64,000 nt of DNA from Microbacterium oxydans (GTDB taxonomy: Bacteria > Actinomycetota > Actinomycetes > Actinomycetales > Microbacteriaceae): assembly GCF_000956405.1 (NCBI RefSeq), contig NZ_JYIV01000028.1, positions 248,001-312,000 on the forward strand. The letters are read 5' to 3'. Below, one piece after another: positions 1 through 64,000 of this stretch; the stretch's first letter is position 1, and each line of letters begins with the position of its first letter. The notes beneath the pieces were generated by a model. That model was not told the DNA's origin. It did no database searches and saw only the letters and a program-made list of their open reading frames with translations. The translations under genes and the position numbers were made by a program.

Positions 1-1
1 C

Positions 2-1345
2 ACGCTCATCGCGAACGTGACGACGAGCTTCCTGTGGTTCGCTTTGACGTTCTGGGTCTACATCGAGACGCAGTCGGTGCTCGCCACGGGCATCATCGGC
101 GGTGCCTACATGCTGTTCGTCGCGTTCTTCGCGATGGCCTTCGGCACGATCGTCGATCGCAACCGCAAGCACACCGTCATGGTGATCTCGAGCATCATCT
201 CCGCCGTCTCCTTCCTCGTCGCCGGGGTGCTCTACCTCTGGCAGCCCGAGGCGGCGCTGCTCGATCTGGGAGGGCCGTGGTTCTGGCTGTTCTCCGGCAT
301 CATCCTGTTCGGCGGCGTGATCGAGCAGCTGCGCAACATCGCGCTGTCCACGACCGTCACCCTGCTCATCCCCGAGGAGAAGCGAGCGAACGCGAACGGT
401 CTGGTCGGCACGGTTCAGGGCATCGCCTTCCTGGTCACCAGCGTGTTCTCGGGACTCTCGATCGGCTTCCTCGGCATGGGGTGGACCCTGGCGATCGCCA
501 TCGCCGCCATGGCGCTCACCTTCGCGCACCTGCTGTTCGTGCGCATTCCGGAAGGCGCACCCGAGCCCGACCCGAACGCGTCCAGCGCCCTCGACTTCCG
601 GGGAAGCGTCCGGGCCATCCGGCTGGCTCCCGGTCTGTTCGCCCTGATCATCTTCTCCACGTTCAACAACCTCATCGGCGGCGTGTACATGGCGCTCATG
701 GACCCCTACGGGCTCACGCTGTTCGATGCTCAGACCTGGGGGTTCGCGCTGGCCTTCGCCTCGACCGGATTCCTCGTCGGCGGCGGGCTGGTGGCGAAGT
801 TCGGCCTCGGTCCCAAGCCCATGCGCACGATGCTGCTCGTGGTCATCGCCATGGGGCTGCTCGGGTCGGTGTTCATGCTGCGAGAGTGGTGGCCGCTCTA
901 TGTGGTCGGCATGTGGGTGTACATGGCGCTGGTGCCTCCGGTCGAGGCCGCTGAGCAGACCGTGATCCAGAAGGTCGTGCCGTTCCAGCGTCAGGGCCGG
1001 GTCTTCGGGGTGGCCGCCGCGATGGAAGCGGCCGCGGCACCGCTCACCGCGTTCCTCATCGCTCCTATCGCCGAATTCTTGATCATCCCGTACATGAACA
1101 CCGCCGACGGCCAGCAGCAATGGGGCTGGCTGCTGGGCGAGGGGGAGGCGCGGGGCATCGCACTGATCTGCCTGTTCGCCGGGCTGATCATGGTCGTCGC
1201 CGCGACGCTGGCCTTCTTCACGCGCTCCTACCGAAAGCTCACCGAGCTCTATGCCGAGGCTCCCGATCAGGAGATCGACGCTCCGGAGCAGGCGGGTGCG
1301 GATGCTCCGCCCGTCGTGCCGGGGATGCCTCCGGAATCCCGGTGA
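2..1345 (+). CDS. MFS transporter (DHA-type efflux), 5' end outside window
   Basis: The reading frame is open from base 2, so the true start lies upstream; the first internal start codon (GTG at 17) would remove part of the first membrane helix. The product has about eleven hydrophobic helices. The loop after helix 2 reads GTIVDRNRKH, the MFS motif A pattern (G-x3-D-R-x-R/K), and there is a long central loop near residues 175-200. The closing 35 residues are hydrophilic and acidic/Pro-rich. It resembles the DHA3 (macrolide-efflux-like) branch, probably a proton-driven drug or metabolite exporter in the cytoplasmic membrane. The substrate cannot be read from sequence. A convergent hairpin terminator follows. 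Confidence 0.85.
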   Translation, partial: TLIANVTTSFLWFALTFWVYIETQSVLATGIIGGAYMLFVAFFAMAFGTIVDRNRKHTVMVISSIISAVSFLVAGVLYLWQPEAALLDLGGPWFWLFSGIILFGGVIEQLRNIALSTTVTLLIPEEKRANANGLVGTVQGIAFLVTSVFSGLSIGFLGMGWTLAIAIAAMALTFAHLLFVRIPEGAPEPDPNASSALDFRGSVRAIRLAPGLFALIIFSTFNNLIGGVYMALMDPYGLTLFDAQTWGFALAFASTGFLVGGGLVAKFGLGPKPMRTMLLVVIAMGLLGSVFMLREWWPLYVVGMWVYMALVPPVEAAEQTVIQKVVPFQRQGRVFGVAAAMEAAAAPLTAFLIAPIAEFLIIPYMNTADGQQQWGWLLGEGEARGIALICLFAGLIMVVAATLAFFTRSYRKLTELYAEAPDQEIDAPEQAGADAPPVVPGMPPESR

Positions 1346-1351
1346 TCGTGA

Positions 1352-1375
1352 GCGTGGACGCCGCGGCGTTCACGC
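1352..1375. terminator. convergent hairpin terminator
   Basis: GCGTGGACGCC (1352-1362) pairs with GGCGTTCACGC (1365-1375), ten of eleven positions. It sits between the MFS gene and the oppositely oriented SDR gene and overlaps the SDR stop codon. There is no T-tract, so it would be a bidirectional stem of the type common in high-GC actinobacteria. Confidence 0.5.
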
Positions 1376-2041
1376 CAGGTCGAGCACCCGGTCGTTGAGC
1401 GCGGTCGCGTCGTCGTTCCACAGCGCGACGATCCGGGCGGCCAGCGCATCGGGATCGAGTGCCTTGGCGCGGAACACCACGGACGCGGTGCGCAAGGTCT
1501 CGTCGGCCTCGCGCGCGGCCTTGGCATAGCCCTGCGCGACCGCTCGGGCCCAGGCTTCGCTCGCAGCCTTGACCGCGGCGTAGTTCGCGCCGCCAGCGAG
1601 AGGTCGCGCGACCGCGGTCGACGACACGATCGCGAAGCGCCCGGCGTCGGAGGCGCGCAACGCACCGTCGAACGCCCGACTCGTGGCGCGCACGGCGTCG
1701 AGCGCCGGGAGCAGCGCGGCGAAGTCCTCGTCGGACTGTCCGGCCAGGCCGCCGCCTCCTCGCCACCCGCCGACCAGCGGGACCACCGCGTCCACAGGAC
1801 CGAGCTGCGAGGCCAGGGTGGTCATCTCGTCGAGCGACGTCGCATCGGCGACCTCGACCTGAGCGCCGGCATCCGCGAGCTTGCGCAGGCGGTCCGTCGA
1901 GCGGCCGGTCGCGATGACCCGTGCGTTCGCGGCGACCAGTGCCCGTGTCGCGGCGAAGCCGGCCGCGCTGGTGGCCCCGGCGAGCACGACTGTCCGCCCT
2001 GAAGCCGTCGATTCGCTGTGTTCTGCCCGGTGTTCAACCAT
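1370..2041 (-). CDS. SDR-family NAD(P)-dependent oxidoreductase
   Basis: A 223-residue classical short-chain dehydrogenase. Near the N-terminus AGATSAAGFAATRAL is the nucleotide-binding turn, followed by a Rossmann alternation. SST and NYAAVKAA supply the catalytic Ser and the Tyr-x3-Lys pair. The middle contains a Gly-rich VGGWRGGGG stretch. ATG at 2041 is preferred because GGGAGAG lies about 8 nt upstream; a GTG at 2050 has the same Shine-Dalgarno only one base away. The substrate is unknown. It lies downstream of the DUF6421 gene on the same strand but is separated from it by a strong terminator, so it is probably transcribed alone. Confidence 0.85.
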   Translation of the reverse strand: MVEHRAEHSESTASGRTVVLAGATSAAGFAATRALVAANARVIATGRSTDRLRKLADAGAQVEVADATSLDEMTTLASQLGPVDAVVPLVGGWRGGGGLAGQSDEDFAALLPALDAVRATSRAFDGALRASDAGRFAIVSSTAVARPLAGGANYAAVKAASEAWARAVAQGYAKAAREADETLRTASVVFRAKALDPDALAARIVALWNDDATALNDRVLDLA

Positions 2042-2071
2042 GTCGTCCACTCTCCCGGATCGGAGGGGCTT

Positions 2072-2120
2072 CTGCGGCCGGAACCTGCGGGAGATCCCGC
2101 ACGAGAGGTTCCGGCCGCAG
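2072..2120 (-). terminator. terminator of the DUF6421 gene
   Basis: A perfect 15-bp stem joins CTGCGGCCGGAACCT (2072-2086) to 2106-2120, and the loop itself contains a GCGGGA/TCCCGC hairpin. It lies between the DUF6421 stop codon and the SDR start, so it most likely ends the DUF6421 transcript. Confidence 0.65.
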
Positions 2121-2172
2121 TGCGGTGCGCCCCAGCGTCACACTCGGAACGCGCGCGGTGCGCGCGTGGTCA

Positions 2173-3612
2173 TCAGTCGTCCGTGCCGCGGATTCCGACG
2201 GTCGACTCGATCACCGGCTTCATCTTCTTGTCGAGAGTCTCGAAGAACATCGACAGCGGGAACTCGTCGTCCATCACCGCGTCCGTGTACCCCTTGGGCG
2301 CTCCGGCGAGGATCTCGTCCGACAGCCCGCGGGCCCACTGGGATGCGGGGTGAGGGGTGAGCGTGCCACGGACCAGCTCGTACGCGGCGAGCCAGTGCGC
2401 GACCTTGGGGCGGTCGATCGAGTGCCAGTACAGGTCGTCGATCGCATCGCCCAGAGCCACCACCGCGTCGGGCACGTTCTCCCAGTCGAAGGCGAGCGCC
2501 GTGTCGGTCCAGTGCAGCACGCCGCGCTGGTGCAGCCAGGCGAACAGCAGCTGTCCGCCCACCGCGTCGTAATTGCGAACGCGGGTGCCGGTGATCGAGA
2601 AGCGGAAGATGCGGTCGAAGATCACCGCGTACTGCACGAGGTGCGCGTAGTCGTGCATCTCCTGCTCGGAAGCCGTGAGTTCCTCACCCTCAGCGATGCG
2701 GGCTGCGAGGGCGCGCTCGATCTTGACGGACTCGCGGAACGCCGTCATGTCGCAGCGCATCTCCTCCAGCGAGTACAGGAAGAACGGCATCCGCTGCTTG
2801 ATCATGAACGGATCGAAGGGCAGATCGCCGCGCATGTGCGTGCGGTCGTGGATGATGTCCCACATGACGAAGGTCTTCTCCGCCATCTCCTGATCGTCGA
2901 GCATCGCCGCGGCGCGCTCCGGGAGATCGAGGTTCGTGATCTCCGCCGCCGCCCGGGTGACGCGACGGTAGCGGGCAGCCTCACGGTCCTGGAAGATCGC
3001 GCCCCAGGTGAAGGTCGGGATCTCGCGCATGGCCACGGTCTCGGGGAACAGCACGGCCGAGTTGGTGTCGTAGCCGGGCGTGAAGTCGACCAGGCGCAGC
3101 GAGACGAACAGCTTGTTGCCGTAGTCACCGGCTTCGAGCGCGGCGATGAACTCCGGCCAGATCGTCTCGACGATCAGCGCCTCGACCAGGCGGTCGCTCG
3201 AGCCGTTCTGCGTGTACATCGGGAACACGACGAGGTGACGGATGCCGTCGACACGGTGCTGCTGCGGCTGGAAGGCCATGAGCGAGTCGAGGAAGTCCGG
3301 CACTCCGAAGCCCTCGGACACCCAGCGGTCGAAGTCGACCACTGAGGCCGCGAGGTACTCGGCGTCGTGGGGGAAGGCGGGGGCGAGAGCGCGGATCGCG
3401 GCGGTGATCGCGGCGACGAGCTCGCGGGCGGCGGCGTGGTGCGCGGCGTCCGGGATCGAGCCGTCCTTGATCTGCATCTCACGGATCGCGATCGCGGCGT
3501 CCTTGAGCTGTGCCCAGGCGGCGGACTGCTCGGCGATCGATGCGTCCTCGACGACCTCGGGTTCGCCGACGATGGCCTGAACAGCGGAACTGTTGGCAGA
3601 GAGAAGGGACAT
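2173..3612 (-). CDS. DUF6421 family protein, putative metal-binding enzyme
   Basis: A 479-residue soluble protein of the DUF6421 family, whose function is not established. ATG at 3612 is chosen because GGAGGT sits 4-5 nt upstream; the frame is open further upstream, but that part covers the divergent regulator. Residues 255-259 read HDRTH and residues 283-288 read EEMRCD. This spacing of two His and a downstream Glu recalls zincin metallopeptidases of the HExxxH / EExxxE kind (for example M49), but the general-base Glu is replaced by Asp, so catalysis is only a suggestion. There is no signal peptide or membrane segment, so it should be cytoplasmic. It is divergent from an Lrp/AsnC regulator that may control it. 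Confidence 0.75.
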   Translation of the reverse strand: MSLLSANSSAVQAIVGEPEVVEDASIAEQSAAWAQLKDAAIAIREMQIKDGSIPDAAHHAAARELVAAITAAIRALAPAFPHDAEYLAASVVDFDRWVSEGFGVPDFLDSLMAFQPQQHRVDGIRHLVVFPMYTQNGSSDRLVEALIVETIWPEFIAALEAGDYGNKLFVSLRLVDFTPGYDTNSAVLFPETVAMREIPTFTWGAIFQDREAARYRRVTRAAAEITNLDLPERAAAMLDDQEMAEKTFVMWDIIHDRTHMRGDLPFDPFMIKQRMPFFLYSLEEMRCDMTAFRESVKIERALAARIAEGEELTASEQEMHDYAHLVQYAVIFDRIFRFSITGTRVRNYDAVGGQLLFAWLHQRGVLHWTDTALAFDWENVPDAVVALGDAIDDLYWHSIDRPKVAHWLAAYELVRGTLTPHPASQWARGLSDEILAGAPKGYTDAVMDDEFPLSMFFETLDKKMKPVIESTVGIRGTDD

Positions 3613-3632
3613 CGGGACCTCCGATCGGAGTA

Positions 3633-3677
3633 TTTGACGGAAAGATTCCTGTTCAAACGGAATACTGACGATAATCT
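3633..3677. promoter_or_regulatory. divergent control region: candidate Lrp site and leaderless -10
   Basis: TTTGA at 3633 and TCAAA at 3653-3657 form the ends of an imperfect inverted repeat that could bind an Lrp/AsnC dimer. TAATCT at 3672-3677 is a good -10 hexamer ending 7 nt before the ATG of the regulator, which suggests a leaderless transcript. The operator call is inference from the inverted repeat and its position. Confidence 0.4.
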
Positions 3678-3684
3678 TACAGCC

Positions 3685-4143
3685 ATGGATGACTCTGTCG
3701 ACCGCGCGATCCTGACCGCCATCTCCCGTGACGGTCGTGCCACTCTCTCTCAGCTGTCGGAGGCCGTGGGGCTCTCGGTCTCGGCCGTGCAGTCGCGCTT
3801 GCGCAGGCTCGAGACGCGGGGCGTGATCTCCGGCTACCGGGCGATCCTCGACCCCGAGCAGGTGGGCACACCGCTCTCGGCGTTCATCGAGATCACGCCG
3901 CTGGACCCCGCCCAGCCCGACAACGCCCCGGAACTGCTGGAGCACCTCGACGCGATCGAGGCCTGCCACTCGATCGCCGGTGACGCGAGCTACATGCTCT
4001 TCGTGCGGGTGCCGTCGCCGCGAGCACTCGAGGAACTCGTGCGCGATGTGAGGCTCGCGGCGAACGTCAGCACGCGCACGACCGTGGTTCTGCAGACCTA
4101 CTACGAGCATCGTCCGATCATCCCGGTGGGCACGACCGAGTAG
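3685..4143 (+). CDS. Lrp/AsnC family transcriptional regulator
   Basis: A 152-residue protein with the two-domain Lrp/AsnC layout. Residues 1-55 form a winged helix-turn-helix (DRAILTAISRDGRATLSQLS followed by a recognition helix). Residues 65-145 form the ligand-sensing beta-alpha-beta-beta RAM domain. ATG at 3685 has no Shine-Dalgarno but lies 7 nt after TAATCT, consistent with leaderless initiation. It is divergent from the DUF6421 gene, the usual arrangement for a local regulator and its target. Proteins of this family respond to amino acids; the effector here is unknown. Confidence 0.85.
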   Translation: MDDSVDRAILTAISRDGRATLSQLSEAVGLSVSAVQSRLRRLETRGVISGYRAILDPEQVGTPLSAFIEITPLDPAQPDNAPELLEHLDAIEACHSIAGDASYMLFVRVPSPRALEELVRDVRLAANVSTRTTVVLQTYYEHRPIIPVGTTE

Positions 4144-4158
4144 CCCGCGCCGCGGGTG

Positions 4159-5184
4159 TCAGAGCGCGGCACCCACCAGAGCCTCGCCCAGAGGGGTGCG
4201 CAAGTGGAGCATCCTGGCACCGTCGCGTTCACTGGCGATCAGGCCCGCGCCGCGCAGCACGGCCAGGTGATGCGACGCGGTGGATATCGCGATCGCGGCA
4301 TCGTGGGCGACCTGGGTCGTCGTGCGGGCGGCACCGGCCTGGAGCAGGATCGCCGCCCGCGCCGGTCCCAGCAGGGCGCCGAGAGCATCTTCGATGTCCG
4401 CGGCGTCTCGGGCCCAGCCTGCGGTGACGCCGCGGGCTGGATAGAACAGGGTGGGTTGCGCCGGGGGCTCGGTGAGCACCATGCACCCCCACGACGACAT
4501 GACCGACGGCACCAGGACGAGCCCGCTTCCGCGGCAGTCGACCTGCTCACTGTGGCGGCGGAGGGAGACGCGGACGGCGCCCGCACCCCAGGTCACCTGT
4601 CGGTGCAGGTCCCCGGCCATCCCGGAGATACCGGCAGTCGCGATGCTGCGGGCGCGCACCGCGATGTCGGCCCGAAGCAGACGTTCGACCTGCGGCCATA
4701 CCGGGGCGAGTGCCGCATCCCACACGGCGGCCCACCCGTCGGCGATCATGCCACGGGCGCGCTCGGGGTGGTCCCGCATCTCGCGCAGGGCCTGTCGGCG
4801 CGCTCCGGTCGAACGCTGCACCATCTTCCCGAAGTCGACGCGCATCGGATCGAGAGGTGCCGCGCGCAGCTCGTCGAGCTCGGCCTCGGGGGTCAGATCC
4901 CATCGAGGCGTGGTCGTGAGGAAGTCGGGCACGTACCCGTCATCGCCGATCACGGTGGCGAGCAGGGCGAAGTCGTCGCGCGGGAGTCGATCGCGAACGG
5001 CGCGAAGCCACCCCCACTGCAGCGGATGGGCGGACGGGCGCCGCAGCACCCTCACCGCGTGCGCGAGCTCGTGTCCGGGGGAGATGCCGAACCGCACCGC
5101 CTCGAGATCGCCGGGGCTCAGATGGAACTCGACCCGATGATCCGGGTGCTCGACGCCCTCGATCGGGCCTGAGTTTCGATCCAC
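4159..5184 (-). CDS. ArsR-type winged-helix regulator with DUF5937-like N-terminal domain
   Basis: A 341-residue protein. The first 240 residues form a domain of unknown function of the type found in actinobacterial DUF5937 proteins. The last 80 residues are an ArsR-like helix-turn-helix (ALLGPARAAILLQAG, then STASHHLAVLRGAGLI, the recognition helix and wing). The long N-terminal part probably senses a ligand. The GTG at 5184 is read as leaderless: TAGAGT (minus strand, plus coordinates 5191-5196) lies 6 nt upstream and no Shine-Dalgarno is visible. It is divergent from the cupin gene across a 45-bp spacer, which makes the cupin a plausible target. Confidence 0.75.
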   Translation of the reverse strand: MDRNSGPIEGVEHPDHRVEFHLSPGDLEAVRFGISPGHELAHAVRVLRRPSAHPLQWGWLRAVRDRLPRDDFALLATVIGDDGYVPDFLTTTPRWDLTPEAELDELRAAPLDPMRVDFGKMVQRSTGARRQALREMRDHPERARGMIADGWAAVWDAALAPVWPQVERLLRADIAVRARSIATAGISGMAGDLHRQVTWGAGAVRVSLRRHSEQVDCRGSGLVLVPSVMSSWGCMVLTEPPAQPTLFYPARGVTAGWARDAADIEDALGALLGPARAAILLQAGAARTTTQVAHDAAIAISTASHHLAVLRGAGLIASERDGARMLHLRTPLGEALVGAAL

Positions 5185-5229
5185 ATCGAAACTCTAGGGA
5201 CAGCTGATGGGTCTGTCGAGACTGTATCC

Positions 5230-5592
5230 ATGGACAGCACACCGCCTCTCTCCGGGGTCGTCACCGCCGGAGACATCCGCATCGGCACGGGTCGCAGCCG
5301 GAGGTTCGTCGGGGCCGAACACGGCGCCGAGGTGTCGTACTTCTTCGTGGAGAACCAGCCAGGGGAAGGGCCGGGGCTGCACTGGCATCCCTATCCTGAG
5401 ACCTGGGTCGTGATCGAGGGCATCGCCTCGATCACGGTTGGCGAGGAGACCTTCGTCGCCGGACCAGGCGACACCGCGACCGGACCCGCCTCCGTGCCGC
5501 ACCGTTTCACCAACGTGGGCGACGGAGTGCTCAAGATCATCGGCATCCACGCCTCGGCCACCATCATCCAGACGTTCCTCGACGAGGACTGA
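5230..5592 (+). CDS. cupin domain protein
   Basis: A 120-residue single-domain cupin. Cupin motif 1 is HWHPYPETWVVIEG, with two His and one Glu as metal ligands; the second motif ends with PHRFTN, giving the last His. Small cupins of this kind bind one Mn, Fe or Zn and act as oxygenases, isomerases or sensors, and this one carries no further clue to its chemistry. ATG at 5230 has no convincing Shine-Dalgarno. The DUF4287 gene follows after 14 nt and may be co-transcribed. Confidence 0.8.
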   Translation: MDSTPPLSGVVTAGDIRIGTGRSRRFVGAEHGAEVSYFFVENQPGEGPGLHWHPYPETWVVIEGIASITVGEETFVAGPGDTATGPASVPHRFTNVGDGVLKIIGIHASATIIQTFLDED

Positions 5593-5606
5593 ACATCGGA
5601 GAAGAC

Positions 5607-5897
5607 ATGTCCTTCCAGGCGTACCTCGACAACATCGAGACCAAGACCGGCCTCACCCCGCGGCAGTTCATCGAGCTCGCCACTGCGAAGGGGTTCGACC
5701 AGACGACGAAGGCCACTCCTATCGTCGCCTGGCTCAAAGAGGACTATCAGTTGGGGCAGGGGCACGCGATGGCCCTCGTGCATGTGATCACCAAGGGCCC
5801 GCAGATCAGCGCCAAGCATGTGGGCAAGGGCGGTGCCCACGGCGACGCCTCGGACACGCTCTGGCTCGACGGCAAGGACACCAACCCGAACCCCTGA
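5607..5897 (+). CDS. DUF4287 domain protein
   Basis: A 96-residue cytoplasmic protein. The first 75 residues match the DUF4287 pattern (YLDNIETKTGLTPRQFIELA, then a helical segment ending in GHAMALVHVI), and a short polar tail follows. The function of the family is unknown. CGGAGAAG just upstream of ATG 5607 is a good ribosome-binding site. Its closeness to the cupin gene suggests a two-gene transcript. Confidence 0.8.
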   Translation: MSFQAYLDNIETKTGLTPRQFIELATAKGFDQTTKATPIVAWLKEDYQLGQGHAMALVHVITKGPQISAKHVGKGGAHGDASDTLWLDGKDTNPNP

Positions 5898-5948
5898 GCG
5901 GTTGCTCTGGAGAGGTCCGACATCGGGGCGGCCAGTAGGATCTCCTGC

Positions 5949-6923
5949 GTGGCCGCATCCTCCCAGCGCAAGAAGAAGAACCAGAGCGCCAAGCACGCTC
6001 CGACCCGCACGAGCGGCAACCCGGCGAAGCGTCCGGTCGTCGAAGCGGGTCCGGTGACGGCCGCGGACTGGATCGGAGCTGCGCGTCTGCGCACCCTCCC
6101 ACTGGCGATCGCTCCGGTCGTGATCGGCACGGGGGCCGCACGCAGCACAGGCCCCGAGTTCCACTGGGTTATCGCGCTCGCATGCCTCGCCGTGGCGGTG
6201 CTGCTGCAGATCGGTGTGAACTTCACCAACGACTACAGCGACGGCGTCCGTGGCACCGATGCCCATCGGGTCGGGCCTGCCCGCCTCACGGCATCCGGAC
6301 GTGTGAAGCCGCGCACCGTTCTGATCATCGGCCTCGTCTTCTTCGCTCTCGCTGCTCTCGTGGGCCTGGGGATCGTGATCCGCACCGGGCAGTGGTGGAT
6401 GCTGGCCGTCGGCGCTGCCTGCATCGTCGCCGCGTGGTTCTACACCGGCGGCAAGCGGCCTTACGGCTACTACGGCTTCGGCGAGGTGTTCGTGTTCGTG
6501 TTCTTCGGACTCGTCGCGACGCTCGGCACCACCTGGGTGCAGATCTTCGCCCTGCCACAGCAGGCCTGGCTCGGCGCCATCGCTACGGGGCTGTTCGCCT
6601 GCGCCGTGCTGCTCGCCAACAATCTGCGCGACATCGACCAGGACCGTGAAGTCGGCAAGCGCACCCTCACGGTGCTGATCGGCCGCCGTGCCACCCAAGT
6701 ACTGTTCACGCTCTTCGTGCTCGCGCCGTTCGGCATCGCCGCGTTCCTCGCGCTGGCGTTCCCGATCGCGTGGATCTCGCTGCTGGCGCTGCTCGCAGGG
6801 CTCCCGGCCATCGCGATCGTCTGGTCCTACCGGCAGCCGAAGGAACTCGTGACCGCGCTCGCGCTCACGTCGTTGACGTCGCTGCTCTACGCGGGCGCCC
6901 TGTTCTGGGCGTTCGTCGGCTGA
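5949..6923 (+). CDS. menA: 1,4-dihydroxy-2-naphthoate polyprenyltransferase
   Basis: A 324-residue UbiA-superfamily prenyltransferase that attaches the polyprenyl tail to dihydroxynaphthoate in menaquinone synthesis. The first Asp-rich motif is NFTNDYSDGVRGTD and the second is NNLRDIDQDREVGK. About eight to nine membrane helices follow a basic, disordered 35-residue N-terminus. GTG at 5949 lies 7 nt after TAGGAT (5936-5941), so initiation is probably leaderless. The other menaquinone genes are at 23-29 kb. A tandem repeat begins inside its last codons. Confidence 0.92.
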   Translation: MAASSQRKKKNQSAKHAPTRTSGNPAKRPVVEAGPVTAADWIGAARLRTLPLAIAPVVIGTGAARSTGPEFHWVIALACLAVAVLLQIGVNFTNDYSDGVRGTDAHRVGPARLTASGRVKPRTVLIIGLVFFALAALVGLGIVIRTGQWWMLAVGAACIVAAWFYTGGKRPYGYYGFGEVFVFVFFGLVATLGTTWVQIFALPQQAWLGAIATGLFACAVLLANNLRDIDQDREVGKRTLTVLIGRRATQVLFTLFVLAPFGIAAFLALAFPIAWISLLALLAGLPAIAIVWSYRQPKELVTALALTSLTSLLYAGALFWAFVG

Positions 6924-7005
6924 CCTGGCGTTCGTCGGCTGACCTGGCGTTCGTCGGCTGACCTGGCGTTCGCGGGCTGAACGGGTGTTCCCGGGCTGAG
7001 CCGCG
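6911..7005. repeat. 19-bp tandem repeat spanning the menA stop codon
   Basis: The unit GTTCGTCGGCTGACCTGGC occurs exactly at 6911, 6930 and 6949, with degenerate copies at 6968 and 6987. The first copy encodes the last codons and TGA stop of menA. Because 19 is not a multiple of three, the copies place TGA in successive frames. It is an expanded repeat of the gene end, and the copies decay downstream. Confidence 0.9.
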
Positions 7006-7015
7006 TCGCAGAGCG

Positions 7016-7321
7016 TCAGGCTCTGGCGTCCCCGTCGACGGCGGCGTCGGAGTCATCGATCGCGTGGTCCTCGGCGTCGGCGTCGTCCTGACCTCCGGAT
7101 GAACGGCTCTCCCGGCGCTCCTGGAGACGCGCGGAGGCATCCGTCAGGGGTGTGCGCAGGAACAGCATGGAGATGCTCATGCCGATCAGAGCAGCGAAGA
7201 TCGCGGCCAGCCACCAGAACTCACGGAAGATCGGGAAGAAGAACCAGAGGATGGCGAGCGGGACGAGGAACGCCAGCAACCGCAGCACGGTGTAGACGAG
7301 GATGGGCGCGGGCTTCTTCAC
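7016..7321 (-). CDS. DUF4229 family membrane protein
   Basis: A 101-residue protein. Two hydrophobic helices at about residues 8-30 and 36-55 are followed by an acidic, Asp/Ser-rich cytoplasmic tail. This matches the small actinobacterial DUF4229 proteins, usually found next to menA as here. Its function is unknown, though the association suggests a membrane or quinone-related role. GTG at 7321 is supported by TAGACT (plus 7328-7333) 6 nt upstream, and a GGAAGG directly before the start could also act as a Shine-Dalgarno. Confidence 0.8.
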   Translation of the reverse strand: MKKPAPILVYTVLRLLAFLVPLAILWFFFPIFREFWWLAAIFAALIGMSISMLFLRTPLTDASARLQERRESRSSGGQDDADAEDHAIDDSDAAVDGDARA

Positions 7322-7330
7322 CCTTCCAGT

Positions 7331-8344
7331 CTACGTTCGCCTTCGAGGGCCCTCGTCGCCGATCCCGAGCCTGGAGAAGGGGATGCCACGCACCACCCGT
7401 CGCCAGGGGTGTTCGCCGAGCGACCAGAGCAGTCCGGCTTCCAGGTCGAGAGCCAGGTCCTCACACCCGACGGGGAGGGGGACGGCGTCCGGAACCAGGG
7501 ACCCGCGGCTGCCGCTCCAGAGCGTCCCGGGGTGCAGGCGGTCCGACTGCGACACGAAGTGGTGCTCGCCCCAGCGGACGGCACCCTGCATCCGCTCGAT
7601 GCCCGGCGTGAAGCAGTCCAGCTCGGTGAAGCCGTCGTGGACGTCGAGCGGGATCCCGAACTCGCCGATCCTTCCGCTCCCGTCTCGTCGGTGCTCGCCG
7701 ATCAGCACACGATCCAGAAGGGTGCCGTCGTCGTCGAACACCCGCCCGAGGTAGGAGCAGCGCAGGGCGACGGGGTGCACGCGGGTGCGCACGGCGATCA
7801 TGGCGGTGCTGCGTCCACCTCGCCGGTTCGACCCGGCCAACCGCTGGGCGAGCGTGCCGCGCACCGTGCGGATGTCCGACAGATCGAACTCCCAGATGCC
7901 CCGGCCCGTCGCTGCGGCGAACAGCCGGTCCCCGAACCAGGCGAGACCGCCGGCGTGGATCCGCGCCGGGTGCAGTCCGCCCTCGTCGTCGGCGACCGCG
8001 AGCAGGATGTCGATGTGACGAGAGCGTTCGAGATCGATCAGTGTGACGCGCGAGGCGAGGTGCTCTCCCGACAGTTCCTGACGGAACCAGCTCACGGCCA
8101 GGGTGCGTCGGCCGCGCCATTCGCCGACGTCGACGCCCTGCGGATACCAGCGCCTGGTCCACGTCCTGGCGCTGAGCCAGCGCAGGTCGACGGTGTCACG
8201 TCGCCGCTGCCGCACGGGACGCCAGGTCGATCCGAAGGGCCAGAGCATCTCCCCATCGTCGTCGAAGCGGCCGCCGGGTGCGAACCGGACGACGACGGGA
8301 TGGGTGCCGGATGGGCGACGTCGCGGCCGACATCCTGCTGACAT
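7331..8344 (-). CDS. conserved hypothetical protein, possible beta-propeller
   Basis: A 337-residue soluble protein that I do not recognise. It has repeated short beta-like blocks with Trp/Asp motifs (for example RLFAAATGRGIWEFDLSD and GLLWSLGEHPWRR), which suggests a propeller-like fold. There is no signal peptide. ATG at 8344 follows TAACAT (plus 8350-8355) by 5 nt, so it may be leaderless. It is divergent from the glycan-island genes and may be functionally linked to them, as some propeller proteins accompany glycosyltransferases, but nothing in the sequence proves that. Confidence 0.6.
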   Translation of the reverse strand: MSAGCRPRRRPSGTHPVVVRFAPGGRFDDDGEMLWPFGSTWRPVRQRRRDTVDLRWLSARTWTRRWYPQGVDVGEWRGRRTLAVSWFRQELSGEHLASRVTLIDLERSRHIDILLAVADDEGGLHPARIHAGGLAWFGDRLFAAATGRGIWEFDLSDIRTVRGTLAQRLAGSNRRGGRSTAMIAVRTRVHPVALRCSYLGRVFDDDGTLLDRVLIGEHRRDGSGRIGEFGIPLDVHDGFTELDCFTPGIERMQGAVRWGEHHFVSQSDRLHPGTLWSGSRGSLVPDAVPLPVGCEDLALDLEAGLLWSLGEHPWRRVVRGIPFSRLGIGDEGPRRRT

Positions 8345-8475
8345 GTATTATGTTACTGTCGGGTCACGCCCTCCTCTTTCGGAGGGCGACGCGACGACGA
8401 TGAGCGTCCTCGGGGCCGTCTGATGGGGGTCAGTCGCCCCGTGGCAGGCGGTGTCGCATCTTGCGATCCCGCGTC

Positions 8476-8494
8476 CCGAACGTGTCACGTTCGG
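8476..8494. promoter_or_regulatory. 19-bp perfect palindrome, candidate operator
   Basis: CCGAACGTG and CACGTTCGG flank a single T. The size, the perfect symmetry and the position 200 bp upstream of the first glycosyltransferase suggest a binding site for a dimeric regulator. It could also form a short hairpin in RNA. No matching regulator gene can be named. Confidence 0.4.
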
Positions 8495-8504
8495 CAGTGC
8501 GATG

Positions 8505-8551
8505 CACTGGGAGGTGTGGTTCCGTTCGGGTACGGGACCACACCTCAGTGC
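8505..8551 (+). terminator. strong leader hairpin, candidate attenuator
   Basis: CACTG (8505-8509) pairs with CAGTG (8547-8551), AGGTGTGGT (8512-8520) with 8538-8546, and CCGT (8523-8526) with ACGG (8533-8536), leaving a 6-nt loop. The downstream sequence is pyrimidine-rich (CCTTTCTCGC). It lies about 150 nt before the glycan operon start, so it could act as an attenuator or terminator. Confidence 0.5.
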
Positions 8552-8596
8552 CTTTCTCGCTTCAGTGCCTGTCTCTCCTCAGCGCCTGTCTCCGCC
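8546..8596. repeat. three 17-bp tandem repeats
   Basis: Copies beginning TCAGTGCC or TCAGCGCC start at 8546, 8563 and 8580, an exact period of 17. They vary at a few positions. The first copy overlaps the 3' arm of the preceding hairpin. Confidence 0.75.
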
Positions 8597-8698
8597 CGAG
8601 AGGCTGCCTCCGCCGACACTCGTCGTTCACCTCCGCGTCGCCATCCGGCAACGACCGCCTGCGACCATTCCCGCACACCGTCCACATCCTGGAGTCCT

Positions 8699-9679
8699 GT
8701 GCGCACACCCCTCGTCACCGTCATCCTGCCCGCGAAAGACGCCGGCGCGTACATCGGGACGACGCTCGAGACGCTCACGCGGCAGTTCGATGATCTCGGC
8801 GCTCTCAAGCTCGTCGCGATCGATGATGGTTCGCGCGACGAGACGGGTGCACTCATGCAGCGGTACGCGGAACGATTCCCCCACGCCGAGGTGCTGCGCA
8901 ACGAGTCCGCGCGCGGGTTGGCGACCGCTCGCAACCAGGGGCTCCCGCATGTCGAGGGTGATGCCTTCTGCTTCCTCGACGGCGACGACTGGATGCAGCC
9001 GCGTCGGCTCGATGTGCTGGTGTCGCGGATGCGCGAGCTCAAATGCGACTTCGTGCGCACAGACCATGTCACCGTGAGGGGCGGGACGCGCGCTCTGGTG
9101 CGTGCACCGTATCCGTGGCGCGGCCGGGTCATCGCTCCGCGGGATGCCATCCTGCCCGAGCACGAATCGACCATGGTCGACTACCCGTACGCCTGGGCGG
9201 GGCTCTTCCATCGCCGGATCATCGATCAGGGTCTGGCGGCGTTCCCCGATGGACTGTTCACCGCAGAGGATCGACCGTGGATCTGGCGACTGCATCTGCA
9301 GGCCGAGTCGTTCGCGGTGGTCGATGCGCCGGCACTGCTCTACCGGCGTGGTGTCGGCACATCGCTCACCCAGGCTCGTGACCGCAGGCAGCTCGACTTC
9401 GCGAAGGCGATGGACGAGGTCATCACGCTCGTCGAGGCGGATCCCGAGGCGAAGCGATTTCTCCCCAAAGTCGTCTGGACTGTGCTCGCCCTCAGCTCCC
9501 ACCACCTCGTGCGGGCCCGCCGGATGAGTCCTCGGCTGCGCAGCGAGATGCGGGCGGGGATCCTCGGTGTGCTCCGTCGGCTCCCGGCCGATGAGGTGGC
9601 CCTGGTGCTGGCGCGCCTCGACGGGCCGCGGCGCCGAGTCCTCGCGCGCATCCTCCGCCAGGCGGGCCGTGCCGCATGA
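8699..9679 (+). CDS. glycosyltransferase family 2 protein
   Basis: A 326-residue GT-A fold glycosyltransferase. VTVILPAKDAGAYI opens the nucleotide-binding half, IDDGSRDETG follows, and FLDGDDWM supplies the metal-binding DxD region near residue 85. The C-terminal 90 residues are helical and basic. GTG at 8699 is chosen over the upstream open frame because GGAG lies 4 nt before it and the GT2 fold begins immediately. It transfers an unknown sugar and is the first gene of the nonulosonic-acid operon. Its stop overlaps the next start by four bases (ATGA), indicating translational coupling. Confidence 0.85.
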   Translation: MRTPLVTVILPAKDAGAYIGTTLETLTRQFDDLGALKLVAIDDGSRDETGALMQRYAERFPHAEVLRNESARGLATARNQGLPHVEGDAFCFLDGDDWMQPRRLDVLVSRMRELKCDFVRTDHVTVRGGTRALVRAPYPWRGRVIAPRDAILPEHESTMVDYPYAWAGLFHRRIIDQGLAAFPDGLFTAEDRPWIWRLHLQAESFAVVDAPALLYRRGVGTSLTQARDRRQLDFAKAMDEVITLVEADPEAKRFLPKVVWTVLALSSHHLVRARRMSPRLRSEMRAGILGVLRRLPADEVALVLARLDGPRRRVLARILRQAGRAA

Positions 9680-11025
9680 CGCAGATCTTCGCCCTGCACA
9701 GCGCCTACGGACTCGCGACCGCGGCGGCCGCGGTGGATGCCGGACTGCTCGACGACCCGGCCGGCGGAGAGCGCATCCTGGTGCCCTTCACCTCGTCGAT
9801 CATCCCCGAGACCGTCACCGGGATCGGGGATGATCCGGCGCTCCGGTCACTGCGTACGCGGTTCGATCGCACGGAGCCGCTGAACGAGATGCTCATGCCG
9901 CGGCATCCGCGTTCCTGGGAACCGGACGCAGACGACCTCCCGATGCTCGAGCGGCTGTTCGCGCGCGCATGGGGGGTGGATACGCGCGAACTGGAGCTGT
10001 TCGTGCAGAGTCCGCAGGTGGCGCCGGCCCGCACGTTGATGGCGCTCTTCCCGACTGCGCGGATCACGATCGTCGGCGATGGTCTCATGACCTATGCGCC
10101 GATGCGCGTGCGGATGCCGTATCCGGTCGCTGCGCGGATCGAGCGGGTCGTCCATGCCGACGTCGTACCGGGTGTCCGGCCGCTCGTGGGCTCACCGGGC
10201 GCGCAAATCGTGCCGGTGCCGCCGGCGTCGTTCGCGGCGGCCCTCCGGGAGACGGACGTCGGGGACCTCATGCTCCCCGACGCCTCCCCGTCGACGGTGC
10301 TCGTGCTCGGCCAGTACCTGTCGGCGCTCGGTCTGATGACGGTGGCCGAGGAGATCGAGTTGCAGAAGCATCTGATCGACCGCGCGGCGAGGTGGGAGCC
10401 GCAGCGCATCCTCTTCAAGCCGCATCCGGCTGCGCCGCCGGTGGTGACGGCGGCCCTCGCGGCGCGCGCGCTCGATCAGGGCATCGACTTCGTGGAGTAT
10501 CGCGGTCCGCTCGCCGCGGAGCTGCTCGCCGAACGGACGGATGCGGTGGCCGTCGTCGCCGGGTTCTCCACCGCGTTGCCGACAGTGCGCACGCTCTTCG
10601 GACGCTCGATCGGTTCGGCGGGGAACGACGCGGTGCTCGCGGCGCTGACGCCGTTCGAGAACAGCAACCGGATCCCCGCGACCCTGGCCGATGCCCTGAC
10701 GCGTGCGGACTCTCCCTACTCCGACCCCGCTCGACTCCAGCTGCTGCTCGATGGGGTCGGCTATGCCATGCAGCCGGAGATCGCCGGCCACCTGCGTGGC
10801 CGCGCCGAAGAACTGCTGCGCGGGCTCGACCCAGGCGAGCGCGACCGGTACTTCTCGCCGCGACGGCTCGCCGAACTGCGACTGCCCGGCGCCCCGGCGG
10901 AGAACGTCGTGCGTCGTGCACTGCGACCTGTCGGGGGTCTGGGCAGGATCGAGGAGTGGCGACTGCACGCACTCGGCGCGCGGCGACGTGCAGGTCGGGT
11001 CTGGCGGGCGATACGCGGACGATGA
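9676..11025 (+). CDS. polysialyltransferase-like glycosyltransferase
   Basis: A 449-residue protein resembling the alpha-2,8-polysialyltransferase family (bacterial GT52/GT38-like). It opens with ALHSAYGLATAAAAVDAG, has an IVGDGLMTYAP segment near residue 135, and carries the FKPHPAAPP motif near residue 255, which corresponds to the HP motif that binds the CMP donor. A later AGFSTALPT stretch resembles the family's conserved Ser-Thr motif. It would transfer CMP-activated nonulosonic acid to a surface glycan. Start and stop are coupled to the neighbours: ATGA overlaps the GT2 stop, and NeuA starts 20 nt after its own stop. Confidence 0.75.
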   Translation: MTQIFALHSAYGLATAAAAVDAGLLDDPAGGERILVPFTSSIIPETVTGIGDDPALRSLRTRFDRTEPLNEMLMPRHPRSWEPDADDLPMLERLFARAWGVDTRELELFVQSPQVAPARTLMALFPTARITIVGDGLMTYAPMRVRMPYPVAARIERVVHADVVPGVRPLVGSPGAQIVPVPPASFAAALRETDVGDLMLPDASPSTVLVLGQYLSALGLMTVAEEIELQKHLIDRAARWEPQRILFKPHPAAPPVVTAALAARALDQGIDFVEYRGPLAAELLAERTDAVAVVAGFSTALPTVRTLFGRSIGSAGNDAVLAALTPFENSNRIPATLADALTRADSPYSDPARLQLLLDGVGYAMQPEIAGHLRGRAEELLRGLDPGERDRYFSPRRLAELRLPGAPAENVVRRALRPVGGLGRIEEWRLHALGARRRAGRVWRAIRGR

Positions 11026-11045
11026 TGACGACGAGGATAGGGACG

Positions 11046-12206
11046 ATGGACGAGCAGAGACCCCTCACGGTGGCGATCATCCCGGCACGGGGCGGATCGA
11101 AGCAGGTGCCGCGCAAGAACCTGCAGCGCGTCGGCGGAGTGCCGCTCGTCGAGCGTGCGGTGCGTGCGGCCGCCCGCGCCGCGGGCGTCGACCTGGTCGT
11201 GGTCTCGACCGATGATGACGAGATCGCAACGGTGGCGACTGCTGCGGGAGCCAGGGTGGTCCGTCGCCCCCCGGAGCTCTCGGGAGACACCGCGACCTCG
11301 GAGAGCGCGATCCTGCACGCCCTCGACGACCTCGAAGCGAGCGGCGACAGCGTCGATGTCGTGGCGTTCCTCCAGGCGACGTCGCCGTTCATCCCCAGTG
11401 ATGCGCTCGCCGCTGCCGTGGAGGAGATCCGCGCCGACCGTGCCGACAGCGTGTTCGCGGCGCACGAGACCTACGGCTTCCTCTGGCGCGAGGACGAACA
11501 CGGCGAAGCAGCGGCGATCAACCACGAGGCCGCTCATCGCCCGCGTCGCCAGGATCGGGAGCCCCACCACCTCGAGACCGGGGCGTTCTACGTGTTCCGG
11601 GCTGCCGGCTTCCGGGCGAGCAGACACCGCTTCTTCGGCAGGATCCGCATCGCTCGGGTGCCGGAGTGGACGGCGATCGAGATCGACGATGCGGACCAGC
11701 TCCGTGTGGCGCGCGCGCTCGCCGTCCTGCACGAGACGCCGGAGCCCATCCCGGTGCGCGCGGTGGTCACCGACTTCGACGGTGTGCACACCGATGACAC
11801 GGCCATCATCGACGCCGAGGGCGGGGAGCGCGTACGGGTCAGCCGGGAAGACGGTATGGGTGTCGCGCTGCTGCGTCGGGCCGGCGTGCCACTGCTGATC
11901 CTGTCGACCGAGGTCAATCCGGTGGTACGCGCTCGAGCCGACAAGCTCAGAGTGCCCGTGCTGCACGGCATCGACGACAAGGAGAGCGCGCTGCGCACCT
12001 GGTCGCACGAGAACGGAGTGCCGCTCGCCGACATCGCCTATCTCGGCAACGACGTCAACGACCTGCCGGCCATGCGGATCGTGGGGTGGCCGGTCGCCGT
12101 CGCGAACGCGCATCCGCAGGTGATCGAAGAGGCTCGTGTGGTCTTGCGCCGCCGAGGCGGCGACGGTGCCGTGCGGGAGCTGATCGAACGGGTGTTGTCG
12201 AGCTGA
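11046..12206 (+). CDS. neuA: CMP-sialate/Kdn synthetase fused to a KdsC-like HAD phosphatase
   Basis: A 386-residue two-domain protein. Residues 8-230 are an acylneuraminate cytidylyltransferase (IIPARGGSKQVPRKNLQ at 11-27, RPRRQD at 165-170, ETGAFYV near 177). Residues 238-386 are a KdsC-like HAD phosphatase with DFDGVHTD at 243-250, Lys312 and GNDVNDL at 335-341. The order and joint match vertebrate CMAS, but here the catalytic DxD is kept, so the phosphatase should be active, perhaps on a nonulosonate-9-phosphate. ATG at 11046 has GAGGATAGGG upstream; ATG 11022 or 11025, overlapping the preceding stop, is an alternative. It activates the sugar for the neighbouring transferases. Confidence 0.9.
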   Translation: MDEQRPLTVAIIPARGGSKQVPRKNLQRVGGVPLVERAVRAAARAAGVDLVVVSTDDDEIATVATAAGARVVRRPPELSGDTATSESAILHALDDLEASGDSVDVVAFLQATSPFIPSDALAAAVEEIRADRADSVFAAHETYGFLWREDEHGEAAAINHEAAHRPRRQDREPHHLETGAFYVFRAAGFRASRHRFFGRIRIARVPEWTAIEIDDADQLRVARALAVLHETPEPIPVRAVVTDFDGVHTDDTAIIDAEGGERVRVSREDGMGVALLRRAGVPLLILSTEVNPVVRARADKLRVPVLHGIDDKESALRTWSHENGVPLADIAYLGNDVNDLPAMRIVGWPVAVANAHPQVIEEARVVLRRRGGDGAVRELIERVLSS

Positions 12207-12299
12207 CCGATGCCGGTAACCCGGTGGTCTTCGGGTGTTCATCCTCGCCGCGTAGTCAGGACGAAGGGGTTGCACCAACGCTCGAACACCGGAGGAATC

Positions 12300-13172
12300 A
12301 TGACTGTCAGCATCGGCTCACGAGTGATCGGCGGCGGCCGTCCGGCCTACGTCATCGCGGAGATCGGCCTCAACCACAACGGCGACGTCGACATCGCGAA
12401 GAAGCTCATCGACGTCGCGGCTCGAGCCGGCGCCGACGCGGTCAAGTTCCAGAAGCGCACCCCGGAGATCTCCACCCCTGAGCACATGCGCGATGTCCCG
12501 CGCGAGACTCCCTGGGGTGTGATGAGCTACCTCGACTACCGTCGGCGAGTCGAGTTCGGCCGGGAGGAGTACATCGAGATCGGCGACCATGCCACGATGC
12601 TCGGGCTGGACTGGTTCGCGTCGCCGTGGGATGTGCCCAGCGTCGACTTCCTCGAAGACCTGGGTGTCGTGGCGCACAAGGTCGCCTCGGCGAGTCTCAC
12701 CGACACCGAGCTGCTGATCGCGCTGCGGGAGACCGGCAAGCCCGTGATCCTCTCCACCGGCATGTCGACCATCGAGCAGATCGACCGCGCGCTGGAGACC
12801 CTCGGCACCGACCTGGTGGTCCTCATGCACGCCACTTCGACCTACCCGCTGGAGCCCGAGGAGGCGAACCTCCGGGTGATCGCGACGCTGCGCGACCGCT
12901 ACCCCGGAGTGCCCGTCGGCTACTCGGGGCATGAGCGTGGGCTGCAGATCTCGCTCGCCGCGGTGGCCATCGGCGCCGTCGCGATCGAGCGGCACATCAC
13001 GCTGGACCGCACGATGTGGGGGTCCGACCATGCGGCATCGCTCGAGCCGACGGGGCTGGAGCACCTTGTGCGCGACATCCGCGTGATCGAGCGCGCGACC
13101 GGTGACGGCGTCAAGCGGGTGTTCGACAGCGAGCGGGCGCCGATGGCGAAGCTGCGCCGCATCTCCGCATGA
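12300..13172 (+). CDS. neuB: N-acetylneuraminate/nonulosonate synthase without SAF domain
   Basis: A 290-residue TIM-barrel synthase that condenses phosphoenolpyruvate with an N-acylmannosamine or hexose substrate. EIGLNHNGDVDIAKKL, DAVKFQKR, ILSTGMS, HATSTYPLEPEEANLR and GYSGHERG are the hallmark segments. NeuB proteins usually have about 340-350 residues with a C-terminal antifreeze-like SAF domain; here the protein stops after the barrel. ATG at 12300 follows GGAGGA at 12291-12296. GGTGTTC (12234-12240) can pair with GAACACC (12284-12290) right beside that site and could hide it. Its stop overlaps the next gene (ATGA). Confidence 0.9.
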   Translation: MTVSIGSRVIGGGRPAYVIAEIGLNHNGDVDIAKKLIDVAARAGADAVKFQKRTPEISTPEHMRDVPRETPWGVMSYLDYRRRVEFGREEYIEIGDHATMLGLDWFASPWDVPSVDFLEDLGVVAHKVASASLTDTELLIALRETGKPVILSTGMSTIEQIDRALETLGTDLVVLMHATSTYPLEPEEANLRVIATLRDRYPGVPVGYSGHERGLQISLAAVAIGAVAIERHITLDRTMWGSDHAASLEPTGLEHLVRDIRVIERATGDGVKRVFDSERAPMAKLRRISA

Positions 13173-14572
13173 CAGAGGCGGGCGTGACCGGTACTCCCGG
13201 CATCCGCGTCGTCGCCGTCGCGGACGCCGACTCGTTCGTGAAATGGGCGGCGTCCCTGCTCGCGGCCGTGCCGGGGCTGCGTCCCCATCTGCTGCTCGTG
13301 CGCACCCCGCTCACCGCGAGCGCCGAGCAGGAGCGGTCGGCACTCGCCGGCACCGGGCTCGGACCGCACGACGTCACCCGCCTCGGCTTCGCGGAGACGG
13401 CGGACTGGCTGACGCGTCAGCGCCCCGATGTGGTGCTGCTCGCCGGGCGCGGACCGTTCGTGCGCGTGATGGGACGCGTGATCGATGCCCTTCCGCATCG
13501 CCCTGTGACCGTCTCGGGACTGCCGGGCATGGCGATCCCCGCGCAGCGCGGTGCGCTCGACTATCGCCGTCACACCGACCTGCTCGTGGTGCATTCCCAC
13601 CGCGAGGTACGCGCCTTCGAGGAGCTCGGGCGTCGGATCGGAGTGCACACACCGGTGGCGCTCGCGACCCTTCCGTTCGCCCGGCCTCGGCAACGGATAC
13701 TGCGCCCGGAGCGGCTCCGGGTCGACGCTGTCGTCAGCAGCCGGAGCGGTGTCGCCGTCGCCGAGCGTCCGGCTCCGACCGCCCCGGTACGGCAACCCGC
13801 CACGGACATCGTCTTCGCCGCGCAGGCTCTCGTGCCCGCGGCGAAGGAACAGCGCGCCGAGATCGCGGCTCTGCTCGTGCGGGCAGCTGAGGCCGAGCCC
13901 GCGCGCCGAGTGGTGGTCAAGCTGCGGTCGCGGCCGGGGGAGTCGGAGACGCACCTCGAACGTGAACCGTATGCGGGGCTGCTGCCCTCGCGCCTTCCGA
14001 AGAACCTGGTCTTCTCGTACGACTCGATGAGCACCGCACTGCAGAGGGCCGCGGGACTCGTCACCGTCAGCTCGACCGCCGCGATCGAGGCCACGGCACT
14101 CGGCATCCCCGTGATCGCGCTCGACTCGTTCGGGGTGAGCAAGAGCCTGTTGAACACGGTGTTCGTGGGCAGCGGTCTGCTCGGCGGTCGCAGTGAGGTC
14201 GTCGCAGGGCGCTTCCGGCATCCGCACCCCGACTGGCTGCGCGACAACTACTTCCACCCCGAGAAGGAGTCCACGTGGTGGGAGCGGGTAGAGCAGCTCG
14301 TGGCACTGCGGCGCTCCGGAGCCCTTCCCGCGCGGCGGGTGCCTGCGGCGCGGGGCGGATCGCTGCATGAAGCCTGGCACCGGGTGAGTGTGCTCGGCAC
14401 GGAGGACCGGACGATGCAGGGAACGGTCGCGCTCGCCGTGGGTGCGCCTGCGACGAGGGCTCTCGCCGCCTTGCGTCGACACCGGGCACCGTCGGACGGG
14501 GGCACCTGGGCAGACGCCTCGACCGACTTCACGCTCGAACCCAACCCGTTCGACGACTCCCTGCGCCGCTGA
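13169..14572 (+). CDS. DUF6716 putative glycosyltransferase
   Basis: A 467-residue protein related to the DUF6716 glycosyltransferase group. It has an N-terminal Rossmann-like half and a C-terminal half with a GT-B-like signature: KLRSRPGESETH near residue 250, then VTVSSTAAIEATALGIPVIALDSFG near 300-325, which resembles the nucleotide-sugar region of KpsC/CDP-glycerol transferases. No membrane segment or signal peptide is visible. It is translationally coupled to neuB and closes the operon, so transfer of the CMP-activated acid or of a neighbouring residue is likely. The acceptor and donor cannot be inferred. Confidence 0.7.
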   Translation: MTEAGVTGTPGIRVVAVADADSFVKWAASLLAAVPGLRPHLLLVRTPLTASAEQERSALAGTGLGPHDVTRLGFAETADWLTRQRPDVVLLAGRGPFVRVMGRVIDALPHRPVTVSGLPGMAIPAQRGALDYRRHTDLLVVHSHREVRAFEELGRRIGVHTPVALATLPFARPRQRILRPERLRVDAVVSSRSGVAVAERPAPTAPVRQPATDIVFAAQALVPAAKEQRAEIAALLVRAAEAEPARRVVVKLRSRPGESETHLEREPYAGLLPSRLPKNLVFSYDSMSTALQRAAGLVTVSSTAAIEATALGIPVIALDSFGVSKSLLNTVFVGSGLLGGRSEVVAGRFRHPHPDWLRDNYFHPEKESTWWERVEQLVALRRSGALPARRVPAARGGSLHEAWHRVSVLGTEDRTMQGTVALAVGAPATRALAALRRHRAPSDGGTWADASTDFTLEPNPFDDSLRR

Positions 14573-14603
14573 GTGCACCTTCCGTGCGTCGGCCGCTGCT
14601 GCC

Positions 14604-14692
14604 GCGGCCAAAACCCAGACCGAACGTGGTGCGGGCGGTGTGTCGGGTCTGGACACGCCGACGCTGTTCCGGTGCGTCTGGGTTTCGGCCGC
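14604..14692. repeat. long inverted repeat, operon terminator candidate
   Basis: GCGGCCAAAACCCAGAC (14604-14620) and its near-perfect complement (14676-14692, one G-T mismatch) enclose an inner CGGTGTGTC/GACACGCCG stem. It lies 31 nt after the last glycan gene. A terminator is the simplest reading; a palindromic mobile remnant is possible. Confidence 0.55.
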
Positions 14693-14775
14693 GCTTCGTC
14701 ATCCGGGGACTCATAGTGTTATCCCAGGCAACGGTCCTGGCGGGTCAGATCACGGCCAGGTAACGTCATTCCCAT

Positions 14776-14851
14776 CGCGGCGATCCGGGCGGTCCCGGGC
14801 CTCAGTTCATACCTGATGGCGTTGCGGGTTCGACTCCCGCCGTCGCGTCCA
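14776..14851 (+). tRNA. atypical tRNA-like element, anticodon CAU, CCA encoded
   Basis: The 76-nt sequence folds as a tRNA. CGCGGCG pairs with CGTCGCG as a 7-bp acceptor (one G-U). GCGGG-TTCGACT-CCCGC is a perfect T arm with canonical T54, T55, C56 and A58. The anticodon arm has loop TTCATAC (U33, CAU, A37) on a four-pair stem, and T plus CCA end it. The D arm is abnormal: CCGG/CCGG with a short GCGGTC loop, A instead of U at position 8, and a 6-nt variable region. TAACGT at 14761-14766 could be a -10. It does not resemble standard initiator, elongator Met or Ile2 tRNAs. It could be a divergent functional tRNA, a tRNA mimic or a pseudogene. Confidence 0.45.
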
Positions 14852-14936
14852 CTCCAGAAGGCTCGTCCTCAGCCCCGGCGGCTCATGGACCCGAGTTCGG
14901 TGCGGTGAGAACTCACCGAGGCCCGATGATGGAGGT

Positions 14937-15377
14937 ATGCCCTCCGCACATCGCCCCGGTCTGCGGGTCTCGTCGGGTCTCACGATCCCCGAGGCCGAGC
15001 TGTCGTGGCGCTTCTCCCGGTCGTCCGGTCCGGGCGGTCAGGGCGTGAACACGGCCGATTCCCGTGTGGAGCTGGTGTGGGATGCGGCGCGTTCGCCGGT
15101 GCTCTCGCCGCATCAACGCGAGCGACTGCTCGATCGATTGAGCGGTCGTCTGGTCGACGGCGTGCTGACGATCGCCGCCTCAGAACACCGCGCACAGCTG
15201 CGGAACCGGGATGCGGCGCGCGATCGACTCGTCGCTCTCGTGGAGGAGGCGCTGCGCCCGCCCGCTCCGCCGCGTCGAGCGACGAAGCCGAGTCGGGGAG
15301 CGAAGGAGCGCCGGCTGAAGGCGAAGCAGCGGCGCACGGATGTCAAGAGCCTGCGCCGGCGCCCCCGCGAGGACTGA
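14937..15377 (+). CDS. arfB: alternative ribosome-rescue peptidyl-tRNA hydrolase
   Basis: A 146-residue class I release-factor-like protein. FSRSSGPGGQGVNTADSRVEL contains the catalytic GGQ loop near residue 40, and the last 35 residues are a Lys/Arg-rich tail (AKERRLKAKQRR) that in this family enters the empty mRNA channel. It frees stalled ribosomes by hydrolysing peptidyl-tRNA and lacks the codon-recognition domains of RF1/RF2, as expected. GGAGGT runs directly into ATG 14937, so the spacing is tight. It lies right after the tRNA-like element. Confidence 0.9.
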   Translation: MPSAHRPGLRVSSGLTIPEAELSWRFSRSSGPGGQGVNTADSRVELVWDAARSPVLSPHQRERLLDRLSGRLVDGVLTIAASEHRAQLRNRDAARDRLVALVEEALRPPAPPRRATKPSRGAKERRLKAKQRRTDVKSLRRRPRED

Positions 15378-15392
15378 ACCTGCGACGCCGGC

Positions 15393-15998
15393 TCAGTCGC
15401 TGAGGCCCGCTTCGACCGGTGCCCAGCCGTTCTCGAGGATCACGAATCCCGCTTCGAGTGTTCCGAACGGGTCGTCGTTCTCGTTCACGAGCAGCTGCAT
15501 CTGCAGGATGAACCGCGAGTAGACCCGGATCTCCGGGGTGGGGGCATCGAGTCCCAGTTCGTCGGCGATCGCGTCGGAGAGGGCGTCTTCGTGTCGGAGC
15601 CACATCTTGGCGGCGTAGTCACGCAGTGCCGGCGTCTCGTTCAGGAAGCGCATGAAGGTGCGAGTGATCTCGTCCCCATGCTCGTCGACGTTCGCGCGGA
15701 GCTCTGAGGCGTAGAAATCGTGGATGGCGCGGTTGATCGTGCTCCCCGACGGGCGCTCGCGGACGGCGGCCACCAGGCGGTCGCGCTGCTCGTCGTCTTC
15801 GTCGAACACCAGCGCCTCCTTCTGAGGGAAGTGCGCGAACACGGTCGTGGGGGAGACGTCTGCGGCATCGGCGACTTCGCGGATGCTCACCTCGTCGAAG
15901 CCGCGTTCCAGGAACATGGCCGTCGCGACGTCGGAGATCGCCTTGCGGGTCGCGGCCTTCTTCCGTTCGCGGCGACCGAGGGGTGCGGGGTTCGTCAT
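15393..15998 (-). CDS. TetR family transcriptional regulator
   Basis: A 201-residue regulator. Residues 10-60 form the TetR helix-turn-helix (RKAISDVATAMFLERGFDEV, then VADAADVSPTTVFAHF), and the rest is a helical ligand-binding domain. ATG at 15998 lies 7 nt from TAGACT (plus 16006-16011), suggesting leaderless initiation. It is divergent from the MFS gene at 16070, whose promoter overlaps paired AAAACTGG repeats. Autoregulated repression of the pump, relieved by the pump's substrate, is the standard arrangement. Confidence 0.88.
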   Translation of the reverse strand: MTNPAPLGRRERKKAATRKAISDVATAMFLERGFDEVSIREVADAADVSPTTVFAHFPQKEALVFDEDDEQRDRLVAAVRERPSGSTINRAIHDFYASELRANVDEHGDEITRTFMRFLNETPALRDYAAKMWLRHEDALSDAIADELGLDAPTPEIRVYSRFILQMQLLVNENDDPFGTLEAGFVILENGWAPVEAGLSD

Positions 15999-16026
15999 GC
16001 CCGTCAGTCTATCGTGAATCGACTAT

Positions 16027-16063
16027 AAAACTGGCTTGACACCAAAACTGGTATGACTACACT
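16027..16063 (+). promoter_or_regulatory. MFS promoter with TetR operator candidate
   Basis: TTGACA (16036-16041) and TACACT (16058-16063) are separated by 16 bp, a near-consensus promoter. The ATG follows 6 nt after the -10. AAAACTGG occurs at 16027 and 16044, and ACCA-AAAC-TGGT is a short palindrome between the two boxes, well placed for TetR repression of both genes. Confidence 0.75.
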
Positions 16064-16069
16064 TTCGGT

Positions 16070-17356
16070 ATGACTTCAACCATTCCTCTCACGCGGCGGG
16101 ACCAGAACCGCGCGTGGATCATGCTCATCGTGCTCACGATGCTGACCGTCATCGGCATGACCGTCGTTCTCCCTGTCCTGCCCTTCGTGGTGCTCCAGTA
16201 CGTCTCGCACGAGAGCGACCTGGCCATCTGGGTCGGCGTCCTCGAAGCGATCAACGGGCTGTGCGCGTTCCTGGTCGCGCCCTTCCTCGGTCGGCTGTCC
16301 GACCGCTTCGGCCGCCGACCCGTCATCATCGTCGCCGCGTTCGGTGCCGCGTTCTCGATGGCGCTGTTCGGATTCGGCGGAGCCCTCTGGGTGCTCGTGC
16401 TCGCCCGCGTCATCCAGGGCCTCACCGCGGGCGACCTGCCCGCCCTCTTCGCCTACCTGGCCGACATCACCCCGCCCGAGCAGCGCGCCAAGCGCTTCGG
16501 CCTCCTCGGTGCGCTCTCGGGGATCGGCACCATGATCGGCCCGGCCATCGGAGGACTGCTCGCCGCGATCAGCATCCAGCTCCCGGTGTTCCTCACCGCC
16601 GCCGTCGCCCTCACGATCGCGATCCTCAGCATCTTCCTCCTTCCGGAGAGTCTGAAGCCGGGCAACAGGATCGCCGCGATCACGCTGCGCGATGTGCAGC
16701 CCTTCGCCGTCTTCAAGGAGGCGTTCGGACGCAAGGAGCTGCGCGGGCTGATGATCGGCTTCGGTCTGCTCGCGCTGCCGTTCGGCTTCTTCGTGAACAA
16801 CTTCAGCGTCCTCGCCCTGGATTCCATCCAGTGGGGGCCGACCCAGATCGGACTCCTGACCGCGGCCGTCGGCATCATCGACATCCTCATTCAGGGCGTG
16901 CTGCTGGGCATCCTGCTTCCGCGGATCGGCGAGCGCGGAGTGATCGTGAGCGGCATCGTCGCGCAGATGATCGGTCTCGCGGCCCTCGCCGTCGTGGCCT
17001 CCGTCTTCGCGCAGCCGTGGGTGTTCATCGTCGGAGCCCTCATGCTGGCTGCCGGCCAGGGTGCCTCTCAGGCCGCGATGGACGGGGCGATGTCCAACGC
17101 CGTGGGCGACGACGAGCAAGGCTGGCTCGGCGGCGCCACCCAGTCGTTGAACGCGGCGATGGGCACGGCGGCCCCGCTCATCGCCGGTGCGCTCTATGCG
17201 CTGGTCAGCCACGCGGCCCCGTACTGGCTCGGCGTCGGGCTCATGATCGTCGCGGTGATCGTCGTCAGCCGCGCGCACATCGCGAACACCGCGAAGCGCC
17301 CGGCCGGCGGTACGACGGGCGACGCTCCCGCGGCACTCGTGGAGACGGCCGGCTGA
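16070..17356 (+). CDS. MFS transporter, TetA/Bcr-like efflux pump
   Basis: A 428-residue major facilitator with twelve predicted membrane helices. The loop after helix 2 reads GRLSDRFGRRPVI, a canonical motif A, and helix 5 has the GPAIGGLLA pattern of drug:proton antiporters. It is probably a DHA1-type exporter driven by protons. The leaderless ATG at 16070 lies 6 nt after the -10. The divergent TetR gene is its likely repressor. The substrate is unknown. Confidence 0.9.
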   Translation: MTSTIPLTRRDQNRAWIMLIVLTMLTVIGMTVVLPVLPFVVLQYVSHESDLAIWVGVLEAINGLCAFLVAPFLGRLSDRFGRRPVIIVAAFGAAFSMALFGFGGALWVLVLARVIQGLTAGDLPALFAYLADITPPEQRAKRFGLLGALSGIGTMIGPAIGGLLAAISIQLPVFLTAAVALTIAILSIFLLPESLKPGNRIAAITLRDVQPFAVFKEAFGRKELRGLMIGFGLLALPFGFFVNNFSVLALDSIQWGPTQIGLLTAAVGIIDILIQGVLLGILLPRIGERGVIVSGIVAQMIGLAALAVVASVFAQPWVFIVGALMLAAGQGASQAAMDGAMSNAVGDDEQGWLGGATQSLNAAMGTAAPLIAGALYALVSHAAPYWLGVGLMIVAVIVVSRAHIANTAKRPAGGTTGDAPAALVETAG

Positions 17357-17359
17357 GGT

Positions 17360-18175
17360 TCAGTTCGAGGGGGTTGCCGGGCGCGGCAGCCCCCTCAGCC
17401 GTGCGACCGACGCCAGCAACTGTTCCGGCGAGGTTCCGATGTTTCCGAGAACCGCGGCGGCTGCGGCGCTGAACCCCGCCGTGTCGATCGGGAGGCGTGC
17501 CACGTTCGGCACCAGTCCCTTCTCGTTCGTCACCCACTGGCCTGCAACCGCATGCCAGGCGTGGGCGATCAGCATGGCCGTCGTGGTTCCGCACAGCGCC
17601 ACGTAGGCGACATCGCCCGTCTTCGCGCCCTTCGTGGCTGCGTTCAGCAGGAAGTCGACCTGCCAGAGATTCTCGATGAACGCCGCGCGGAGGGCGTCGG
17701 GGTACGGGGTCACGCTGCGAGCCAGCGCGACGAGGATCCCGTCCGGGTCGCGGAGAGGCACGCTGGTCGCCACCTCACCCGCATAGGCGACGTCGAGGAA
17801 GCCGAGCGGGTGTCCCGGCTGGGCGTGGAAGGCGAACTCGCCACGGACGGCGCGGGCGCACTGGTCCTCGACTCGGGTCACGTCGCGGAGGATGAGGTCG
17901 ACCGGTGCGCCGTCGACGGTCAGCCAGGACCCGCTGTCGACCCAGGGTCCCCATCCGCCGCGGTCGGCGATCTCGACGTCTTCACCGGTCCATCCGCTCG
18001 CCGCCTCCGCGATGGCAGCCCTGTCGACGCCGGCGTCCACGTACAGCCCCAGATCGATGTCGGAGTCGGGGCGGTGCGTCCCTCGCGCGCGGCTGCCGCC
18101 CAACGCGACGGCTCGCACCCCTGGCACCCGGCCAAGGTCGTCGGCCAGGGAGTGGAGGTGGTCTTCATCGAGCAC
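17360..18175 (-). CDS. nucleotidyltransferase domain protein
   Basis: A 271-residue protein whose first 45 residues carry the pol-beta nucleotidyltransferase signature GGSRARGTHRPDSDIDLG (GGS plus the DxD metal site). The C-terminal part is helical and resembles aminoglycoside-nucleotidyltransferase-type or DUF4037 proteins. The substrate is unknown; both small-molecule and protein modification are possible. GTG at 18175 is chosen because TACGAT (plus 18183-18188) lies 7 nt upstream, as in other leaderless starts here. ATG at 18193 would add six residues but has no ribosome-binding site and covers that box. Its stop lies 3 bp from the convergent MFS stop. Confidence 0.75.
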   Translation of the reverse strand: MLDEDHLHSLADDLGRVPGVRAVALGGSRARGTHRPDSDIDLGLYVDAGVDRAAIAEAASGWTGEDVEIADRGGWGPWVDSGSWLTVDGAPVDLILRDVTRVEDQCARAVRGEFAFHAQPGHPLGFLDVAYAGEVATSVPLRDPDGILVALARSVTPYPDALRAAFIENLWQVDFLLNAATKGAKTGDVAYVALCGTTTAMLIAHAWHAVAGQWVTNEKGLVPNVARLPIDTAGFSAAAAAVLGNIGTSPEQLLASVARLRGLPRPATPSN

Positions 18176-18193
18176 GACACCGATCGTACTCAT

Positions 18194-18534
18194 GCGGTTC
18201 GCTGCCGGTGCGGCCACTACGGCTATCCGGAAATCGACATACCGTTGCGTTATCTGGAAAACGTGGTGCCGATGGCACACCACATCGATACCGACGGGAA
18301 GGTGGCGTTGGCGGTCAACAAGAAGTACCGCCATGCCGACCTCACCGCCGAGGATCTCATCACCGAACTGCGTGGGGGGGGCGTCCTGAGGCGTTGGTGC
18401 GGACCATACTCGAAGAGCTGCAGTCGTTCGTGCAGAGCCAGGCCCCGCTGGCGGGTGCGCACCCCGGCCTTCAGGATGAGATCCTCCGCTTCGTCGGCAA
18501 CCTGCTCGACGGTCGCGCTGCAGCGGCTCGCTGA
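18194..18534 (+). pseudogene. 3' remnant of a HipA-like kinase gene, frameshifted
   Basis: Two neighbouring frames join into one protein-like stretch. The first gives VALAVNKKYRHADLTAEDLI, the second, after a run of eight G (18373-18380), gives ALVRTILEELQSFVQ and ends with DEILRFVGNLLDGRA. Adding one G would restore a single frame. The pattern resembles the C-terminal end of HipA-family toxin kinases. Upstream homology fades and no start, promoter or catalytic core is present, so this is a decayed 3' fragment. The region is less GC-rich (GGAAATCGACATACC). The HipA assignment is by pattern and uncertain. Confidence 0.5.
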
Positions 18535-18580
18535 CGGGCGCACTGACGGTGCCGCGCGTTCGGTGCGGATCCCGCCGGCG

Positions 18581-20656
18581 TCAGTCCTTGCCGCCGCGCA
18601 CGAGCTCGAGGCCTGCGCCGGCGAACTGCCGCAGGGTCGCGTCGGGGAGGAAGGCCCGGGTGAGCGCGCCGCCGATGCGGGTGAGGTCGCTCTCGTCGCG
18701 GAACAGCAGGTACATGGTCTCGTACCGCGGATGGAACTTCTGCTTGAAGCGGTGCAGCGAGCCGAAGCCGTACACCGGTTCGAGGGCATCGGCGAGCCGG
18801 TCGCTGAGCGCCGCGATCATCCCCGCATCCGGCGGGTAGTCATGGGCGAGCGGCGCGCCCGACAGCGACATGATCTGCGCGCCCTCGTCGGCGAACTGAC
18901 GGGCGGACGACCCGATGAGGTACTCCATCACCGGCCCGAAGCCGCCCTCGCGCCGTCGCATGAGGTCGAGGGTCCAGCCGCGCACGACGCCGCCTTCGCC
19001 GTAGACCGGCAGCCACGACAGGAACCCGTCCACGTCGCCGTTCGGAGCGAGGGCCAGCGCGAGTCGCACCTCCGGGGCTTCCGCCTCGTCGAGAGTGCCG
19101 AGCGTGAAGCGCATCTCGGGCAGATCCTTGTCTCCCACCCAGGCCTCGGAGATCGCCCGTAGCTGCTGCTGCACTCCCCACGGCTCGGCCTTCAGGTGTG
19201 TCATCCGGAACGTCATCTCCTCGCGTCCCGCCTTGTTGAGCGAGGTGCGCACCGAGTTCCACCGCTTGCCGGTGAACTCCAGGCCAGGGAGATCGACGAT
19301 CGTGTCGTCCGCCACGACGATGCTCCGCCAGGTCGAGGGGACCGCGGCGCGTGTGGCCTCGTCGGCGCTGAAGAAGCACGGGACGAGCCCGGCCAGCTCG
19401 GCGGCGTGGATGAAGTCCGTCACGGCCTCTGCACGTGTCTGCGCCGGCCCGATCGGATCGGCGAGAGCCAGGGCGACGCCGTTTCGCCGCTGGTAGGCCA
19501 CGATGCCGCCGATGACCCTGGCGTAGCTGTTGCCCTCCCACGTCGTCATCCAGGAGAGCGTGCCGCCCCCGTGCGTGCGCAGCTGTCGCTTCATGTCGTC
19601 GACGGTGGGAGCGGGCTGCATGCCGAGCTTGGCGCGTCGCTTGGCGCGGAAGGCGCGTCGCACCCAGATCAGGTACACGAGCATCACCAGCCAGAGGAAT
19701 CCGTTCGCCAGAGCGAGCTCGGTGTCTCCGTCCCAACGGAAATCGACCTGCGCCTGGCTGTAGACGGTGATCAGGATCAGCACGAGGGCGGCGGTGAGGA
19801 CGTTGAAGATCCCCAGCAGCAGCGCGAGCACCCAGGTCCAGCGGCGCCCACGGCGAAGACCGTTCACCAGCACGAGGATCACGACGAGGTCGATGGCCAG
19901 GTCGATGAAACCGCCGGACGCGGGATCGGTCTGGCCGAACGGGCCGTCGGTCGCCACGAACGTCGTGATGATCTCGACGGCGCCGAGGACGAGCATCGCG
20001 ACCACGGCGATGAGCCTCTGCTCGCGCACCGTGGTGTGGCGCACCCGAAGCGAGCGATCGACGACGAGGATCAGCAGCACCGCGAGGAGGTGCTCGAGAT
20101 CGGCGACCTTGCCCCAGAACAGCATCGAGATGAAGACGAAACCCAGCAGGATGAGCCAGCCGCGCACCCGCCACGGCGGGCGGAACAGGCCGACGGCTGC
20201 GGCGATGCAGGCCATGGTGCCGCCGGATGCCCCCACGTCGAGCGCCTGGGCCTGCTCGGTGGCCCAGGCCCAGGGGAACTGCGACAGCAGCATCAGCAGC
20301 AGAGCGGTGGCGAAGATCGCGAAGAACTGACCGAGCCAGTAGTAGGCCAGCGCGACGCGTGATCCGCGACGGAATTCCAGGTAGGCCATGCCCCAGAAGC
20401 CCGCGATCGTGAAGAGGTAGACCAACGGCTCGTTGACGAAGAACGTGCCGGTCAGGGGCGTCCACCACTTGCCGTCTGCCAGATTCGGCAATCCGTAGGC
20501 GACGGTCTGGAAGAACGCCGTGTCCTCGAAGGGTTCCCAGAGTCCACGCCAGACGACCCCGACCACGAGGACCAGCAGCACCATGGTCAGCGTCGCGGGG
20601 ATGCGCCGTACGACGGCGATCACGGGATGCGGAGAGGGGGAGTGCTCCTCGGTCAT
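18581..20656 (-). CDS. rhomboid-like membrane domain fused to LPG-synthase-type (DUF2156) domain
   Basis: A 691-residue membrane protein. Residues 15-335 hold about nine hydrophobic segments. The first six resemble a rhomboid core: WWTPLTGTFFVNEPLVYLF (L1/TM2), EFRRGSR, VGASGGTMAC with Ser144 in the GxSG position, and DLEHLLAVLL with His189. Residues 350-691 match the phosphatidylglycerol lysyltransferase C-terminal domain (DUF2156), the transferase half of MprF. Such proteins usually add amino acids to membrane lipids to resist cationic peptides. ATG at 20656 is 6 nt from TACGCT (plus 20663-20668). Whether the rhomboid part cleaves substrates or only scaffolds is unknown. Confidence 0.8.
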   Translation of the reverse strand: MTEEHSPSPHPVIAVVRRIPATLTMVLLVLVVGVVWRGLWEPFEDTAFFQTVAYGLPNLADGKWWTPLTGTFFVNEPLVYLFTIAGFWGMAYLEFRRGSRVALAYYWLGQFFAIFATALLLMLLSQFPWAWATEQAQALDVGASGGTMACIAAAVGLFRPPWRVRGWLILLGFVFISMLFWGKVADLEHLLAVLLILVVDRSLRVRHTTVREQRLIAVVAMLVLGAVEIITTFVATDGPFGQTDPASGGFIDLAIDLVVILVLVNGLRRGRRWTWVLALLLGIFNVLTAALVLILITVYSQAQVDFRWDGDTELALANGFLWLVMLVYLIWVRRAFRAKRRAKLGMQPAPTVDDMKRQLRTHGGGTLSWMTTWEGNSYARVIGGIVAYQRRNGVALALADPIGPAQTRAEAVTDFIHAAELAGLVPCFFSADEATRAAVPSTWRSIVVADDTIVDLPGLEFTGKRWNSVRTSLNKAGREEMTFRMTHLKAEPWGVQQQLRAISEAWVGDKDLPEMRFTLGTLDEAEAPEVRLALALAPNGDVDGFLSWLPVYGEGGVVRGWTLDLMRRREGGFGPVMEYLIGSSARQFADEGAQIMSLSGAPLAHDYPPDAGMIAALSDRLADALEPVYGFGSLHRFKQKFHPRYETMYLLFRDESDLTRIGGALTRAFLPDATLRQFAGAGLELVRGGKD

Positions 20657-20700
20657 GCGCTCAGCGTAGCGAGGGAGGCCGCGCCGTCGCGGAGCCGCTC

Positions 20701-21513
20701 CTACTCGCCGCGGAGAACACGACGCAGGTCGGCGATCTCCTCGTCCGTCATGCCGCCGCTGCGCAGGTACCCCGACACATCGCCGTGATTCGCGGTGATC
20801 CACTCCATCGCCGTCTCGATCGCCGACGCCGGTGACTCGGTGGCGAGGGTCTTCAGCGCCGGCGTGAGGGGGACGCCCAGCGAGGTGATCAGCGCGGTGA
20901 GGGCCTCGGCGAATCCGCGCGCGAGGTTCTGCTCCGTGAGGGTGTAGTCCGCGACGATCTCGTCACGGGGAACCTCGGCGACGAGCAGCAGGATCGCAGC
21001 GGCCAGACCGGTGCGGTCCTTGCCCGCGGTGCAGTGGAACAGCACTCCGGGCCGCTCGGTGCGTGCGGCGGCGAGCACGGTCCGCGCGATGGTGGCGAAC
21101 TGCGGGGCACTCGCCTCCAGGATGGAAGTGTAGAGATCCTCCAGGGTCGGCACCTGCTTCAACACCTCGGCGACCTGGGTCACGGAGAGGCCGGCGCTCC
21201 CTGCCGCGGGGAGGAACTTCTTCACCATCTCGTCCATCGCGCCGCCCTGCATGGGCAGTTCGATCAGCGTCACGCTGCCGTCCTCCGGCAGCAGGTCGGC
21301 GGCGCGGGAGCGCTCGCCGTCGGTGCGCAGGTCGATGACCGTGCCGATACGAAGGTCGGCGAGGGCCTGCCGCCCTTCGTCCGTCAATGCAGCGAGGGCG
21401 TCCGACCGGAAGAGGAGGCCGGAGGCGAGCGTTCCGCCGTCGGAAGTCGGGAGTCCCGCGAGTTCGCGGGCGTTGTGGGTCGTCTGCAAGGCGGTCGAGA
21501 TGTCGATGGTCAT
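20701..21513 (-). CDS. tyrosine-protein phosphatase
   Basis: A 270-residue DSP/PtpB-like phosphatase. HCTAGKDRT at 160-168 is the Cx5R P-loop with Cys161 and Arg167, and NARELAGLP near residue 14 and LFRSDAL near 34 are the substrate-edge motifs of the Y_phosphatase3 family. The last 30 residues contain a helical GGMTDEEIADLRR segment. It dephosphorylates phosphotyrosine or phospholipids in related bacteria. ATG 21513 has a strong CAGGAGAGGG site. There is no signal peptide, so it acts in the cytosol unless exported by another route. It is encoded on the same strand as the DsbA-like gene but 90 nt away. Confidence 0.88.
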   Translation of the reverse strand: MTIDISTALQTTHNARELAGLPTSDGGTLASGLLFRSDALAALTDEGRQALADLRIGTVIDLRTDGERSRAADLLPEDGSVTLIELPMQGGAMDEMVKKFLPAAGSAGLSVTQVAEVLKQVPTLEDLYTSILEASAPQFATIARTVLAAARTERPGVLFHCTAGKDRTGLAAAILLLVAEVPRDEIVADYTLTEQNLARGFAEALTALITSLGVPLTPALKTLATESPASAIETAMEWITANHGDVSGYLRSGGMTDEEIADLRRVLRGE

Positions 21514-21602
21514 TCTGGCCCTCTCCTGGGTGTGCGGCCAGAATATCGGTGCGGCGGGAACGCGCGGCTTCGACACGGAAGCCGCGCGCCCCGCCCGCCG
21601 TC

Positions 21603-22256
21603 TCAGCCGTTCACGGCCTTCTCGATGGCCTCTTCGAGGTCGTCCCACTCCTGCAGCACGACCTTCTCACCGGCGACGAAGAAGGTGGGCGTGCTGTTCA
21701 CGCCGAGCTTCTCGCCGTCTCTCTTGTCGGACTGCACGCGTTCTGCGGTGGCCGGATCGGCGATCGCCGCGTCGTAGGCGGCCATGTCGAGGCCGAGTTC
21801 GTCGGCGAGACCGCGGAACACCTCCGGGGTCTCCTCGGGCTGCTCGCCCCACTGCGCCTGGGTCTCGAACAGGCGGTGGTACATGTCCTCGAAGCGATCC
21901 TGCTGAGCGGCGGCCTCCGCAGCCAGCGCGGCCTGCGTGGAGTTGATGTGACCGGGAAGCGGGAAGTAGCGCACGACGTAGGTGATCTCGCCGTCGTACT
22001 TCTCGCGGAGGTCTTCCACCACGGGATAGAACGCACCGCACGCCTCGCACTCGAAGTCGAGGAACTCGACGACGGTCACGGCGCCTTCGCCTCCGTCGTC
22101 GAGCACGTGAGAGTCAGTGCGGACGGTCTGCTGCGGTTCTCCCTCCGTCGAGGGTGCGGCGGGTTGCTGCTGGCTGATCGCGAACACGATCCCGGCGATC
22201 AGCAGGACGATCGCGACGGCGATGGCGACGAGGGTCGCTTTGACAGAGTTCTTCAT
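21603..22256 (-). CDS. DsbA-like thioredoxin-fold protein, membrane anchored
   Basis: A 217-residue protein with an N-terminal membrane anchor (residues 7-27) and an extracytoplasmic thioredoxin fold. The active site is CEAC at 70-73 within FLDFECEACGAFYP, and NSTPTFFV near residue 190 supplies the cis-Pro. It belongs to the actinobacterial DsbA/DSBA-like group that oxidises or isomerises disulfides outside the membrane. ATG at 22256 has GGAG 6 nt upstream. A second protein of the same type (60059) lies in the ribosomal block. The neighbouring small membrane protein could be its partner. Confidence 0.85.
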   Translation of the reverse strand: MKNSVKATLVAIAVAIVLLIAGIVFAISQQQPAAPSTEGEPQQTVRTDSHVLDDGGEGAVTVVEFLDFECEACGAFYPVVEDLREKYDGEITYVVRYFPLPGHINSTQAALAAEAAAQQDRFEDMYHRLFETQAQWGEQPEETPEVFRGLADELGLDMAAYDAAIADPATAERVQSDKRDGEKLGVNSTPTFFVAGEKVVLQEWDDLEEAIEKAVNG

Positions 22257-22327
22257 GGGGTCTCCAGACACACGGGTACGACGAGGGAAGGGTGCCGCCG
22301 GTGGGCGGCGCGGACACTCGTCGCGGG

Positions 22328-22756
22328 TCAGGTGCGGGAGATGGAGAGCTGTGTGAGGGTGAGAGCGGAGACGAGGACGCCAGGGCCGGCGCGGCTCGGC
22401 GCGGCTGCGCGCGGGGAGTGGACGCCGAGGGTCCGTGCCGCATGGCCCGTGAGCCGGCGGAACAGCAGGATGAATGCGACGGATCCCAGCACCGCGAGCA
22501 GGCAGATCCCCACGCCCGAGGAGAGCACATCGACCGTCGCGGCACCCTCGACATCGGCTGAGGTCGGGGCAGTCGAGGCCGACTCGGAGACGCCGGAGGC
22601 GAGACACAGCGTCGCGTGCACATCGGCGGAACCCCGCGACGTCGACCAGGCGCCGACGACGAGCAGGAGCGCGAGGCCGACGGCGATGATCACACGGGCG
22701 ATCAGCACCCGTTCGGCCACTGCTCGCGGCGACGGATCAGACGATGGGGGCAGCAT
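22328..22756 (-). CDS. small hypothetical membrane protein
   Basis: A 142-residue protein I cannot assign with confidence; the layout resembles the DUF6153 family. It has a hydrophobic helix near residues 18-38, an extracytoplasmic stretch with a single Cys (HATLCLASG), a second helix near 79-98, and a basic/Ala-rich C-terminus. ATG at 22756 lies 9 nt from TAGACT (plus 22766-22771), so initiation may be leaderless. It precedes the DsbA-like gene on the same strand. Confidence 0.55.
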   Translation of the reverse strand: MLPPSSDPSPRAVAERVLIARVIIAVGLALLLVVGAWSTSRGSADVHATLCLASGVSESASTAPTSADVEGAATVDVLSSGVGICLLAVLGSVAFILLFRRLTGHAARTLGVHSPRAAAPSRAGPGVLVSALTLTQLSISRT

Positions 22757-22831
22757 TTCCCGCGCAGTCTAGCAACGCCGCCTCTGTCCTCCCCGGGGCC
22801 GGAGAGGCCGCGAGACGCCTAGACTGGAGGA

Positions 22832-23182
22832 GTGGCGAGACTACTGATCGTCGGCGGCTTCCTCGCCGCCGTGTTCTGGGTGTTCAGCATCGTCGATTGC
22901 GCAGTGCAGCCGGCGACGCGCCACCGGGGTGTGTCCAAGCCGCTCTGGATCGCGATCGTCGTGCTCCTTCCCGTGATCGGCGGCATCCTCTGGTCCGTGA
23001 TCGGCCGCCGTCGTGCGAACGATCCCGGCGTCCGTCCGGTCGTCGCGCCGGATGACGACCCCGCCTTCCTCCGCAGCATCAGCAAGTCCGAGCAGGACGC
23101 GCGTATCCGCCGCCTCGAGGAGGAGCTCGCTCGCCTCGACGACGAGACCGACGAGCCCCCCGCCACGGACCAGCGCCCGTGA
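22832..23182 (+). CDS. PLDc N-terminal domain protein
   Basis: A 116-residue membrane protein. Two helices at 4-22 and 38-58 carry the PLDc_N pattern (FSIVDCAVQPATRHRGVSKPLWIAIVVLLPVIGG shape), followed by a coiled, acidic C-terminal tail near residues 85-110. The domain elsewhere anchors phospholipase-D-like enzymes, but here it stands alone and its role is unknown. GTG at 22832 follows both TAGACT (22820-22825) and GGAGG. Its last four bases overlap the menD start (GTGA), so the two are translated together. Confidence 0.85.
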   Translation: MARLLIVGGFLAAVFWVFSIVDCAVQPATRHRGVSKPLWIAIVVLLPVIGGILWSVIGRRRANDPGVRPVVAPDDDPAFLRSISKSEQDARIRRLEEELARLDDETDEPPATDQRP

Positions 23183-24846
23183 CGTCGTCGCCGGCCATGG
23201 ACGCCGCGGCGACCCTGATCGCCGAACTCGTCGCCCAGGGCGTGCGCGACATCGTGGTGTCGCCGGGCTCGCGATCGCAGGCGCTCGCGCTCGCCGCGGT
23301 GCGTGCAGCCGACGACGGGCACCTCCGCGTGCACGTCCGCATCGACGAGCGGGTCGCGGGGTTCACCGCCCTCGGCATCGCCAGGGAGACGAGCGTGCCC
23401 GCAGCGGTCGTGTGCACGTCCGGAACGGCCGTCGGCAATCTGCTCCCCGCCGTCATGGAGGCGTTCCACTCCGGGGTGCCGATGCTTCTGCTCACGGCCG
23501 ACCGCCCGCCGGAACTGCGCGGAGTCGGCGCCAACCAGGCCACGCTCCAGGACGGTCTCTTCCGGCCGTGGGTGCGTGACGCCCTCGATGCTCCGGTGCC
23601 GGGTGAGGGCGACTGGGCCGGGCTCGCCGAACGGGCGGTCGCTGCCTCGGTGGGTGCACGCGAGGTCGAGAGCGGCCTCCGCGGTATCGCCGGGCCCGTG
23701 CATCTGAACCTCCCGACGAGAGAGCCCCTCTCGGGAGATCTGCCCCCCGTGGTTCTCGTCCGGGGCGACGCTCCGACGGCGCTGAAGGACGAGCCGTTCG
23801 AACTCGACCGCGACCTGCGGACCGTCGTGATCGCAGGGGCCGATGCCGGTCCCGATGCCGAAGAGCTCGCGCACGCCGGCGGGTGGCCGCTGATCGCCGA
23901 GATCGTGAGCGGTGCGCGGTTCGGACGCCAGGTCGTGCATGGGTACCGTCGTCTCCTGGCGCGCGAAGACCTCGGCGGACGCATCGAGCGGGTCGTCGTG
24001 CTGGGGCATCCGACGCTCAGCCGCGAGGTCGCCGCGCTTCTCTCGCGGCAGGACGTCGACGTCGTCGCCGTGCGCCGTGGCGGGGAGGAGCTGAACCTCA
24101 ACCACCGCACGCGCGGAGTCGATGCCGTCGTCGTCGCCCCCGGAGCGGCCGACCGCACCTGGCTCGGCGAGTGGATGCGGGCCTCCGCCACCGAGGTCGT
24201 CGACCTGAGCGAGCACGCACCGGATCCGGAGGCACTGGCTTCCACCGACTTCGCGGCGCGCAGAGCAGCGGTGAAGGCCGAGCTCGACGCGGTCCGCCGG
24301 CCGCTCGATCGCGAGCTCCTCGTCGATGCCGTGTGGCGCGCCACCTGGCCGCACGACCGTCTCATGTTCGGCTCCTCCCGGCTGGTGCGCGTCGCCGACC
24401 AGGTGCTCGGCGGCAAGAAGGTCCCCGTCCACGCCAACCGCGGTCTCGCCGGCATCGACGGCACCATCGCCACCGCGACAGGCATCGCCATCTCCAGCCA
24501 GGCGGCCGGGGCGCCCGGTGTCACCCGTGTGCTGCTGGGTGACCTGGCGTTCCTGCACGATGTCGGCGCCCTGCTGCTGCCGCCGGATGAGACGGAGCCC
24601 CGCCTGCAGGTCATCGTCGGCAACGACGGCGGCGGCACGATCTTCGATGCGCTCGAGGTCGCATCCTCGGCACGGCCCGGTGACCTCGACCGTGCGTTCT
24701 ACACGCCGCACACCGTCCGCCTCGAGCACCTCGCCCTCGCGTACGGCTGGGAGTATCAGCGGGTCACCACCCGCACAGCCCTCGATCAGGCGCTGACCTC
24801 GCCGCACGGTGGTCGTCAGATCATCGAGGTACCGCTGGCGCGTTGA
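23179..24846 (+). CDS. menD: SEPHCHC synthase
   Basis: A 555-residue thiamine-diphosphate enzyme that joins isochorismate and 2-oxoglutarate in menaquinone synthesis. VVSPGSRSQALALAA and RIDERVAGFTALG (catalytic Glu) lie in the N-terminal PYR domain, and VIVGNDGGGTIFD near residue 480 is the TPP/Mg site of the PP domain. The length fits the family. GTG start overlaps the preceding stop (GTGA), giving coupling. menF lies nearby on the opposite strand, so the isochorismate supply and use genes are adjacent but not co-transcribed. Confidence 0.95.
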   Translation: MTSSPAMDAAATLIAELVAQGVRDIVVSPGSRSQALALAAVRAADDGHLRVHVRIDERVAGFTALGIARETSVPAAVVCTSGTAVGNLLPAVMEAFHSGVPMLLLTADRPPELRGVGANQATLQDGLFRPWVRDALDAPVPGEGDWAGLAERAVAASVGAREVESGLRGIAGPVHLNLPTREPLSGDLPPVVLVRGDAPTALKDEPFELDRDLRTVVIAGADAGPDAEELAHAGGWPLIAEIVSGARFGRQVVHGYRRLLAREDLGGRIERVVVLGHPTLSREVAALLSRQDVDVVAVRRGGEELNLNHRTRGVDAVVVAPGAADRTWLGEWMRASATEVVDLSEHAPDPEALASTDFAARRAAVKAELDAVRRPLDRELLVDAVWRATWPHDRLMFGSSRLVRVADQVLGGKKVPVHANRGLAGIDGTIATATGIAISSQAAGAPGVTRVLLGDLAFLHDVGALLLPPDETEPRLQVIVGNDGGGTIFDALEVASSARPGDLDRAFYTPHTVRLEHLALAYGWEYQRVTTRTALDQALTSPHGGRQIIEVPLAR

Positions 24847-24862
24847 CTGGCAGGATGTGCGT

Positions 24863-25705
24863 ATGAACGCGCACACCTGGACGCAGAAGCTGCGAGTCGA
24901 CGAGGGGTTCCGCCTCGCCGATGTCGACCCCGACGCCAAGCCCGGCTACGACCACGGCAAGTCGCAGGGGGTCTCCGACCTCGCCGCGGGTCTGGCCGAC
25001 CTCAACGTGCTGCAGGAACGGCTGTTCGCCGAGAGCCGCGTCGGCGTGGCGAAGGACGCCGTGCTCCTGGTGCTGCAGGCGATGGACTCCGCGGGTAAGG
25101 GCGGCATCGTGCGGCACGTGGTCGGCGGTGTCGATCCGCAGGGCGTGGCGCTCGCCGCTTTCAAGGCGCCGACGGCGGAGGAGCGCGAGCACGACTTCCT
25201 CTGGCGCGTCGAGAAGCGCCTGCCGGAGCCGGGGTTCATCGGGGTGTTCGATCGCTCGCACTACGAAGACGTGCTGATCGGGCGCGTGCGTGAACTCGCT
25301 CCGCCTGCGGAGATCGAGCGCCGCTACGACGCCATCAACGAGTTCGAGGCACGAGTCACGGCGTCGGGTACCCGGATCCTGAAGGTCATGCTGCACATCT
25401 CGCCCGAGGAGCAGAAGTCACGGCTGATGGAGCGCCTCGAGCGCCCGGACAAGTACTGGAAGTACAACCCGGGCGATGTGGACGAGCGCATGCTGTGGCC
25501 GCAGTACATGGAGGCGTACCAGACCGTCTTCGACCGCACGTCGACCGAGGCCGCTCCGTGGTTCGTGATCCCGGCGAACGCCAAGTGGTACGCGCGGCTC
25601 GCGGTGCAGGAGCTGCTGCTCTCGGCACTGGAGGACATCGATCCGCAGTGGCCGAGCGCCGACTTCGACGTCGAGGCCGAGAAGAAGCGTCTCGCCGCCA
25701 GTTGA
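24863..25705 (+). CDS. polyphosphate kinase 2 family protein
   Basis: A 280-residue PPK2-type kinase. The Walker A region is MDSAGKGGIVRHV (about residues 72-84), Walker B is GVFDRSHYEDVL near 135, and RPDKYWKYNPGD is the lid/helical region. PPK2 enzymes transfer phosphate between polyphosphate and nucleotides, usually making GTP, ATP or ADP. The subclass is uncertain. ATG at 24863 has AGGA 8 nt upstream. It follows menD after 16 nt and faces menF tail to tail. Confidence 0.9.
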   Translation: MNAHTWTQKLRVDEGFRLADVDPDAKPGYDHGKSQGVSDLAAGLADLNVLQERLFAESRVGVAKDAVLLVLQAMDSAGKGGIVRHVVGGVDPQGVALAAFKAPTAEEREHDFLWRVEKRLPEPGFIGVFDRSHYEDVLIGRVRELAPPAEIERRYDAINEFEARVTASGTRILKVMLHISPEEQKSRLMERLERPDKYWKYNPGDVDERMLWPQYMEAYQTVFDRTSTEAAPWFVIPANAKWYARLAVQELLLSALEDIDPQWPSADFDVEAEKKRLAAS

Positions 25706-25718
25706 GCGTGCGGCGCGG

Positions 25719-26987
25719 TCAGGCCAGCGCGTCGACGAGCGGGCGGAACTTCACGCGCGTCTCGAGCAGCTCGCTCTCGGGGTCGGAGCCGGCGACGATA
25801 CCGGCTCCCGCGTATGCCGTGACCGCGATCTCTTCCGCCCGTTCGGTGAACTGGGCACAGCGGAGGGCGATCGCCCACTCGCCGTTGCCTGCGGCGTCCA
25901 CCCAGCCGACTGGTCCTGCGTAGCGCCCCCGATCGAAGGGCTCGAGGTCGCGGATCGCCGCGATCGCCGCGGGTGTGGGCGTGCCGGCGACGGCGGCCGT
26001 CGGGTGCAGCACACGGACGAGGTCGAGAGCGGTCTCGCCGGATGCGAGCTCGCCTTCGACGTCGGTCGCCAGGTGGAAGAGGTTGGGGAGCTTGAGCAGG
26101 AAGGGCTGCTCGCTCGCGGCCAGTGCCCTGGTGTGGGCGCGCAGGGAGGCGAGCACGCTCTGCACGGCGTACTGGTGCTCGTCGAGGTCCTTCACGCTGG
26201 ACGCGAGATGAGCGGATGCGGCGGTGTCGGCGTCCGCGTCGGCTCCACGGCCGATCGTGCCGGCCAGCACCCGCGCGGTCACGGTCCCGCCGTGCACGGT
26301 CACGAGTGTCTCCGGGCTCGCGCCGATCAGGCCGTCGACGGCGAAGGCCCAGGTGTCGGGGTAGCCGGTCGACAGGGCGCGCACCAGACGGCGCAGGTCC
26401 GACCCTGCGGGGATGCTGCCAGTGAGGTCGCGTGCGAGCACGACCTTGCTCACCTCGCCGTCGGCGATGCGGGTGAGGGCGCGGCGCACCGAGTCCTGGT
26501 ACCCCTGAGGCGTCTGCGCCCCGGGGCCCACCGTGCCCGCCCAGTGCGGTCCGTACGGCTGTATGGCGAGCTCGTCCTCGTGCGCGGGCGCACCGTTACC
26601 CGGAGCGTCTGCGAAGCGGATCGTGGTGCGCCAGAAGCGGTCGCCGTGTCGTCCGATCACCTGAGCGGGGATCGCCAGCACGCTGTCGGCCGACGATTCG
26701 TCATCGAACGTGAACGCTCCGAAGGCGACGAGCCCGGTACCGGGAAGCCCCAGCGGGTCGGAGACCTCGGCGCGCGCGGCCATGGCCCGCCACTCGGTCG
26801 CGAGCGTCGCGAGGCGCGAGGTCCCGGTGTGTGCGGGAGGACGGATCTCGGCGAGCGTCGCGCCGACGGCGACGATCCCGTCTCCGCGCCGCAGCCAGGC
26901 GAGCGGATGCCCGGGGTCGGCATAGGCCAGGAGGTCTTCGACCGGGTCGATCTCTCGGGTCTCCACGACCAGGTGAGTGGTGTGCAC
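25719..26987 (-). CDS. menF: isochorismate synthase
   Basis: A 422-residue chorismate-binding enzyme that converts chorismate to isochorismate for menaquinone. The C-terminal half carries VVLARDLTG, GASPETLV, ASGETALDLVRVLHPTAAV and the closing PVGWVDAAGNGEWAIALR segment. GTG at 26987 is 6 nt from TAGGCT (plus 26994-26999) with no Shine-Dalgarno, so it is leaderless. It is divergent from the DUF402-menG pair and convergent with PPK2. Confidence 0.9.
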   Translation of the reverse strand: MHTTHLVVETREIDPVEDLLAYADPGHPLAWLRRGDGIVAVGATLAEIRPPAHTGTSRLATLATEWRAMAARAEVSDPLGLPGTGLVAFGAFTFDDESSADSVLAIPAQVIGRHGDRFWRTTIRFADAPGNGAPAHEDELAIQPYGPHWAGTVGPGAQTPQGYQDSVRRALTRIADGEVSKVVLARDLTGSIPAGSDLRRLVRALSTGYPDTWAFAVDGLIGASPETLVTVHGGTVTARVLAGTIGRGADADADTAASAHLASSVKDLDEHQYAVQSVLASLRAHTRALAASEQPFLLKLPNLFHLATDVEGELASGETALDLVRVLHPTAAVAGTPTPAAIAAIRDLEPFDRGRYAGPVGWVDAAGNGEWAIALRCAQFTERAEEIAVTAYAGAGIVAGSDPESELLETRVKFRPLVDALA

Positions 26988-27043
26988 GCATCCAGCCTAT
27001 GCCGCTCAGGGGCCGGGGATTCGCGTGGCCGTAGGGTGAGCGG

Positions 27044-27607
27044 ATGAGCGATGCACGCCCCGCACCGGGCACCGAGATGGTCTTCCAGTGGCGCAAGTGG
27101 GACGGTTCGCCGCATTGGCGTCACGAGAGCGTGTACCTCGGTGCCGACGAGTGGGGCGATTGGGTCGGACAGCCCGTCGGGTGGCACAGCGTGCGGCCGG
27201 GTGCCGAGTTCCACGCCGGGGGCCCGAACGTCACCCTGATTCCCGCCGCTGGCGACCATGCGGTGACCGTCAATCGCCGTCACCGCCGGGGCATGCGCAT
27301 CTACATCGACCTGGGGTGGGACATCCGCTGGTCCGACGATCCGCTCCTCGTGACCGGGATCGACATGGACCTCGACGTGGTGCGGGTCGCGGGCGAGCGC
27401 GGCACCTGGGTCGACGACCGCGACGAGTGGGCCGAGCACAGCGCGCGCTACGGCTATCCCGCCCAGGTCATGACCCATCTCGAAGCCCTGGCCCTCGACC
27501 TCGAGGAGCGGGTGCGTGCGCAGGTCGCTCCGTTCGACGACGCCACGGCCGACCCCTGGCTCGACCGCCTCGAAGCGCTGGGGCTCCCGCCTAGACTGGA
27601 CTCGTGA
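27044..27607 (+). CDS. DUF402 domain protein
   Basis: A 187-residue protein of the DUF402 family. GMRIYIDLGW, LDVVRV and DRDEWAEHSARYGYP form the conserved beta-rich core with acidic residues; some relatives are nucleoside phosphatases or RNA-linked enzymes, so a phosphatase-like role is possible. ATG at 27044 is 6 nt after TAGGGT (27032-27037), so it is leaderless. Its last four bases overlap the menG start. Confidence 0.8.
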   Translation: MSDARPAPGTEMVFQWRKWDGSPHWRHESVYLGADEWGDWVGQPVGWHSVRPGAEFHAGGPNVTLIPAAGDHAVTVNRRHRRGMRIYIDLGWDIRWSDDPLLVTGIDMDLDVVRVAGERGTWVDDRDEWAEHSARYGYPAQVMTHLEALALDLEERVRAQVAPFDDATADPWLDRLEALGLPPRLDS

Positions 27608-28323
27608 CCTCGAACGAGAAGAACCGCGCTGATCTCGGCAAGGACCCCGCCCGCGTCAGCGGCATGTTCGACCAGGTCGCCGCGGGGTACGACCGCACGA
27701 ACACCGCCATGACGTTCGGCAACGACGTGCTGTGGCGTGCGGCGACAACGCGCGCAGTGGCTCCGAAGCCGGGCGAGCGCATCCTCGACCTCGGTGCCGG
27801 CACGGCATCGTCGTCGGCATCCCTCGCCCGCAGCGGTGCAGAGGTGGTCGCAGCCGACTTCTCGCCGGGCATGCTCGCCGAGGGGGAGCGTCGGCACGGC
27901 GCGATGCGCAACCTGTCGTTCGTGCAGGCCGACGCCACCGATCTGCCGTTCCCCGACGCCTCGTTCGACGCGGTCACCATGTCCTACGCGCTGCGCAACG
28001 TGAACGATCCCAAGAAGGCGCTTCGCGAGCTGTATCGGGTGACGAAGCCCGGGGGGAGGCTCGTGATCAACGAGTTCTCGACGCCACCGGGAAAGCTGTT
28101 CCGGGGCGCGTACCGGTTCTACAACGCGCAGGTGCTGCCTCGAGTCGCCCGCGTGGCCGGCACGAACGGTGATGCCTACGACTACCTGAACGAGTCGATC
28201 AGGGAGTGGCCGGACCAGAAGCGTCTCTCGGCGTGGATCCGTGAGGCGGGCTGGAGCGAGGTCGCGTACCGCAATCTCACGTTCGGCATCGTGGCCCTGC
28301 ACAGAGCGCGCAAGCCGGAGTGA
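27604..28323 (+). CDS. menG: demethylmenaquinone methyltransferase
   Basis: A 239-residue class I SAM methyltransferase (UbiE/MenG) that carries out the last ring methylation of menaquinone. LDLGAGTASSSAS is motif I, and FPDASFDAVTMSYALRNV and PGGRLVINEFSTP are the UbiE-specific blocks. GTG at 27604 overlaps the DUF402 stop, and TAGACT (27592-27597) lies 6 nt upstream, so it may be both coupled and independently transcribed as a leaderless message. Confidence 0.94.
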   Translation: MTSNEKNRADLGKDPARVSGMFDQVAAGYDRTNTAMTFGNDVLWRAATTRAVAPKPGERILDLGAGTASSSASLARSGAEVVAADFSPGMLAEGERRHGAMRNLSFVQADATDLPFPDASFDAVTMSYALRNVNDPKKALRELYRVTKPGGRLVINEFSTPPGKLFRGAYRFYNAQVLPRVARVAGTNGDAYDYLNESIREWPDQKRLSAWIREAGWSEVAYRNLTFGIVALHRARKPE

Positions 28324-28369
28324 GCCTTCCGGACGAAACCGTGACATCCGACGAAGGTAGGCTGGGAAC

Positions 28370-29431
28370 GTGACTTCGAGCCCCATCGCCCCGGGTTCGC
28401 GACTGGCGAGCCGTCTCGGCTTCAGCGATCGCGTCTTCATCGGTCCTGCAGCCCGTCGCGTCGCCCGCGCCATCGAAGACGGGCTGGAGCTCGTCGAGAA
28501 CGGTCTGGCCGACGACGTCCGCGTCGCCGACCCGTTGGCCGACGCCGCCAGCCGTTATCTGTACGAGGCCGGTGGCAAGCGCATCCGCCCCGTGCTCACC
28601 CTCCTCGCCGCCCAGCTCGGCGACGGCAACACCACCCAGGTCATCGATGTCGCGAAGGCGCTCGAGATCACGCATCTCGGGTCGCTGTACCACGACGACG
28701 TCATGGACGGAGCCGATCGTCGCCGTGGGGTTCCCGCCGCTCACGCCGTGTGGGGCAACAACATCGCGATCCTCACGGGCGACATCCTGTTCTCCCGCGC
28801 CAGCCAGTTGATGTCCCGACTCGGTGAGCGCGCGATCCGTCTTCAGGCCGACACCTTCGAGCGGCTCGTGCTGGGTCAGATGCACGAGACCCTGGGGCCG
28901 CAGGAGGGCGACGACCCGATCGAGTTCTACATCCAGGTGCTCGCCGACAAGACGGGTTCGCTGATCGCCGCAGCCACGCAGGGCGGGGTGATCTTCTCGA
29001 ACGCTCCGTCGGAGTACGAGGAGCCGCTGCGCGTGTACGGCGAGAAGATCGGCGTGGCTTTCCAGCTGCTCGACGACGTGATCGATCTCTCCGCCAAGCC
29101 GGAGGAGACCGGCAAGGTCCCCGGCACCGACCTGCGCGCGGGCGTTCCGACCATGCCCTACCTCCTGCTCAAAGCCGAGAGCGACGCCGATGCGGTCGAT
29201 CTCGCGGCGCGCATCGACGACGGTGTGGCTCTGATCGCCGACGGCGCCGACTCCTCGATCCTCGACGGCCCGCTGGACGAGCTGCGCGATCACGCGGTGA
29301 CGCAGAAGACCCTCGAGCTCGCGCACGCCTGGACCCAGGATGCCGTCGACGCCCTCACGCGCCTCCCGCGGGGAACCGTGCGCGAGGCACTGACCCGCTT
29401 CGCAGAGACCCTCGCCGAACGCTCCAGCTGA
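28370..29431 (+). CDS. polyprenyl diphosphate synthase
   Basis: A 353-residue trans-isoprenyl diphosphate synthase. The first Asp-rich motif is DDVMD at 109-113 and the second is DDVID in the QLLDDVIDLSAK segment. GGKRIRPVL binds the diphosphate. Small residues just before the first motif (LGSLYH) favour a long-chain product, and with menA and menG nearby the product is probably the menaquinone side chain. GTG at 28370 is 6 nt after TAGGCT (28358-28363). Confidence 0.92.
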   Translation: MTSSPIAPGSRLASRLGFSDRVFIGPAARRVARAIEDGLELVENGLADDVRVADPLADAASRYLYEAGGKRIRPVLTLLAAQLGDGNTTQVIDVAKALEITHLGSLYHDDVMDGADRRRGVPAAHAVWGNNIAILTGDILFSRASQLMSRLGERAIRLQADTFERLVLGQMHETLGPQEGDDPIEFYIQVLADKTGSLIAAATQGGVIFSNAPSEYEEPLRVYGEKIGVAFQLLDDVIDLSAKPEETGKVPGTDLRAGVPTMPYLLLKAESDADAVDLAARIDDGVALIADGADSSILDGPLDELRDHAVTQKTLELAHAWTQDAVDALTRLPRGTVREALTRFAETLAERSS

Positions 29432-29492
29432 ATCCGCGCGGGCGGCCCGTCGGGTCGCGCGCCTGTTGCGACGGCACACGAAAGGACCTCCC

Positions 29493-30866
29493 ATGACCAA
29501 GCTCAGACTGGCCATCGTCGGTGCGGGCCCCGCCGGCATCTACGCCGCGGACATCCTGCTGAAGGCCGAGCGCAAGTTCGACGTCTCGATCGATCTGTTC
29601 GAGCAGCTCCCCGCGCCCTATGGCCTCGTGCGCTACGGCGTGGCTCCTGACCACCCCCGCATCAAGGGCATCATCACGGCGCTGCGCGATGTCCTCGACC
29701 GCGGTGACATCCGCCTGTTCGGCAATGTCCGCTTCGGCGAGGACATCACCCTCGAAGACCTCAAGAAGCACTACAACGCGGTGATCTTCGCCACTGGTGC
29801 CATCCGGGACACGTCGCTGGACATCCCCGGCATCGACGCTGTCGCCTCCTACGGAGCGGCCGACTACGTCAGCTGGTTCGACGGACACCCCGATGTTCCG
29901 CGCGAGTGGCCGCTGGATGCGGCGTCGGTCGGCGTGCTGGGCAACGGCAACGTGGCGCTCGACGTCGCGCGCATGCTGGCCAAGCACGCAGAGGATCTGC
30001 TGGTCACCGAGGTGCCGTCGAACGTCTACGAGGGCCTCAAGGCCAGCGAGATCACCGATGTGCACGTCTTCGGTCGCCGGGGCCCGGCGCAGGTGAAGTT
30101 CACGCCGCTCGAGCTGCGCGAGCTCGGCGAGCTGCGGGATGTCGACATGGTCGTCTACGACGAGGACTTCGACTACGACGACGCCGCGAAGGACGCCGTC
30201 GCCAGCAACAAGCAGGTCATGGTCATCGATCGAATCCTGCAGTCGTGGCGCAAGCGCGACTCGGTGAACAACGCCGGCGGCACGGCATCGCGACGCCTGC
30301 ACCTGCACTTCTGGGCCCGACCGGTCGAGGTCCGCAAGGACGAGAACGGGCGCGTCGCGGCCCTCGTCTACGAGCGCACGCAGCCCGACGGGCAGGGCGG
30401 CGCCATCGGCACCGGTGAGCTGCGCGAGGTGCCCCTGCAGGCCCTGTACCGCGCCATCGGCTACTTCGGCTCGCCCCTTCCGGGTGTCCCGTTCGACAAG
30501 AAGCACGGCGTGATCCCCAACCGTGAGGGGCAGGTGCTCGCGAAGGACTCGAACGAGCGCGTCCCTGGCATCTACGCCACGGGGTGGATCAAGCGCGGGC
30601 CGGTGGGCCTGATCGGGCACACCAAGTCCGATGCGATGGAGACCGTGCGCCACATCATCAACGACCAGGGCTCCTGGTGGCACCCGGAGGACCCCTCCGA
30701 GGACGCCGTCGTCGAGCTCCTGCAGGAGCGTGGTGTGCGCTGGACCGACCTGGACGGGTGGCACCGCCTCGACGAGCATGAGATCGCCCTCGGTGCCCCT
30801 GAGGAGCGGGCCCGCGTCAAGGTGGTGCCGCGCGACGAGATGGTCCGCGTCTCCCGCGGCGAATAG
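29493..30866 (+). CDS. ferredoxin/adrenodoxin-type NADP reductase (FprA-like)
   Basis: A 457-residue FAD enzyme. VGAGPAGIYAADIL is the FAD-binding Rossmann turn and GNGNVALDVARML the NADP-binding one. GLVRYGVAPDHPRIKG and YATGWIKRGPVGLIGHTKSDA are typical of adrenodoxin-reductase-like proteins such as mycobacterial FprA. It passes electrons between NADPH and ferredoxins. ATG at 29493 has AAAGGA upstream. It sits 61 nt after the polyprenyl synthase gene and may share its transcript. Confidence 0.93.
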   Translation: MTKLRLAIVGAGPAGIYAADILLKAERKFDVSIDLFEQLPAPYGLVRYGVAPDHPRIKGIITALRDVLDRGDIRLFGNVRFGEDITLEDLKKHYNAVIFATGAIRDTSLDIPGIDAVASYGAADYVSWFDGHPDVPREWPLDAASVGVLGNGNVALDVARMLAKHAEDLLVTEVPSNVYEGLKASEITDVHVFGRRGPAQVKFTPLELRELGELRDVDMVVYDEDFDYDDAAKDAVASNKQVMVIDRILQSWRKRDSVNNAGGTASRRLHLHFWARPVEVRKDENGRVAALVYERTQPDGQGGAIGTGELREVPLQALYRAIGYFGSPLPGVPFDKKHGVIPNREGQVLAKDSNERVPGIYATGWIKRGPVGLIGHTKSDAMETVRHIINDQGSWWHPEDPSEDAVVELLQERGVRWTDLDGWHRLDEHEIALGAPEERARVKVVPRDEMVRVSRGE

Positions 30867-30937
30867 CGCCGCCCCGGTCGGGCCTCCCCGCCCCGTTCGC
30901 AGCCTCGGCTAGCCTGGCGTGAACGGGGGAGGAACGC

Positions 30938-31945
30938 ATGGCCGACTGGATTCCCGATGTGCTCGGTGACGAGTTCCAGCAGCGCACCCTCGATCTCGGT
31001 GTCGACGACCAGGGTCCCGTCGTGGCCACACTGGTACGCGCATTGCCGACCGAACCGGGCCTGTGGGACAGGGTGCGAGGACACCGTCCGCTCCTCGACG
31101 GCGTCGACGTGCTGTACGTGCACGGCTGGTCCGACTACTTCTTCCAGAAGCGCCTCGCCCGTTTCTGGACGGCCCGGGGGGCCAGATTCTTCGCGCTCGA
31201 CCTGCGCAAGTACGGTCGCAGCCTCCGCGACGGGCAGACGCCGGGCTACATCGCCGATCTCGCGATCTACGACGAGGACATCGCCGCGGCGCTGGATGCG
31301 ATGGGTCGGGGCGAGGGAGGTGTCGAGTCCGACCGGCGTCTGATCCTGCTCGGGCACTCCACGGGCGGTCTGACGCTGAGCCTGTGGGCGTCCCGGCATC
31401 CGGGCGCGGCCGACGCGGTGATCCTCAACAGCCCGTGGCTGGAGTTCCAGTTCGCTCCGGCGAGGGCTGCGATCGCCCCGATGGTCGAACTGCAGGCGAG
31501 GATCCGCCCGATGGAGGTCGCACCGCAGGTCGACCTCGGCTTCTACACGCGAGCGCAGCAGGAGGTGGCAGACCCCGACGACCCGATGGAGGTGAATCCG
31601 GTCTGGCGCCCGGCGCAGACCATGGCCGTGTACGCGGGCTGGCTGCATGCCATCCTGTCCGGCCATAAGGCCGTGGCAGCTGGTCTGTCCATCACCGCAC
31701 CGGTGTGCGTGCTGCTCTCAGCGCGATTCGTGCCCCCCACGCGATGGTCTGAGGACCTCACCTCGGCCGATTCCGTGCTGGTCGTCGACGACATCGCCCG
31801 TGCCGCGCTCCGTCTCGGCCCCAGCGTCACCGTGGAGCGCATCGACGGTGCGCTCCACGATGTGTTCCTCTCGCGCCACGAGGCGCGTGAAGACGCCTAC
31901 CGACGGCTGGACCGATGGGTCACCGCGTGGCGAGCGGTGCAGTGA
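30938..31945 (+). CDS. alpha/beta hydrolase
   Basis: A 335-residue serine hydrolase. YVHGWSDYFFQ is the oxyanion region, GHSTGGLTLSL holds the nucleophile Ser, and a late His (GALHDVFLS) completes the triad; the lid is the middle third. It resembles lysophospholipase/serine-aminopeptidase-type hydrolases. GGGGGAGG lies just before ATG 30938. TAGCCT at 30910-30915 is a likely -10. An 8-bp CCCCGTTC/GAACGGGG pair brackets the start region. Confidence 0.85.
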   Translation: MADWIPDVLGDEFQQRTLDLGVDDQGPVVATLVRALPTEPGLWDRVRGHRPLLDGVDVLYVHGWSDYFFQKRLARFWTARGARFFALDLRKYGRSLRDGQTPGYIADLAIYDEDIAAALDAMGRGEGGVESDRRLILLGHSTGGLTLSLWASRHPGAADAVILNSPWLEFQFAPARAAIAPMVELQARIRPMEVAPQVDLGFYTRAQQEVADPDDPMEVNPVWRPAQTMAVYAGWLHAILSGHKAVAAGLSITAPVCVLLSARFVPPTRWSEDLTSADSVLVVDDIARAALRLGPSVTVERIDGALHDVFLSRHEAREDAYRRLDRWVTAWRAVQ

Positions 31946-31949
31946 GGCC

Positions 31950-32582
31950 TCAGAGGTAGTACATCTCCCGCACGAGCCGCTCTGCGGCGTCACCGTCCGC
32001 GCTTCGAACGGCATCTCCGAAGTCGGAGTAGACCTGACCCATGCGCGCGCGATCCGACGGCGGCACCACCCAATCGCGGAGGTTGCGGAACAGCACCATG
32101 CTCGCGTCGTCGATCAGCGTGCGATGCTGGGAATTGCCGCTGTGATCGCCGAGGTAGGAGAACACCGCCCAGCGTGCATTCGACGTCTCGGCACCGTCTC
32201 CCAGCGATGCATGCATCCCGGCGAGCAGTGTGATGACATGCTCCCGCTGGGCCATCGTGATCCGCGGTACCGCCAGTCTCGCCGCGATGCCTGCCTGGTA
32301 CCCGGCGAACTCGAGCGACTGCGCCACGGTCTCGGGGGTCACCGCCGTGACCTCCGTGTACCGGCTCGGATACATGGTCACCATGCCGAGGCGTTCCAAT
32401 CGCTGCAGCGCCTCCCGCACCGGTGTCCGTGACACGTGCAGCTCCTCCGCCACGTCGACGTCACGGATGCGCTCACCCGCGGCCAACGTGCCATCGATGA
32501 TCTGTCCACCGATGTGGTGGAAGACCTCCTCGGCCAGGAGCTGCTTGCTCTCGCCGATGTTCGTCGATCCGGTACTCCCCAT
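31950..32582 (-). CDS. GntR family regulator (FCD-like)
   Basis: A 210-residue regulator. The winged helix is at residues 14-72 (EEVFHHIGGQIIDG, RIRDVDVAEELHVSRTPVREAL), and the C-terminal domain is helical and FadR-like but short. Related proteins sense carboxylic acids. ATG at 32582 has GGGCGGAT upstream; a longer frame adds unconvincing residues. It is convergent with the hydrolase at 31945 and has no obvious target next to it, because 490 bp of non-coding DNA lie upstream. Confidence 0.85.
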   Translation of the reverse strand: MGSTGSTNIGESKQLLAEEVFHHIGGQIIDGTLAAGERIRDVDVAEELHVSRTPVREALQRLERLGMVTMYPSRYTEVTAVTPETVAQSLEFAGYQAGIAARLAVPRITMAQREHVITLLAGMHASLGDGAETSNARWAVFSYLGDHSGNSQHRTLIDDASMVLFRNLRDWVVPPSDRARMGQVYSDFGDAVRSADGDAAERLVREMYYL

Positions 32583-32779
32583 GGATCCGCCCCCAGTTGC
32601 CCTTCTGATCCCGAGCGCCCCATGATTCGCCCGGGAGGGCAACTACATCATGAAGTCGCTTCGGATGCCAATATCCCCCCACAGGAGTCCGCGGTCCGCG
32701 TGGGGGCGCGCAGCACGGGCTCGGGTGGGCCGTTCTTACGTATGGTCTTCGTTCTCGCGATCACCCGCTCGCGGTTTCC

Positions 32780-32812
32780 GTGGCCGGCGGATGCTCAGCA
32801 TCCGCCGGCCAC
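32780..32812. terminator. perfect 33-nt palindrome
   Basis: Arms of 16 bases around one central C (GTGGCCGGCGGATGCT and its complement) form a very stable hairpin with no T-tract on either strand. It may be a terminator, an RNA-stability element or a protein site. Confidence 0.5.
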
Positions 32813-32972
32813 CGAAGACGCGAGCGCATGGAACTGCCGCGGCCTCGTCCCCACGAGGGCAAGCTCGCAATACCGAAATCGCGCAGCCCTACGACGGCAG
32901 TGCGTCATGCGGCGTTCGCGTCGCCGGTCGAGTCGACCGCTTCCCAGTCTTGGGCACGAGAACCCATATATT

Positions 32973-33006
32973 GGTATGCAATCCAAGGATTCGGTACGCG
33001 ATCCAA
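32973..33006. repeat. paired GGTAYGCRATCCAA direct repeats
   Basis: GGTATGCAATCCAA (32973-32986) and GGTACGCGATCCAA (32993-33006) repeat with a 20-bp period, two turns of DNA apart. The GGTAYGC core is similar to some GntR-type sites, and a gntR gene lies 390 bp away. This is a candidate operator only. Confidence 0.4.
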
Positions 33007-33010
33007 CAAT

Positions 33011-33056
33011 GACGAGGGAGGGGCCGGATGCGATGGCATCCGGCCCCTCCCTCGTC
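33011..33056 (-). terminator. yajQ terminator
   Basis: A perfect 21-bp stem (33011-33031 with 33036-33056) and a GATG/CATC loop lie just past the yajQ stop, and the minus-strand sequence after it is T-rich (ATTGTTGG). This is one of the strongest hairpins in the window. Confidence 0.85.
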
Positions 33057-33070
33057 GCGTTGCGAGCGGA

Positions 33071-33559
33071 CTACCGGTAGTTGATGAACTGCAGGTCGAG
33101 ATCGAGGTCGGCGCCCTTCAGCAGCGCGATGACCGACTGCAGGTCGTCGCGGCTCTTGGACTGCACGCGCAGCTCGTCGCCCTGGATCTGGCTCTTCACG
33201 CCCTTGGGGCCCTCGTCGCGGATGATCTTGTTGATCTTCTTCGCGTTCTCGGACGAGATGCCGTCCTTGAGCGTCGAGACGATGCGGAACTCCTTGCCGC
33301 TGGCGAACGGATCGCCCGACTCGAGGCTCTTGAGCGAGATGCCGCGCTTGATGAGCTTGGACTGGAACACGTCGAGCACGGCCTTGGCGCGTTCCTCGGA
33401 GTTCGCGATGATGAGGATGCTCTCGCCGCTCCAGGCGATCGATGCACCGGTGCCCTTGAAGTCGTAGCGCTGCTCGATCTCCTTGCGGGCCTGGTTCAGG
33501 GCGTTCTCCGCCTCCTGGTGGTCGACCTTCGAGACGATGTCAAATGAGCTGTCAGCCAT
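33071..33559 (-). CDS. yajQ: YajQ family cyclic-di-GMP-binding protein
   Basis: A 162-residue protein of the YajQ/DUF520 family: two ferredoxin-like folds, with [12 protein letters not shown] at the N-terminus, [12 protein letters not shown], and [16 protein letters not shown] in the second half. Relatives bind nucleotides including c-di-GMP, but in an actinobacterium the partner is unproven. ATG at 33559 is 6 nt from TAGGAT (plus 33566-33571), so it is probably leaderless. A very strong terminator follows. Confidence 0.9.
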
Positions 33560-33572
33560 GGCTTCATCCTAC

Positions 33573-34004
33573 TCAGGGGCTCAGCGCGTACACGTTGTCG
33601 GAGACCCGGGTGGCGCCGTCCGGCGTGGGGTAGTCGTCGGGGACGGTCACGAAGTGTCCGGCAGGACCGCTCATCTCCACGGGCGCGCCGTTCCCGCCGC
33701 ATCCCATGCCCCACACACCGTCCTCGGGGAAGGCGAGCACGCATACCGTTCCCGGTTCGACGCCGCGCAGCAGCCAGATCGAGGTGCCGGAGTGTTCACC
33801 CACCAGGCGGGCGGATGACAGGTCGGCCGCGTCTCCGGAGTCCTGCTCCGCCACCGCGTCCGGGAGGGCGTCCTCCGGCTCGGCGTCGCGATCCAGGACG
33901 CCGTAGCTCGGGGCGAACGCGGTGCACCCGCTCAGCCCCACGGCGGTGAGCGCCAACGTGAGCACTGCCGCGATCCTGCTGATGCGAAATGTGCCACGAG
34001 TCAT
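33573..34004 (-). CDS. small lipoprotein
   Basis: A 143-residue secreted lipoprotein. A basic N-terminus and hydrophobic run end in the lipobox LSGC with Cys27. The mature part begins acidic (Asp/Glu/Ala) and has two further Cys (GTVCVLAF and GMGCGG) that could pair. The function is unknown. ATG at 34004 is 6 nt from TAGACT (plus 34011-34016), a leaderless pattern. It is divergent from malE and shares its upstream region, though nothing suggests it is a sugar gene. Confidence 0.75.
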   Translation of the reverse strand: MTRGTFRISRIAAVLTLALTAVGLSGCTAFAPSYGVLDRDAEPEDALPDAVAEQDSGDAADLSSARLVGEHSGTSIWLLRGVEPGTVCVLAFPEDGVWGMGCGGNGAPVEMSGPAGHFVTVPDDYPTPDGATRVSDNVYALSP

Positions 34005-34038
34005 GACGACAGTCTACGGAGCGGGTTTCGCCGGACCC

Positions 34039-34054
34039 ATGAAAGCGTTTCCAT
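34039..34054. promoter_or_regulatory. LacI-type operator 1 upstream of malE
   Basis: ATGAAAGCGTTTCCAT contains TGAAAGCGTTTCCA, which fits the LacI-family consensus TGRAARCGNTTNCA. A MalR-type or global sugar repressor is expected to bind here; the regulator gene is not in this window. Confidence 0.75.
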
Positions 34055-34107
34055 CCATCTGACGCGGATTTCAGTGCATCACGGGTTGATATCAACGCCC
34101 TCTCTCA

Positions 34108-34137
34108 TTGCGAATCTCGCCGATTTCGATGCATACT
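34108..34137 (+). promoter_or_regulatory. malE promoter
   Basis: TTGCGA (34108-34113) and CATACT (34132-34137) are spaced by 18 bp. The second LacI-type operator overlaps the downstream edge of the -10, which suits repression. A perfect 12-bp palindrome GTTGATATCAAC lies at 34085-34096 just upstream. Confidence 0.6.
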
Positions 34138-34151
34138 GTAAGCGCTTGCAG
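34136..34151. promoter_or_regulatory. LacI-type operator 2 upstream of malE
   Basis: CTGTAAGCGCTTGCAG contains TGTAAGCGCTTGCA, a near-perfect palindrome with the AAGCGCTT core of LacI-family sites. It overlaps the promoter -10/+1 and lies 97 bp from operator 1, so DNA looping between the two is possible. Confidence 0.8.
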
Positions 34152-34189
34152 TCCTTGCAGGTGATCAGCATTGAGAGAGGCACACACCA

Positions 34190-35398
34190 ATGAAGGTGAA
34201 CAAGAGGGGCATCGTCGCCGCGGGCGCGATCGCCATCGTTTCGACTCTGACGCTTGCCGGCTGCTCCACGGGGACCAGCAACGACGACACCTCGGGCTCC
34301 GACGACAGCAGCGCGCTGGTCGTCTGGGTCGACGCCGAGCGGGTCGACGCGCTTCAGGGCGCCGCAGATGCTTACGAGGAGAAGACCGGCGTCAAGGTCC
34401 AGCTCACGGGCAAGTCGGTCGACGACATGAAGGACGACTTCATCCAGCAGGTGCCGACCGGCAAGGGCCCCGACATCGTCATGGGCGCGCACGACTGGCT
34501 GGGCGAGCTCTCCACGAACGGCGTCGTCGCTCCGATCGAGCTCGGCGACAGCTCCGAGGACTACCTCCCCGTCGCGCTGCAGGCGGCGACGTATGACGGC
34601 ACCGTCTACATGCTCCCGTACGCCGTGGAGAACATCGCCGTGCTCCGCAACGCCGACCTGGTTCCGGCTCCCGCGACCAGCTTCGACGACATGATCTCCA
34701 AGGGTAAGTTCGTCGTCGAGCAGGGGACCGAGGGCAACCCGTACCACCTGTACCCGTTCCAGACCGCGTTCGGCGCTCCGGTGTTCGGCACCGACGACAC
34801 CGGCAGCTACGACTCCACCGACCTCCAGCTCGGCAGCGAGGGCGGCTTCGCCTTCGCCGACTGGCTGGGCGCGCAGGGCGCAGCCGGCGTGCTCAACACC
34901 GACGTCGACGGCGAGATCGCCAAGCAGCAGTTCCTCGACGGCACCGCCGCCTTCTGGCTGACCGGTCCGTGGAACGTGGGTGCGGCCACCGACGCCGGCA
35001 TCAACGTCGCGATCGACCCGATCCCGAGCCCGACCGGTGAGACCGCATCGCCGTTCGCCGGAGTGAAGGGCTTCTTCGTGAGTTCGGAGTCGAAGAACAA
35101 GGTCGCCGCGAACGACTTCCTCGTCAACTACATCGGCACCGAAGACGTGCAGCTCGAGCTGTTCAAGGCCGGCAACGTGCTGCCCGCCCTCACCGCTGCC
35201 GCCGACACAGCGGCCTCCGACCCGATCATCGCCGGCTTCCAGGCCGTCGGCGCCGACGCCGTGCCGATGCCCGCCATCCCGGCCATGGGCGCGGTCTGGC
35301 AGTACTGGGGCGTGGCCGAGGCCGCGATCATCAACGGCGAGGACCCGGCGACGACATGGCAGAAGCTCGTCGACGACGTGACCGCCGCGATCAAGTAA
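34190..35398 (+). CDS. malE: maltose/maltodextrin ABC transporter substrate-binding lipoprotein
   Basis: A 402-residue solute-binding protein. The lipobox LAGC places the lipidated Cys at residue 25, followed by a Ser/Asp-rich linker and the type-1 binding fold (VVWVDAERVDALQGAADAYE, KGPDIVMGAHDWLGEL, LPYAVENIAVL, GTAAFWLTGPWN). The pattern matches Gram-positive MalE-type proteins. It delivers malto-oligosaccharides to MalFG; the ATPase (MsmX/MalK) is not in the window. GAGAGG precedes ATG 34190. Two LacI-type operators upstream point to sugar control. Confidence 0.9.
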   Translation: MKVNKRGIVAAGAIAIVSTLTLAGCSTGTSNDDTSGSDDSSALVVWVDAERVDALQGAADAYEEKTGVKVQLTGKSVDDMKDDFIQQVPTGKGPDIVMGAHDWLGELSTNGVVAPIELGDSSEDYLPVALQAATYDGTVYMLPYAVENIAVLRNADLVPAPATSFDDMISKGKFVVEQGTEGNPYHLYPFQTAFGAPVFGTDDTGSYDSTDLQLGSEGGFAFADWLGAQGAAGVLNTDVDGEIAKQQFLDGTAAFWLTGPWNVGAATDAGINVAIDPIPSPTGETASPFAGVKGFFVSSESKNKVAANDFLVNYIGTEDVQLELFKAGNVLPALTAAADTAASDPIIAGFQAVGADAVPMPAIPAMGAVWQYWGVAEAAIINGEDPATTWQKLVDDVTAAIK

Positions 35399-35415
35399 CA
35401 GCCAGGACACTGACT

Positions 35416-35449
35416 CTGCCGGGGTGGGCGTCTTCGCCCGCCCCGGCAG
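35416..35449 (+). terminator. malE-malF intergenic hairpin
   Basis: A 15-bp stem (35416-35430 with 35435-35449, one G-T) and a TCTT loop lie in the 69-bp gap. Stems like this trim or slow transcription and stabilise the upstream message, so the binding protein is made in excess over the membrane subunits. Confidence 0.75.
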
Positions 35450-35467
35450 GATCATGACGAGGACGAC

Positions 35468-37072
35468 ATGACTGACACCGAAGAGCGCACAGCGCCGCCG
35501 ACCAAGCGCCAGCGCCAGGCCGCCAAGATCGCCGAGGCCGCATCCGGGCCGATCGGCTGGATGCTGCTGAAGATCCTCCTGCTGGCGGTCGTCGATGCGA
35601 TCGCCCTGTACGCCGCGTTCGTGCTGTTCGCGCACCAGGAGTGGTTGATCCTCGGCGTCGTGGTCGTCGTCGCGGTCCTGGTCAACTACATCTATTTCTC
35701 CCGCAAGCGCATCGCGGCGAAGTACCTGACGCCCGGCATCATCTTCCTGGTCGTGTTCCAGGTCTTCACGCTGCTCTACACCGGGTACATCGGGTTCACG
35801 AACTACGGCACCGGCCACAACGGCACCAAGGACCAGGCGATCTCGTCGCTTCTCGCATCGGCGCAGGAACGGGTCGAGGACTCGCCGACGTACCCCGTCA
35901 CCGTGGTCGAGCAGTTCGGCACCTACGGCCTGCTGGCGACAGACCCGGACACCGGCGATGCACTCCTCGGCACGGCGGAGCAGCCACTCGAAGAGGTCGA
36001 CGCCCAGTTCGAAGGTGACAAGGCCGTCGCGGTCGACGGGTGGACCACGCTTCCCCTCGCTACCGTCTTCACGCTGTCGGAGGAGCTGGAGCAGCTCTCC
36101 GTCCCGTTCAGCGACGACCCCAACGAGGGCAGCCTGCGCGCTCCCGACGGGCAGAAGGGCTACCTCTACGTCTCGACGCTCGAGTACGACGAGGGTGCAG
36201 ACACGATCACCGACACCACCACAGGGATCGTCTACTCCGACACGGGTGACGGTGCGTTCACAGCCGAAGGCGGAGAGCAGCTCCTCCCCGGATGGCAGAC
36301 GACGGTCGGTTTCGACAACTTCGTGCGCGCTGTCACCGACTCCTCCATCCGCGGTCCGCTCATCTCGGTGACGCTCTGGACCTTCGCGTTCGCCCTGATC
36401 TCGGTCGCGACCACGTTCTTCCTCGGTCTGCTGCTCGCGCTGGTGTTCAACAACACCCGTATGCGCTTCCGCAACGGCTACCGCATCATCCTGATCCTCC
36501 CGTACGCGTTCCCCGCGTTCCTGTCCGCGCTGGTCTGGGCGGGCATGATGAACGAGAGCTTCGGCTTCATCAACCAGGTGATCTTCGGCGGCGCCGCGAT
36601 CCCGTGGCTGACCGATCCCACGCTCGCCAAGGTGTCGGTGCTGCTCGTGAACCTGTGGCTCGGCTTCCCCTACATGTTCCTGGTCTGCATGGGGGCGCTG
36701 CAGGGCATCCCCGAGGACGTCAACGAGGCTGCAGTCATGGACGGTGCGAACCCGTGGCAGGTCTTCCGCCGCATCAAGCTGCCGCTGCTGCTCGTGACCG
36801 TCGCTCCGTTGCTGATCTCGTCGTTCGCATTCAACTTCAACAACTTCAACCTGATCTACATGCTCACCAAGGGTGGCCCGCGCTTCAGCGATGTGTCCAT
36901 CCCCGTGGGCCACACCGACATCCTGATCTCGATGGTCTACAAGGTCGCCTTCACAGGCCAGACGCGGGATTACGGTCTGGCGTCGGCCTTCACGATCCTG
37001 ATCTTCATCGTGGTCGCGACGATCTCGATCATCAGCTTCCGCAAGACCAAGGCCCTCGAGGAGCTGAACTGA
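35468..37072 (+). CDS. malF: maltose ABC transporter permease
   Basis: A 534-residue permease. The first helices are at about 31-55, 58-78 and 87-108. A large extracytoplasmic domain of about 170 residues (110-285) follows, like the P2 domain of enteric MalF, and then five further helices. The EAA loop (NEAAVMDGANPWQVFRR) near residue 430 is the coupling site for the ATPase. The first 20 residues are basic and cytoplasmic. GAGGACG precedes ATG 35468. malG follows after one base. Confidence 0.92.
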   Translation: MTDTEERTAPPTKRQRQAAKIAEAASGPIGWMLLKILLLAVVDAIALYAAFVLFAHQEWLILGVVVVVAVLVNYIYFSRKRIAAKYLTPGIIFLVVFQVFTLLYTGYIGFTNYGTGHNGTKDQAISSLLASAQERVEDSPTYPVTVVEQFGTYGLLATDPDTGDALLGTAEQPLEEVDAQFEGDKAVAVDGWTTLPLATVFTLSEELEQLSVPFSDDPNEGSLRAPDGQKGYLYVSTLEYDEGADTITDTTTGIVYSDTGDGAFTAEGGEQLLPGWQTTVGFDNFVRAVTDSSIRGPLISVTLWTFAFALISVATTFFLGLLLALVFNNTRMRFRNGYRIILILPYAFPAFLSALVWAGMMNESFGFINQVIFGGAAIPWLTDPTLAKVSVLLVNLWLGFPYMFLVCMGALQGIPEDVNEAAVMDGANPWQVFRRIKLPLLLVTVAPLLISSFAFNFNNFNLIYMLTKGGPRFSDVSIPVGHTDILISMVYKVAFTGQTRDYGLASAFTILIFIVVATISIISFRKTKALEELN

Positions 37073-37073
37073 C

Positions 37074-38012
37074 ATGAGCACCGACAGCCCCCTCACCGAG
37101 CGTCCCGCCGCCACGCGTTCCGCCGAGAAGGTGCAGACCCTCGCCCCGCGCCGTCGCAGCTTCGGCGCCTGGTTCGCCGACACCGGATGGCGTCACCTCG
37201 TGGCGATCGTCGTGAGCATCTTCGCGCTGTTCCCGCTGCTGTATGTCGTCTCGGCCTCGCTGAACCCGAAGGGGACGCTGACGGGCTCGAACCAGCTGTT
37301 CTCCGCGATCGGGATCGACAGCTACGTGCGCATCCTGAGCGATCCGCAGAACCCGTACGGCACGTGGTTCCTCAACACGCTCCTGATCGCGGTCGTCACC
37401 GGCGCGGTGACCGTCTTCATCGGAGCGTGCGCCGCCTACGCCTTCTCGCGCATGAGGTTCGCCGGGCGCCGCGTGGGGCTCGTGACGATCGTGGTCGTGC
37501 AGATGTTCCCGCAGCTGCTCGCCGTGGTCGCGATCTTCCTCCTCATGTCGACACTGGGGGACTGGTTCCCGGCCATCGGTCTCAACACCCACACGGGTCT
37601 GATCCTGGTGTACCTCGGTGGCGCGCTCGGTGTGAACACCTACCTGATGTACGGCTTCTTCAACACGATCCCCAAGGAGATCGACGAGGCTGCCCGCATC
37701 GACGGCGCCGGTCACGCACGCATCTTCTTCACGATCATCCTTCGTCTGGTCGCGCCGATCCTCGCGGTGGTCGGACTGCTCTCGTTCATCGGCACCGTCA
37801 ACGAGTACGTGATCGCGAGCGTCATGCTGGTCGACGTCGACCAGCAGACACTCGTGGTCGGTCTGACGAAGCTCGTCGCGAACCCGCGCTATGCGGACTG
37901 GTCGGCGTTCTCGGCGGGTGCTGTGATGGCGGCGATCCCGGTGATGATCCTGTTCCTCTTCCTGCAGAAGTACATCGTGGGTGGGCTGACCGCCGGAGCG
38001 ACGAAGGGCTGA
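37074..38012 (+). CDS. malG: maltose ABC transporter permease
   Basis: A 312-residue permease with six membrane helices and the EAA loop EIDEAARIDGAGHARIFF near residue 205. The order malE-malF-malG, and the overlapping promoters upstream, make it the third gene of the import operon. ATG 37074 follows the malF stop with a single base between them, so ribosomes can reinitiate. No ATPase gene follows; in many actinobacteria a shared MsiK/MalK serves several importers. Confidence 0.93.
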   Translation: MSTDSPLTERPAATRSAEKVQTLAPRRRSFGAWFADTGWRHLVAIVVSIFALFPLLYVVSASLNPKGTLTGSNQLFSAIGIDSYVRILSDPQNPYGTWFLNTLLIAVVTGAVTVFIGACAAYAFSRMRFAGRRVGLVTIVVVQMFPQLLAVVAIFLLMSTLGDWFPAIGLNTHTGLILVYLGGALGVNTYLMYGFFNTIPKEIDEAARIDGAGHARIFFTIILRLVAPILAVVGLLSFIGTVNEYVIASVMLVDVDQQTLVVGLTKLVANPRYADWSAFSAGAVMAAIPVMILFLFLQKYIVGGLTAGATKG

Positions 38013-38048
38013 TCACCCCTCCCGCTCTCTTGTCACGCATGCTACCTT

Positions 38049-38062
38049 GTCATGCATGACAG
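38049..38062. promoter_or_regulatory. palindrome TGTCATGCATGACA at the padR start, candidate operator
   Basis: A perfect 14-bp palindrome covers the padR start, and the related half-sequence TTGTCACGCATG lies just upstream. PadR proteins bind palindromes of this size and repress themselves. Confidence 0.65.
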
Positions 38063-38388
38063 CAGACGTCGGCGCCCAGATGCGCAAAGGAGTGGTGGAG
38101 TACTGCGTGCTCGGCCTCCTCGCGCGTGAGCCGATGTACGGCTGGCAGCTGGCGGATGCGCTCACCGGCGCCGGCATGATCGCCAGCATCGGCACGCTGT
38201 ACCCGCTGCTCGGGCGGCTCAAGGACAACGGGTGGGTCACCACGTTCGACCAGCCTTCCGACAGTGGTCCGGTGCGCAAGTACTACCGGCTCACCGACAG
38301 CGGCATCGACCAGCTCGAGCGGTTCCGCGTGCAGTGGACACCATTCGCCCGTGCCGTCACGGGCATCGTCGGAGAGGGACGATCATGA
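38056..38388 (+). CDS. PadR family transcriptional regulator
   Basis: A 110-residue short PadR. QMRKGVVEYCVLGLLAREPMYGW starts the winged helix, with TLYPLLGRLKDNGWV as the recognition helix and wing. ATG at 38056 is 7 nt from TACCTT (38043-38048) and therefore leaderless; the upstream TTG would extend it by three residues. The stop overlaps the next gene (ATGA), a pair that in this family usually controls itself in response to membrane or drug stress. Confidence 0.9.
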   Translation: MTADVGAQMRKGVVEYCVLGLLAREPMYGWQLADALTGAGMIASIGTLYPLLGRLKDNGWVTTFDQPSDSGPVRKYYRLTDSGIDQLERFRVQWTPFARAVTGIVGEGRS

Positions 38389-39035
38389 CAGAGCTCACCG
38401 CAGACGACCTCAGCGCGCAGTATCTCGCGCGGCTCGACGAGGCCATGCGCAACCTGCCGCACGGCGTCGCGAGCGACATCCGCGCAGGCATCCTCGAGGA
38501 GCTGCAGGGGCTCGACGCCGAAGCGACCGCCGCACGCATCGCGAAGCTCGGCGATCCCGTCTCGATCGCCCGTGAGGCGCAGGCCGAGGCTCCCGCTGTC
38601 TTAACCCTCGACACGTCAGCGGTCGCCACGCCTGCACCGCGCCCGCCCGCGACCTCCACGAAGGGGTTCGCGATCGCCGCCGCCCTGACGTTGAGCTTCG
38701 GCGGGATCGTGGTTCCCGTGCTCGGGTGGTTCGTCGGCGCCGTGCTGGTGAGTGTGAGCACGCTCTGGAAGACCTGGGAGAAGGTGGTCTCGATCGTCGT
38801 TCCGTTCGCCGTCACGGGACTCTCCTTCCTCACGGTCACGACACTGACGGGGTTCTCCTCGTCCGACTCGGGTGGCAGCTCTTCGGGGACCGGGACCCCG
38901 CCGGAAGTCCCTGCCGTCAACCCCCTCGTCCCCGGTGCGGGGGAGTGGCACGTGCTGGTCCTCCTCGGCTTCCTCCTCGTCCCGCTCTCGGGGTTGTGGC
39001 TGCTGTGGCGCCTTCGGGGGCGCACCGCGGGGTGA
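38385..39035 (+). CDS. HAAS-domain membrane protein, PadR partner
   Basis: A 216-residue protein. Residues 8-62 resemble the HAAS domain (YLARLDEAMRNLPHGVASDI, GILEELQG, IAKLGDP), which in PadR-linked proteins senses a signal. Two or three hydrophobic helices at about 90-108, 118-145 and 185-206 follow, split by a Ser/Gly-rich linker. It is translationally coupled to padR. The partner role is inferred from the pairing. Confidence 0.75.
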   Translation: MTELTADDLSAQYLARLDEAMRNLPHGVASDIRAGILEELQGLDAEATAARIAKLGDPVSIAREAQAEAPAVLTLDTSAVATPAPRPPATSTKGFAIAAALTLSFGGIVVPVLGWFVGAVLVSVSTLWKTWEKVVSIVVPFAVTGLSFLTVTTLTGFSSSDSGGSSSGTGTPPEVPAVNPLVPGAGEWHVLVLLGFLLVPLSGLWLLWRLRGRTAG

Positions 39036-39106
39036 CCCGGCCTGCCGGGCATCGAACATCGGCGTTGCTCCGCGGGGGAACGCCGCTTCGGGCATAGCGT
39101 GGACCC

Positions 39107-39259
39107 ATGGCACGAGTGGGGGGTCGCAACCTCGGGATGAGCTGGTTCGCCGGCATCGTGTGCGTCGGCATCATCGGCGTCCTCGTGTGGCTGTCGCTTC
39201 CGATGGTTCCCGTGCTCGCTCAGTTCGCCGGGGATGCTCTGCGCACCGCGCTTCCCTGA
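39107..39259 (+). CDS. 50-residue single-span membrane protein
   Basis: A small gene, below usual length cut-offs. A basic N-terminus (ARVGGRNLG) precedes one helix (WFAGIVCVGIIGVLVWLSL) and a short polar tail. ATG at 39107 lies 6 nt after TAGCGT (39095-39100), the same leaderless pattern as other genes here, and high-GC codon use extends to the stop. The function is unknown. It stands alone between the HAAS gene and the next membrane protein. Confidence 0.65.
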   Translation: MARVGGRNLGMSWFAGIVCVGIIGVLVWLSLPMVPVLAQFAGDALRTALP

Positions 39260-39381
39260 GGTCGAGTGAGCGCGGCCACCCGCGTGCATGCCGACACGCC
39301 GACACGTCGGCACGCCTCCGCGGGCGTCCGTTCGCGCGGAGGTACCCTCGCAATGCACGATTCCGATGAGAGGCGCACCCC

Positions 39382-40413
39382 ATGAGTGACCCCGACGTTC
39401 CCCAGCCCGAGAAGCCGGCTGACGTTGACGACGTCGTCGGCAGTGCGAACGCGGGCCTGGACGCCGCCGCGGCCGCACGTGCGGATGTTCCCGGCTCCGC
39501 CGAGACCACGACGGAGGGCGCCGACACGAGGCCGGCTGCCGAGCCCGTCGACCCCGACCTCGCCGCTTTCGAAGCAGCTGAGCGTGAGCACCCCGGAACA
39601 TTCGCCTCCCCGCCTCCGGCGGTGACCCCTGCGTCCTCTGCTCCGTCCTACGAGCGCCCCGATGAGGTCAGGAACCAGGCCGACGCCGAGACGACTTCCT
39701 TCTACCCGGAGCCGATCGTCGGCGAACCGGTGCCCTTCGGCCATGAGCAGTCCGGCATGGCGGGGGCTGCGTACGCCCAGTACGGCGATGAGGAGGACAC
39801 GCGTGTCGTCCCCTCGGAGCCGGTGGTGGTCGCCGCCGCAGCCCAGCCGCAGCCCATCTTCGTCCAGGCTCCCGAGCCTCCCCGCGACCGGGGCAACCGC
39901 GGCACGGCGGGAGCGATCGGACTCCTCGCGACCTTGGTCTTCGCGGTGCTGTACCTCGGCGCATGGCTGGGCCTCGGCGCGATCGCCGGAGACGTGACCG
40001 GCGAGAACATCGGTCAGAGCGCCGTCGCCCCGCTGACCACCTGGGGGTTCTGGACTCCTGTCGTCGTCTTCTTCCTCGGGTTCTGGTTGCTCGGAGCGAT
40101 CATCAACCGAGGTCGTTGGGGACTCTGGGTCGTCTTCGGCCTCATCGTCGGTGTCATCGCCTACGGGGGCCACATCCTCGGACAGCTCTTCGAAGCCCCG
40201 TTCTGGAAGCTCAGCTCGAGCCAGGGCGCCGACCTCATCGGCGAGCAGCTCCTCGCTCCGCTGGCCATCGCGGCCTTCGTGTTCGCCCGCGAGCTCACCA
40301 TCTGGTTCGGAGCGTGGGTCGCCCGCAGCGGCGCCCGCAAGACGGAGCTGAACACCGAGGCGCAGCGCGAGTACGAGCGCACGCTCGAAGCCGGCCCGAC
40401 GCTGGCGAGGTAA
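39382..40413 (+). CDS. membrane protein with long disordered N-terminus
   Basis: A 343-residue protein I cannot name. The first 165 residues are acidic, Pro/Ala/Glu-rich and probably unstructured. Four hydrophobic helices follow (about 175-198, 214-236, 242-264 and 285-308), then a short basic C-terminus. GAGAGG precedes ATG 39382, and TACCCT (39343-39348) could be the -10. Its stop touches the next gene. Confidence 0.7.
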   Translation: MSDPDVPQPEKPADVDDVVGSANAGLDAAAAARADVPGSAETTTEGADTRPAAEPVDPDLAAFEAAEREHPGTFASPPPAVTPASSAPSYERPDEVRNQADAETTSFYPEPIVGEPVPFGHEQSGMAGAAYAQYGDEEDTRVVPSEPVVVAAAAQPQPIFVQAPEPPRDRGNRGTAGAIGLLATLVFAVLYLGAWLGLGAIAGDVTGENIGQSAVAPLTTWGFWTPVVVFFLGFWLLGAIINRGRWGLWVVFGLIVGVIAYGGHILGQLFEAPFWKLSSSQGADLIGEQLLAPLAIAAFVFARELTIWFGAWVARSGARKTELNTEAQREYERTLEAGPTLAR

Positions 40414-40913
40414 TCACGAACTCCACCACGCCGAACCCCCGCGGGCCCGAGTCCGCGGGGGTTTCGGCCGTCTTGGCGGTGGTGCTCTCCACCATCGGCT
40501 TCTTCGCGCTCGCGGTCTTCGGGCTCGGAGCGCTGAGCGTCGCCACCGACACCGACATCATCGCGGTGCCGAACCTCGGGCAGGTGCCGGGGGTAGCCGG
40601 GATGATCGCCGCTGTCGCCTCCTTCGCCCTCGTCCTGTGGTCGACGCTGCGTCGGTCACAGCCCTCCTACGCGGCGACGATCGCGATCGCGCTGACGGCC
40701 GGTCTGGCCCACCTGATCGTGGTCTGGATCGCCGTGCTCATCGGCGACGGCAACCTGGTGCTCGCGACCGCGGTCGCCGGAGACCTGGTGCGTGGGGGAG
40801 CGAGTGCGGTCATCGTGCTGGCCGCACTGATCGCCGGATGGGGTGGCATCGCGCTGCGGCGTACCCGTGCGGAGCATCCGCGCTGGCCATGGGAGCGCGA
40901 CGACGAGGAGTGA
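40413..40913 (+). CDS. hypothetical membrane protein, non-standard ATC start
   Basis: A frame with four hydrophobic helices and a short basic tail (RRTRAEHPRWPW). No ATG, GTG or TTG opens it until TTG 40473 or GTG 40479, which lie inside the first helix. ATC at 40413, overlapping the preceding TAA, would give a 166-residue protein beginning TNSTTPNPRGPES. Either ATC initiates here or the start has been lost. The helices and codon use argue that the frame is real. Confidence 0.55.
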   Translation: MTNSTTPNPRGPESAGVSAVLAVVLSTIGFFALAVFGLGALSVATDTDIIAVPNLGQVPGVAGMIAAVASFALVLWSTLRRSQPSYAATIAIALTAGLAHLIVVWIAVLIGDGNLVLATAVAGDLVRGGASAVIVLAALIAGWGGIALRRTRAEHPRWPWERDDEE

Positions 40914-40998
40914 TCGTCGAACGAGCGGTCGTCCGTCCGCGCCCCGCCGGACTGGGGAAATCGCGACGGTGAGGGGCGACGCGCCGTACGCTGGTGGG

Positions 40999-41646
40999 GT
41001 GGAGCGCTCATTGGAGACGCAGGTCGACCAGGCCGTCGAAGCCTGGTTGCGCTGGGTGCCGCGCTGGGAGCCGGCGACCCACCGTGGTCGTGTCGCGCCG
41101 TGCCGGCGGTGTCTCGGCTCCCCGATCCTCTCCGCCGCGGGCATCGGGGCGAACGTCCCGCACGGGGTCCAGCACGGCCTGTCGACCAGGATCAAGACCA
41201 TCGTCGACCATGCCGTCGCGGAGTACACGGCGAGGAACCTGCCCATGTTGCAGCGTGAACTCGACCAGCAGGCCGCACGCAACCGCGCCCGCAGCTATCG
41301 CCCGGCGGAGGACCTCGACCCCGAGTTCGACGGCCTCCCGCTCGATCCAGAGCCCGTGCCGGGGGCCCCTTTCCTGTTCACCATCGCCGGACTCGCGGAC
41401 GACTCGGCCGCGGAACTCCCTGCGCTGCCTCCCCTCACGGAAGAGGCCAAGATCGCGCTGCGCCAGGAGGTGGCCCTCGCCGATGAGTACGCGAATCTCG
41501 TCGGCCGCGAGATCTGCGGCATCCTGCTCCGGCATCGCATCTCGATCCAGGCCGCGGTCTCGCAGCACGTCGAGCCGCAGATCGAAGCGCTGCTGGCAGA
41601 ACTCACCGAGTCGCTCGACTCGCCGTTCGACCCCGACCTGCCGTGA
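40999..41646 (+). CDS. conserved hypothetical protein
   Basis: A 215-residue soluble protein I do not recognise. Near residue 30 CRRC is a Cys pair that could bind zinc with a partner; the rest is helical and acidic (LTEEAKIALRQEVALADEYANL). GTG at 40999 lies 6 nt after TACGCT (40987-40992), so it is leaderless. It ends 224 nt before rpsL and is probably not part of that operon. Confidence 0.65.
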   Translation: MERSLETQVDQAVEAWLRWVPRWEPATHRGRVAPCRRCLGSPILSAAGIGANVPHGVQHGLSTRIKTIVDHAVAEYTARNLPMLQRELDQQAARNRARSYRPAEDLDPEFDGLPLDPEPVPGAPFLFTIAGLADDSAAELPALPPLTEEAKIALRQEVALADEYANLVGREICGILLRHRISIQAAVSQHVEPQIEALLAELTESLDSPFDPDLP

Positions 41647-41676
41647 CGTTCCGCCCCTGGCCGCGCCCACGTTCAT

Positions 41677-41705
41677 TTGACCGCTACGTTACGCGGCATT
41701 ACACT
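41677..41705 (+). promoter_or_regulatory. rpsL operon promoter
   Basis: TTGACC (41677-41682) and TACACT (41700-41705) are exactly 17 bp apart. The predicted start near 41712 leaves a 5' leader of about 160 nt before rpsL, in which AGGTGT near 41711 can pair with ACACCT and GCACGC with GCGTGC. Autoregulatory folding is possible. Confidence 0.8.
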
Positions 41706-41870
41706 TGATCAGGTGTGTGCACGCCTCCGCGTGCGCGCTGGGCGCCGACACCTGTCGGTCTGCCCCCACGGCATACCCATCACACCAAAAGCTCGTCGGT
41801 TCCGGCGTGCCGGTGGGTCATGATGTGAAACCCATCACGCTGTCACCGTGCAGCACTATGAGGAGAGAAC

Positions 41871-42239
41871 GTGCCAACCATTCAGCAGTTGGTTCGCAAG
41901 GGTCGCTCGCCCAAGGTCACCAAGACCAAGGCGCCGGCGCTCAAGTCGAACCCGCAGCAGGCCGGGGTCTGCACCCGCGTCTACACCACCACGCCGAAGA
42001 AGCCGAACTCGGCGATGCGCAAGGTCGCTCGTGTGAAGCTCCGCAACGGCACCGAGGTCACCGCGTACATCCCCGGTGAGGGCCACAACCTGCAGGAGCA
42101 CTCGCTCGTGCTCGTGCGTGGCGGTCGTGTCAAGGACCTCCCCGGTGTGCGTTACAAGATCGTCCGTGGCGCCCTGGACACCCAGGCAGTCAAGAACCGT
42201 AAGCAGGCTCGTTCCCGCTACGGCGCGAAGAAGGGTTGA
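41871..42239 (+). CDS. rpsL: 30S ribosomal protein S12
   Basis: A 122-residue S12. [11 protein letters not shown] carries Lys43 and VKDLPG carries Lys88; both are the usual wild-type residues at the streptomycin-resistance sites. It shapes the decoding centre. GTG 41871 follows GAGGAGAGAA. It opens the str operon, with rpsG five bases after its stop. Confidence 0.98.
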
Positions 42240-42244
42240 GTTAG

Positions 42245-42715
42245 ATGCCTCGTAAGGGACCTGCCCCCAAGCGCCCCGTCGTCAACGACCCGGTATACGG
42301 CGCACCGATCGTCACCTCGCTGGTGAACAAGATCCTCGTCGACGGCAAGAAGTCGCTGGCCGAGTCGATCGTCTACGGCGCCCTCCGCGGCGTCGAGGCG
42401 AAGAACGGTCAGGACGCTGTCGCCACCCTGAAGAAGGCGCTCGACAACGTGCGCCCGACCCTCGAGGTCCGCAGCCGCCGCGTCGGTGGCTCGACCTACC
42501 AGGTGCCGGTCGAGGTCAAGCCTCACCGCGCCAACACGCTCGCACTGCGCTGGCTCGTGAGCTACGCGAAGGGCCGTCGTGAGAAGACGATGACCGAGCG
42601 TCTGCAGAACGAGATCCTCGACGCGTCGAACGGCCTGGGTGCCGCGGTCAAGCGCCGCGAGGACACGCACAAGATGGCCGAGTCGAACCGCGCGTTCGCT
42701 CACTACCGCTGGTAG
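42245..42715 (+). CDS. rpsG: 30S ribosomal protein S7
   Basis: A 156-residue S7 of normal length that nucleates 30S head assembly and contacts E-site t[15 protein letters not shown] and NRAFAHYRW are the family ends. It follows rpsL closely and lies 87 bp before fusA. In enteric bacteria S7 represses this operon, but no matching site was identified here. Confidence 0.98.
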
Positions 42716-42802
42716 ACAGCTCCGCCGGTCCCTCGGCCACCCGCCGAGGGGCCGGCACCCCCTCTTCGCAGTACACCTGCTCCAAAAGATAAGGACACTC
42801 CT

Positions 42803-44917
42803 GTGGCACAAGACGTGCTCACGGACCTGAGCAAGGTCCGCAACATCGGCATCATGGCGCACATCGATGCCGGCAAGACCACGACGACCGAGCGCATCCT
42901 GTTCTACACGGGCGTCAACCACAAGCTCGGCGAGACGCACGATGGCGCCTCGACCACCGACTGGATGGAGCAGGAGAAGGAGCGCGGCATCACGATCACG
43001 TCTGCCGCCGTGACCTGCTACTGGAACAAGAACCAGATCAACATCATCGACACCCCCGGCCACGTGGACTTCACGGTCGAGGTGGAGCGTTCGCTCCGCG
43101 TGCTCGACGGTGCGGTCGCCGTGTTCGACGGCAAGGAGGGCGTCGAGCCCCAGTCCGAGACCGTCTGGCGCCAGGCCGACAAGTACAACGTCCCGCGCAT
43201 CTGCTTCGTCAACAAGATGGACAAGCTCGGCGCCGACTTCTACTTCACGGTCGACACGATCATCAACCGTCTCGGTGCCAAGCCGCTCGTGATCCAGCTG
43301 CCCATCGGCGCGGAGAGCGACTTCATCGGTGTCGTCGACCTGATCGAGATGCGTGCACTGGTCTGGGCCGGAGACGCCAAGGGTGATGTCACCATGGGCG
43401 CCTCCTACGAGATCCAGGAGATCCCGGAGGACCTCAAGGAGAAGGCTGCGGAGTACCGTCAGCAGCTCCTCGAGACCGTCGCCGAGACCGACGACGCGCT
43501 GCTCGAGAAGTTCTTCGGTGGCGAGGAGCTCACGGTCGCCGAGATCAAGGGCGCGATCCGCAAGCTGACCGTCGCTTCGGAGATCTACCCGGTGCTCTGC
43601 GGTTCCGCGTTCAAGAACCGTGGCGTCCAGCCGATGCTCGACGCGGTCGTCGACTACCTCCCGAACCCGCTCGACGTGGGTTCGATCGAGGCGCACGACC
43701 CGAAGGACTACGACACGATCATCGAGCGTCACCCCGACGCCAACGACCCGTTCGCAGCACTCGCGTTCAAGGTCGCCGTGCACCCGTTCTTCGGTCGCCT
43801 CACCTACGTGCGCGTCTACTCGGGCCACCTCGACTCCGGTTCCGCGGTCGTCAACTCGACCAAGAACAAGAAGGAGCGCATCGGGAAGATCTTCCAGATG
43901 CACGCCAACAAGGAGATCCCGGTCCCCTCGGTCACCGCCGGCAACATCTACGCGGTCATCGGCCTGAAGGACACCACCACGGGTGACACGCTCACCGACC
44001 CGACGGCTCCGGTCGTGCTCGAGTCGATGACGTTCCCCGAGCCCGTCATCGAGGTCGCCATCGAGCCGAAGACCAAGGCCGACCAGGAGAAGCTGGGTGT
44101 CGCCATCCAGAAGCTCGCTGAGGAGGACCCGACCTTCCGCACGGAGCTCAACCCCGAGACCGGTCAGACGACCATCAAGGGCATGGGCGAGCTGCACCTC
44201 GACATCCTCGTCGACCGCATGAAGCGCGAGTTCAACGTCGAGGCCAACGTCGGCAAGCCGCAGGTGGCGTACCGCGAGACGATCCGCAAGACCGTCGAGA
44301 AGCACGACTACACCCACAAGAAGCAGACCGGTGGTTCTGGACAGTTCGCAAAGATCCAGTTCACCATCGAGCCGCTCGACCTCGACTCCGAGAAGACCTA
44401 CGAGTTCGTGAACGCCGTCACCGGTGGTCGCATCCCTCGTGAGTACATCGGCTCGATCGACGCCGGTTTCCAGGACGCGATGAACGTCGGTGTGCTCGCG
44501 GGCTACCCGATGGTCGGCGTCAAGGCGACCATCGTCGATGGTGCTGCGCACGACGTCGACTCCTCGGAGATGGCGTTCAAGATCGCGGGCTCCATGGGCT
44601 TCAAGGAGGCCGCTCGCCGTGCCAACCCCGTGCTGCTCGAGCCGCTGATGGCCGTCGAGGTCCGTACTCCCGAGGAGTACATGGGCGACGTCATCGGTGA
44701 CCTGAACTCGCGCCGTGGCCAGATCCAGTCGATGGAGGACGCCGCCGGCGTCAAGGTCGTCCGTGCTCAGGTCCCGCTGTCCGAGATGTTCGGCTACATC
44801 GGCGACCTGCGCTCGAAGACCTCGGGTCGTGCCGTCTACTCGATGGAGTTCCACAGCTACGCTGAGGTTCCCCGCGCAGTGGCCGACGAGATCGTCCAGA
44901 AGACCAAGGGCGAGTAA
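42803..44917 (+). CDS. fusA: elongation factor G
   Basis: A 704-residue translocase GTPase. [15 protein letters not shown] is G1, RGITITSA G2, DTPGHVDF G3 and [10 protein letters not shown]4, followed by domains II-V. GTG 42803 has AAGGA about 7 nt upstream. A hairpin in the fusA-tuf gap separates it from tuf. Confidence 0.98.
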
Positions 44918-44925
44918 TCGCTCTT

Positions 44926-44973
44926 CTGGGAGCCCCGGGGCGCTGATCACGTCGAAGCACCCGGGGTTCCCAG
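44926..44973 (+). terminator. fusA-tuf intergenic hairpin
   Basis: CTGGGAGCCCCGGG (44926-44939) pairs with 44960-44973 except one position; the 20-nt loop contains GATC. No T-tract follows. It could partly terminate or separately process the fusA message. Confidence 0.6.
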
Positions 44974-45085
44974 GCCACCTACAACTTCACATTCCCTCTC
45001 TACTAAACTGAGAACCTAACCCGTAGAGAACCGGTCGCAAACCAGTGCCCGGTCACCTCTACAACGACGTCCTGAGGAGGACCCA

Positions 45086-46276
<1,191 letters not shown>

Positions 46277-46292
46277 GCATCTGCTTCCTCGC

Positions 46293-46324
46293 AAAGGGGT
46301 CGGACCTTCGGGTCCGGCCCCTTT
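46293..46324 (+). terminator. tuf terminator
   Basis: A 14-bp stem (46293-46306 with 46311-46324, one G-T) closes on a TTCG tetraloop and ends in CCCCTTTGTC. It is a well-formed intrinsic terminator. Confidence 0.85.
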
Positions 46325-46430
46325 GTCGTGCAACGGTGCGTCTCCGAGGGTTTCGTTTGTCCGGGTGGACATGCACAATGAGTGGGGTCGGCCCGATCGG
46401 CCGGCGGCTCACCTTCAGAAGGGGAATCAC

Positions 46431-46643
46431 ATGGGAATCGAAGACGCCGTGAACAAGGGCAAAGACCTGTACGAGCAGAACAAGGACAAGATCGCCGAGG
46501 CCGTCAAGAGCGAGCAGGCGGAGGACATCAGCGACAAGGTGCTCGACGGTGTCGCGGACTTCGCCAAGAAGATCGCTCCCGGCGCTGCGGACAAGATCGA
46601 TGAGATCCGGGACAGCGCGGACAAGGCCGTCGGCAACGAGTAG
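46431..46643 (+). CDS. Rv0909-family putative antitoxin
   Basis: A 70-residue acidic, helical protein (GIEDAVNKGKDLYEQNKDKI, then ADKIDEIRDSADKAVG). It matches the small MT0933/Rv0909 group, some members of which are antitoxins paired with MT0934-type toxins. No toxin gene lies next to it, so it may be an orphan or have another job. AAGGGG precedes ATG 46431. Confidence 0.8.
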   Translation: MGIEDAVNKGKDLYEQNKDKIAEAVKSEQAEDISDKVLDGVADFAKKIAPGAADKIDEIRDSADKAVGNE

Positions 46644-46660
46644 GACGGACCGGAGGATCT

Positions 46661-46693
46661 GAGCGGCGGGCCACCAGTGGTGGACCGCCGCTC
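46661..46693 (+). terminator. terminator after the Rv0909-type gene
   Basis: GAGCGGCGG (46661-46669) pairs with CCGCCGCTC (46685-46693) with an inner CCACCA/TGGTGG helix, followed by TTCTCT. A good intrinsic terminator. Confidence 0.8.
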
Positions 46694-47502
46694 TTCTCTG
46701 CGCGTGTGCTCGGCGGGAAGCTCGGCATTCGCCTCGAAACGTCGTCGGATGTGGCGCATCCACAGTTGTATCGAGTAGGATCGACGAGACCGCCTGGGGA
46801 TCTTGCGGTCGGGGAAGCCGAAGGGGTTCGGTTTCCCGAAGCACGCGGGGTTTCCGCGTACAAACTGGGGATAAGCGATCTTGGGGATCATCGTGCGACG
46901 CGCGCCATCACGGCGCCTGAGCGTCTCCCTGCCTGCGCGGCGGGTCTTCCGCCGCGCCCTCGGTCGAGGAGTTCGGCGTCCCTTCACGCCGGGCTACTCG
47001 CGTTCGGTGTGCCCCCTCGCACTGAACGCCCTCCCCAAGCGGGGCGAGGCATGGGGATGCCTCGCCCCGCTATCTTCCGCGATCTGACCTGTTTCGGCAC
47101 CGTTGATCGGCGGGCTCGAGCGCCGCGACACGCCCGGGTTTGCGCAAGTGAAATCAGCCGTGGCAGAATAGACAGGTTCGATATTCCGTCGCCGCTGTGC
47201 GCGCGATGGATCACTGCCAGGGCAGTGCATAGACGGCGCCTCCTCCGGGACGGTGCAGGGTTCTAGGCCGCGGGTAGCAGAACACACCCCGACACCCCTC
47301 CATGTGAAGGGTTCCGCCGTGCGCGGTGGAAGGTCGGCATCCGGTCGCCTCACGGCGTCCGGCTGACAGAAGAACAGTGGTGCAGCAGATCGACTCGCAA
47401 GAGCCGTTCTCGTGCCGAGGCGCGAACAGCGCCGACGTGCGTCCAATGCCCCAGGGCCACCCGGTCCCGGACGGTAAGACGCTTAAAGAGAGAGAGCAGA
47501 CA
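46694..47502 (+). ncRNA. 809-bp structured non-coding region before rpsJ
   Basis: No frame here has convincing coding character. It contains GGGAAGCCGAA/TTCGGTTTCCC (46812-46837), CGCGG/CCGCG (46844-46858), a 9-bp GCGCGGCGG stem (46935-46957), and a 15-bp stem with GGGG loop (47038-47071) followed by ATCTTCC, which looks like a terminator. After it, the rpsJ leader holds CACTGCC/GGCAGTG (47212-47227). TAGGAT at 46776-46781 may start a transcript ending at 47071, so an independent small RNA is possible; a long structured rpsJ leader is the alternative. No known RNA family was recognised. Confidence 0.4.
47038..47071 (+). terminator. terminator upstream of the rpsJ leader
   Basis: A perfect 15-bp stem (47038-47052 with 47057-47071) and GGGG loop, then ATCTTCC. 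It closes the upstream structured region, marking a transcription unit between the Rv0909-type gene and rpsJ. Confidence 0.75.
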
Positions 47503-47811
47503 ATGGCGGGACAGAAGATCCGCATTCGCCTGAAGTCGTATGACCACGAGGTCATCGACACGTCCGCACGCAAGATCGTCGACACCGTGACCCGTGCGGG
47601 CGCAACCGTCGTCGGCCCCGTGCCCCTTCCGACCGAGAAGAACGTCGTGTGCGTCATCCGGTCGCCGCACAAGTACAAGGACAGCCGCGAGCACTTCGAG
47701 ATGCGCACCCACAAGCGTCTGATCGACATCGTCGACCCGACGCCCAAGGCCGTCGACTCGCTGATGCGTCTCGACCTGCCGGCCGATGTCAACATCGAGA
47801 TCAAGCTCTGA
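47503..47811 (+). CDS. rpsJ: 30S ribosomal protein S10
   Basis: A 102-residue S10 (also NusE, the anti-termination factor) that begins the S10 operon. [13 protein letters not shown] and [12 protein letters not shown] are typical. The long leader (TTGCGC at 47140-47145 and CAGAAT at 47165-47170 may be its promoter) suggests autoregulation. Shine-Dalgarno is weak (GAGAG). Confidence 0.97.
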
Positions 47812-47819
47812 GGTTCGAC

Positions 47820-48479
47820 ATGGCTGACATCAACTCCAAGGTTTCCAAGGGCATGCTGGGCACGAAGCTCGGCATGACCCAGGTGTGGAACGAGAGCGGC
47901 AAGCTCGTTCCCGTCACCGTCATCGAGCTGGCACCCAACGTGGTCACCCAGGTCCGCACGCCCGAGAAGGACGGCTACAACGCCGTGCAGATCGCGTACG
48001 GCCAGATCGACCCCCGCAAGGTGAACAAGCCGCTCTCCGCACACTTCGAGGCAGCCGGCGTCACGCCGCGTCGTCACGTCACCGAGATCCGCACCGCGGA
48101 CGCCGGCGACTACAACCTGGGCCAGGAGCTCACGGTCGACGGCACCTTCGAGGCGGGCCAGCTCGTCGACGTCGTCGGCACGAGCAAGGGCAAGGGCTTC
48201 GCCGGTGTCATGAAGCGTCACAACTTCAAGGGCGTCTCGGCTTCGCACGGTGCACACCGCAACCACCGCAAGCCCGGCTCCATCGGCGCATCGTCGACCC
48301 CGAGCCGCGTCTTCAAGGGCATGCGCATGGCCGGCCGTATGGGTGGCGAGCGCGTGACCGTCCTCAACCTCACGGTGCACTCCATCGACATCGAGAAGGG
48401 ACTCATGCTCGTCAAGGGCGCCGTCCCCGGTGCTCGTGGCCGCATCGTCTATGTCCGCAACGCAGTGAAGGGTGCCTGA
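47820..48479 (+). CDS. rplC: 50S ribosomal protein L3
   Basis: A 219-residue L3. [13 protein letters not shown] at the start, [13 protein letters not shown] and [22 protein letters not shown] near the peptidyl-transferase-facing loop are diagnostic. It is the second gene of the S10 operon, 8 nt after rpsJ, and lies 2 nt before rplD. Confidence 0.97.
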
Positions 48480-48481
48480 TC

Positions 48482-49144
48482 ATGGCTGACTCCACTCTCG
48501 CGCTCGACGTCCTCAAGGCAGACGGCAAGAAGGCAGGCTCGATCGAGCTTCCCGCCGCGCTGTTCGACGCCAAGACGAACATCCCGCTCATCCACCAGGT
48601 CGTCGTCGCGCAGCTCGCGGCGGCTCGCCAGGGCACGCACTCGACCAAGCGTCGTGGCGAGGTCTCCGGTGCCGGCCGCAAGCCCTTCAAGCAGAAGGGC
48701 ACGGGTAACGCCCGTCAGGGTTCCATCCGCGCGCCGCACATGACCGGTGGTGGCATCGTGCACGGCCCCAAGCCGCGCGACTACTCGCAGCGCACCCCCA
48801 AGAAGATGATCGCGGCCGCCCTGCTGGGCGCGCTCAGCGACCGCTTCCGCGGTGACCGTCTGCACGCGATCGACACCTTCGGCACCGACGGCGCGCCGTC
48901 GACCAAGGCTGCTGCGGGCTTCCTCGCCCAGGTCGCCACGTCGAAGAACGTGCTCGTGGTCATCGAGCGCGGCGACGAGCTCGCGCTCAAGAGCCTGCGC
49001 AACCTCGGCAACGTGCACCTGCTGTCGTTCGACCAGCTCAACGCCTACGACGTGCTCGTCTCCGACGACATCGTCTTCACCCAGGCCGCGCTCGAGGGCT
49101 TCATCGCCTCCAAGTCCGGCGCCAACCAGGAGGTCTCCGCATGA
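48482..49144 (+). CDS. rplD: 50S ribosomal protein L4
   Basis: A 220-residue L4. [20 protein letters not shown] is the conserved loop that reaches the exit tunnel, and a C-terminal helical globule follows. In Gram-negative bacteria L4 represses the S10 operon; no equivalent site is evident here. Its stop overlaps rplW by four bases (ATGA). Confidence 0.97.
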
Positions 49145-49464
49145 GCGAGCAGGCATCTGTTCTCCAGACGGCCCTGAACAAGGACCCGCGCGACATCATC
49201 CTGAAGCCGGTCGTGTCCGAGAAGAGCTACGGGCTCATCGATGAAGGCAAGTACACCTTCCTCGTCGACCCGCGCGCTTCGAAGACCGAGATCAAGCTCG
49301 CCATCGAGAAGATCTTCGGCGTCAAGGTCGCAGGGGTCAACACCCTCAACCGCGTCGGCAAGGCTCGCCGCACCCGCTTCGGCACCGGCAAGCGCAAGGA
49401 CACCAAGCGCGCCATCGTCACCCTGAAGTCGGGCACCATCGACATCTTCACGGCAATCGGCTGA
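49141..49464 (+). CDS. rplW: 50S ribosomal protein L23
   Basis: A 107-residue L23, the docking site for trigger factor and SRP at the tunnel exit. KPVVSEKSY and [14 protein letters not shown] are conserved. It begins inside the rplD stop (ATGA), so the two are coupled. Confidence 0.96.
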
Positions 49465-49484
49465 TCCGGGGGATAAGGACAATA

Positions 49485-50324
49485 ATGGCTATTCGCAAGT
49501 ACAAGCCCACGACCCCGGGCCGTCGCGGCTCGTCGGTGGCTGACTTCGCCGAGATCACTCGATCGACGCCGGAGAAGTCGCTGCTGCGCCCGCTCTCGAA
49601 GACCGGTGGTCGCAACAACCAGGGCCGCATCACGACCCGTCACATCGGTGGTGGCCACAAGCGCCAGTACCGCGTCATCGACTTCCGTCGTAACGACAAG
49701 GACGGCGTCAACGCCAAGGTCGCTCACATCGAGTACGACCCCAACCGCACCGCGCGTATCGCGCTGCTGCACTACTTCGACGGTGAGAAGCGCTACATCC
49801 TCGCTCCGGCGAAGCTGAAGCAGGGCGACATCGTCGAGTCGGGTGCCGGGGCTGACATCAAGCCGGGAAACAACCTCCCGCTGAAGAACATCCCCACCGG
49901 TACCGTCATCCACGCGATCGAGCTCCGCCCCGGCGGCGGCGCGAAGATGGCACGTTCGGCCGGCGCGTCCGTCCGTCTCGTCGCCAAGGACGGCCCCTAC
50001 GCCCAGCTGCGTCTGCCCTCGGGCGAGATCCGCAACGTCGATGCGCGCTGCCGCGCGACCATCGGCGAGGTGGGCAACGCCGAGCAGTCGAACATCAACT
50101 GGGGTAAGGCCGGCCGCATGCGCTGGAAGGGCGTCCGCCCGACCGTGCGTGGTGTCGCGATGAACCCGGTCGACCACCCGCACGGTGGTGGTGAGGGTAA
50201 GACCTCTGGTGGTCGTCACCCCGTCTCCCCTTGGGGTCAGGCTGAGGGTCGTACCCGTCACGCCAACAAGGAAAGCGACAAGTACATCGTGCGTCGTCGT
50301 AACGCCGGCAAGAAGCGTAAGTAG
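49485..50324 (+). CDS. rplB: 50S ribosomal protein L2
   Basis: A 279-residue L2. [20 protein letters not shown] and, near the end, [20 protein letters not shown] carry the loop that supports peptidyl-transferase activity. It is of normal length and is followed by rpsS after 12 nt. Confidence 0.98.
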
Positions 50325-50336
50325 GAGTAAGAGAAG

Positions 50337-50618
50337 ATGCCTCGCAGTCTTAAGAAGGGCCCCTTCGTCGACGATCACCTGCTTCGCAAGGTGGTCGTGC
50401 AGAACGAAGCCGGCACCAAGAACGTCATCAAGACCTGGTCCCGTCGGTCCATGATCATCCCGGCCATGCTGGGTCACACGATCGCGGTCCACGACGGACG
50501 CAAGCACATCCCTGTGTTCGTGTCCGAGACCATGGTCGGTCACAAGCTGGGCGAGTTCGCGCCCACCCGCACCTTCCGCGGCCACGAGAAGGACGACAAG
50601 AAGGGGCGGCGCCGCTAA
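50337..50618 (+). CDS. rpsS: 30S ribosomal protein S19
   Basis: A 93-residue S19. [31 protein letters not shown] and [16 protein letters not shown] are the family landmarks. It lies in the 30S head. Its stop overlaps the rplV start (TAATG). Confidence 0.97.
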
Positions 50619-51016
50619 TGGTCGAATCGATCGCACGCGTGAAGCACATTCGCGTGACCCCTCAGAAGGCTCGTCGTGTCGTCGCGCTCATCAAGGGCAA
50701 GCAGGCACAGGAGGCTCTGGCGATCCTGAAGTTCGCTCAGCAGTCCGCCAGTGAGCCGATCTACAAGCTTGTCGCGTCGGCCATGGCCAACGCGCAGGTC
50801 AAGGCAGATCGCGACGGCGAGTTCCTCGACGAGAAGGACCTGTACGTGGCCAACGCGTACGTCGACGAGGGCACCACGCTCAAGCGTTTCCAGCCCCGTG
50901 CACAGGGTCGCGCTTTCCAGATCAAGAAGCGCACGAGCCACATCACGGTCGTGCTCTCGACGCCTGAGGTGGCTCCGGCCGCCGCGGGCGACAGCAACAA
51001 GAAGGCGAGCAAGTAA
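50618..51016 (+). CDS. rplV: 50S ribosomal protein L22
   Basis: A 132-residue L22 lining the exit tunnel. [19 protein letters not shown] and [18 protein letters not shown] are conserved, the latter at the tunnel-facing hairpin. About 15 residues of Ala/Lys-rich tail extend the usual end. It shares TAATG with its neighbours. Confidence 0.97.
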
Positions 51017-51771
51017 TGGGACAGAAGGTAAACCCGTACGGCTTCCGTCTCGGCATCACGACGGACCACGTCTCGCGTTGGTTCTCTGACTCGACGAAGC
51101 CGGGTCAGCGCTACGCCGACTACGTGGCCGAGGACATCAAGATCCGCAACCTGCTCAAGACGCAGCTCGACCGCGCCGGTGTCTCGAACATCGAGATCGA
51201 GCGCACCCGTGACCGCGTCCGCGTCGACATCCACACCGCCCGTCCGGGCATCGTGATCGGTCGTCGTGGAGCCGAGGCCGAGCGCATCCGCGGCGACCTC
51301 GAGAAGCTCTCGGGCAAGCAGATCCAGCTGAACATCCTCGAGGTCAAGAACCCCGAGGCCGACGCTCAGCTCGTCGCACAGGGCATCGCCGAGCAGCTCT
51401 CTGCTCGTGTGGCGTTCCGTCGCGCGATGCGCAAGGGTCTGCAGGGCGCTCAGCGCGCCGGCGCCAAGGGCATCCGCATCCAGGTCTCCGGCCGTCTCGG
51501 CGGTGCTGAGATGAGCCGTTCGGAGTTCTACCGCGAGGGTCGTGTGCCGCTGCACACGCTCCGTGCGAACATCGACTACGGCTTCTACGAGGCGAAGACC
51601 ACCTTCGGCCGCATCGGCGTGAAGGTCTGGATCTACAAGGGCGACCTGACCGCGAAGGAGCTCGCTCGCGAGCAGGCCAACGCACCCAAGGCTCGTCGTG
51701 ACGACCGTGGTGGCGACCGCCGCCGTGCCCCGCGCAACGAGGCACCTGTCGCAGAAGGAGCGTCGGCATAA
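51016..51771 (+). CDS. rpsC: 30S ribosomal protein S3
   Basis: A 251-residue S3 with KH domain ([19 protein letters not shown]) and the C-terminal S3 domain; the last 35 residues are Arg/Asp-rich and extend beyond the usual end. It forms the mRNA entry helicase with S4 and S5. TAATG links it to both neighbours. Confidence 0.97.
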
Positions 51772-52190
51772 TGCTCATCCCCCGTAAGGTCAAGTTCCGC
51801 AAGCAGCACCACCCGGGTCGCTCGGGTCAGGCCACCGGCGGCACGAAGGTCTCCTTCGGCGAGTTCGGCATCCAGGCCCTCACGCCCGCTTACGTGACGA
51901 ACCGTCAGATCGAGTCCGCTCGTATCGCGATGACCCGTCACATCAAGCGTGGTGGAAAGGTGTGGATCAACATCTACCCCGACCGTCCGCTCACGAAGAA
52001 GCCTGCCGAGACCCGCATGGGTTCCGGTAAGGGTTCCCCCGAGTGGTGGGTCGCCAACGTCAAGCCGGGCCGTGTCCTCTTCGAGGTCGCGGGTGTCGAC
52101 GAGGAGCTCGCTCGCGAAGCTCTGACCCGTGCAATTCACAAGCTGCCGCTCAAGGCACGCATCATCAAGCGCGAGGAGGGCGACGCGTAA
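51771..52190 (+). CDS. rplP: 50S ribosomal protein L16
   Basis: A 139-residue L16. [15 protein letters not shown] and [19 protein letters not shown] are diagnostic; it positions A-site tRNA. TAATG overlaps connect it to rpsC and rpmC. Confidence 0.97.
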
Positions 52191-52507
52191 TGGCGATCGG
52201 CACCAAGGAGCTCGCTCCGGCAGAGCTCGACACATTCGAAGACCAGCGCCTCGTCGAGGAGCTGCGCAAGGCCAAGGAGGAGCTGTTCAACCTCCGTTTC
52301 CAGTCGGCCACCGGCCAGCTGGAGAGCCACGGCCGCATCCGCGCCGTCAAGCGCGACATCGCGCGCCTCTACACGGTGATCCGCGAGCGCGAGCTGGGCA
52401 TCCGTGCGACGCCCGCTCCGGTCGAGGCTCCCGCGAAGAAGGCGACCAAGTCGAAGGCGAAGAAGGCGGACTCCGCCGACGACGCCGTGAAGGAAGAGGC
52501 TGAGTGA
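52190..52507 (+). CDS. rpmC: 50S ribosomal protein L29, C-terminally extended
   Basis: A 105-residue L29. [21 protein letters not shown] is the conserved helical pair, complete by about residue 70. The last 35 residues (Lys/Ala/Glu-rich) go beyond the typical 60-70. It lies at the tunnel exit. TAATG coupling to rplP, TGATG coupling to rpsQ. Confidence 0.95.
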
Positions 52508-52824
52508 TGGCCACCAAGAAGGAAGCCGCCGTCGAGGCTGAGCACGCTGCTCACGATGTGCGCGATGCGGATGCCCGTGGGTACCGCAAGTCGCGTCGTG
52601 GCTACGTCGTCAGCGACAAGATGGACAAGACCATCGTGGTCGAGGTCGAGGACCGCGTGAAGCACCCGCTTTACGGCAAGGTCATCCGCCGCACCTCGAA
52701 GGTCAAGGCGCACGATGAGGCGAACTCCGCCGGCATCGGCGACCTGGTCCTGATCAACGAGACCCGCCCGCTGAGCGCCACGAAGCGCTGGCGTCTGGTG
52801 GAGATTCTGGAGAAGGCCAAGTGA
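52507..52824 (+). CDS. rpsQ: 30S ribosomal protein S17, N-terminally extended
   Basis: A 105-residue S17. The conserved OB fold starts near [20 protein letters not shown] (about residue 26), so the first 25 residues are an acidic extension. ATG 52507 overlaps the rpmC stop; GTG 52504 is a weaker alternative. It overlaps rplN (GTGA). Confidence 0.95.
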
Positions 52825-53189
52825 TCCAGCAGGAATCCCGACTCAAGGTCGCCGACAACACCGGCGCCAAGGAGCTGCTCACCATCCGTGTCCTCGGTGG
52901 CTCGAAGCGTCGTTACGCCGGCCTCGGCGACACCATCGTCGCGACCGTCAAGGACGCGATCCCTGGTGGCAACGTCAAGAAGGGCGACGTCGTCAAGGCG
53001 GTCATCGTCCGCACCAAGAAGGAGGTCCGTCGTCCGGACGGCTCCTACATCAAGTTCGACGAGAACGCCGCAGTGATCCTGAAGAACGACGGGGAGCCCC
53101 GCGGCACCCGTATCTTCGGGCCGGTCGGTCGTGAGCTTCGCGACAAGAAGTTCATGAAGATCGTCTCGCTGGCGCCGGAGGTCATCTAA
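52821..53189 (+). CDS. rplN: 50S ribosomal protein L14
   Basis: A 122-residue L14. [20 protein letters not shown] and [12 protein letters not shown] are hallmarks. It contacts the 30S subunit. GTG start overlaps the rpsQ stop (GTGA). Confidence 0.97.
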
Positions 53190-53191
53190 TC

Positions 53192-53551
53192 ATGGCGAAG
53201 ATCAAGAAGGGTGACCTGGTTCAGGTCATCACCGGTGCCACGCAGGAGCGTGGCGGCGACCGTGGCAAGCAGGGCAAGGTCCTGGATGTCCTCGCCGACA
53301 AGAACCGCGTGATCGTCGAAGGCGTGAACTACGTCACCAAGCACACCCGCGTCGGCCAGACGCAGCGTGGCACCAAGACCGGAGGCATCGAGACCGTCGA
53401 AGCCTCCATCCACATCTCGAACGTCGCACTCGTCGACCCCTCGACCAAGAAGCCGACCAAGGTCGGCCACCGGGTCGAGGAGCAGACGAAGGACGGCGTG
53501 AAGCGCACCGTCCGTGTGCGCTACGCGAAGAAGAGCGGTAAGGACCTCTGA
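53192..53551 (+). CDS. rplX: 50S ribosomal protein L24
   Basis: A 119-residue L24 with KOW motif ([20 protein letters not shown]) in the first 30 residues. It initiates 50S assembly at the tunnel rim. It starts 2 nt after rplN and shares TGATG with rplE. Confidence 0.96.
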
Positions 53552-54141
53552 TGAGCACCGACACTGCCGCGCCGGCTGGCAAGATCCAGCCGCGCCTGAA
53601 GCAGAAGTACAACACCGAGATCAAGAAGGCTCTGCAGGAAGAGTTCGGCTACGCGAACGTCATGCAGATCCCCGGACTGGTCAAGGTCGTCGTGAACACC
53701 GGTGTCGGCGAGGCAGCTCGCGACAGCAAGGTGATCGATGGCGCGGTCGACGATCTCACCAAGATCACCGGCCAGAAGCCGATCGTCACGAAGGCTCGCA
53801 AGTCCATCGCGCAGTTCAAGCTGCGCGAGGGACAGGCCATCGGCGCGCACGTCACCCTCCGTGGTGACCGCGCGTGGGAGTTCGTGGATCGCCTCGTCTC
53901 GCTCGCACTGCCCCGTATCCGCGACTTCCGCGGTCTCTCGGGCAAGCAGTTCGACGGCAACGGCAACTACACCTTCGGTCTCCAGGAGCAGAGCGTGTTC
54001 CACGAGATCGATCAGGACAAGATTGACCGGGTTCGCGGTTTCGACATCACCGTCGTCACCACCGCGAAGACGGATGACGAGGGCCGGGCACTGCTCCGCC
54101 ACCTCGGCTTCCCGTTCCGCTCGGAAGACGCACAGGCGTAA
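53551..54141 (+). CDS. rplE: 50S ribosomal protein L5
   Basis: A 196-residue L5. [20 protein letters not shown] and [19 protein letters not shown] are landmarks; it binds 5S rRNA. It ends a gene block: the next gene, rpsH, is 132 nt away across a hairpin and a promoter, and rpsN is missing in between. Confidence 0.97.
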
Positions 54142-54146
54142 CACCC

Positions 54147-54199
54147 TCGACGGGCTCAGTGGTCTCGTGTCACTGAGCCCGTCGATGTGCACGTACAAT
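54147..54199 (+). promoter_or_regulatory. hairpin plus promoter between rplE and rpsH
   Basis: A perfect 15-bp stem (54147-54161 with 54171-54185) and 9-nt loop is followed by TACAAT (54194-54199), a consensus -10 with a weak -35. It may end the rplE transcript and start a new one at rpsH. Confidence 0.65.
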
Positions 54200-54273
54200 T
54201 GAAAATTGCGTGTCATCGCAGGCCGTCTGTCGTGTAACGGCAGCCGGAACCTCATGAACAAAGGAAAACAACA

Positions 54274-54672
54274 ATGACAATGACAGACCCGGTCGCAGAT
54301 CTGCTGACCCGTCTGCGCAACGCGAACTCGGCGCACCACGATTCCGTGACCCTGCCGTCGAGCAAGCTCAAGACGCACATCGCTCAGATCCTCCAGCAGG
54401 AGGGCTACATCGCCGGCTGGGAGACCTCTGACGCCCGCGTCGGACAGAACCTCACGCTGACGCTGAAGTACGGTCCCAACCGTGAGCGCTCCATCGCTGG
54501 CATCAAGCGCGTCTCGAAGCCCGGTCTCCGCGTGTACGCGAAGTCGACCGAGCTCCCCACGGTCCTCGGCGGCCTTGGCGTGGCGATCCTGTCCACCTCC
54601 TCCGGTCTTCTCACCGACCGTCAGGCTGAGCAGAAGGGCGTGGGCGGAGAAGTTCTCGCCTACGTGTGGTAA
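54274..54672 (+). CDS. rpsH: 30S ribosomal protein S8
   Basis: A 132-residue S8. [21 protein letters not shown] and the closing [16 protein letters not shown] are conserved; it binds 16S helix 21. ATG 54274 has AAAGGA; ATG 54280 is a near alternative. First gene after the hairpin-promoter region. Confidence 0.97.
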
Positions 54673-54678
54673 TTCGAA

Positions 54679-55215
54679 ATGTCGCGTATTGGACGACTTC
54701 CCATCGACGTTCCTGCGGGCGTGACCGTTTCGGTCAACGGCCGTGAGGTCGCGGTGAAGGGCCCCAAGGGTGAGCTCACCCTCACGGTGGCCAGCCCCAT
54801 CGAGGTCGCGGTCGAGGAGAACCAGGTTCTGGTCTCCCGTCCCGACGACGAGCGCGAGTCGCGGTCGCTTCACGGCCTGACCCGCACGCTCATCAACAAC
54901 AACATCATCGGCGTGACCCAGGGCTACACCAAGGGTCTCGAGGTCGTCGGTACCGGTTACCGCGTGCAGCAGAAGGGCAGCTCGGTCGAGTTCGCCCTCG
55001 GCTTCTCGCACCCGGTCCTGATCGACCCGCCCGCCGGCATCACGCTCACGGTCGAGGGCACCACGAAGCTCACCGTCAGCGGGATCGACAAGCAGGCTGT
55101 CGGCGAGGCAGCTGCCAACATCCGCAAGATCCGCAAGCCCGAGCCGTACAAGGGCAAGGGTGTGCGCTACGCCGGCGAGAACGTGCGTCGCAAGGCCGGA
55201 AAGAGTGGTAAGTAA
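54679..55215 (+). CDS. rplF: 50S ribosomal protein L6
   Basis: A 178-residue L6 of two repeated folds. [20 protein letters not shown] and [20 protein letters not shown] are the family ends. It sits near the factor-binding site and follows rpsH by 6 nt. Confidence 0.97.
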
Positions 55216-55217
55216 CC

Positions 55218-55577
55218 ATGGCTCTCAAGTCAAAGTCTGACGCCCGCGCGCGTCGTCACGCCCGCCTTCGCAAGAAGGTCGTCGGCACCGAGGCGCGTCC
55301 GCGTCTCGTCGTCAACCGCTCGGCCCGCCACGTCTTCGTGCAGCTGGTCGACGACAGCAAGGGTCACACCGTTGCGTCGGCTTCGACGCTCGAGACCGAC
55401 CTGCGCTCGCTCGAGGGTGACAAGACCGCCAAGGCCCGCAAGGTCGGCGAGCTCCTCGCCGAGCGTGCGAAGGCTGCCGGCGTTTCCGAGGCAGTGTTCG
55501 ACCGTGGCGGCAACCGCTACGCCGGTCGTGTCGCCGCCATCGCCGACGGCGCCCGCGAGGGGGGTCTGGCACTGTGA
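55218..55577 (+). CDS. rplR: 50S ribosomal protein L18
   Basis: A 119-residue L18 binding 5S r[23 protein letters not shown] opens it and [23 protein letters not shown] ends it. Its stop overlaps rpsE (GTGA). Confidence 0.97.
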
Positions 55578-56278
55578 GTGACAACAAGGAGAACGAAGTG
55601 ACCGAAGCGGCTGCTGCCACTTCCGAGACGGCTGCCGGCACCACGCAGGCCGAGCCGGCTCGCGACTCGCGTGACGGCCGCCGCGGCGGCCGTGGCGACC
55701 GCAACCAGGGTGGCGGTCGTGACCGCAACTCGCGTGACCGCGGCGACAACCAGTTCCTGGAGCGCGTCGTCACCATCAACCGCGTCTCGAAGGTCGTGAA
55801 GGGTGGTCGTCGCTTCAGCTTCACCGCCCTCGTGGTCGTCGGTGACGGCAACGGTCTGGTCGGCGTCGGCTACGGCAAGGCCCGCGAGGTCCCCCTGGCG
55901 ATCTCGAAGGGTGTCGAAGAGGCCAAGCGCAACTTCTTCCGCGTTCCGCGCGTCGGCAGCACCATCCCGCACCCCGTGCAGGGTGAGGCCGCCGCTGGCG
56001 TGGTCCTGCTCCGTCCGGCCGCTGCCGGTACCGGTGTTATCGCCGGTGGTCCGGTCCGCGCCGTGCTCGAGTGCGCCGGAATCCACGACGTGCTGTCGAA
56101 GTCGCTCGGCTCGTCGAACACGATCAACATCGTGCACGCGACGGTCACCGCCCTGAAGCAGCTCGAGGAGCCTCGTGCGGTCGCCGCGCGTCGTGGCCTC
56201 GAGTTCGACCAGGTTGCCCCTGCGCGTCTCGTGCGCGCCGAGGCCGACGCCATCGCCGCACAGAAGGTAGGTGCCTGA
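55574..56278 (+). CDS. rpsE: 30S ribosomal protein S5, N-terminally extended
   Basis: A 234-residue S5. The conserved domain starts near [18 protein letters not shown] (about residue 58). The preceding 55 residues are Arg/Gly/Asp-rich and low-complexity, while related S5 proteins are about 200 long. GTG 55574 overlaps the rplR stop; an internal GTG (55598) would shorten the extension. Confidence 0.95.
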
Positions 56279-56463
56279 TGGCCGCGCGACTGAAGGTCAC
56301 GCAGATCAAGTCCAAGGTGAGCGAGAAGCAGAACCAGCGCGACACGCTGCGCAGCCTCGGTCTGAAGCGGATCGGTGACACCACCGTCCGCCCCGACGAC
56401 GCGCAGACGCGCGGTTACGTCAAGACCGTCGCCCACCTCGTCAAGGTTGAGGAGATCGACTAA
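56278..56463 (+). CDS. rpmD: 50S ribosomal protein L30
   Basis: A 61-residue L30. [20 protein letters not shown] and [14 protein letters not shown] are typical. Coupled at both ends: TGATG overlap with rpsE and TAATG overlap with rplO. Confidence 0.95.
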
Positions 56464-57098
56464 TGGCCGAGAAGAACGAGGCCGTCGAGGCTGAGAAGGC
56501 CCCGAAGAAGGCTGCTGCCCCCAAGGCTGCCGCCGACAAGAAGCCGGCTGCGAAGAAGGCTCCGGCCAAGACCGCTGCCGCTGACGCCAAGGCAGAGGGT
56601 GCCGCCAAGAAGCCTGCCGCCAAGAAGGCGACGCCGGCGAAGGATGCTCCGGCTTCCCGTCCCGGCGTTCTGAAGGTGCACCACCTGCGTCCCGTCCCCG
56701 GATCCAACACCGCCAAGACTCGCGTCGGCCGCGGTGAGGGCTCCAAGGGTAAGACCGCTGGTCGTGGAACCAAGGGCACCAAGGCGCGCAACACCGTTCG
56801 CGTCGGCTTCGAGGGTGGGCAGATGCCGCTGCACATGCGCACCCCGAAGCTGCGCGGGTTCAAGAACCCGTTCCGCGTGGAGTACCAGGTCGTGAACCTG
56901 GAGAAGCTCGCGGAGCTGTACCCGAAGGGTGGCGACGTCACCGTCGGCGACCTGGTCGCCAAGGGTGCCGTTCGCAAGAACGAGAAGGTCAAGGTTCTCG
57001 GAAACGGCGATATCGCCGTGAAGCTCACCGTTTCGGTCGACAAGGTCTCGGGTTCTGCCGAGCAGAAGATCGTCGCGGCTGGCGGATCCGTCAAGTAA
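56463..57098 (+). CDS. rplO: 50S ribosomal protein L15, N-terminally extended
   Basis: A 211-residue L15; the usual protein has about 147 residues and starts here near [20 protein letters not shown] (about residue 66). The first 62 residues are Ala/Lys/Pro-rich, histone H1-like. [20 protein letters not shown] marks the conserved core. TAATG links it to rpmD, and a perfect terminator follows. Confidence 0.95.
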
Positions 57099-57106
57099 CC
57101 GCACAG

Positions 57107-57139
57107 CAAGAGGGGCCGGAGATTCTCCGGCCCCTCTTG
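57107..57139 (+). terminator. terminator after rplO
   Basis: A perfect 15-bp stem (57107-57121 with 57125-57139) and ATT loop, ending CCTCTTGTGG. It separates the spc block from secY. Confidence 0.85.
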
Positions 57140-57281
57140 TGGTTTCACACTCCGAGACCTTGCTCTGGGGCCGCATCCGGCGGGCCTGGTATCGGTGGCG
57201 AATTCCGGGAAGCCCGGTTTGCGTTACCCTGGTCTTTCAGCCGTCCTTCGGGAATCGGCAACCTTTTCAGGAGGAACGTCC

Positions 57282-58604
57282 TTGTTTAGCGCCATCGCGC
57301 GGATCTTCCGCACCCCAGACCTGCGGCGGAAGATCGGTTTCACCCTCGCCATCGTCGCGATCTACCGACTCGGCTCCAACGTCCCGGCTCCGTTCGTGGA
57401 CTTCCCGAACGTCGAGGCGTGTCTCGCTGAGAACGCCGGCACCGATGGGCTGCTCGGGCTGGTCAACCTCTTCTCCGGCGGTGCGCTGCTGCAGCTGTCG
57501 ATCTTCGCGCTCGGTGTCATGCCGTACATCACCGCGACGATCATCACTCAGCTCCTGCGCGTGGTCATCCCGCACTTCGAGGCGCTGCACAAGGAAGGTC
57601 AGGCCGGCCAGGCTCGTCTGACGCAGTACACGCGTTACCTCACGATCGCTCTCGCCCTGCTGCAGTCGACGACTCTCGTCACGGTGGCGCGCAGCGGCCA
57701 GCTCTTCGGCACCACCGATCTCGCTGCGTGCCAGCAGCTTCTGACCAATGACGTGTGGTGGGCGCAGCTGCTCATCATCATGGCGATGACGGCCGGTACC
57801 GGTCTGATCATGTGGTTCGCCGAGCTCGTCACCGAGCGCGGTATCGGCAACGGCATGTCGCTGCTCATCTTCACCTCGATCGCCGCGACGTTCCCCGGTG
57901 CCATGGCTCTCATCTGGCAGACCAAGGGCTTCGAGGTCTTCCTGCTCGTACTCCTGGTCGGGATCATCGTGATGGGGCTCGTCGTCTTCGTCGAGCAGTC
58001 CCAGCGACGCATCCCGGTGCAGTACGCCAAGCGCATGGTCGGTCGACGCACCTATGGCGGCACGAACACCTACATCCCGATCAAGGTAAACATGGCGGGT
58101 GTGATCCCCGTGATCTTCGCCTCGTCGCTGCTGTACATCCCGGCGCTCATCGCGCAGTTCAACACCCCGCAGGACGGATCGACTCCGCCCGCCTGGGTGA
58201 CCTGGATCACCACGAACTTCACGACGGGCAACAGCCCCGTGTACATGGCGGCCTACTTCCTGCTGATCATCGGGTTCACGTACTTCTACGTGGCGATCAC
58301 CTTCAACCCGGTCGAGGTCGCGGACAACATGAAGAAGTACGGCGGGTTCATCCCGGGCATCCGTGCGGGCCGTCCGACCGCCGAGTACCTCGACTACGTG
58401 CTCACCCGCATCACGCTTCCCGGCTCCCTCTACCTCGGTCTGATCGCGCTCATCCCGCTCATCGCCCTGGCCACCGTCGGCGCCAACCAGAACTTCCCGT
58501 TCGGCGGCGCCTCGATCCTCATCATCGTCGGTGTGGGTCTCGAGACGGTCAAGCAGATCGATGCGCAGCTGCAGCAGCGACACTACGAAGGGCTCCTCCG
58601 ATGA
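57282..58604 (+). CDS. secY: protein translocase subunit SecY
   Basis: A 440-residue channel protein with ten membrane helices. RRKIGFTLAIVAIYRLGSNVP begins it, MPYITATIITQLLRVVIPHFE is TM2, and the last helices carry ASILIIVGVGLETVKQ. TTG 57282 is chosen because GGAGGAAC lies 8 nt upstream and MFSAIARIFRTPDLRRK is the family start. TACCCT (57225-57230) may be its -10. Its stop overlaps adk (ATGA). Confidence 0.97.
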   Translation: MFSAIARIFRTPDLRRKIGFTLAIVAIYRLGSNVPAPFVDFPNVEACLAENAGTDGLLGLVNLFSGGALLQLSIFALGVMPYITATIITQLLRVVIPHFEALHKEGQAGQARLTQYTRYLTIALALLQSTTLVTVARSGQLFGTTDLAACQQLLTNDVWWAQLLIIMAMTAGTGLIMWFAELVTERGIGNGMSLLIFTSIAATFPGAMALIWQTKGFEVFLLVLLVGIIVMGLVVFVEQSQRRIPVQYAKRMVGRRTYGGTNTYIPIKVNMAGVIPVIFASSLLYIPALIAQFNTPQDGSTPPAWVTWITTNFTTGNSPVYMAAYFLLIIGFTYFYVAITFNPVEVADNMKKYGGFIPGIRAGRPTAEYLDYVLTRITLPGSLYLGLIALIPLIALATVGANQNFPFGGASILIIVGVGLETVKQIDAQLQQRHYEGLLR

Positions 58605-59206
58605 CAGCTTCCGCACGTCTTCTCATCGTCGGCCCGCAGGGCTCCGGAAAGGGCACGCAGGGCGTGCGCATCGCCGAGTCCTACGGCATCCCGGTGGTCT
58701 CGACCGGCGACATCTTCCGCGCGAACATCAAGGAAGGTACGCCTCTCGGCCAGCAGGTCACGGCGATCCTCGACAAGGGCGACCTCGTCCCGGATGAGCT
58801 GACCAGCGAGATCGTGCGCGACCGCCTGTCGCAGGACGATGCCGCTGACGGCTTCCTGCTCGACGGATACCCGCGCAACACCGCGCAGGTCGCCCACCTC
58901 GAGTCGTTCCTCTCCGAGCGGGGCGAGGCGCTCGACGCCGTCATCCTCCTCGACGTGCCGCGCGAGGAGAGCCTGGAGCGTCTGACGCTCCGTGCGACCC
59001 AGCAGGGACGTTCCGACGACACCCCTGAGGCCATCGGCCATCGCCTGGACATCTACGAGAACGAGACCGCCCCGATCCTCGAGGTATACGGCGCCAAGGG
59101 AATCGTCGACCGCATCGACGGTGTCGGCTCGCTCGACGAGATCACCGAGCGCATCGCCGAGGCTCTGGCCGCGCGCGGTCTGCGCCCCGCGGTCTCCGCT
59201 TCCTGA
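58601..59206 (+). CDS. adk: adenylate kinase
   Basis: A 201-residue kinase that balances ATP, ADP and AMP. VGPQGSGKGTQGV is the P-loop and LLDGYPRNTAQVAHLE the AMP-binding segment. The lid is short, as in other actinobacterial enzymes. It is coupled to secY and followed by map at 59208 with one intervening base. Confidence 0.96.
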   Translation: MTASARLLIVGPQGSGKGTQGVRIAESYGIPVVSTGDIFRANIKEGTPLGQQVTAILDKGDLVPDELTSEIVRDRLSQDDAADGFLLDGYPRNTAQVAHLESFLSERGEALDAVILLDVPREESLERLTLRATQQGRSDDTPEAIGHRLDIYENETAPILEVYGAKGIVDRIDGVGSLDEITERIAEALAARGLRPAVSAS

Positions 59207-59207
59207 G

Positions 59208-60059
59208 ATGTTCCGCCGGTCGATCTACAAGACTCCGGCTCAGCTGCGGGCCATGGTGGAGCCCGGGCTGATCACGGCCGCGGCACTGGATGCCGTCCGT
59301 CCGCTGATCAAGGCCGGAGTCACCACCCTCGAACTCGACACGGTGGCGAACCGCACGATCCTCGCCCGTGGCGCGGAGTCGAACTTCCAGCTGGTGCGCG
59401 GGTACCACCACACGACCTGCATCTCGGTGAACGAGCAGGTCGTGCACGGGATCCCGGGGGAGCGGGTGCTCCAGCCGGGTGACATCGTGTCGGTCGACTG
59501 CGGCGCGCAGTTCCGCGGGTGGAACGGCGACAGCGCGATCACGGTCGTGGTGCCCGACCCGGAGAGGCCGGAGCTCGTCGCCCGCCGCGAGGAGCTCTCC
59601 CGCGTCACCGAGGGGTCCATGTGGGCCGGGATCGCCGCCATGGCGTCCGTGTCGTCCATCGACGAGATCGGTGCGGCCATCCAGGACTACATCGAGGCTC
59701 AGGGGCCGTCAGCGGTCTCCGGCGAGCCCTACGGAATCCTGCGCGAGTACGTCGGTCACGGCATCGGACGCAAGATGCACGAGGCCCCCAGTGTCTTCAA
59801 CTACCGCACGCCGGACCGCGGCGAAGACGTGAAGCCCGGCCTGGTGCTCGCGGTCGAGCCGATGGTCACCGCCGGTGGGGATGCGACCTTCATCGAGGAG
59901 GACGACTGGACCGTCACGACGGTGGACGGCACGGACGGCTCCCATTGGGAACATAGCGTCGCCCTGCATGATGGGGGTATCTGGGTGCTCACCGCGCCCG
60001 ATGGTGGAAGAGCCGGACTCGCCCCGTTCGGGGTAGAGCCTCGAGAGATCGGAAAGTAA
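59208..60059 (+). CDS. map: methionine aminopeptidase, type I
   Basis: A 283-residue metalloprotease that removes N-terminal Met. VDCGAQFRGWNGDSAITV, GHGIGRKMHEAP and the late VEPMVTAGG block hold the metal ligands. It has no N-terminal SH3-like zinc domain. The stop overlaps the next start (TAATG). Confidence 0.96.
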   Translation: MFRRSIYKTPAQLRAMVEPGLITAAALDAVRPLIKAGVTTLELDTVANRTILARGAESNFQLVRGYHHTTCISVNEQVVHGIPGERVLQPGDIVSVDCGAQFRGWNGDSAITVVVPDPERPELVARREELSRVTEGSMWAGIAAMASVSSIDEIGAAIQDYIEAQGPSAVSGEPYGILREYVGHGIGRKMHEAPSVFNYRTPDRGEDVKPGLVLAVEPMVTAGGDATFIEEDDWTVTTVDGTDGSHWEHSVALHDGGIWVLTAPDGGRAGLAPFGVEPREIGK

Positions 60060-60727
60060 TGGCAGCGGCGAAGAGCAACACCAACTGGTTCGCGATCGGC
60101 GTCTCGATCGCCGTCGTCGTGGTGCTGGTGGCGATCGGCGGTCTCGTGGTGTTCCTCAACAACCAGGCCACCTCGCCCGGTGCGACGCCCAAGGCCAACG
60201 ACACGTTCAACTCCGAGACCGGAGCGATCTCGTTCGGCGACGGCGAAGACACGATCGCGGTGTTCGTCGACTTCCAGTGCCCGGTCTGCAAGACCTTCGA
60301 GGACCAGTTCGGCACGCAGCTGGAGACGGCGGCCGCGGACGGTCGTATCACCCTCGAGTACCACCCCATCGCGATCCTCGACCGCTTCTCGCAGGGAACC
60401 GAGTACTCGTCGCGTTCGGCCGGCGCCGCGGTGTGCGTCGCGGAGTCGAACCCTGAGCTCTACCTCGACTTCGCCAAGACGCTGTTCGAGAACCAGCCGG
60501 CGGAGAACACCTCGGGTCTGACCAACGACCAGCTCGCAGGCTTCGCGACGCAGGTCGGCGCGAACGACGCGGTGTCGTGCATCACCGATGAGACGTACCG
60601 CAAGTTCGGTGCCGCTCAGGCCAAGTCGCACGAGATCGGTGGGACGCCGACGGTCGAGATCAACGGAACGCGCCTCAACCTGCAGGACCAGGCCGACCTG
60701 AAGAAGTTCACCGACCTGATCAGCTGA
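60059..60727 (+). CDS. DsbA-like thioredoxin-fold protein, membrane anchored
   Basis: A 222-residue protein with an N-terminal helix (residues 12-34) and an extracytoplasmic thioredoxin fold. The active site is CPVC at 74-77, with two further Cys (AVCVAE and VSCITD) and GGTPTVEIN for the cis-Pro. It is like the protein at 21603 but shares map's transcript (TAATG overlap), an unexpected place for a disulfide enzyme. It probably acts on exported proteins. Confidence 0.88.
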   Translation: MAAAKSNTNWFAIGVSIAVVVVLVAIGGLVVFLNNQATSPGATPKANDTFNSETGAISFGDGEDTIAVFVDFQCPVCKTFEDQFGTQLETAAADGRITLEYHPIAILDRFSQGTEYSSRSAGAAVCVAESNPELYLDFAKTLFENQPAENTSGLTNDQLAGFATQVGANDAVSCITDETYRKFGAAQAKSHEIGGTPTVEINGTRLNLQDQADLKKFTDLIS

Positions 60728-60758
60728 ACCGGCTGCGCGTCCGCCGCAAGCGGCCAAG

Positions 60759-60787
60759 TTGCCGGATGGCTCCGGAGCGTCTAACAT
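60759..60787 (+). promoter_or_regulatory. infA promoter
   Basis: TTGCCG (60759-60764) and TAACAT (60782-60787) are 17 bp apart, about 100 nt before infA. The following leader contains CAGATCGACCGATCTG, a short hairpin. Confidence 0.75.
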
Positions 60788-60892
60788 AGATCTTTGGTGC
60801 TTTGTGCCTTGATTCGGCGTGTCCGTCGGTGCAGCACCGCAATCCCATCACCCACCGCAGATCGACCGATCTGCAGAAGCGTCAGCGAGGCT

Positions 60893-61114
60893 ATGGCTAA
60901 GAAAGACGGTGTCATCGAGATCGAGGGCGTGATCTCCGAGGCTCTGCCCAACGCGATGTTCCGCGTTGAGCTCAGCAACGGACACAAGGTCCTTGCAACG
61001 ATCTCCGGCAAGATGCGGCAGAACTACATCCGCATCATCCCCGAGGACCGTGTGGTCGTGGAGCTCAGCCCCTACGACCTGACCCGCGGCCGTATCGTCT
61101 ACCGCTACCGCTGA
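60893..61114 (+). CDS. infA: translation initiation factor IF-1
   Basis: A 73-residue OB-fold protein ([40 protein letters not shown]). Of normal length. It binds the 30S A site and assists IF-2 and IF-3. It has its own promoter, and rpmJ follows. Confidence 0.97.
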
Positions 61115-61178
61115 TCGGTCGAGAAGTAACGGCCTGCCCCTGCCGGGGGCGGTACGAAGACAGCGAACAGGAAACATC

Positions 61179-61295
61179 ATGAAGGTCAACCCCAGCGTCA
61201 AGCCCATCTGCGATCACTGCAAGGTGATCCGCCGTCACGGTCGCGTCATGGTGATCTGCAAGAGCAACCCGCGTCACAAGCAGCGCCAGGGCTGA
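61179..61295 (+). CDS. rpmJ: 50S ribosomal protein L36
   Basis: A 38-residue L36. Zinc-binding pattern C-x2-C at ICDHCKV plus a later Cys and His ([14 protein letters not shown]), the zinc-containing form. ATG 61179 follows a GAAAC stretch. A GCGGGCCCG inverted repeat comes after it (61303-61333). Confidence 0.95.
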
Positions 61296-61302
61296 GTCCC
61301 CG

Positions 61303-61333
61303 GCGGGCCCGCCGGTCTGATCGACGGGCCCGC
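61303..61333 (+). terminator. hairpin after rpmJ
   Basis: GCGGGCCCG (61303-61311) and CGGGCCCGC (61325-61333) form a 9-bp stem with a 13-nt loop in the rpmJ-rpsM gap. The remaining 140 bp hold no gene. Confidence 0.5.
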
Positions 61334-61473
61334 GCTGCGCGGCATCGCTCACGCACATCTCATAACTGAAAACACAACGGCAGGATCAGAACCCGCGCAT
61401 GCGGGGGACACCTCGGGGCGGAGGCCCGGGCACCGATCCTGTTCCACACCTCCACAACACCCAGGAGAACCGC

Positions 61474-61848
<375 letters not shown>

Positions 61849-61879
61849 GCGCGGCCCCAGGGACTAGGAGAACACTTTC

Positions 61880-62278
61880 ATGGCTGCACCCAAGGCCGCC
61901 GCGCGCAAGCCGCGCCGCAAGGAAAAGAAGAACATCGCGCTGGGCCAGGCCCACATCAAGTCGACGTTCAACAACACGATCGTCTCGATCACCGACCCGT
62001 CCGGCGCCGTCATCGCCTGGGCATCGTCGGGTGGCGTGGGCTTCAAGGGCTCCCGCAAGTCGACCCCGTACGCCGCCGGCATGGCCGCCGAGTCCGCTGC
62101 CCGTCAGGCTGCGGAGCACGGCGTCAAGAAGGTCGACGTCCTCGTGAAGGGTCCGGGCTCCGGCCGCGAGACCGCGATCCGTTCGCTCCAGGCCGCAGGC
62201 CTCGAGGTCGGCTCGATCCAGGACGTCACCCCGCAGGCGCACAACGGCTGCCGTCCGCCGAAGCGTCGCCGCGTCTGA
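61880..62278 (+). CDS. rpsK: 30S ribosomal protein S11
   Basis: A 132-residue S11. [20 protein letters not shown] and [11 protein letters not shown] are diagnostic. It lies on the 30S platform. rpsD is missing from its usual place after it. Confidence 0.97.
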
Positions 62279-62285
62279 TTCGCGT

Positions 62286-62325
62286 GTCGAGCCGCTCGGT
62301 CCCTTCGCGGTCTGAGCGGCTCGAC
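62286..62325 (+). terminator. hairpin between rpsK and rpoA
   Basis: A perfect 12-bp stem GTCGAGCCGCTC (62286-62297) with 62314-62325 lies where rpsD would be. It may reduce read-through into rpoA. CACATG/CATGTG flank a 12-bp gap further downstream near 62373. Confidence 0.6.
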
Positions 62326-62412
62326 GCCCGCGTGCGGGCATCGACTTCCACAACTCAAAACCTCACCCCACCACATGTCATATAGCGGGCATGTGATCGA
62401 AAGGAACACAGA

Positions 62413-63402
62413 GTGCTTATTGCACAGCGTCCCACACTGACCGAGGAAAAGATCGTCGAGAACCGTAGCCGGTTCATCATCGAGCCTCTGGAGCCCGGCT
62501 TCGGTTACACGATCGGCAACGCGCTGCGCCGCAGCCTGCTGTCGTCGATCCCCGGTGCTGCTGTCACCAGCGTTCGCATCGACGGCGTGCTGCACGAGTT
62601 CAGCACCATCCCCGGCGTGAAGGAGGATGTCACCGAGATCATCCTCAACATCAAGCAGCTCGTCGTCTCGTCGGAGCGCGATGAGCCCATCACCGCGTAC
62701 CTGCGCAAGACCGGTGCGGGCGAAGTCACCGCCGCTGACATCTCGGCTCCGGCCGGTGTCGAGGTGCAGAACCCCGAGCTCGTCATCGCGACGCTGAACG
62801 ACACCGCGAAGTTCGAGCTCGAGCTCACCATCGAGCGTGGCCGTGGCTACGTCTCGGCGACGCAGAACCGTAACGAGTACGCCGAGGCCGGTCAGATCCC
62901 GATCGACTCGATCTACTCGCCGGTCCTCAAGGTCAGCTACCGCGTCGACGCGACCCGTGCCGGGGAGCGCACCGACTTCGACAAGCTCGTCCTCGACGTC
63001 GAGACGAAGTCGGCGATCAGCCCCCGCGACGCCGTCGCTTCGGCTGCGAAGACGCTCACCGAGCTGTTCGGTCTCGCCCGCGAGCTGAACGTCGAGGCTG
63101 AGGGCATCGAGATCGGCCCGGCGCCGGTGGAGGCTGTGAACTCCAGCGAGCTGTCGATGCCGATCGAGGACCTCGACCTGTCGGTCCGCTCGTACAACTG
63201 CCTGAAGCGTGAGGGCATCAACACTGTTTCCGAGCTCGTCGCCCTGTCGGAGACGCAGCTCATGAACATCCGCAATTTCGGCCAGAAGTCGGTCGACGAG
63301 GTGCGCGACAAGCTCATCTCGCTCGGTCTGTCGCTCAAGGATTCGGTGCCCGGTTTCGACGGCGCCCACTTCTACGGCGGCAGCGAAGACGAGTCCTTCT
63401 GA
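62413..63402 (+). CDS. rpoA: RNA polymerase alpha subunit
   Basis: A 329-residue alpha subunit. [20 protein letters not shown] marks the N-terminal dimerisation domain, and [21 protein letters not shown] with the following [13 protein letters not shown] the C-terminal DNA-binding domain. GTG 62413 follows AAAGGA. It starts the last block with rplQ. Confidence 0.98.
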
Positions 63403-63435
63403 TACCCGACCTTTCTGACCAGGAGTTAGACGATT

Positions 63436-63993
63436 ATGCCCAAGCCCACTAAGGGTCCCCGCCTCGGAGGCGGCCCCGCCCACGAGCGCCTGATGCTTGC
63501 CAACCTCGCGGCGGCGCTCTACACCCACAAGTCGATCAAGACGACCGAGACCAAGGCCAAGCGCCTTCGTCCGCTCGCCGAGCGACTGATCACGTTCGCC
63601 AAGCGTGGCGACCTGCACGCGCGTCGTCGCGTGCTGTCGGTCATCGGTGACAAGGAAGTCGTGCACATCCTGTTCTCCGAGATCGCGCCGCTCGTCGCGG
63701 ACCGTGAGGGTGGCTACACCCGCATCACGAAGGTCGGCAACCGCAAGGGCGACAACGCTCCGATGGCCGTGATCGAGCTCGTCCTCGAGCCCGTCACCCC
63801 GAAGGCGAAGTCGACCAAGAAGGCTGCTGCTCCGAAGGCCGAGAAGGCGGAAGAGCCGGCTGAGGTCGTCGAGGAGGCTCCCGCTGAGGAGGCTCCCGCC
63901 GACGAGACCGTCGAGGCCGGCGCCGAGTCGCAGGCCGAAGGCGAAGCAGCCGAGGCTGCCGCCGAGGACGCCGTCGAGAAGAAGTCCGAGTAA
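63436..63993 (+). CDS. rplQ: 50S ribosomal protein L17, C-terminally extended
   Basis: A 185-residue L17. The conserved part ([20 protein letters not shown] to [12 protein letters not shown]) ends near residue 118. The last 65 residues are Lys/Ala then Glu/Ala-rich, an acidic low-complexity tail. CAGGAG precedes ATG 63436. Confidence 0.96.
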
Positions 63994-64000
63994 GCACTCG

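Follow-up and report, generated by a model that had tools for sequence, protein, structure and literature searches.

The window analyzed in this work, a 64,000-nucleotide stretch of the genome of a soil-dwelling Microbacterium (assembly 94.5% complete), contains a five-gene locus that probably synthesizes CMP-Kdn via a 9-phosphate intermediate and incorporates Kdn into a polymer of the cell surface, presumably a wall glycopolymer of the teichulosonic acid type. As predicted from the sequence, NeuB would combine mannose-6-phosphate and PEP into Kdn-9-phosphate, the HAD domain of a NeuA-HAD fusion would dephosphorylate it to Kdn, and the NeuA domain of the same chain would convert Kdn to CMP-Kdn. 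The latter would be used by the DUF6716 and PF07388 proteins, a further sugar coming from GT2. This route is favored by the lack of NeuC, NanE and AGE at such loci, by the independence of the fusion from these genes genome-wide, by the marker residues of the HAD domain and by the NANS-like NeuB. A first-pass annotation of the same DNA had suggested a 9-phosphate route, perhaps to Kdn, with the phosphatase on the synthetase, and our results point the same way.

Structure of the locus

All five genes named in the first-pass annotation are present as + strand open reading frames at 8699–14572, and their Pfam matches agree with the names. They encode a GT2 glycosyltransferase (8699–9679; PF00535, 91.6 bits), a polysialyltransferase-like glycosyltransferase (9676–11025; PF07388, 51.8 bits, cut-off 23.3), a NeuA-HAD fusion predicted to be a CMP-nonulosonate synthetase and phosphatase (11025–12206; PF02348 and the NF058599/KdsC models), a NeuB-type synthase of 290 aa (12300–13172; PF03102 only, 262.9 bits) and the putative glycosyltransferase DUF6716 (13169–14572; PF20471, 419.6 bits). 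Orthologue alignments begin at residue 1 at GTG8699, the GT2 start; the fusion has alternative starts at ATG11022 and ATG11046, and GGAGG lies upstream of the NeuB start, ATG12300. Neighboring genes overlap by a few bases, except that a gap of 93 bases separates NeuB from NeuA-HAD. No Pse/Leg pathway dehydratase or aminotransferase was found among the locus genes, and no gene for exporting the polymer was identified there or among nine neighbor proteins of three loci from other genera.

The complete set was revealed in 36 of 39 Microbacterium loci with identity levels of 62–98%, so the arrangement is not due to chance. Two of the remaining loci are cut by contig ends (L018 and L036) and one (L038) has no GT2 and PF07388 genes within its stretch. 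In locus L019 both DUF6716 and the final part of the fusion have a disturbed reading frame. The core that recurs comprises NeuA-HAD, NeuB and DUF6716; GT2 and the PF07388 protein are absent near it in several relatives and are thus accessory. Among 26 loci from other genera, 17 have the two together.

Distribution of the fusion

The fusion was found in nine actinobacterial families of the sample, including 72 of 119 Microbacterium genomes (weak matches below 30 bits not counted; six of the 72 in pieces or cut, and G041 with one in-frame TGA), and in four alphaproteobacterial loci, its spread reaching Sinorhizobium. At the class level there were 101 matches, from which 18 (in 18 genomes, at most 43% identity) were set apart as other NeuA/HAD proteins. 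The 83 genomes left include 10 whose match is split into two segments of a single open frame, five with a HAD-less NeuA and one (G332) with fragments only.

NeuA and HAD are encoded by one open reading frame in relatives as well, and in six of the 26 loci from other genera NeuA, HAD and NeuB form a single three-domain open reading frame. Conversely, a HAD-less NeuA lies beside the remaining genes in five genomes (G241, G382, G461, G419 and G296). A genome-wide search of these for a HAD of the fusion type gave nothing in four and one weak match (35%) in G296. The phosphatase on the synthetase is therefore not indispensable.

The NeuA and HAD domains

The fusion contains TDFDGVHTD, RPRRQD and GND, as the first-pass annotation had read from it. 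The NeuA cytidylyltransferase domain with RPRRQD (11025–11744) matched best the PDB entry 9t4z (132.8 bits), mouse CMAS (1qwj) giving 107.5 bits. Its best NCBIfam model was PseF, with 128.8 bits, below the cut-off of 205.7. In the tree, the NeuA domains join CMAS (support 84/80), which with moderate support suggests CMAS as a relative of this domain.

The HAD domain (11745–12203) is of the KdsC / Kdn-9-P phosphatase type (3mmz, 170.7 bits; BT1713, 3e81, 86.9 bits). Both the Asp nucleophile (Asp250, 11772–11774, corresponding to Asp10 of BT1713) and the second Asp two positions further were present in all 72 actinobacterial fusions, and the nucleophile also in the four alphaproteobacterial ones. 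Glu296, Arg304 and Lys307 (11910–11945) occupy the positions of Glu56, Arg64 and Lys67 of BT1713, reportedly the specificity markers of Kdn-9-P phosphatase (Lu et al. 2009), and are conserved in 72/72 actinobacterial and 4/4 alphaproteobacterial fusions. The entry 4hgq carries E56A. Four chains labeled KdsC have R and T/A at the Glu and Lys marker positions, and three further HAD-IIIA chains likewise have neither Glu nor Lys there. A reading of the domain as KdsC was accordingly disfavored.

NF058599 (Kdn-9-phosphatase) was the best NCBIfam model for the HAD part, with 102.6 bits against a cut-off of 180; the domain is thus predicted to work like the BT1713 equivalog without being classed as one. 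The motif-4 Asp (Asp103 in BT1713) is replaced by Asn in 72/72 fusions, so that metal binding may differ.

The NeuB synthase

NeuB gave no match to PF08666, i.e., it has no C-terminal SAF (antifreeze-like) domain. The NeuBs of fusion loci measure 285–319 aa (70/70), versus 361–372 aa for six from NeuC clusters; the window NeuB is 34–38% identical to those of the Microbacterium NeuC clusters. In the tree, it forms a clade with human NANS, apart from the NeuC-linked NeuBs, with support 100/96, in a tree that used a provisional NANS sequence and gave long-branch warnings. Since SAF is absent, we consider this protein a SAF-less relative of NANS rather than a NANS.

Lys52 (12453–12455), aligned with Thr56 of Neisseria meningitidis NeuB, is a candidate phosphate contact. 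The position is K in 70/70 actinobacterial and two alphaproteobacterial NeuBs and T in 6/6 NeuBs of NeuC clusters. Human NANS produces both Neu5Ac-9-P and Kdn-9-P and presumably has Lys here too, so Lys52 supports a phosphate but not Kdn specifically. At the position of N. meningitidis Glu134, NeuBs of fusion loci have Ser (65/70) or Cys (5/70) and those of NeuC clusters Asp, which we assume to be the residue of human NANS as well. According to PMC6795526, Arg314 of N. meningitidis NeuB contacts ManNAc; having no SAF domain, the window NeuB has no counterpart of it.

Search for epimerases

No NeuC, WecB, NanE or AGE homologue was found at any of 72 actinobacterial fusion loci, whereas NeuC adjoins NeuB in six of eight contrast clusters (L075–L082). 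The first-pass annotation had reported no NeuC, which holds for the locus and, as far as a PF02350 search tells, for the assembly: no hydrolyzing UDP-GlcNAc 2-epimerase was detected. The only PF02350 gene of the genome scored 296.4 bits with the wecB model (cut-off 210.15) and 55.4 with NeuC (cut-off 235.9). Being of the WecB type and located on another contig, it was rejected as a distant NeuC serving the locus.

Across the 119 Microbacterium genomes, the presence of the fusion is independent of PF02350 (31/72 with the fusion vs 16/47 without, p 0.34), NanE (17/72 vs 8/47, p 0.49) and AGE (5/72 vs 1/47, p 0.40), in genome-level Fisher tests that ignore kinship. All three are absent from 35 of the 72 fusion-bearing genomes. 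The window genome has NanE, so ManNAc-6-P could be made in the strain; the gene lies away from the locus beside a ROK protein and looks catabolic. In three of the four alphaproteobacterial loci an AGE epimerase adjoins the fusion, and DUF6716 is retained next to AGE epimerases.

The DUF6716 protein

DUF6716 was found in 81 of 83 genomes having NeuA of the fusion type, and some genomes contain two or three copies. Its predicted model (pLDDT 74.5) has a GT-B-like fold; the top fold matches were non-hydrolyzing UDP-GlcNAc 2-epimerases (Z 22.5, 299 residues, 3.2 A), followed by plant UGTs (Z 20.5), in a list from which a family may be missing without being thereby excluded. A profile comparison with NeuC/WecB gave 5% probability over 95 columns. 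Given the co-occurrence and the fold, the likely task of DUF6716 is that of a CMP-nonulosonate (Kdn) glycosyltransferase.

Five genomes of one genus have DUF6716 without a fusion-type NeuA, and tblastn revealed no nonulosonate genes beside it (about 7–9 kb on each side; about 7 kb for L088). Of four neighbor proteins in two of these genomes, one had no Pfam match and the others were identified as acyltransferases and a ROK protein. A literature search on DUF6716 found no paper.

Alternative pathways

Neu5Ac could be made by a vertebrate-like 9-phosphate route, NanE acting in reverse to give ManNAc-6-P, NeuB forming Neu5Ac-9-P, and the HAD and NeuA domains following. The window genome has NanE, NeuB resembles human NANS (provisional sequence), a ManNAc-6-P user, and the HAD markers bear on the 9-phosphate rather than on C5. 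We nevertheless consider this pathway unlikely: NanE is equally frequent with and without the fusion, the copy in the window genome is off-locus and looks catabolic, and NeuB has neither SAF with its Arg314 nor an acidic residue at the Glu134 position. If the product were instead a Kdo-like acid or some other nonulosonate, the HAD being idle or serving another phosphate, this would agree with the five genomes dispensing with HAD, the Asn in motif 4 and the PseF model of NeuA. However, the HAD residues are of the Kdn-9-P phosphatase and not the KdsC kind, Pse/Leg genes are absent from the locus and the synthase is NeuB, not KdsA, making this quite improbable.

That DUF6716 is itself the missing UDP-sugar 2-epimerase, and the pathway NeuC-like after all, appears very improbable. 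It almost always accompanies the fusion and epimerases top its fold ranking, but this fold is common to epimerases and GT-B transferases, so the ranking says little, and the profile comparison hardly links it to NeuC/WecB. Moreover, DUF6716 occurs in multiple copies, beside AGE and without a fusion-type NeuA, and the phosphatase would have no task in a free-sugar route. Against the Kdn pathway itself we counted the HAD-less genomes, the Asn in place of Asp103, the missed NF058599 cut-off, the bearing of Lys52 on the phosphate and not on Kdn, the NanE of the window genome, the AGE epimerases at alphaproteobacterial loci, the epimerase-like predicted fold of DUF6716 and the dependence of the marker residues on one paper.

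Significance and comparison with known systems

The Kdn pathway would provide Microbacterium with a concrete Kdn gene set and a predicted precursor, and DUF6716, a family of unknown function, with a likely task. The annotation "N-acetylneuraminate synthase" hides the question of sugar-phosphate versus free ManNAc; the natural variants (two-domain, three-domain, HAD-less), together with Glu and Lys of the HAD and Lys52 of NeuB, make the two kinds of NeuB clusters distinguishable by test. More broadly, a separate module for nonulosonate synthesis through 9-phosphates may extend across Actinomycetota and some Alphaproteobacteria. It would unite a NANS-like synthase lacking SAF with CMP-Kdn synthetase and Kdn-9-P phosphatase, two or all three of them on one chain, and with DUF6716 as a new Kdn transferase family, SAF loss marking synthases no longer holding an N-acetyl group; we rate this as an even chance. 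The three-domain NeuA-HAD-NeuB protein, the DUF6716 linkage and the occurrence in Sinorhizobium are new points.

Within the genus, the NeuC-NeuB-NeuA clusters L075–L080 share three reaction types with the window locus but differ in having NeuC next to NeuB (6/6), NeuA without HAD and NeuB of 361–372 aa, with SAF just above the cut-off in L076. According to PMC6200933, Prymnesium parvum proceeds from Man-6-P through Kdn-9-P to CMP-Kdn, its Kdn-9-P synthetase being reported to use Man-6-P only. A dedicated phosphatase was not found there, as in the HAD-less actinobacteria; this eukaryote has separate genes and no HAD, unlike the window fusion.

The proposed comparison with Bacteroides showed that BT1713 of B. 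thetaiotaomicron shares Asp10, Glu56, Arg64 and Lys67 with the window HAD, with the same proposed route, though it is a separate protein with Asp103. Vertebrate CMAS has the same NeuA-HAD order and RPRRQD. Its HAD is degenerate, as the first-pass annotation had noted (Asn at the nucleophile in mouse 3ewi), whereas the window HAD keeps Asp. The CMAS HAD is not particularly close, scoring other HADs above 3mmz; a shared origin of the two fusions is no more than a possibility. Vertebrate NANS contains SAF, yet it is the nearest relative (provisional sequence) of the SAF-less window NeuB.

Literature searches gave no report of Kdn or a Kdn polymer in Microbacterium. Kdn wall polymers are known in actinobacteria, as the first-pass annotation had stated: in published work, Kdn is a Streptomyces wall sugar, and SCO4873–SCO4882 is the teichulosonic acid cluster of Streptomyces coelicolor. 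There, SCO4877 is labeled hypothetical, 4878 glycosyltransferase, 4879 conserved hypothetical, 4880 transferase and 4881 polysaccharide biosynthesis, and the Planobispora counterpart of SCO4880 sialic acid synthase. The order PF07388, GT2, DUF6716, NeuA-HAD, NeuB, found in six of seven Streptomyces-like loci (family f24), fits these labels, a match by order and labels and not by sequence. The window contains the same gene set in a different order. The fusion spans nine actinobacterial families of the sample, and the gene content of the window locus fits a cluster type already known from Streptomyces teichulosonic acid.

A conserved putative nonulosonic-acid operon

Five mostly overlapping genes on the forward strand of the window (8699–14572) encode, according to ORF reading and Pfam/NCBIfam, a GT2 protein, a polysialyltransferase-like protein (PF07388), a NeuA-HAD fusion, NeuB and DUF6716 (PF20471). 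We found 39 fusion-bearing loci of this kind, all in Microbacterium or Microbacteriaceae (the closest in M. oxydans NBRC 15586, 95%), which assigns the window genome to Microbacterium. Of these loci, 36 contain the complete set; thus, the gene set read in the first-pass annotation as a nonulosonic-acid operon is real and well conserved. A reverse-strand gene (7331–8344), without matches in Pfam or NCBIfam, stands ahead of the operon in 35 of the 39 loci.

Absence of ManNAc genes

The first-pass annotation noted the absence of a NeuC epimerase and suggested a genome search for it. Using tblastn (E 1e-5), we compared WecB, NeuC, NanE and AGE queries with 76 fusion loci (72 actinobacterial and four alphaproteobacterial). 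None of the four was detected in the 72 actinobacterial loci, in line with the earlier statement on NeuC at the window locus, and AGE was revealed in three of the four alphaproteobacterial ones. AGE-family epimerase genes adjoin the alphaproteobacterial fusion in loci L085–L087. The window genome contains a single PF02350 gene, of the wecB type, one NanE gene adjoining a ROK protein gene, and no AGE; phosphomannose isomerase (PF20511) gave a partial match (56.5 bits).

Among 119 Microbacterium genomes, the fusion was found in 72, PF02350 in 47, NanE in 25 and AGE in six, and fusion presence was independent of all three (p 0.34, 0.49 and 0.40, respectively). All three families are missing in 35 of the 72 fusion genomes. 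In contrast, NeuC, NeuB and NeuA are grouped in six other Microbacterium clusters. With these (L075–L080), some genomes of the genus have a second nonulosonate cluster, one that includes NeuC.

NeuB synthase

The window NeuB contains PF03102, and Pfam revealed no SAF domain in it. NeuB proteins from fusion loci are 285–319 aa long (n = 70) versus 361–372 aa in NeuC clusters (n = 6). In the NeuB tree, which carries a tool warning about long branches, 38 fusion-locus rows and human NANS lie on one side of a branch with support 100/96, and NeuC-cluster NeuBs, N. meningitidis NeuB, PseI and SpsE on the other. The Lys52 position is K in 70/70 fusion-locus proteins versus T in 6/6 NeuC-cluster NeuBs, N. 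meningitidis NeuB and two PseI; at the N. meningitidis Glu134 position, 65 of the 70 fusion-locus proteins have Ser and the other five Cys. According to the available text of PMC6795526, ManNAc is contacted by the SAF residue Arg314, whose counterpart is missing in fusion-locus NeuB because the SAF domain itself is missing.

HAD domain

PDB relatives of the HAD domain are 3mmz (170.7 bits), the Bacteroides Kdn-9-P phosphatase BT1713 (3e81, 86.9 bits) and CMAS (3ewi, 50.8 bits). Its catalytic Asp residues and motif-3 Lys are kept in 72/72 actinobacterial and 4/4 alphaproteobacterial fusions, whereas the CMAS nucleophile position is Asn, in agreement with the earlier contrast between an intact domain and the degenerate vertebrate one. 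The comparison with the Bacteroides enzyme was two-sided: besides the catalytic Asp, Glu56/Arg64/Lys67 (BT1713 numbering) are shared by the same 72 and four fusions, but Asp103 is replaced by Asn in 76/76, as in 3mmz, which counts against the phosphatase reading. In alignments, four labelled KdsC chains have R at the Glu56 position and T, T, A and T at the Lys67 position. Glu56 of BT1713 reportedly matters, a result ascribed to Lu et al. in 2009; its E56A version is PDB 4hgq.

On balance, the Kdn route suggested earlier, with the 9-phosphate intermediate dephosphorylated on the synthetase, is the best-supported reading, considering the absence of ManNAc genes from the actinobacterial loci, the HAD markers and the NANS-like NeuB. 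We therefore propose, judging from sequence, that the operon probably directs a 9-phosphate Kdn route.

DUF6716

DUF6716 exceeded the cut-off in 86 of 383 genomes of the class, including 81 of the 83 with this NeuA type and none of 18 with other NeuA/HAD matches. The remaining five belong to one genus, and their loci (L088–L092) have no NeuA/NeuB of this type nearby. It should be noted that an E. coli control genome also gave a match over the cut-off. An AlphaFold2 model built from 26 aligned Microbacteriaceae rows (pLDDT 74.5, pTM 0.78) has a predicted GT-B-like fold, compatible with a transferase or an epimerase: UDP-GlcNAc 2-epimerases lead its structural matches (Z up to 22.5), and UGTs come next (Z 20.5). 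Profile comparison gave 5.4% against NeuC/WecB and 2.7% against PF07388 proteins. We favor a putative transferase rather than an epimerase.

Distribution and variants

The 83 genomes with this NeuA type are spread over nine families; in 67 it is full-length with HAD, in 10 split into two pieces of one open frame, in five without HAD and in one fragmented. In 26 loci of other genera, NeuB was found within the stretch in 24, DUF6716 in 22 and GT2 with PF07388 in 17. Six of them (L048, L053, L054, L056, L065, L066) encode NeuA-HAD-NeuB as one ORF of 678–707 aa, its three domains confirmed by Pfam for L053; the product of this ORF is likely a trifunctional CMP-Kdn enzyme.

Six HAD-less loci from five genomes (L098–L103) have NeuA-NeuB as a single ORF in three cases and as separate genes in three, and all contain the Lys52 motif KFQKRTP. 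A genome-wide search for this HAD type was negative in four of the five genomes and gave one weak match in the fifth. If these versions need dephosphorylation, a different phosphatase must supply it, which is also the proposal made for P. parvum in the available text of PMC6200933. L081 (9.2–11.1 kb) and L082 (8.7–10.5 kb), where a HAD-less NeuA adjoins a NeuB that is lengthened to 640–648 aa by a sizeable additional region at its C terminus, are another type of nonulosonate cluster.

Eleven plasmid records contained at least 80% of the fusion, one from Nonomuraea and ten alphaproteobacterial; five were inspected in detail. Sinorhizobium meliloti pSymB has consecutive genes for NeuB (312 aa, without SAF), NeuA-HAD and DUF6716. 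DUF6716 is annotated close to the fusion in Tritonibacter and Maritalea, and Marinovum has a 35% match to it.

Relation to known Kdn clusters

The open-licence literature, as far as its text was available, yielded no statement on the 9-phosphate route, the NeuA-HAD fusion or the part of DUF6716 in this route. The available portions of published reports describe a teichulosonic acid of galactose and Kdn in Streptomyces walls (PMC11481543, PMC7831098) and its PhoP-activated cluster SCO4873-SCO4882 (PMC13011467). PF07388 and GT2 are also present in six of seven Streptomyces-like loci (L058–L061, L067 and L068, not L057), whose family f24 we infer, partly from gene order, to be Streptomyces. Compared by labels, as far as these sources give them, SCO4877-4881 and their Planobispora counterparts both fit the Streptomyces-like loci; hence, this kind of cluster is already known.
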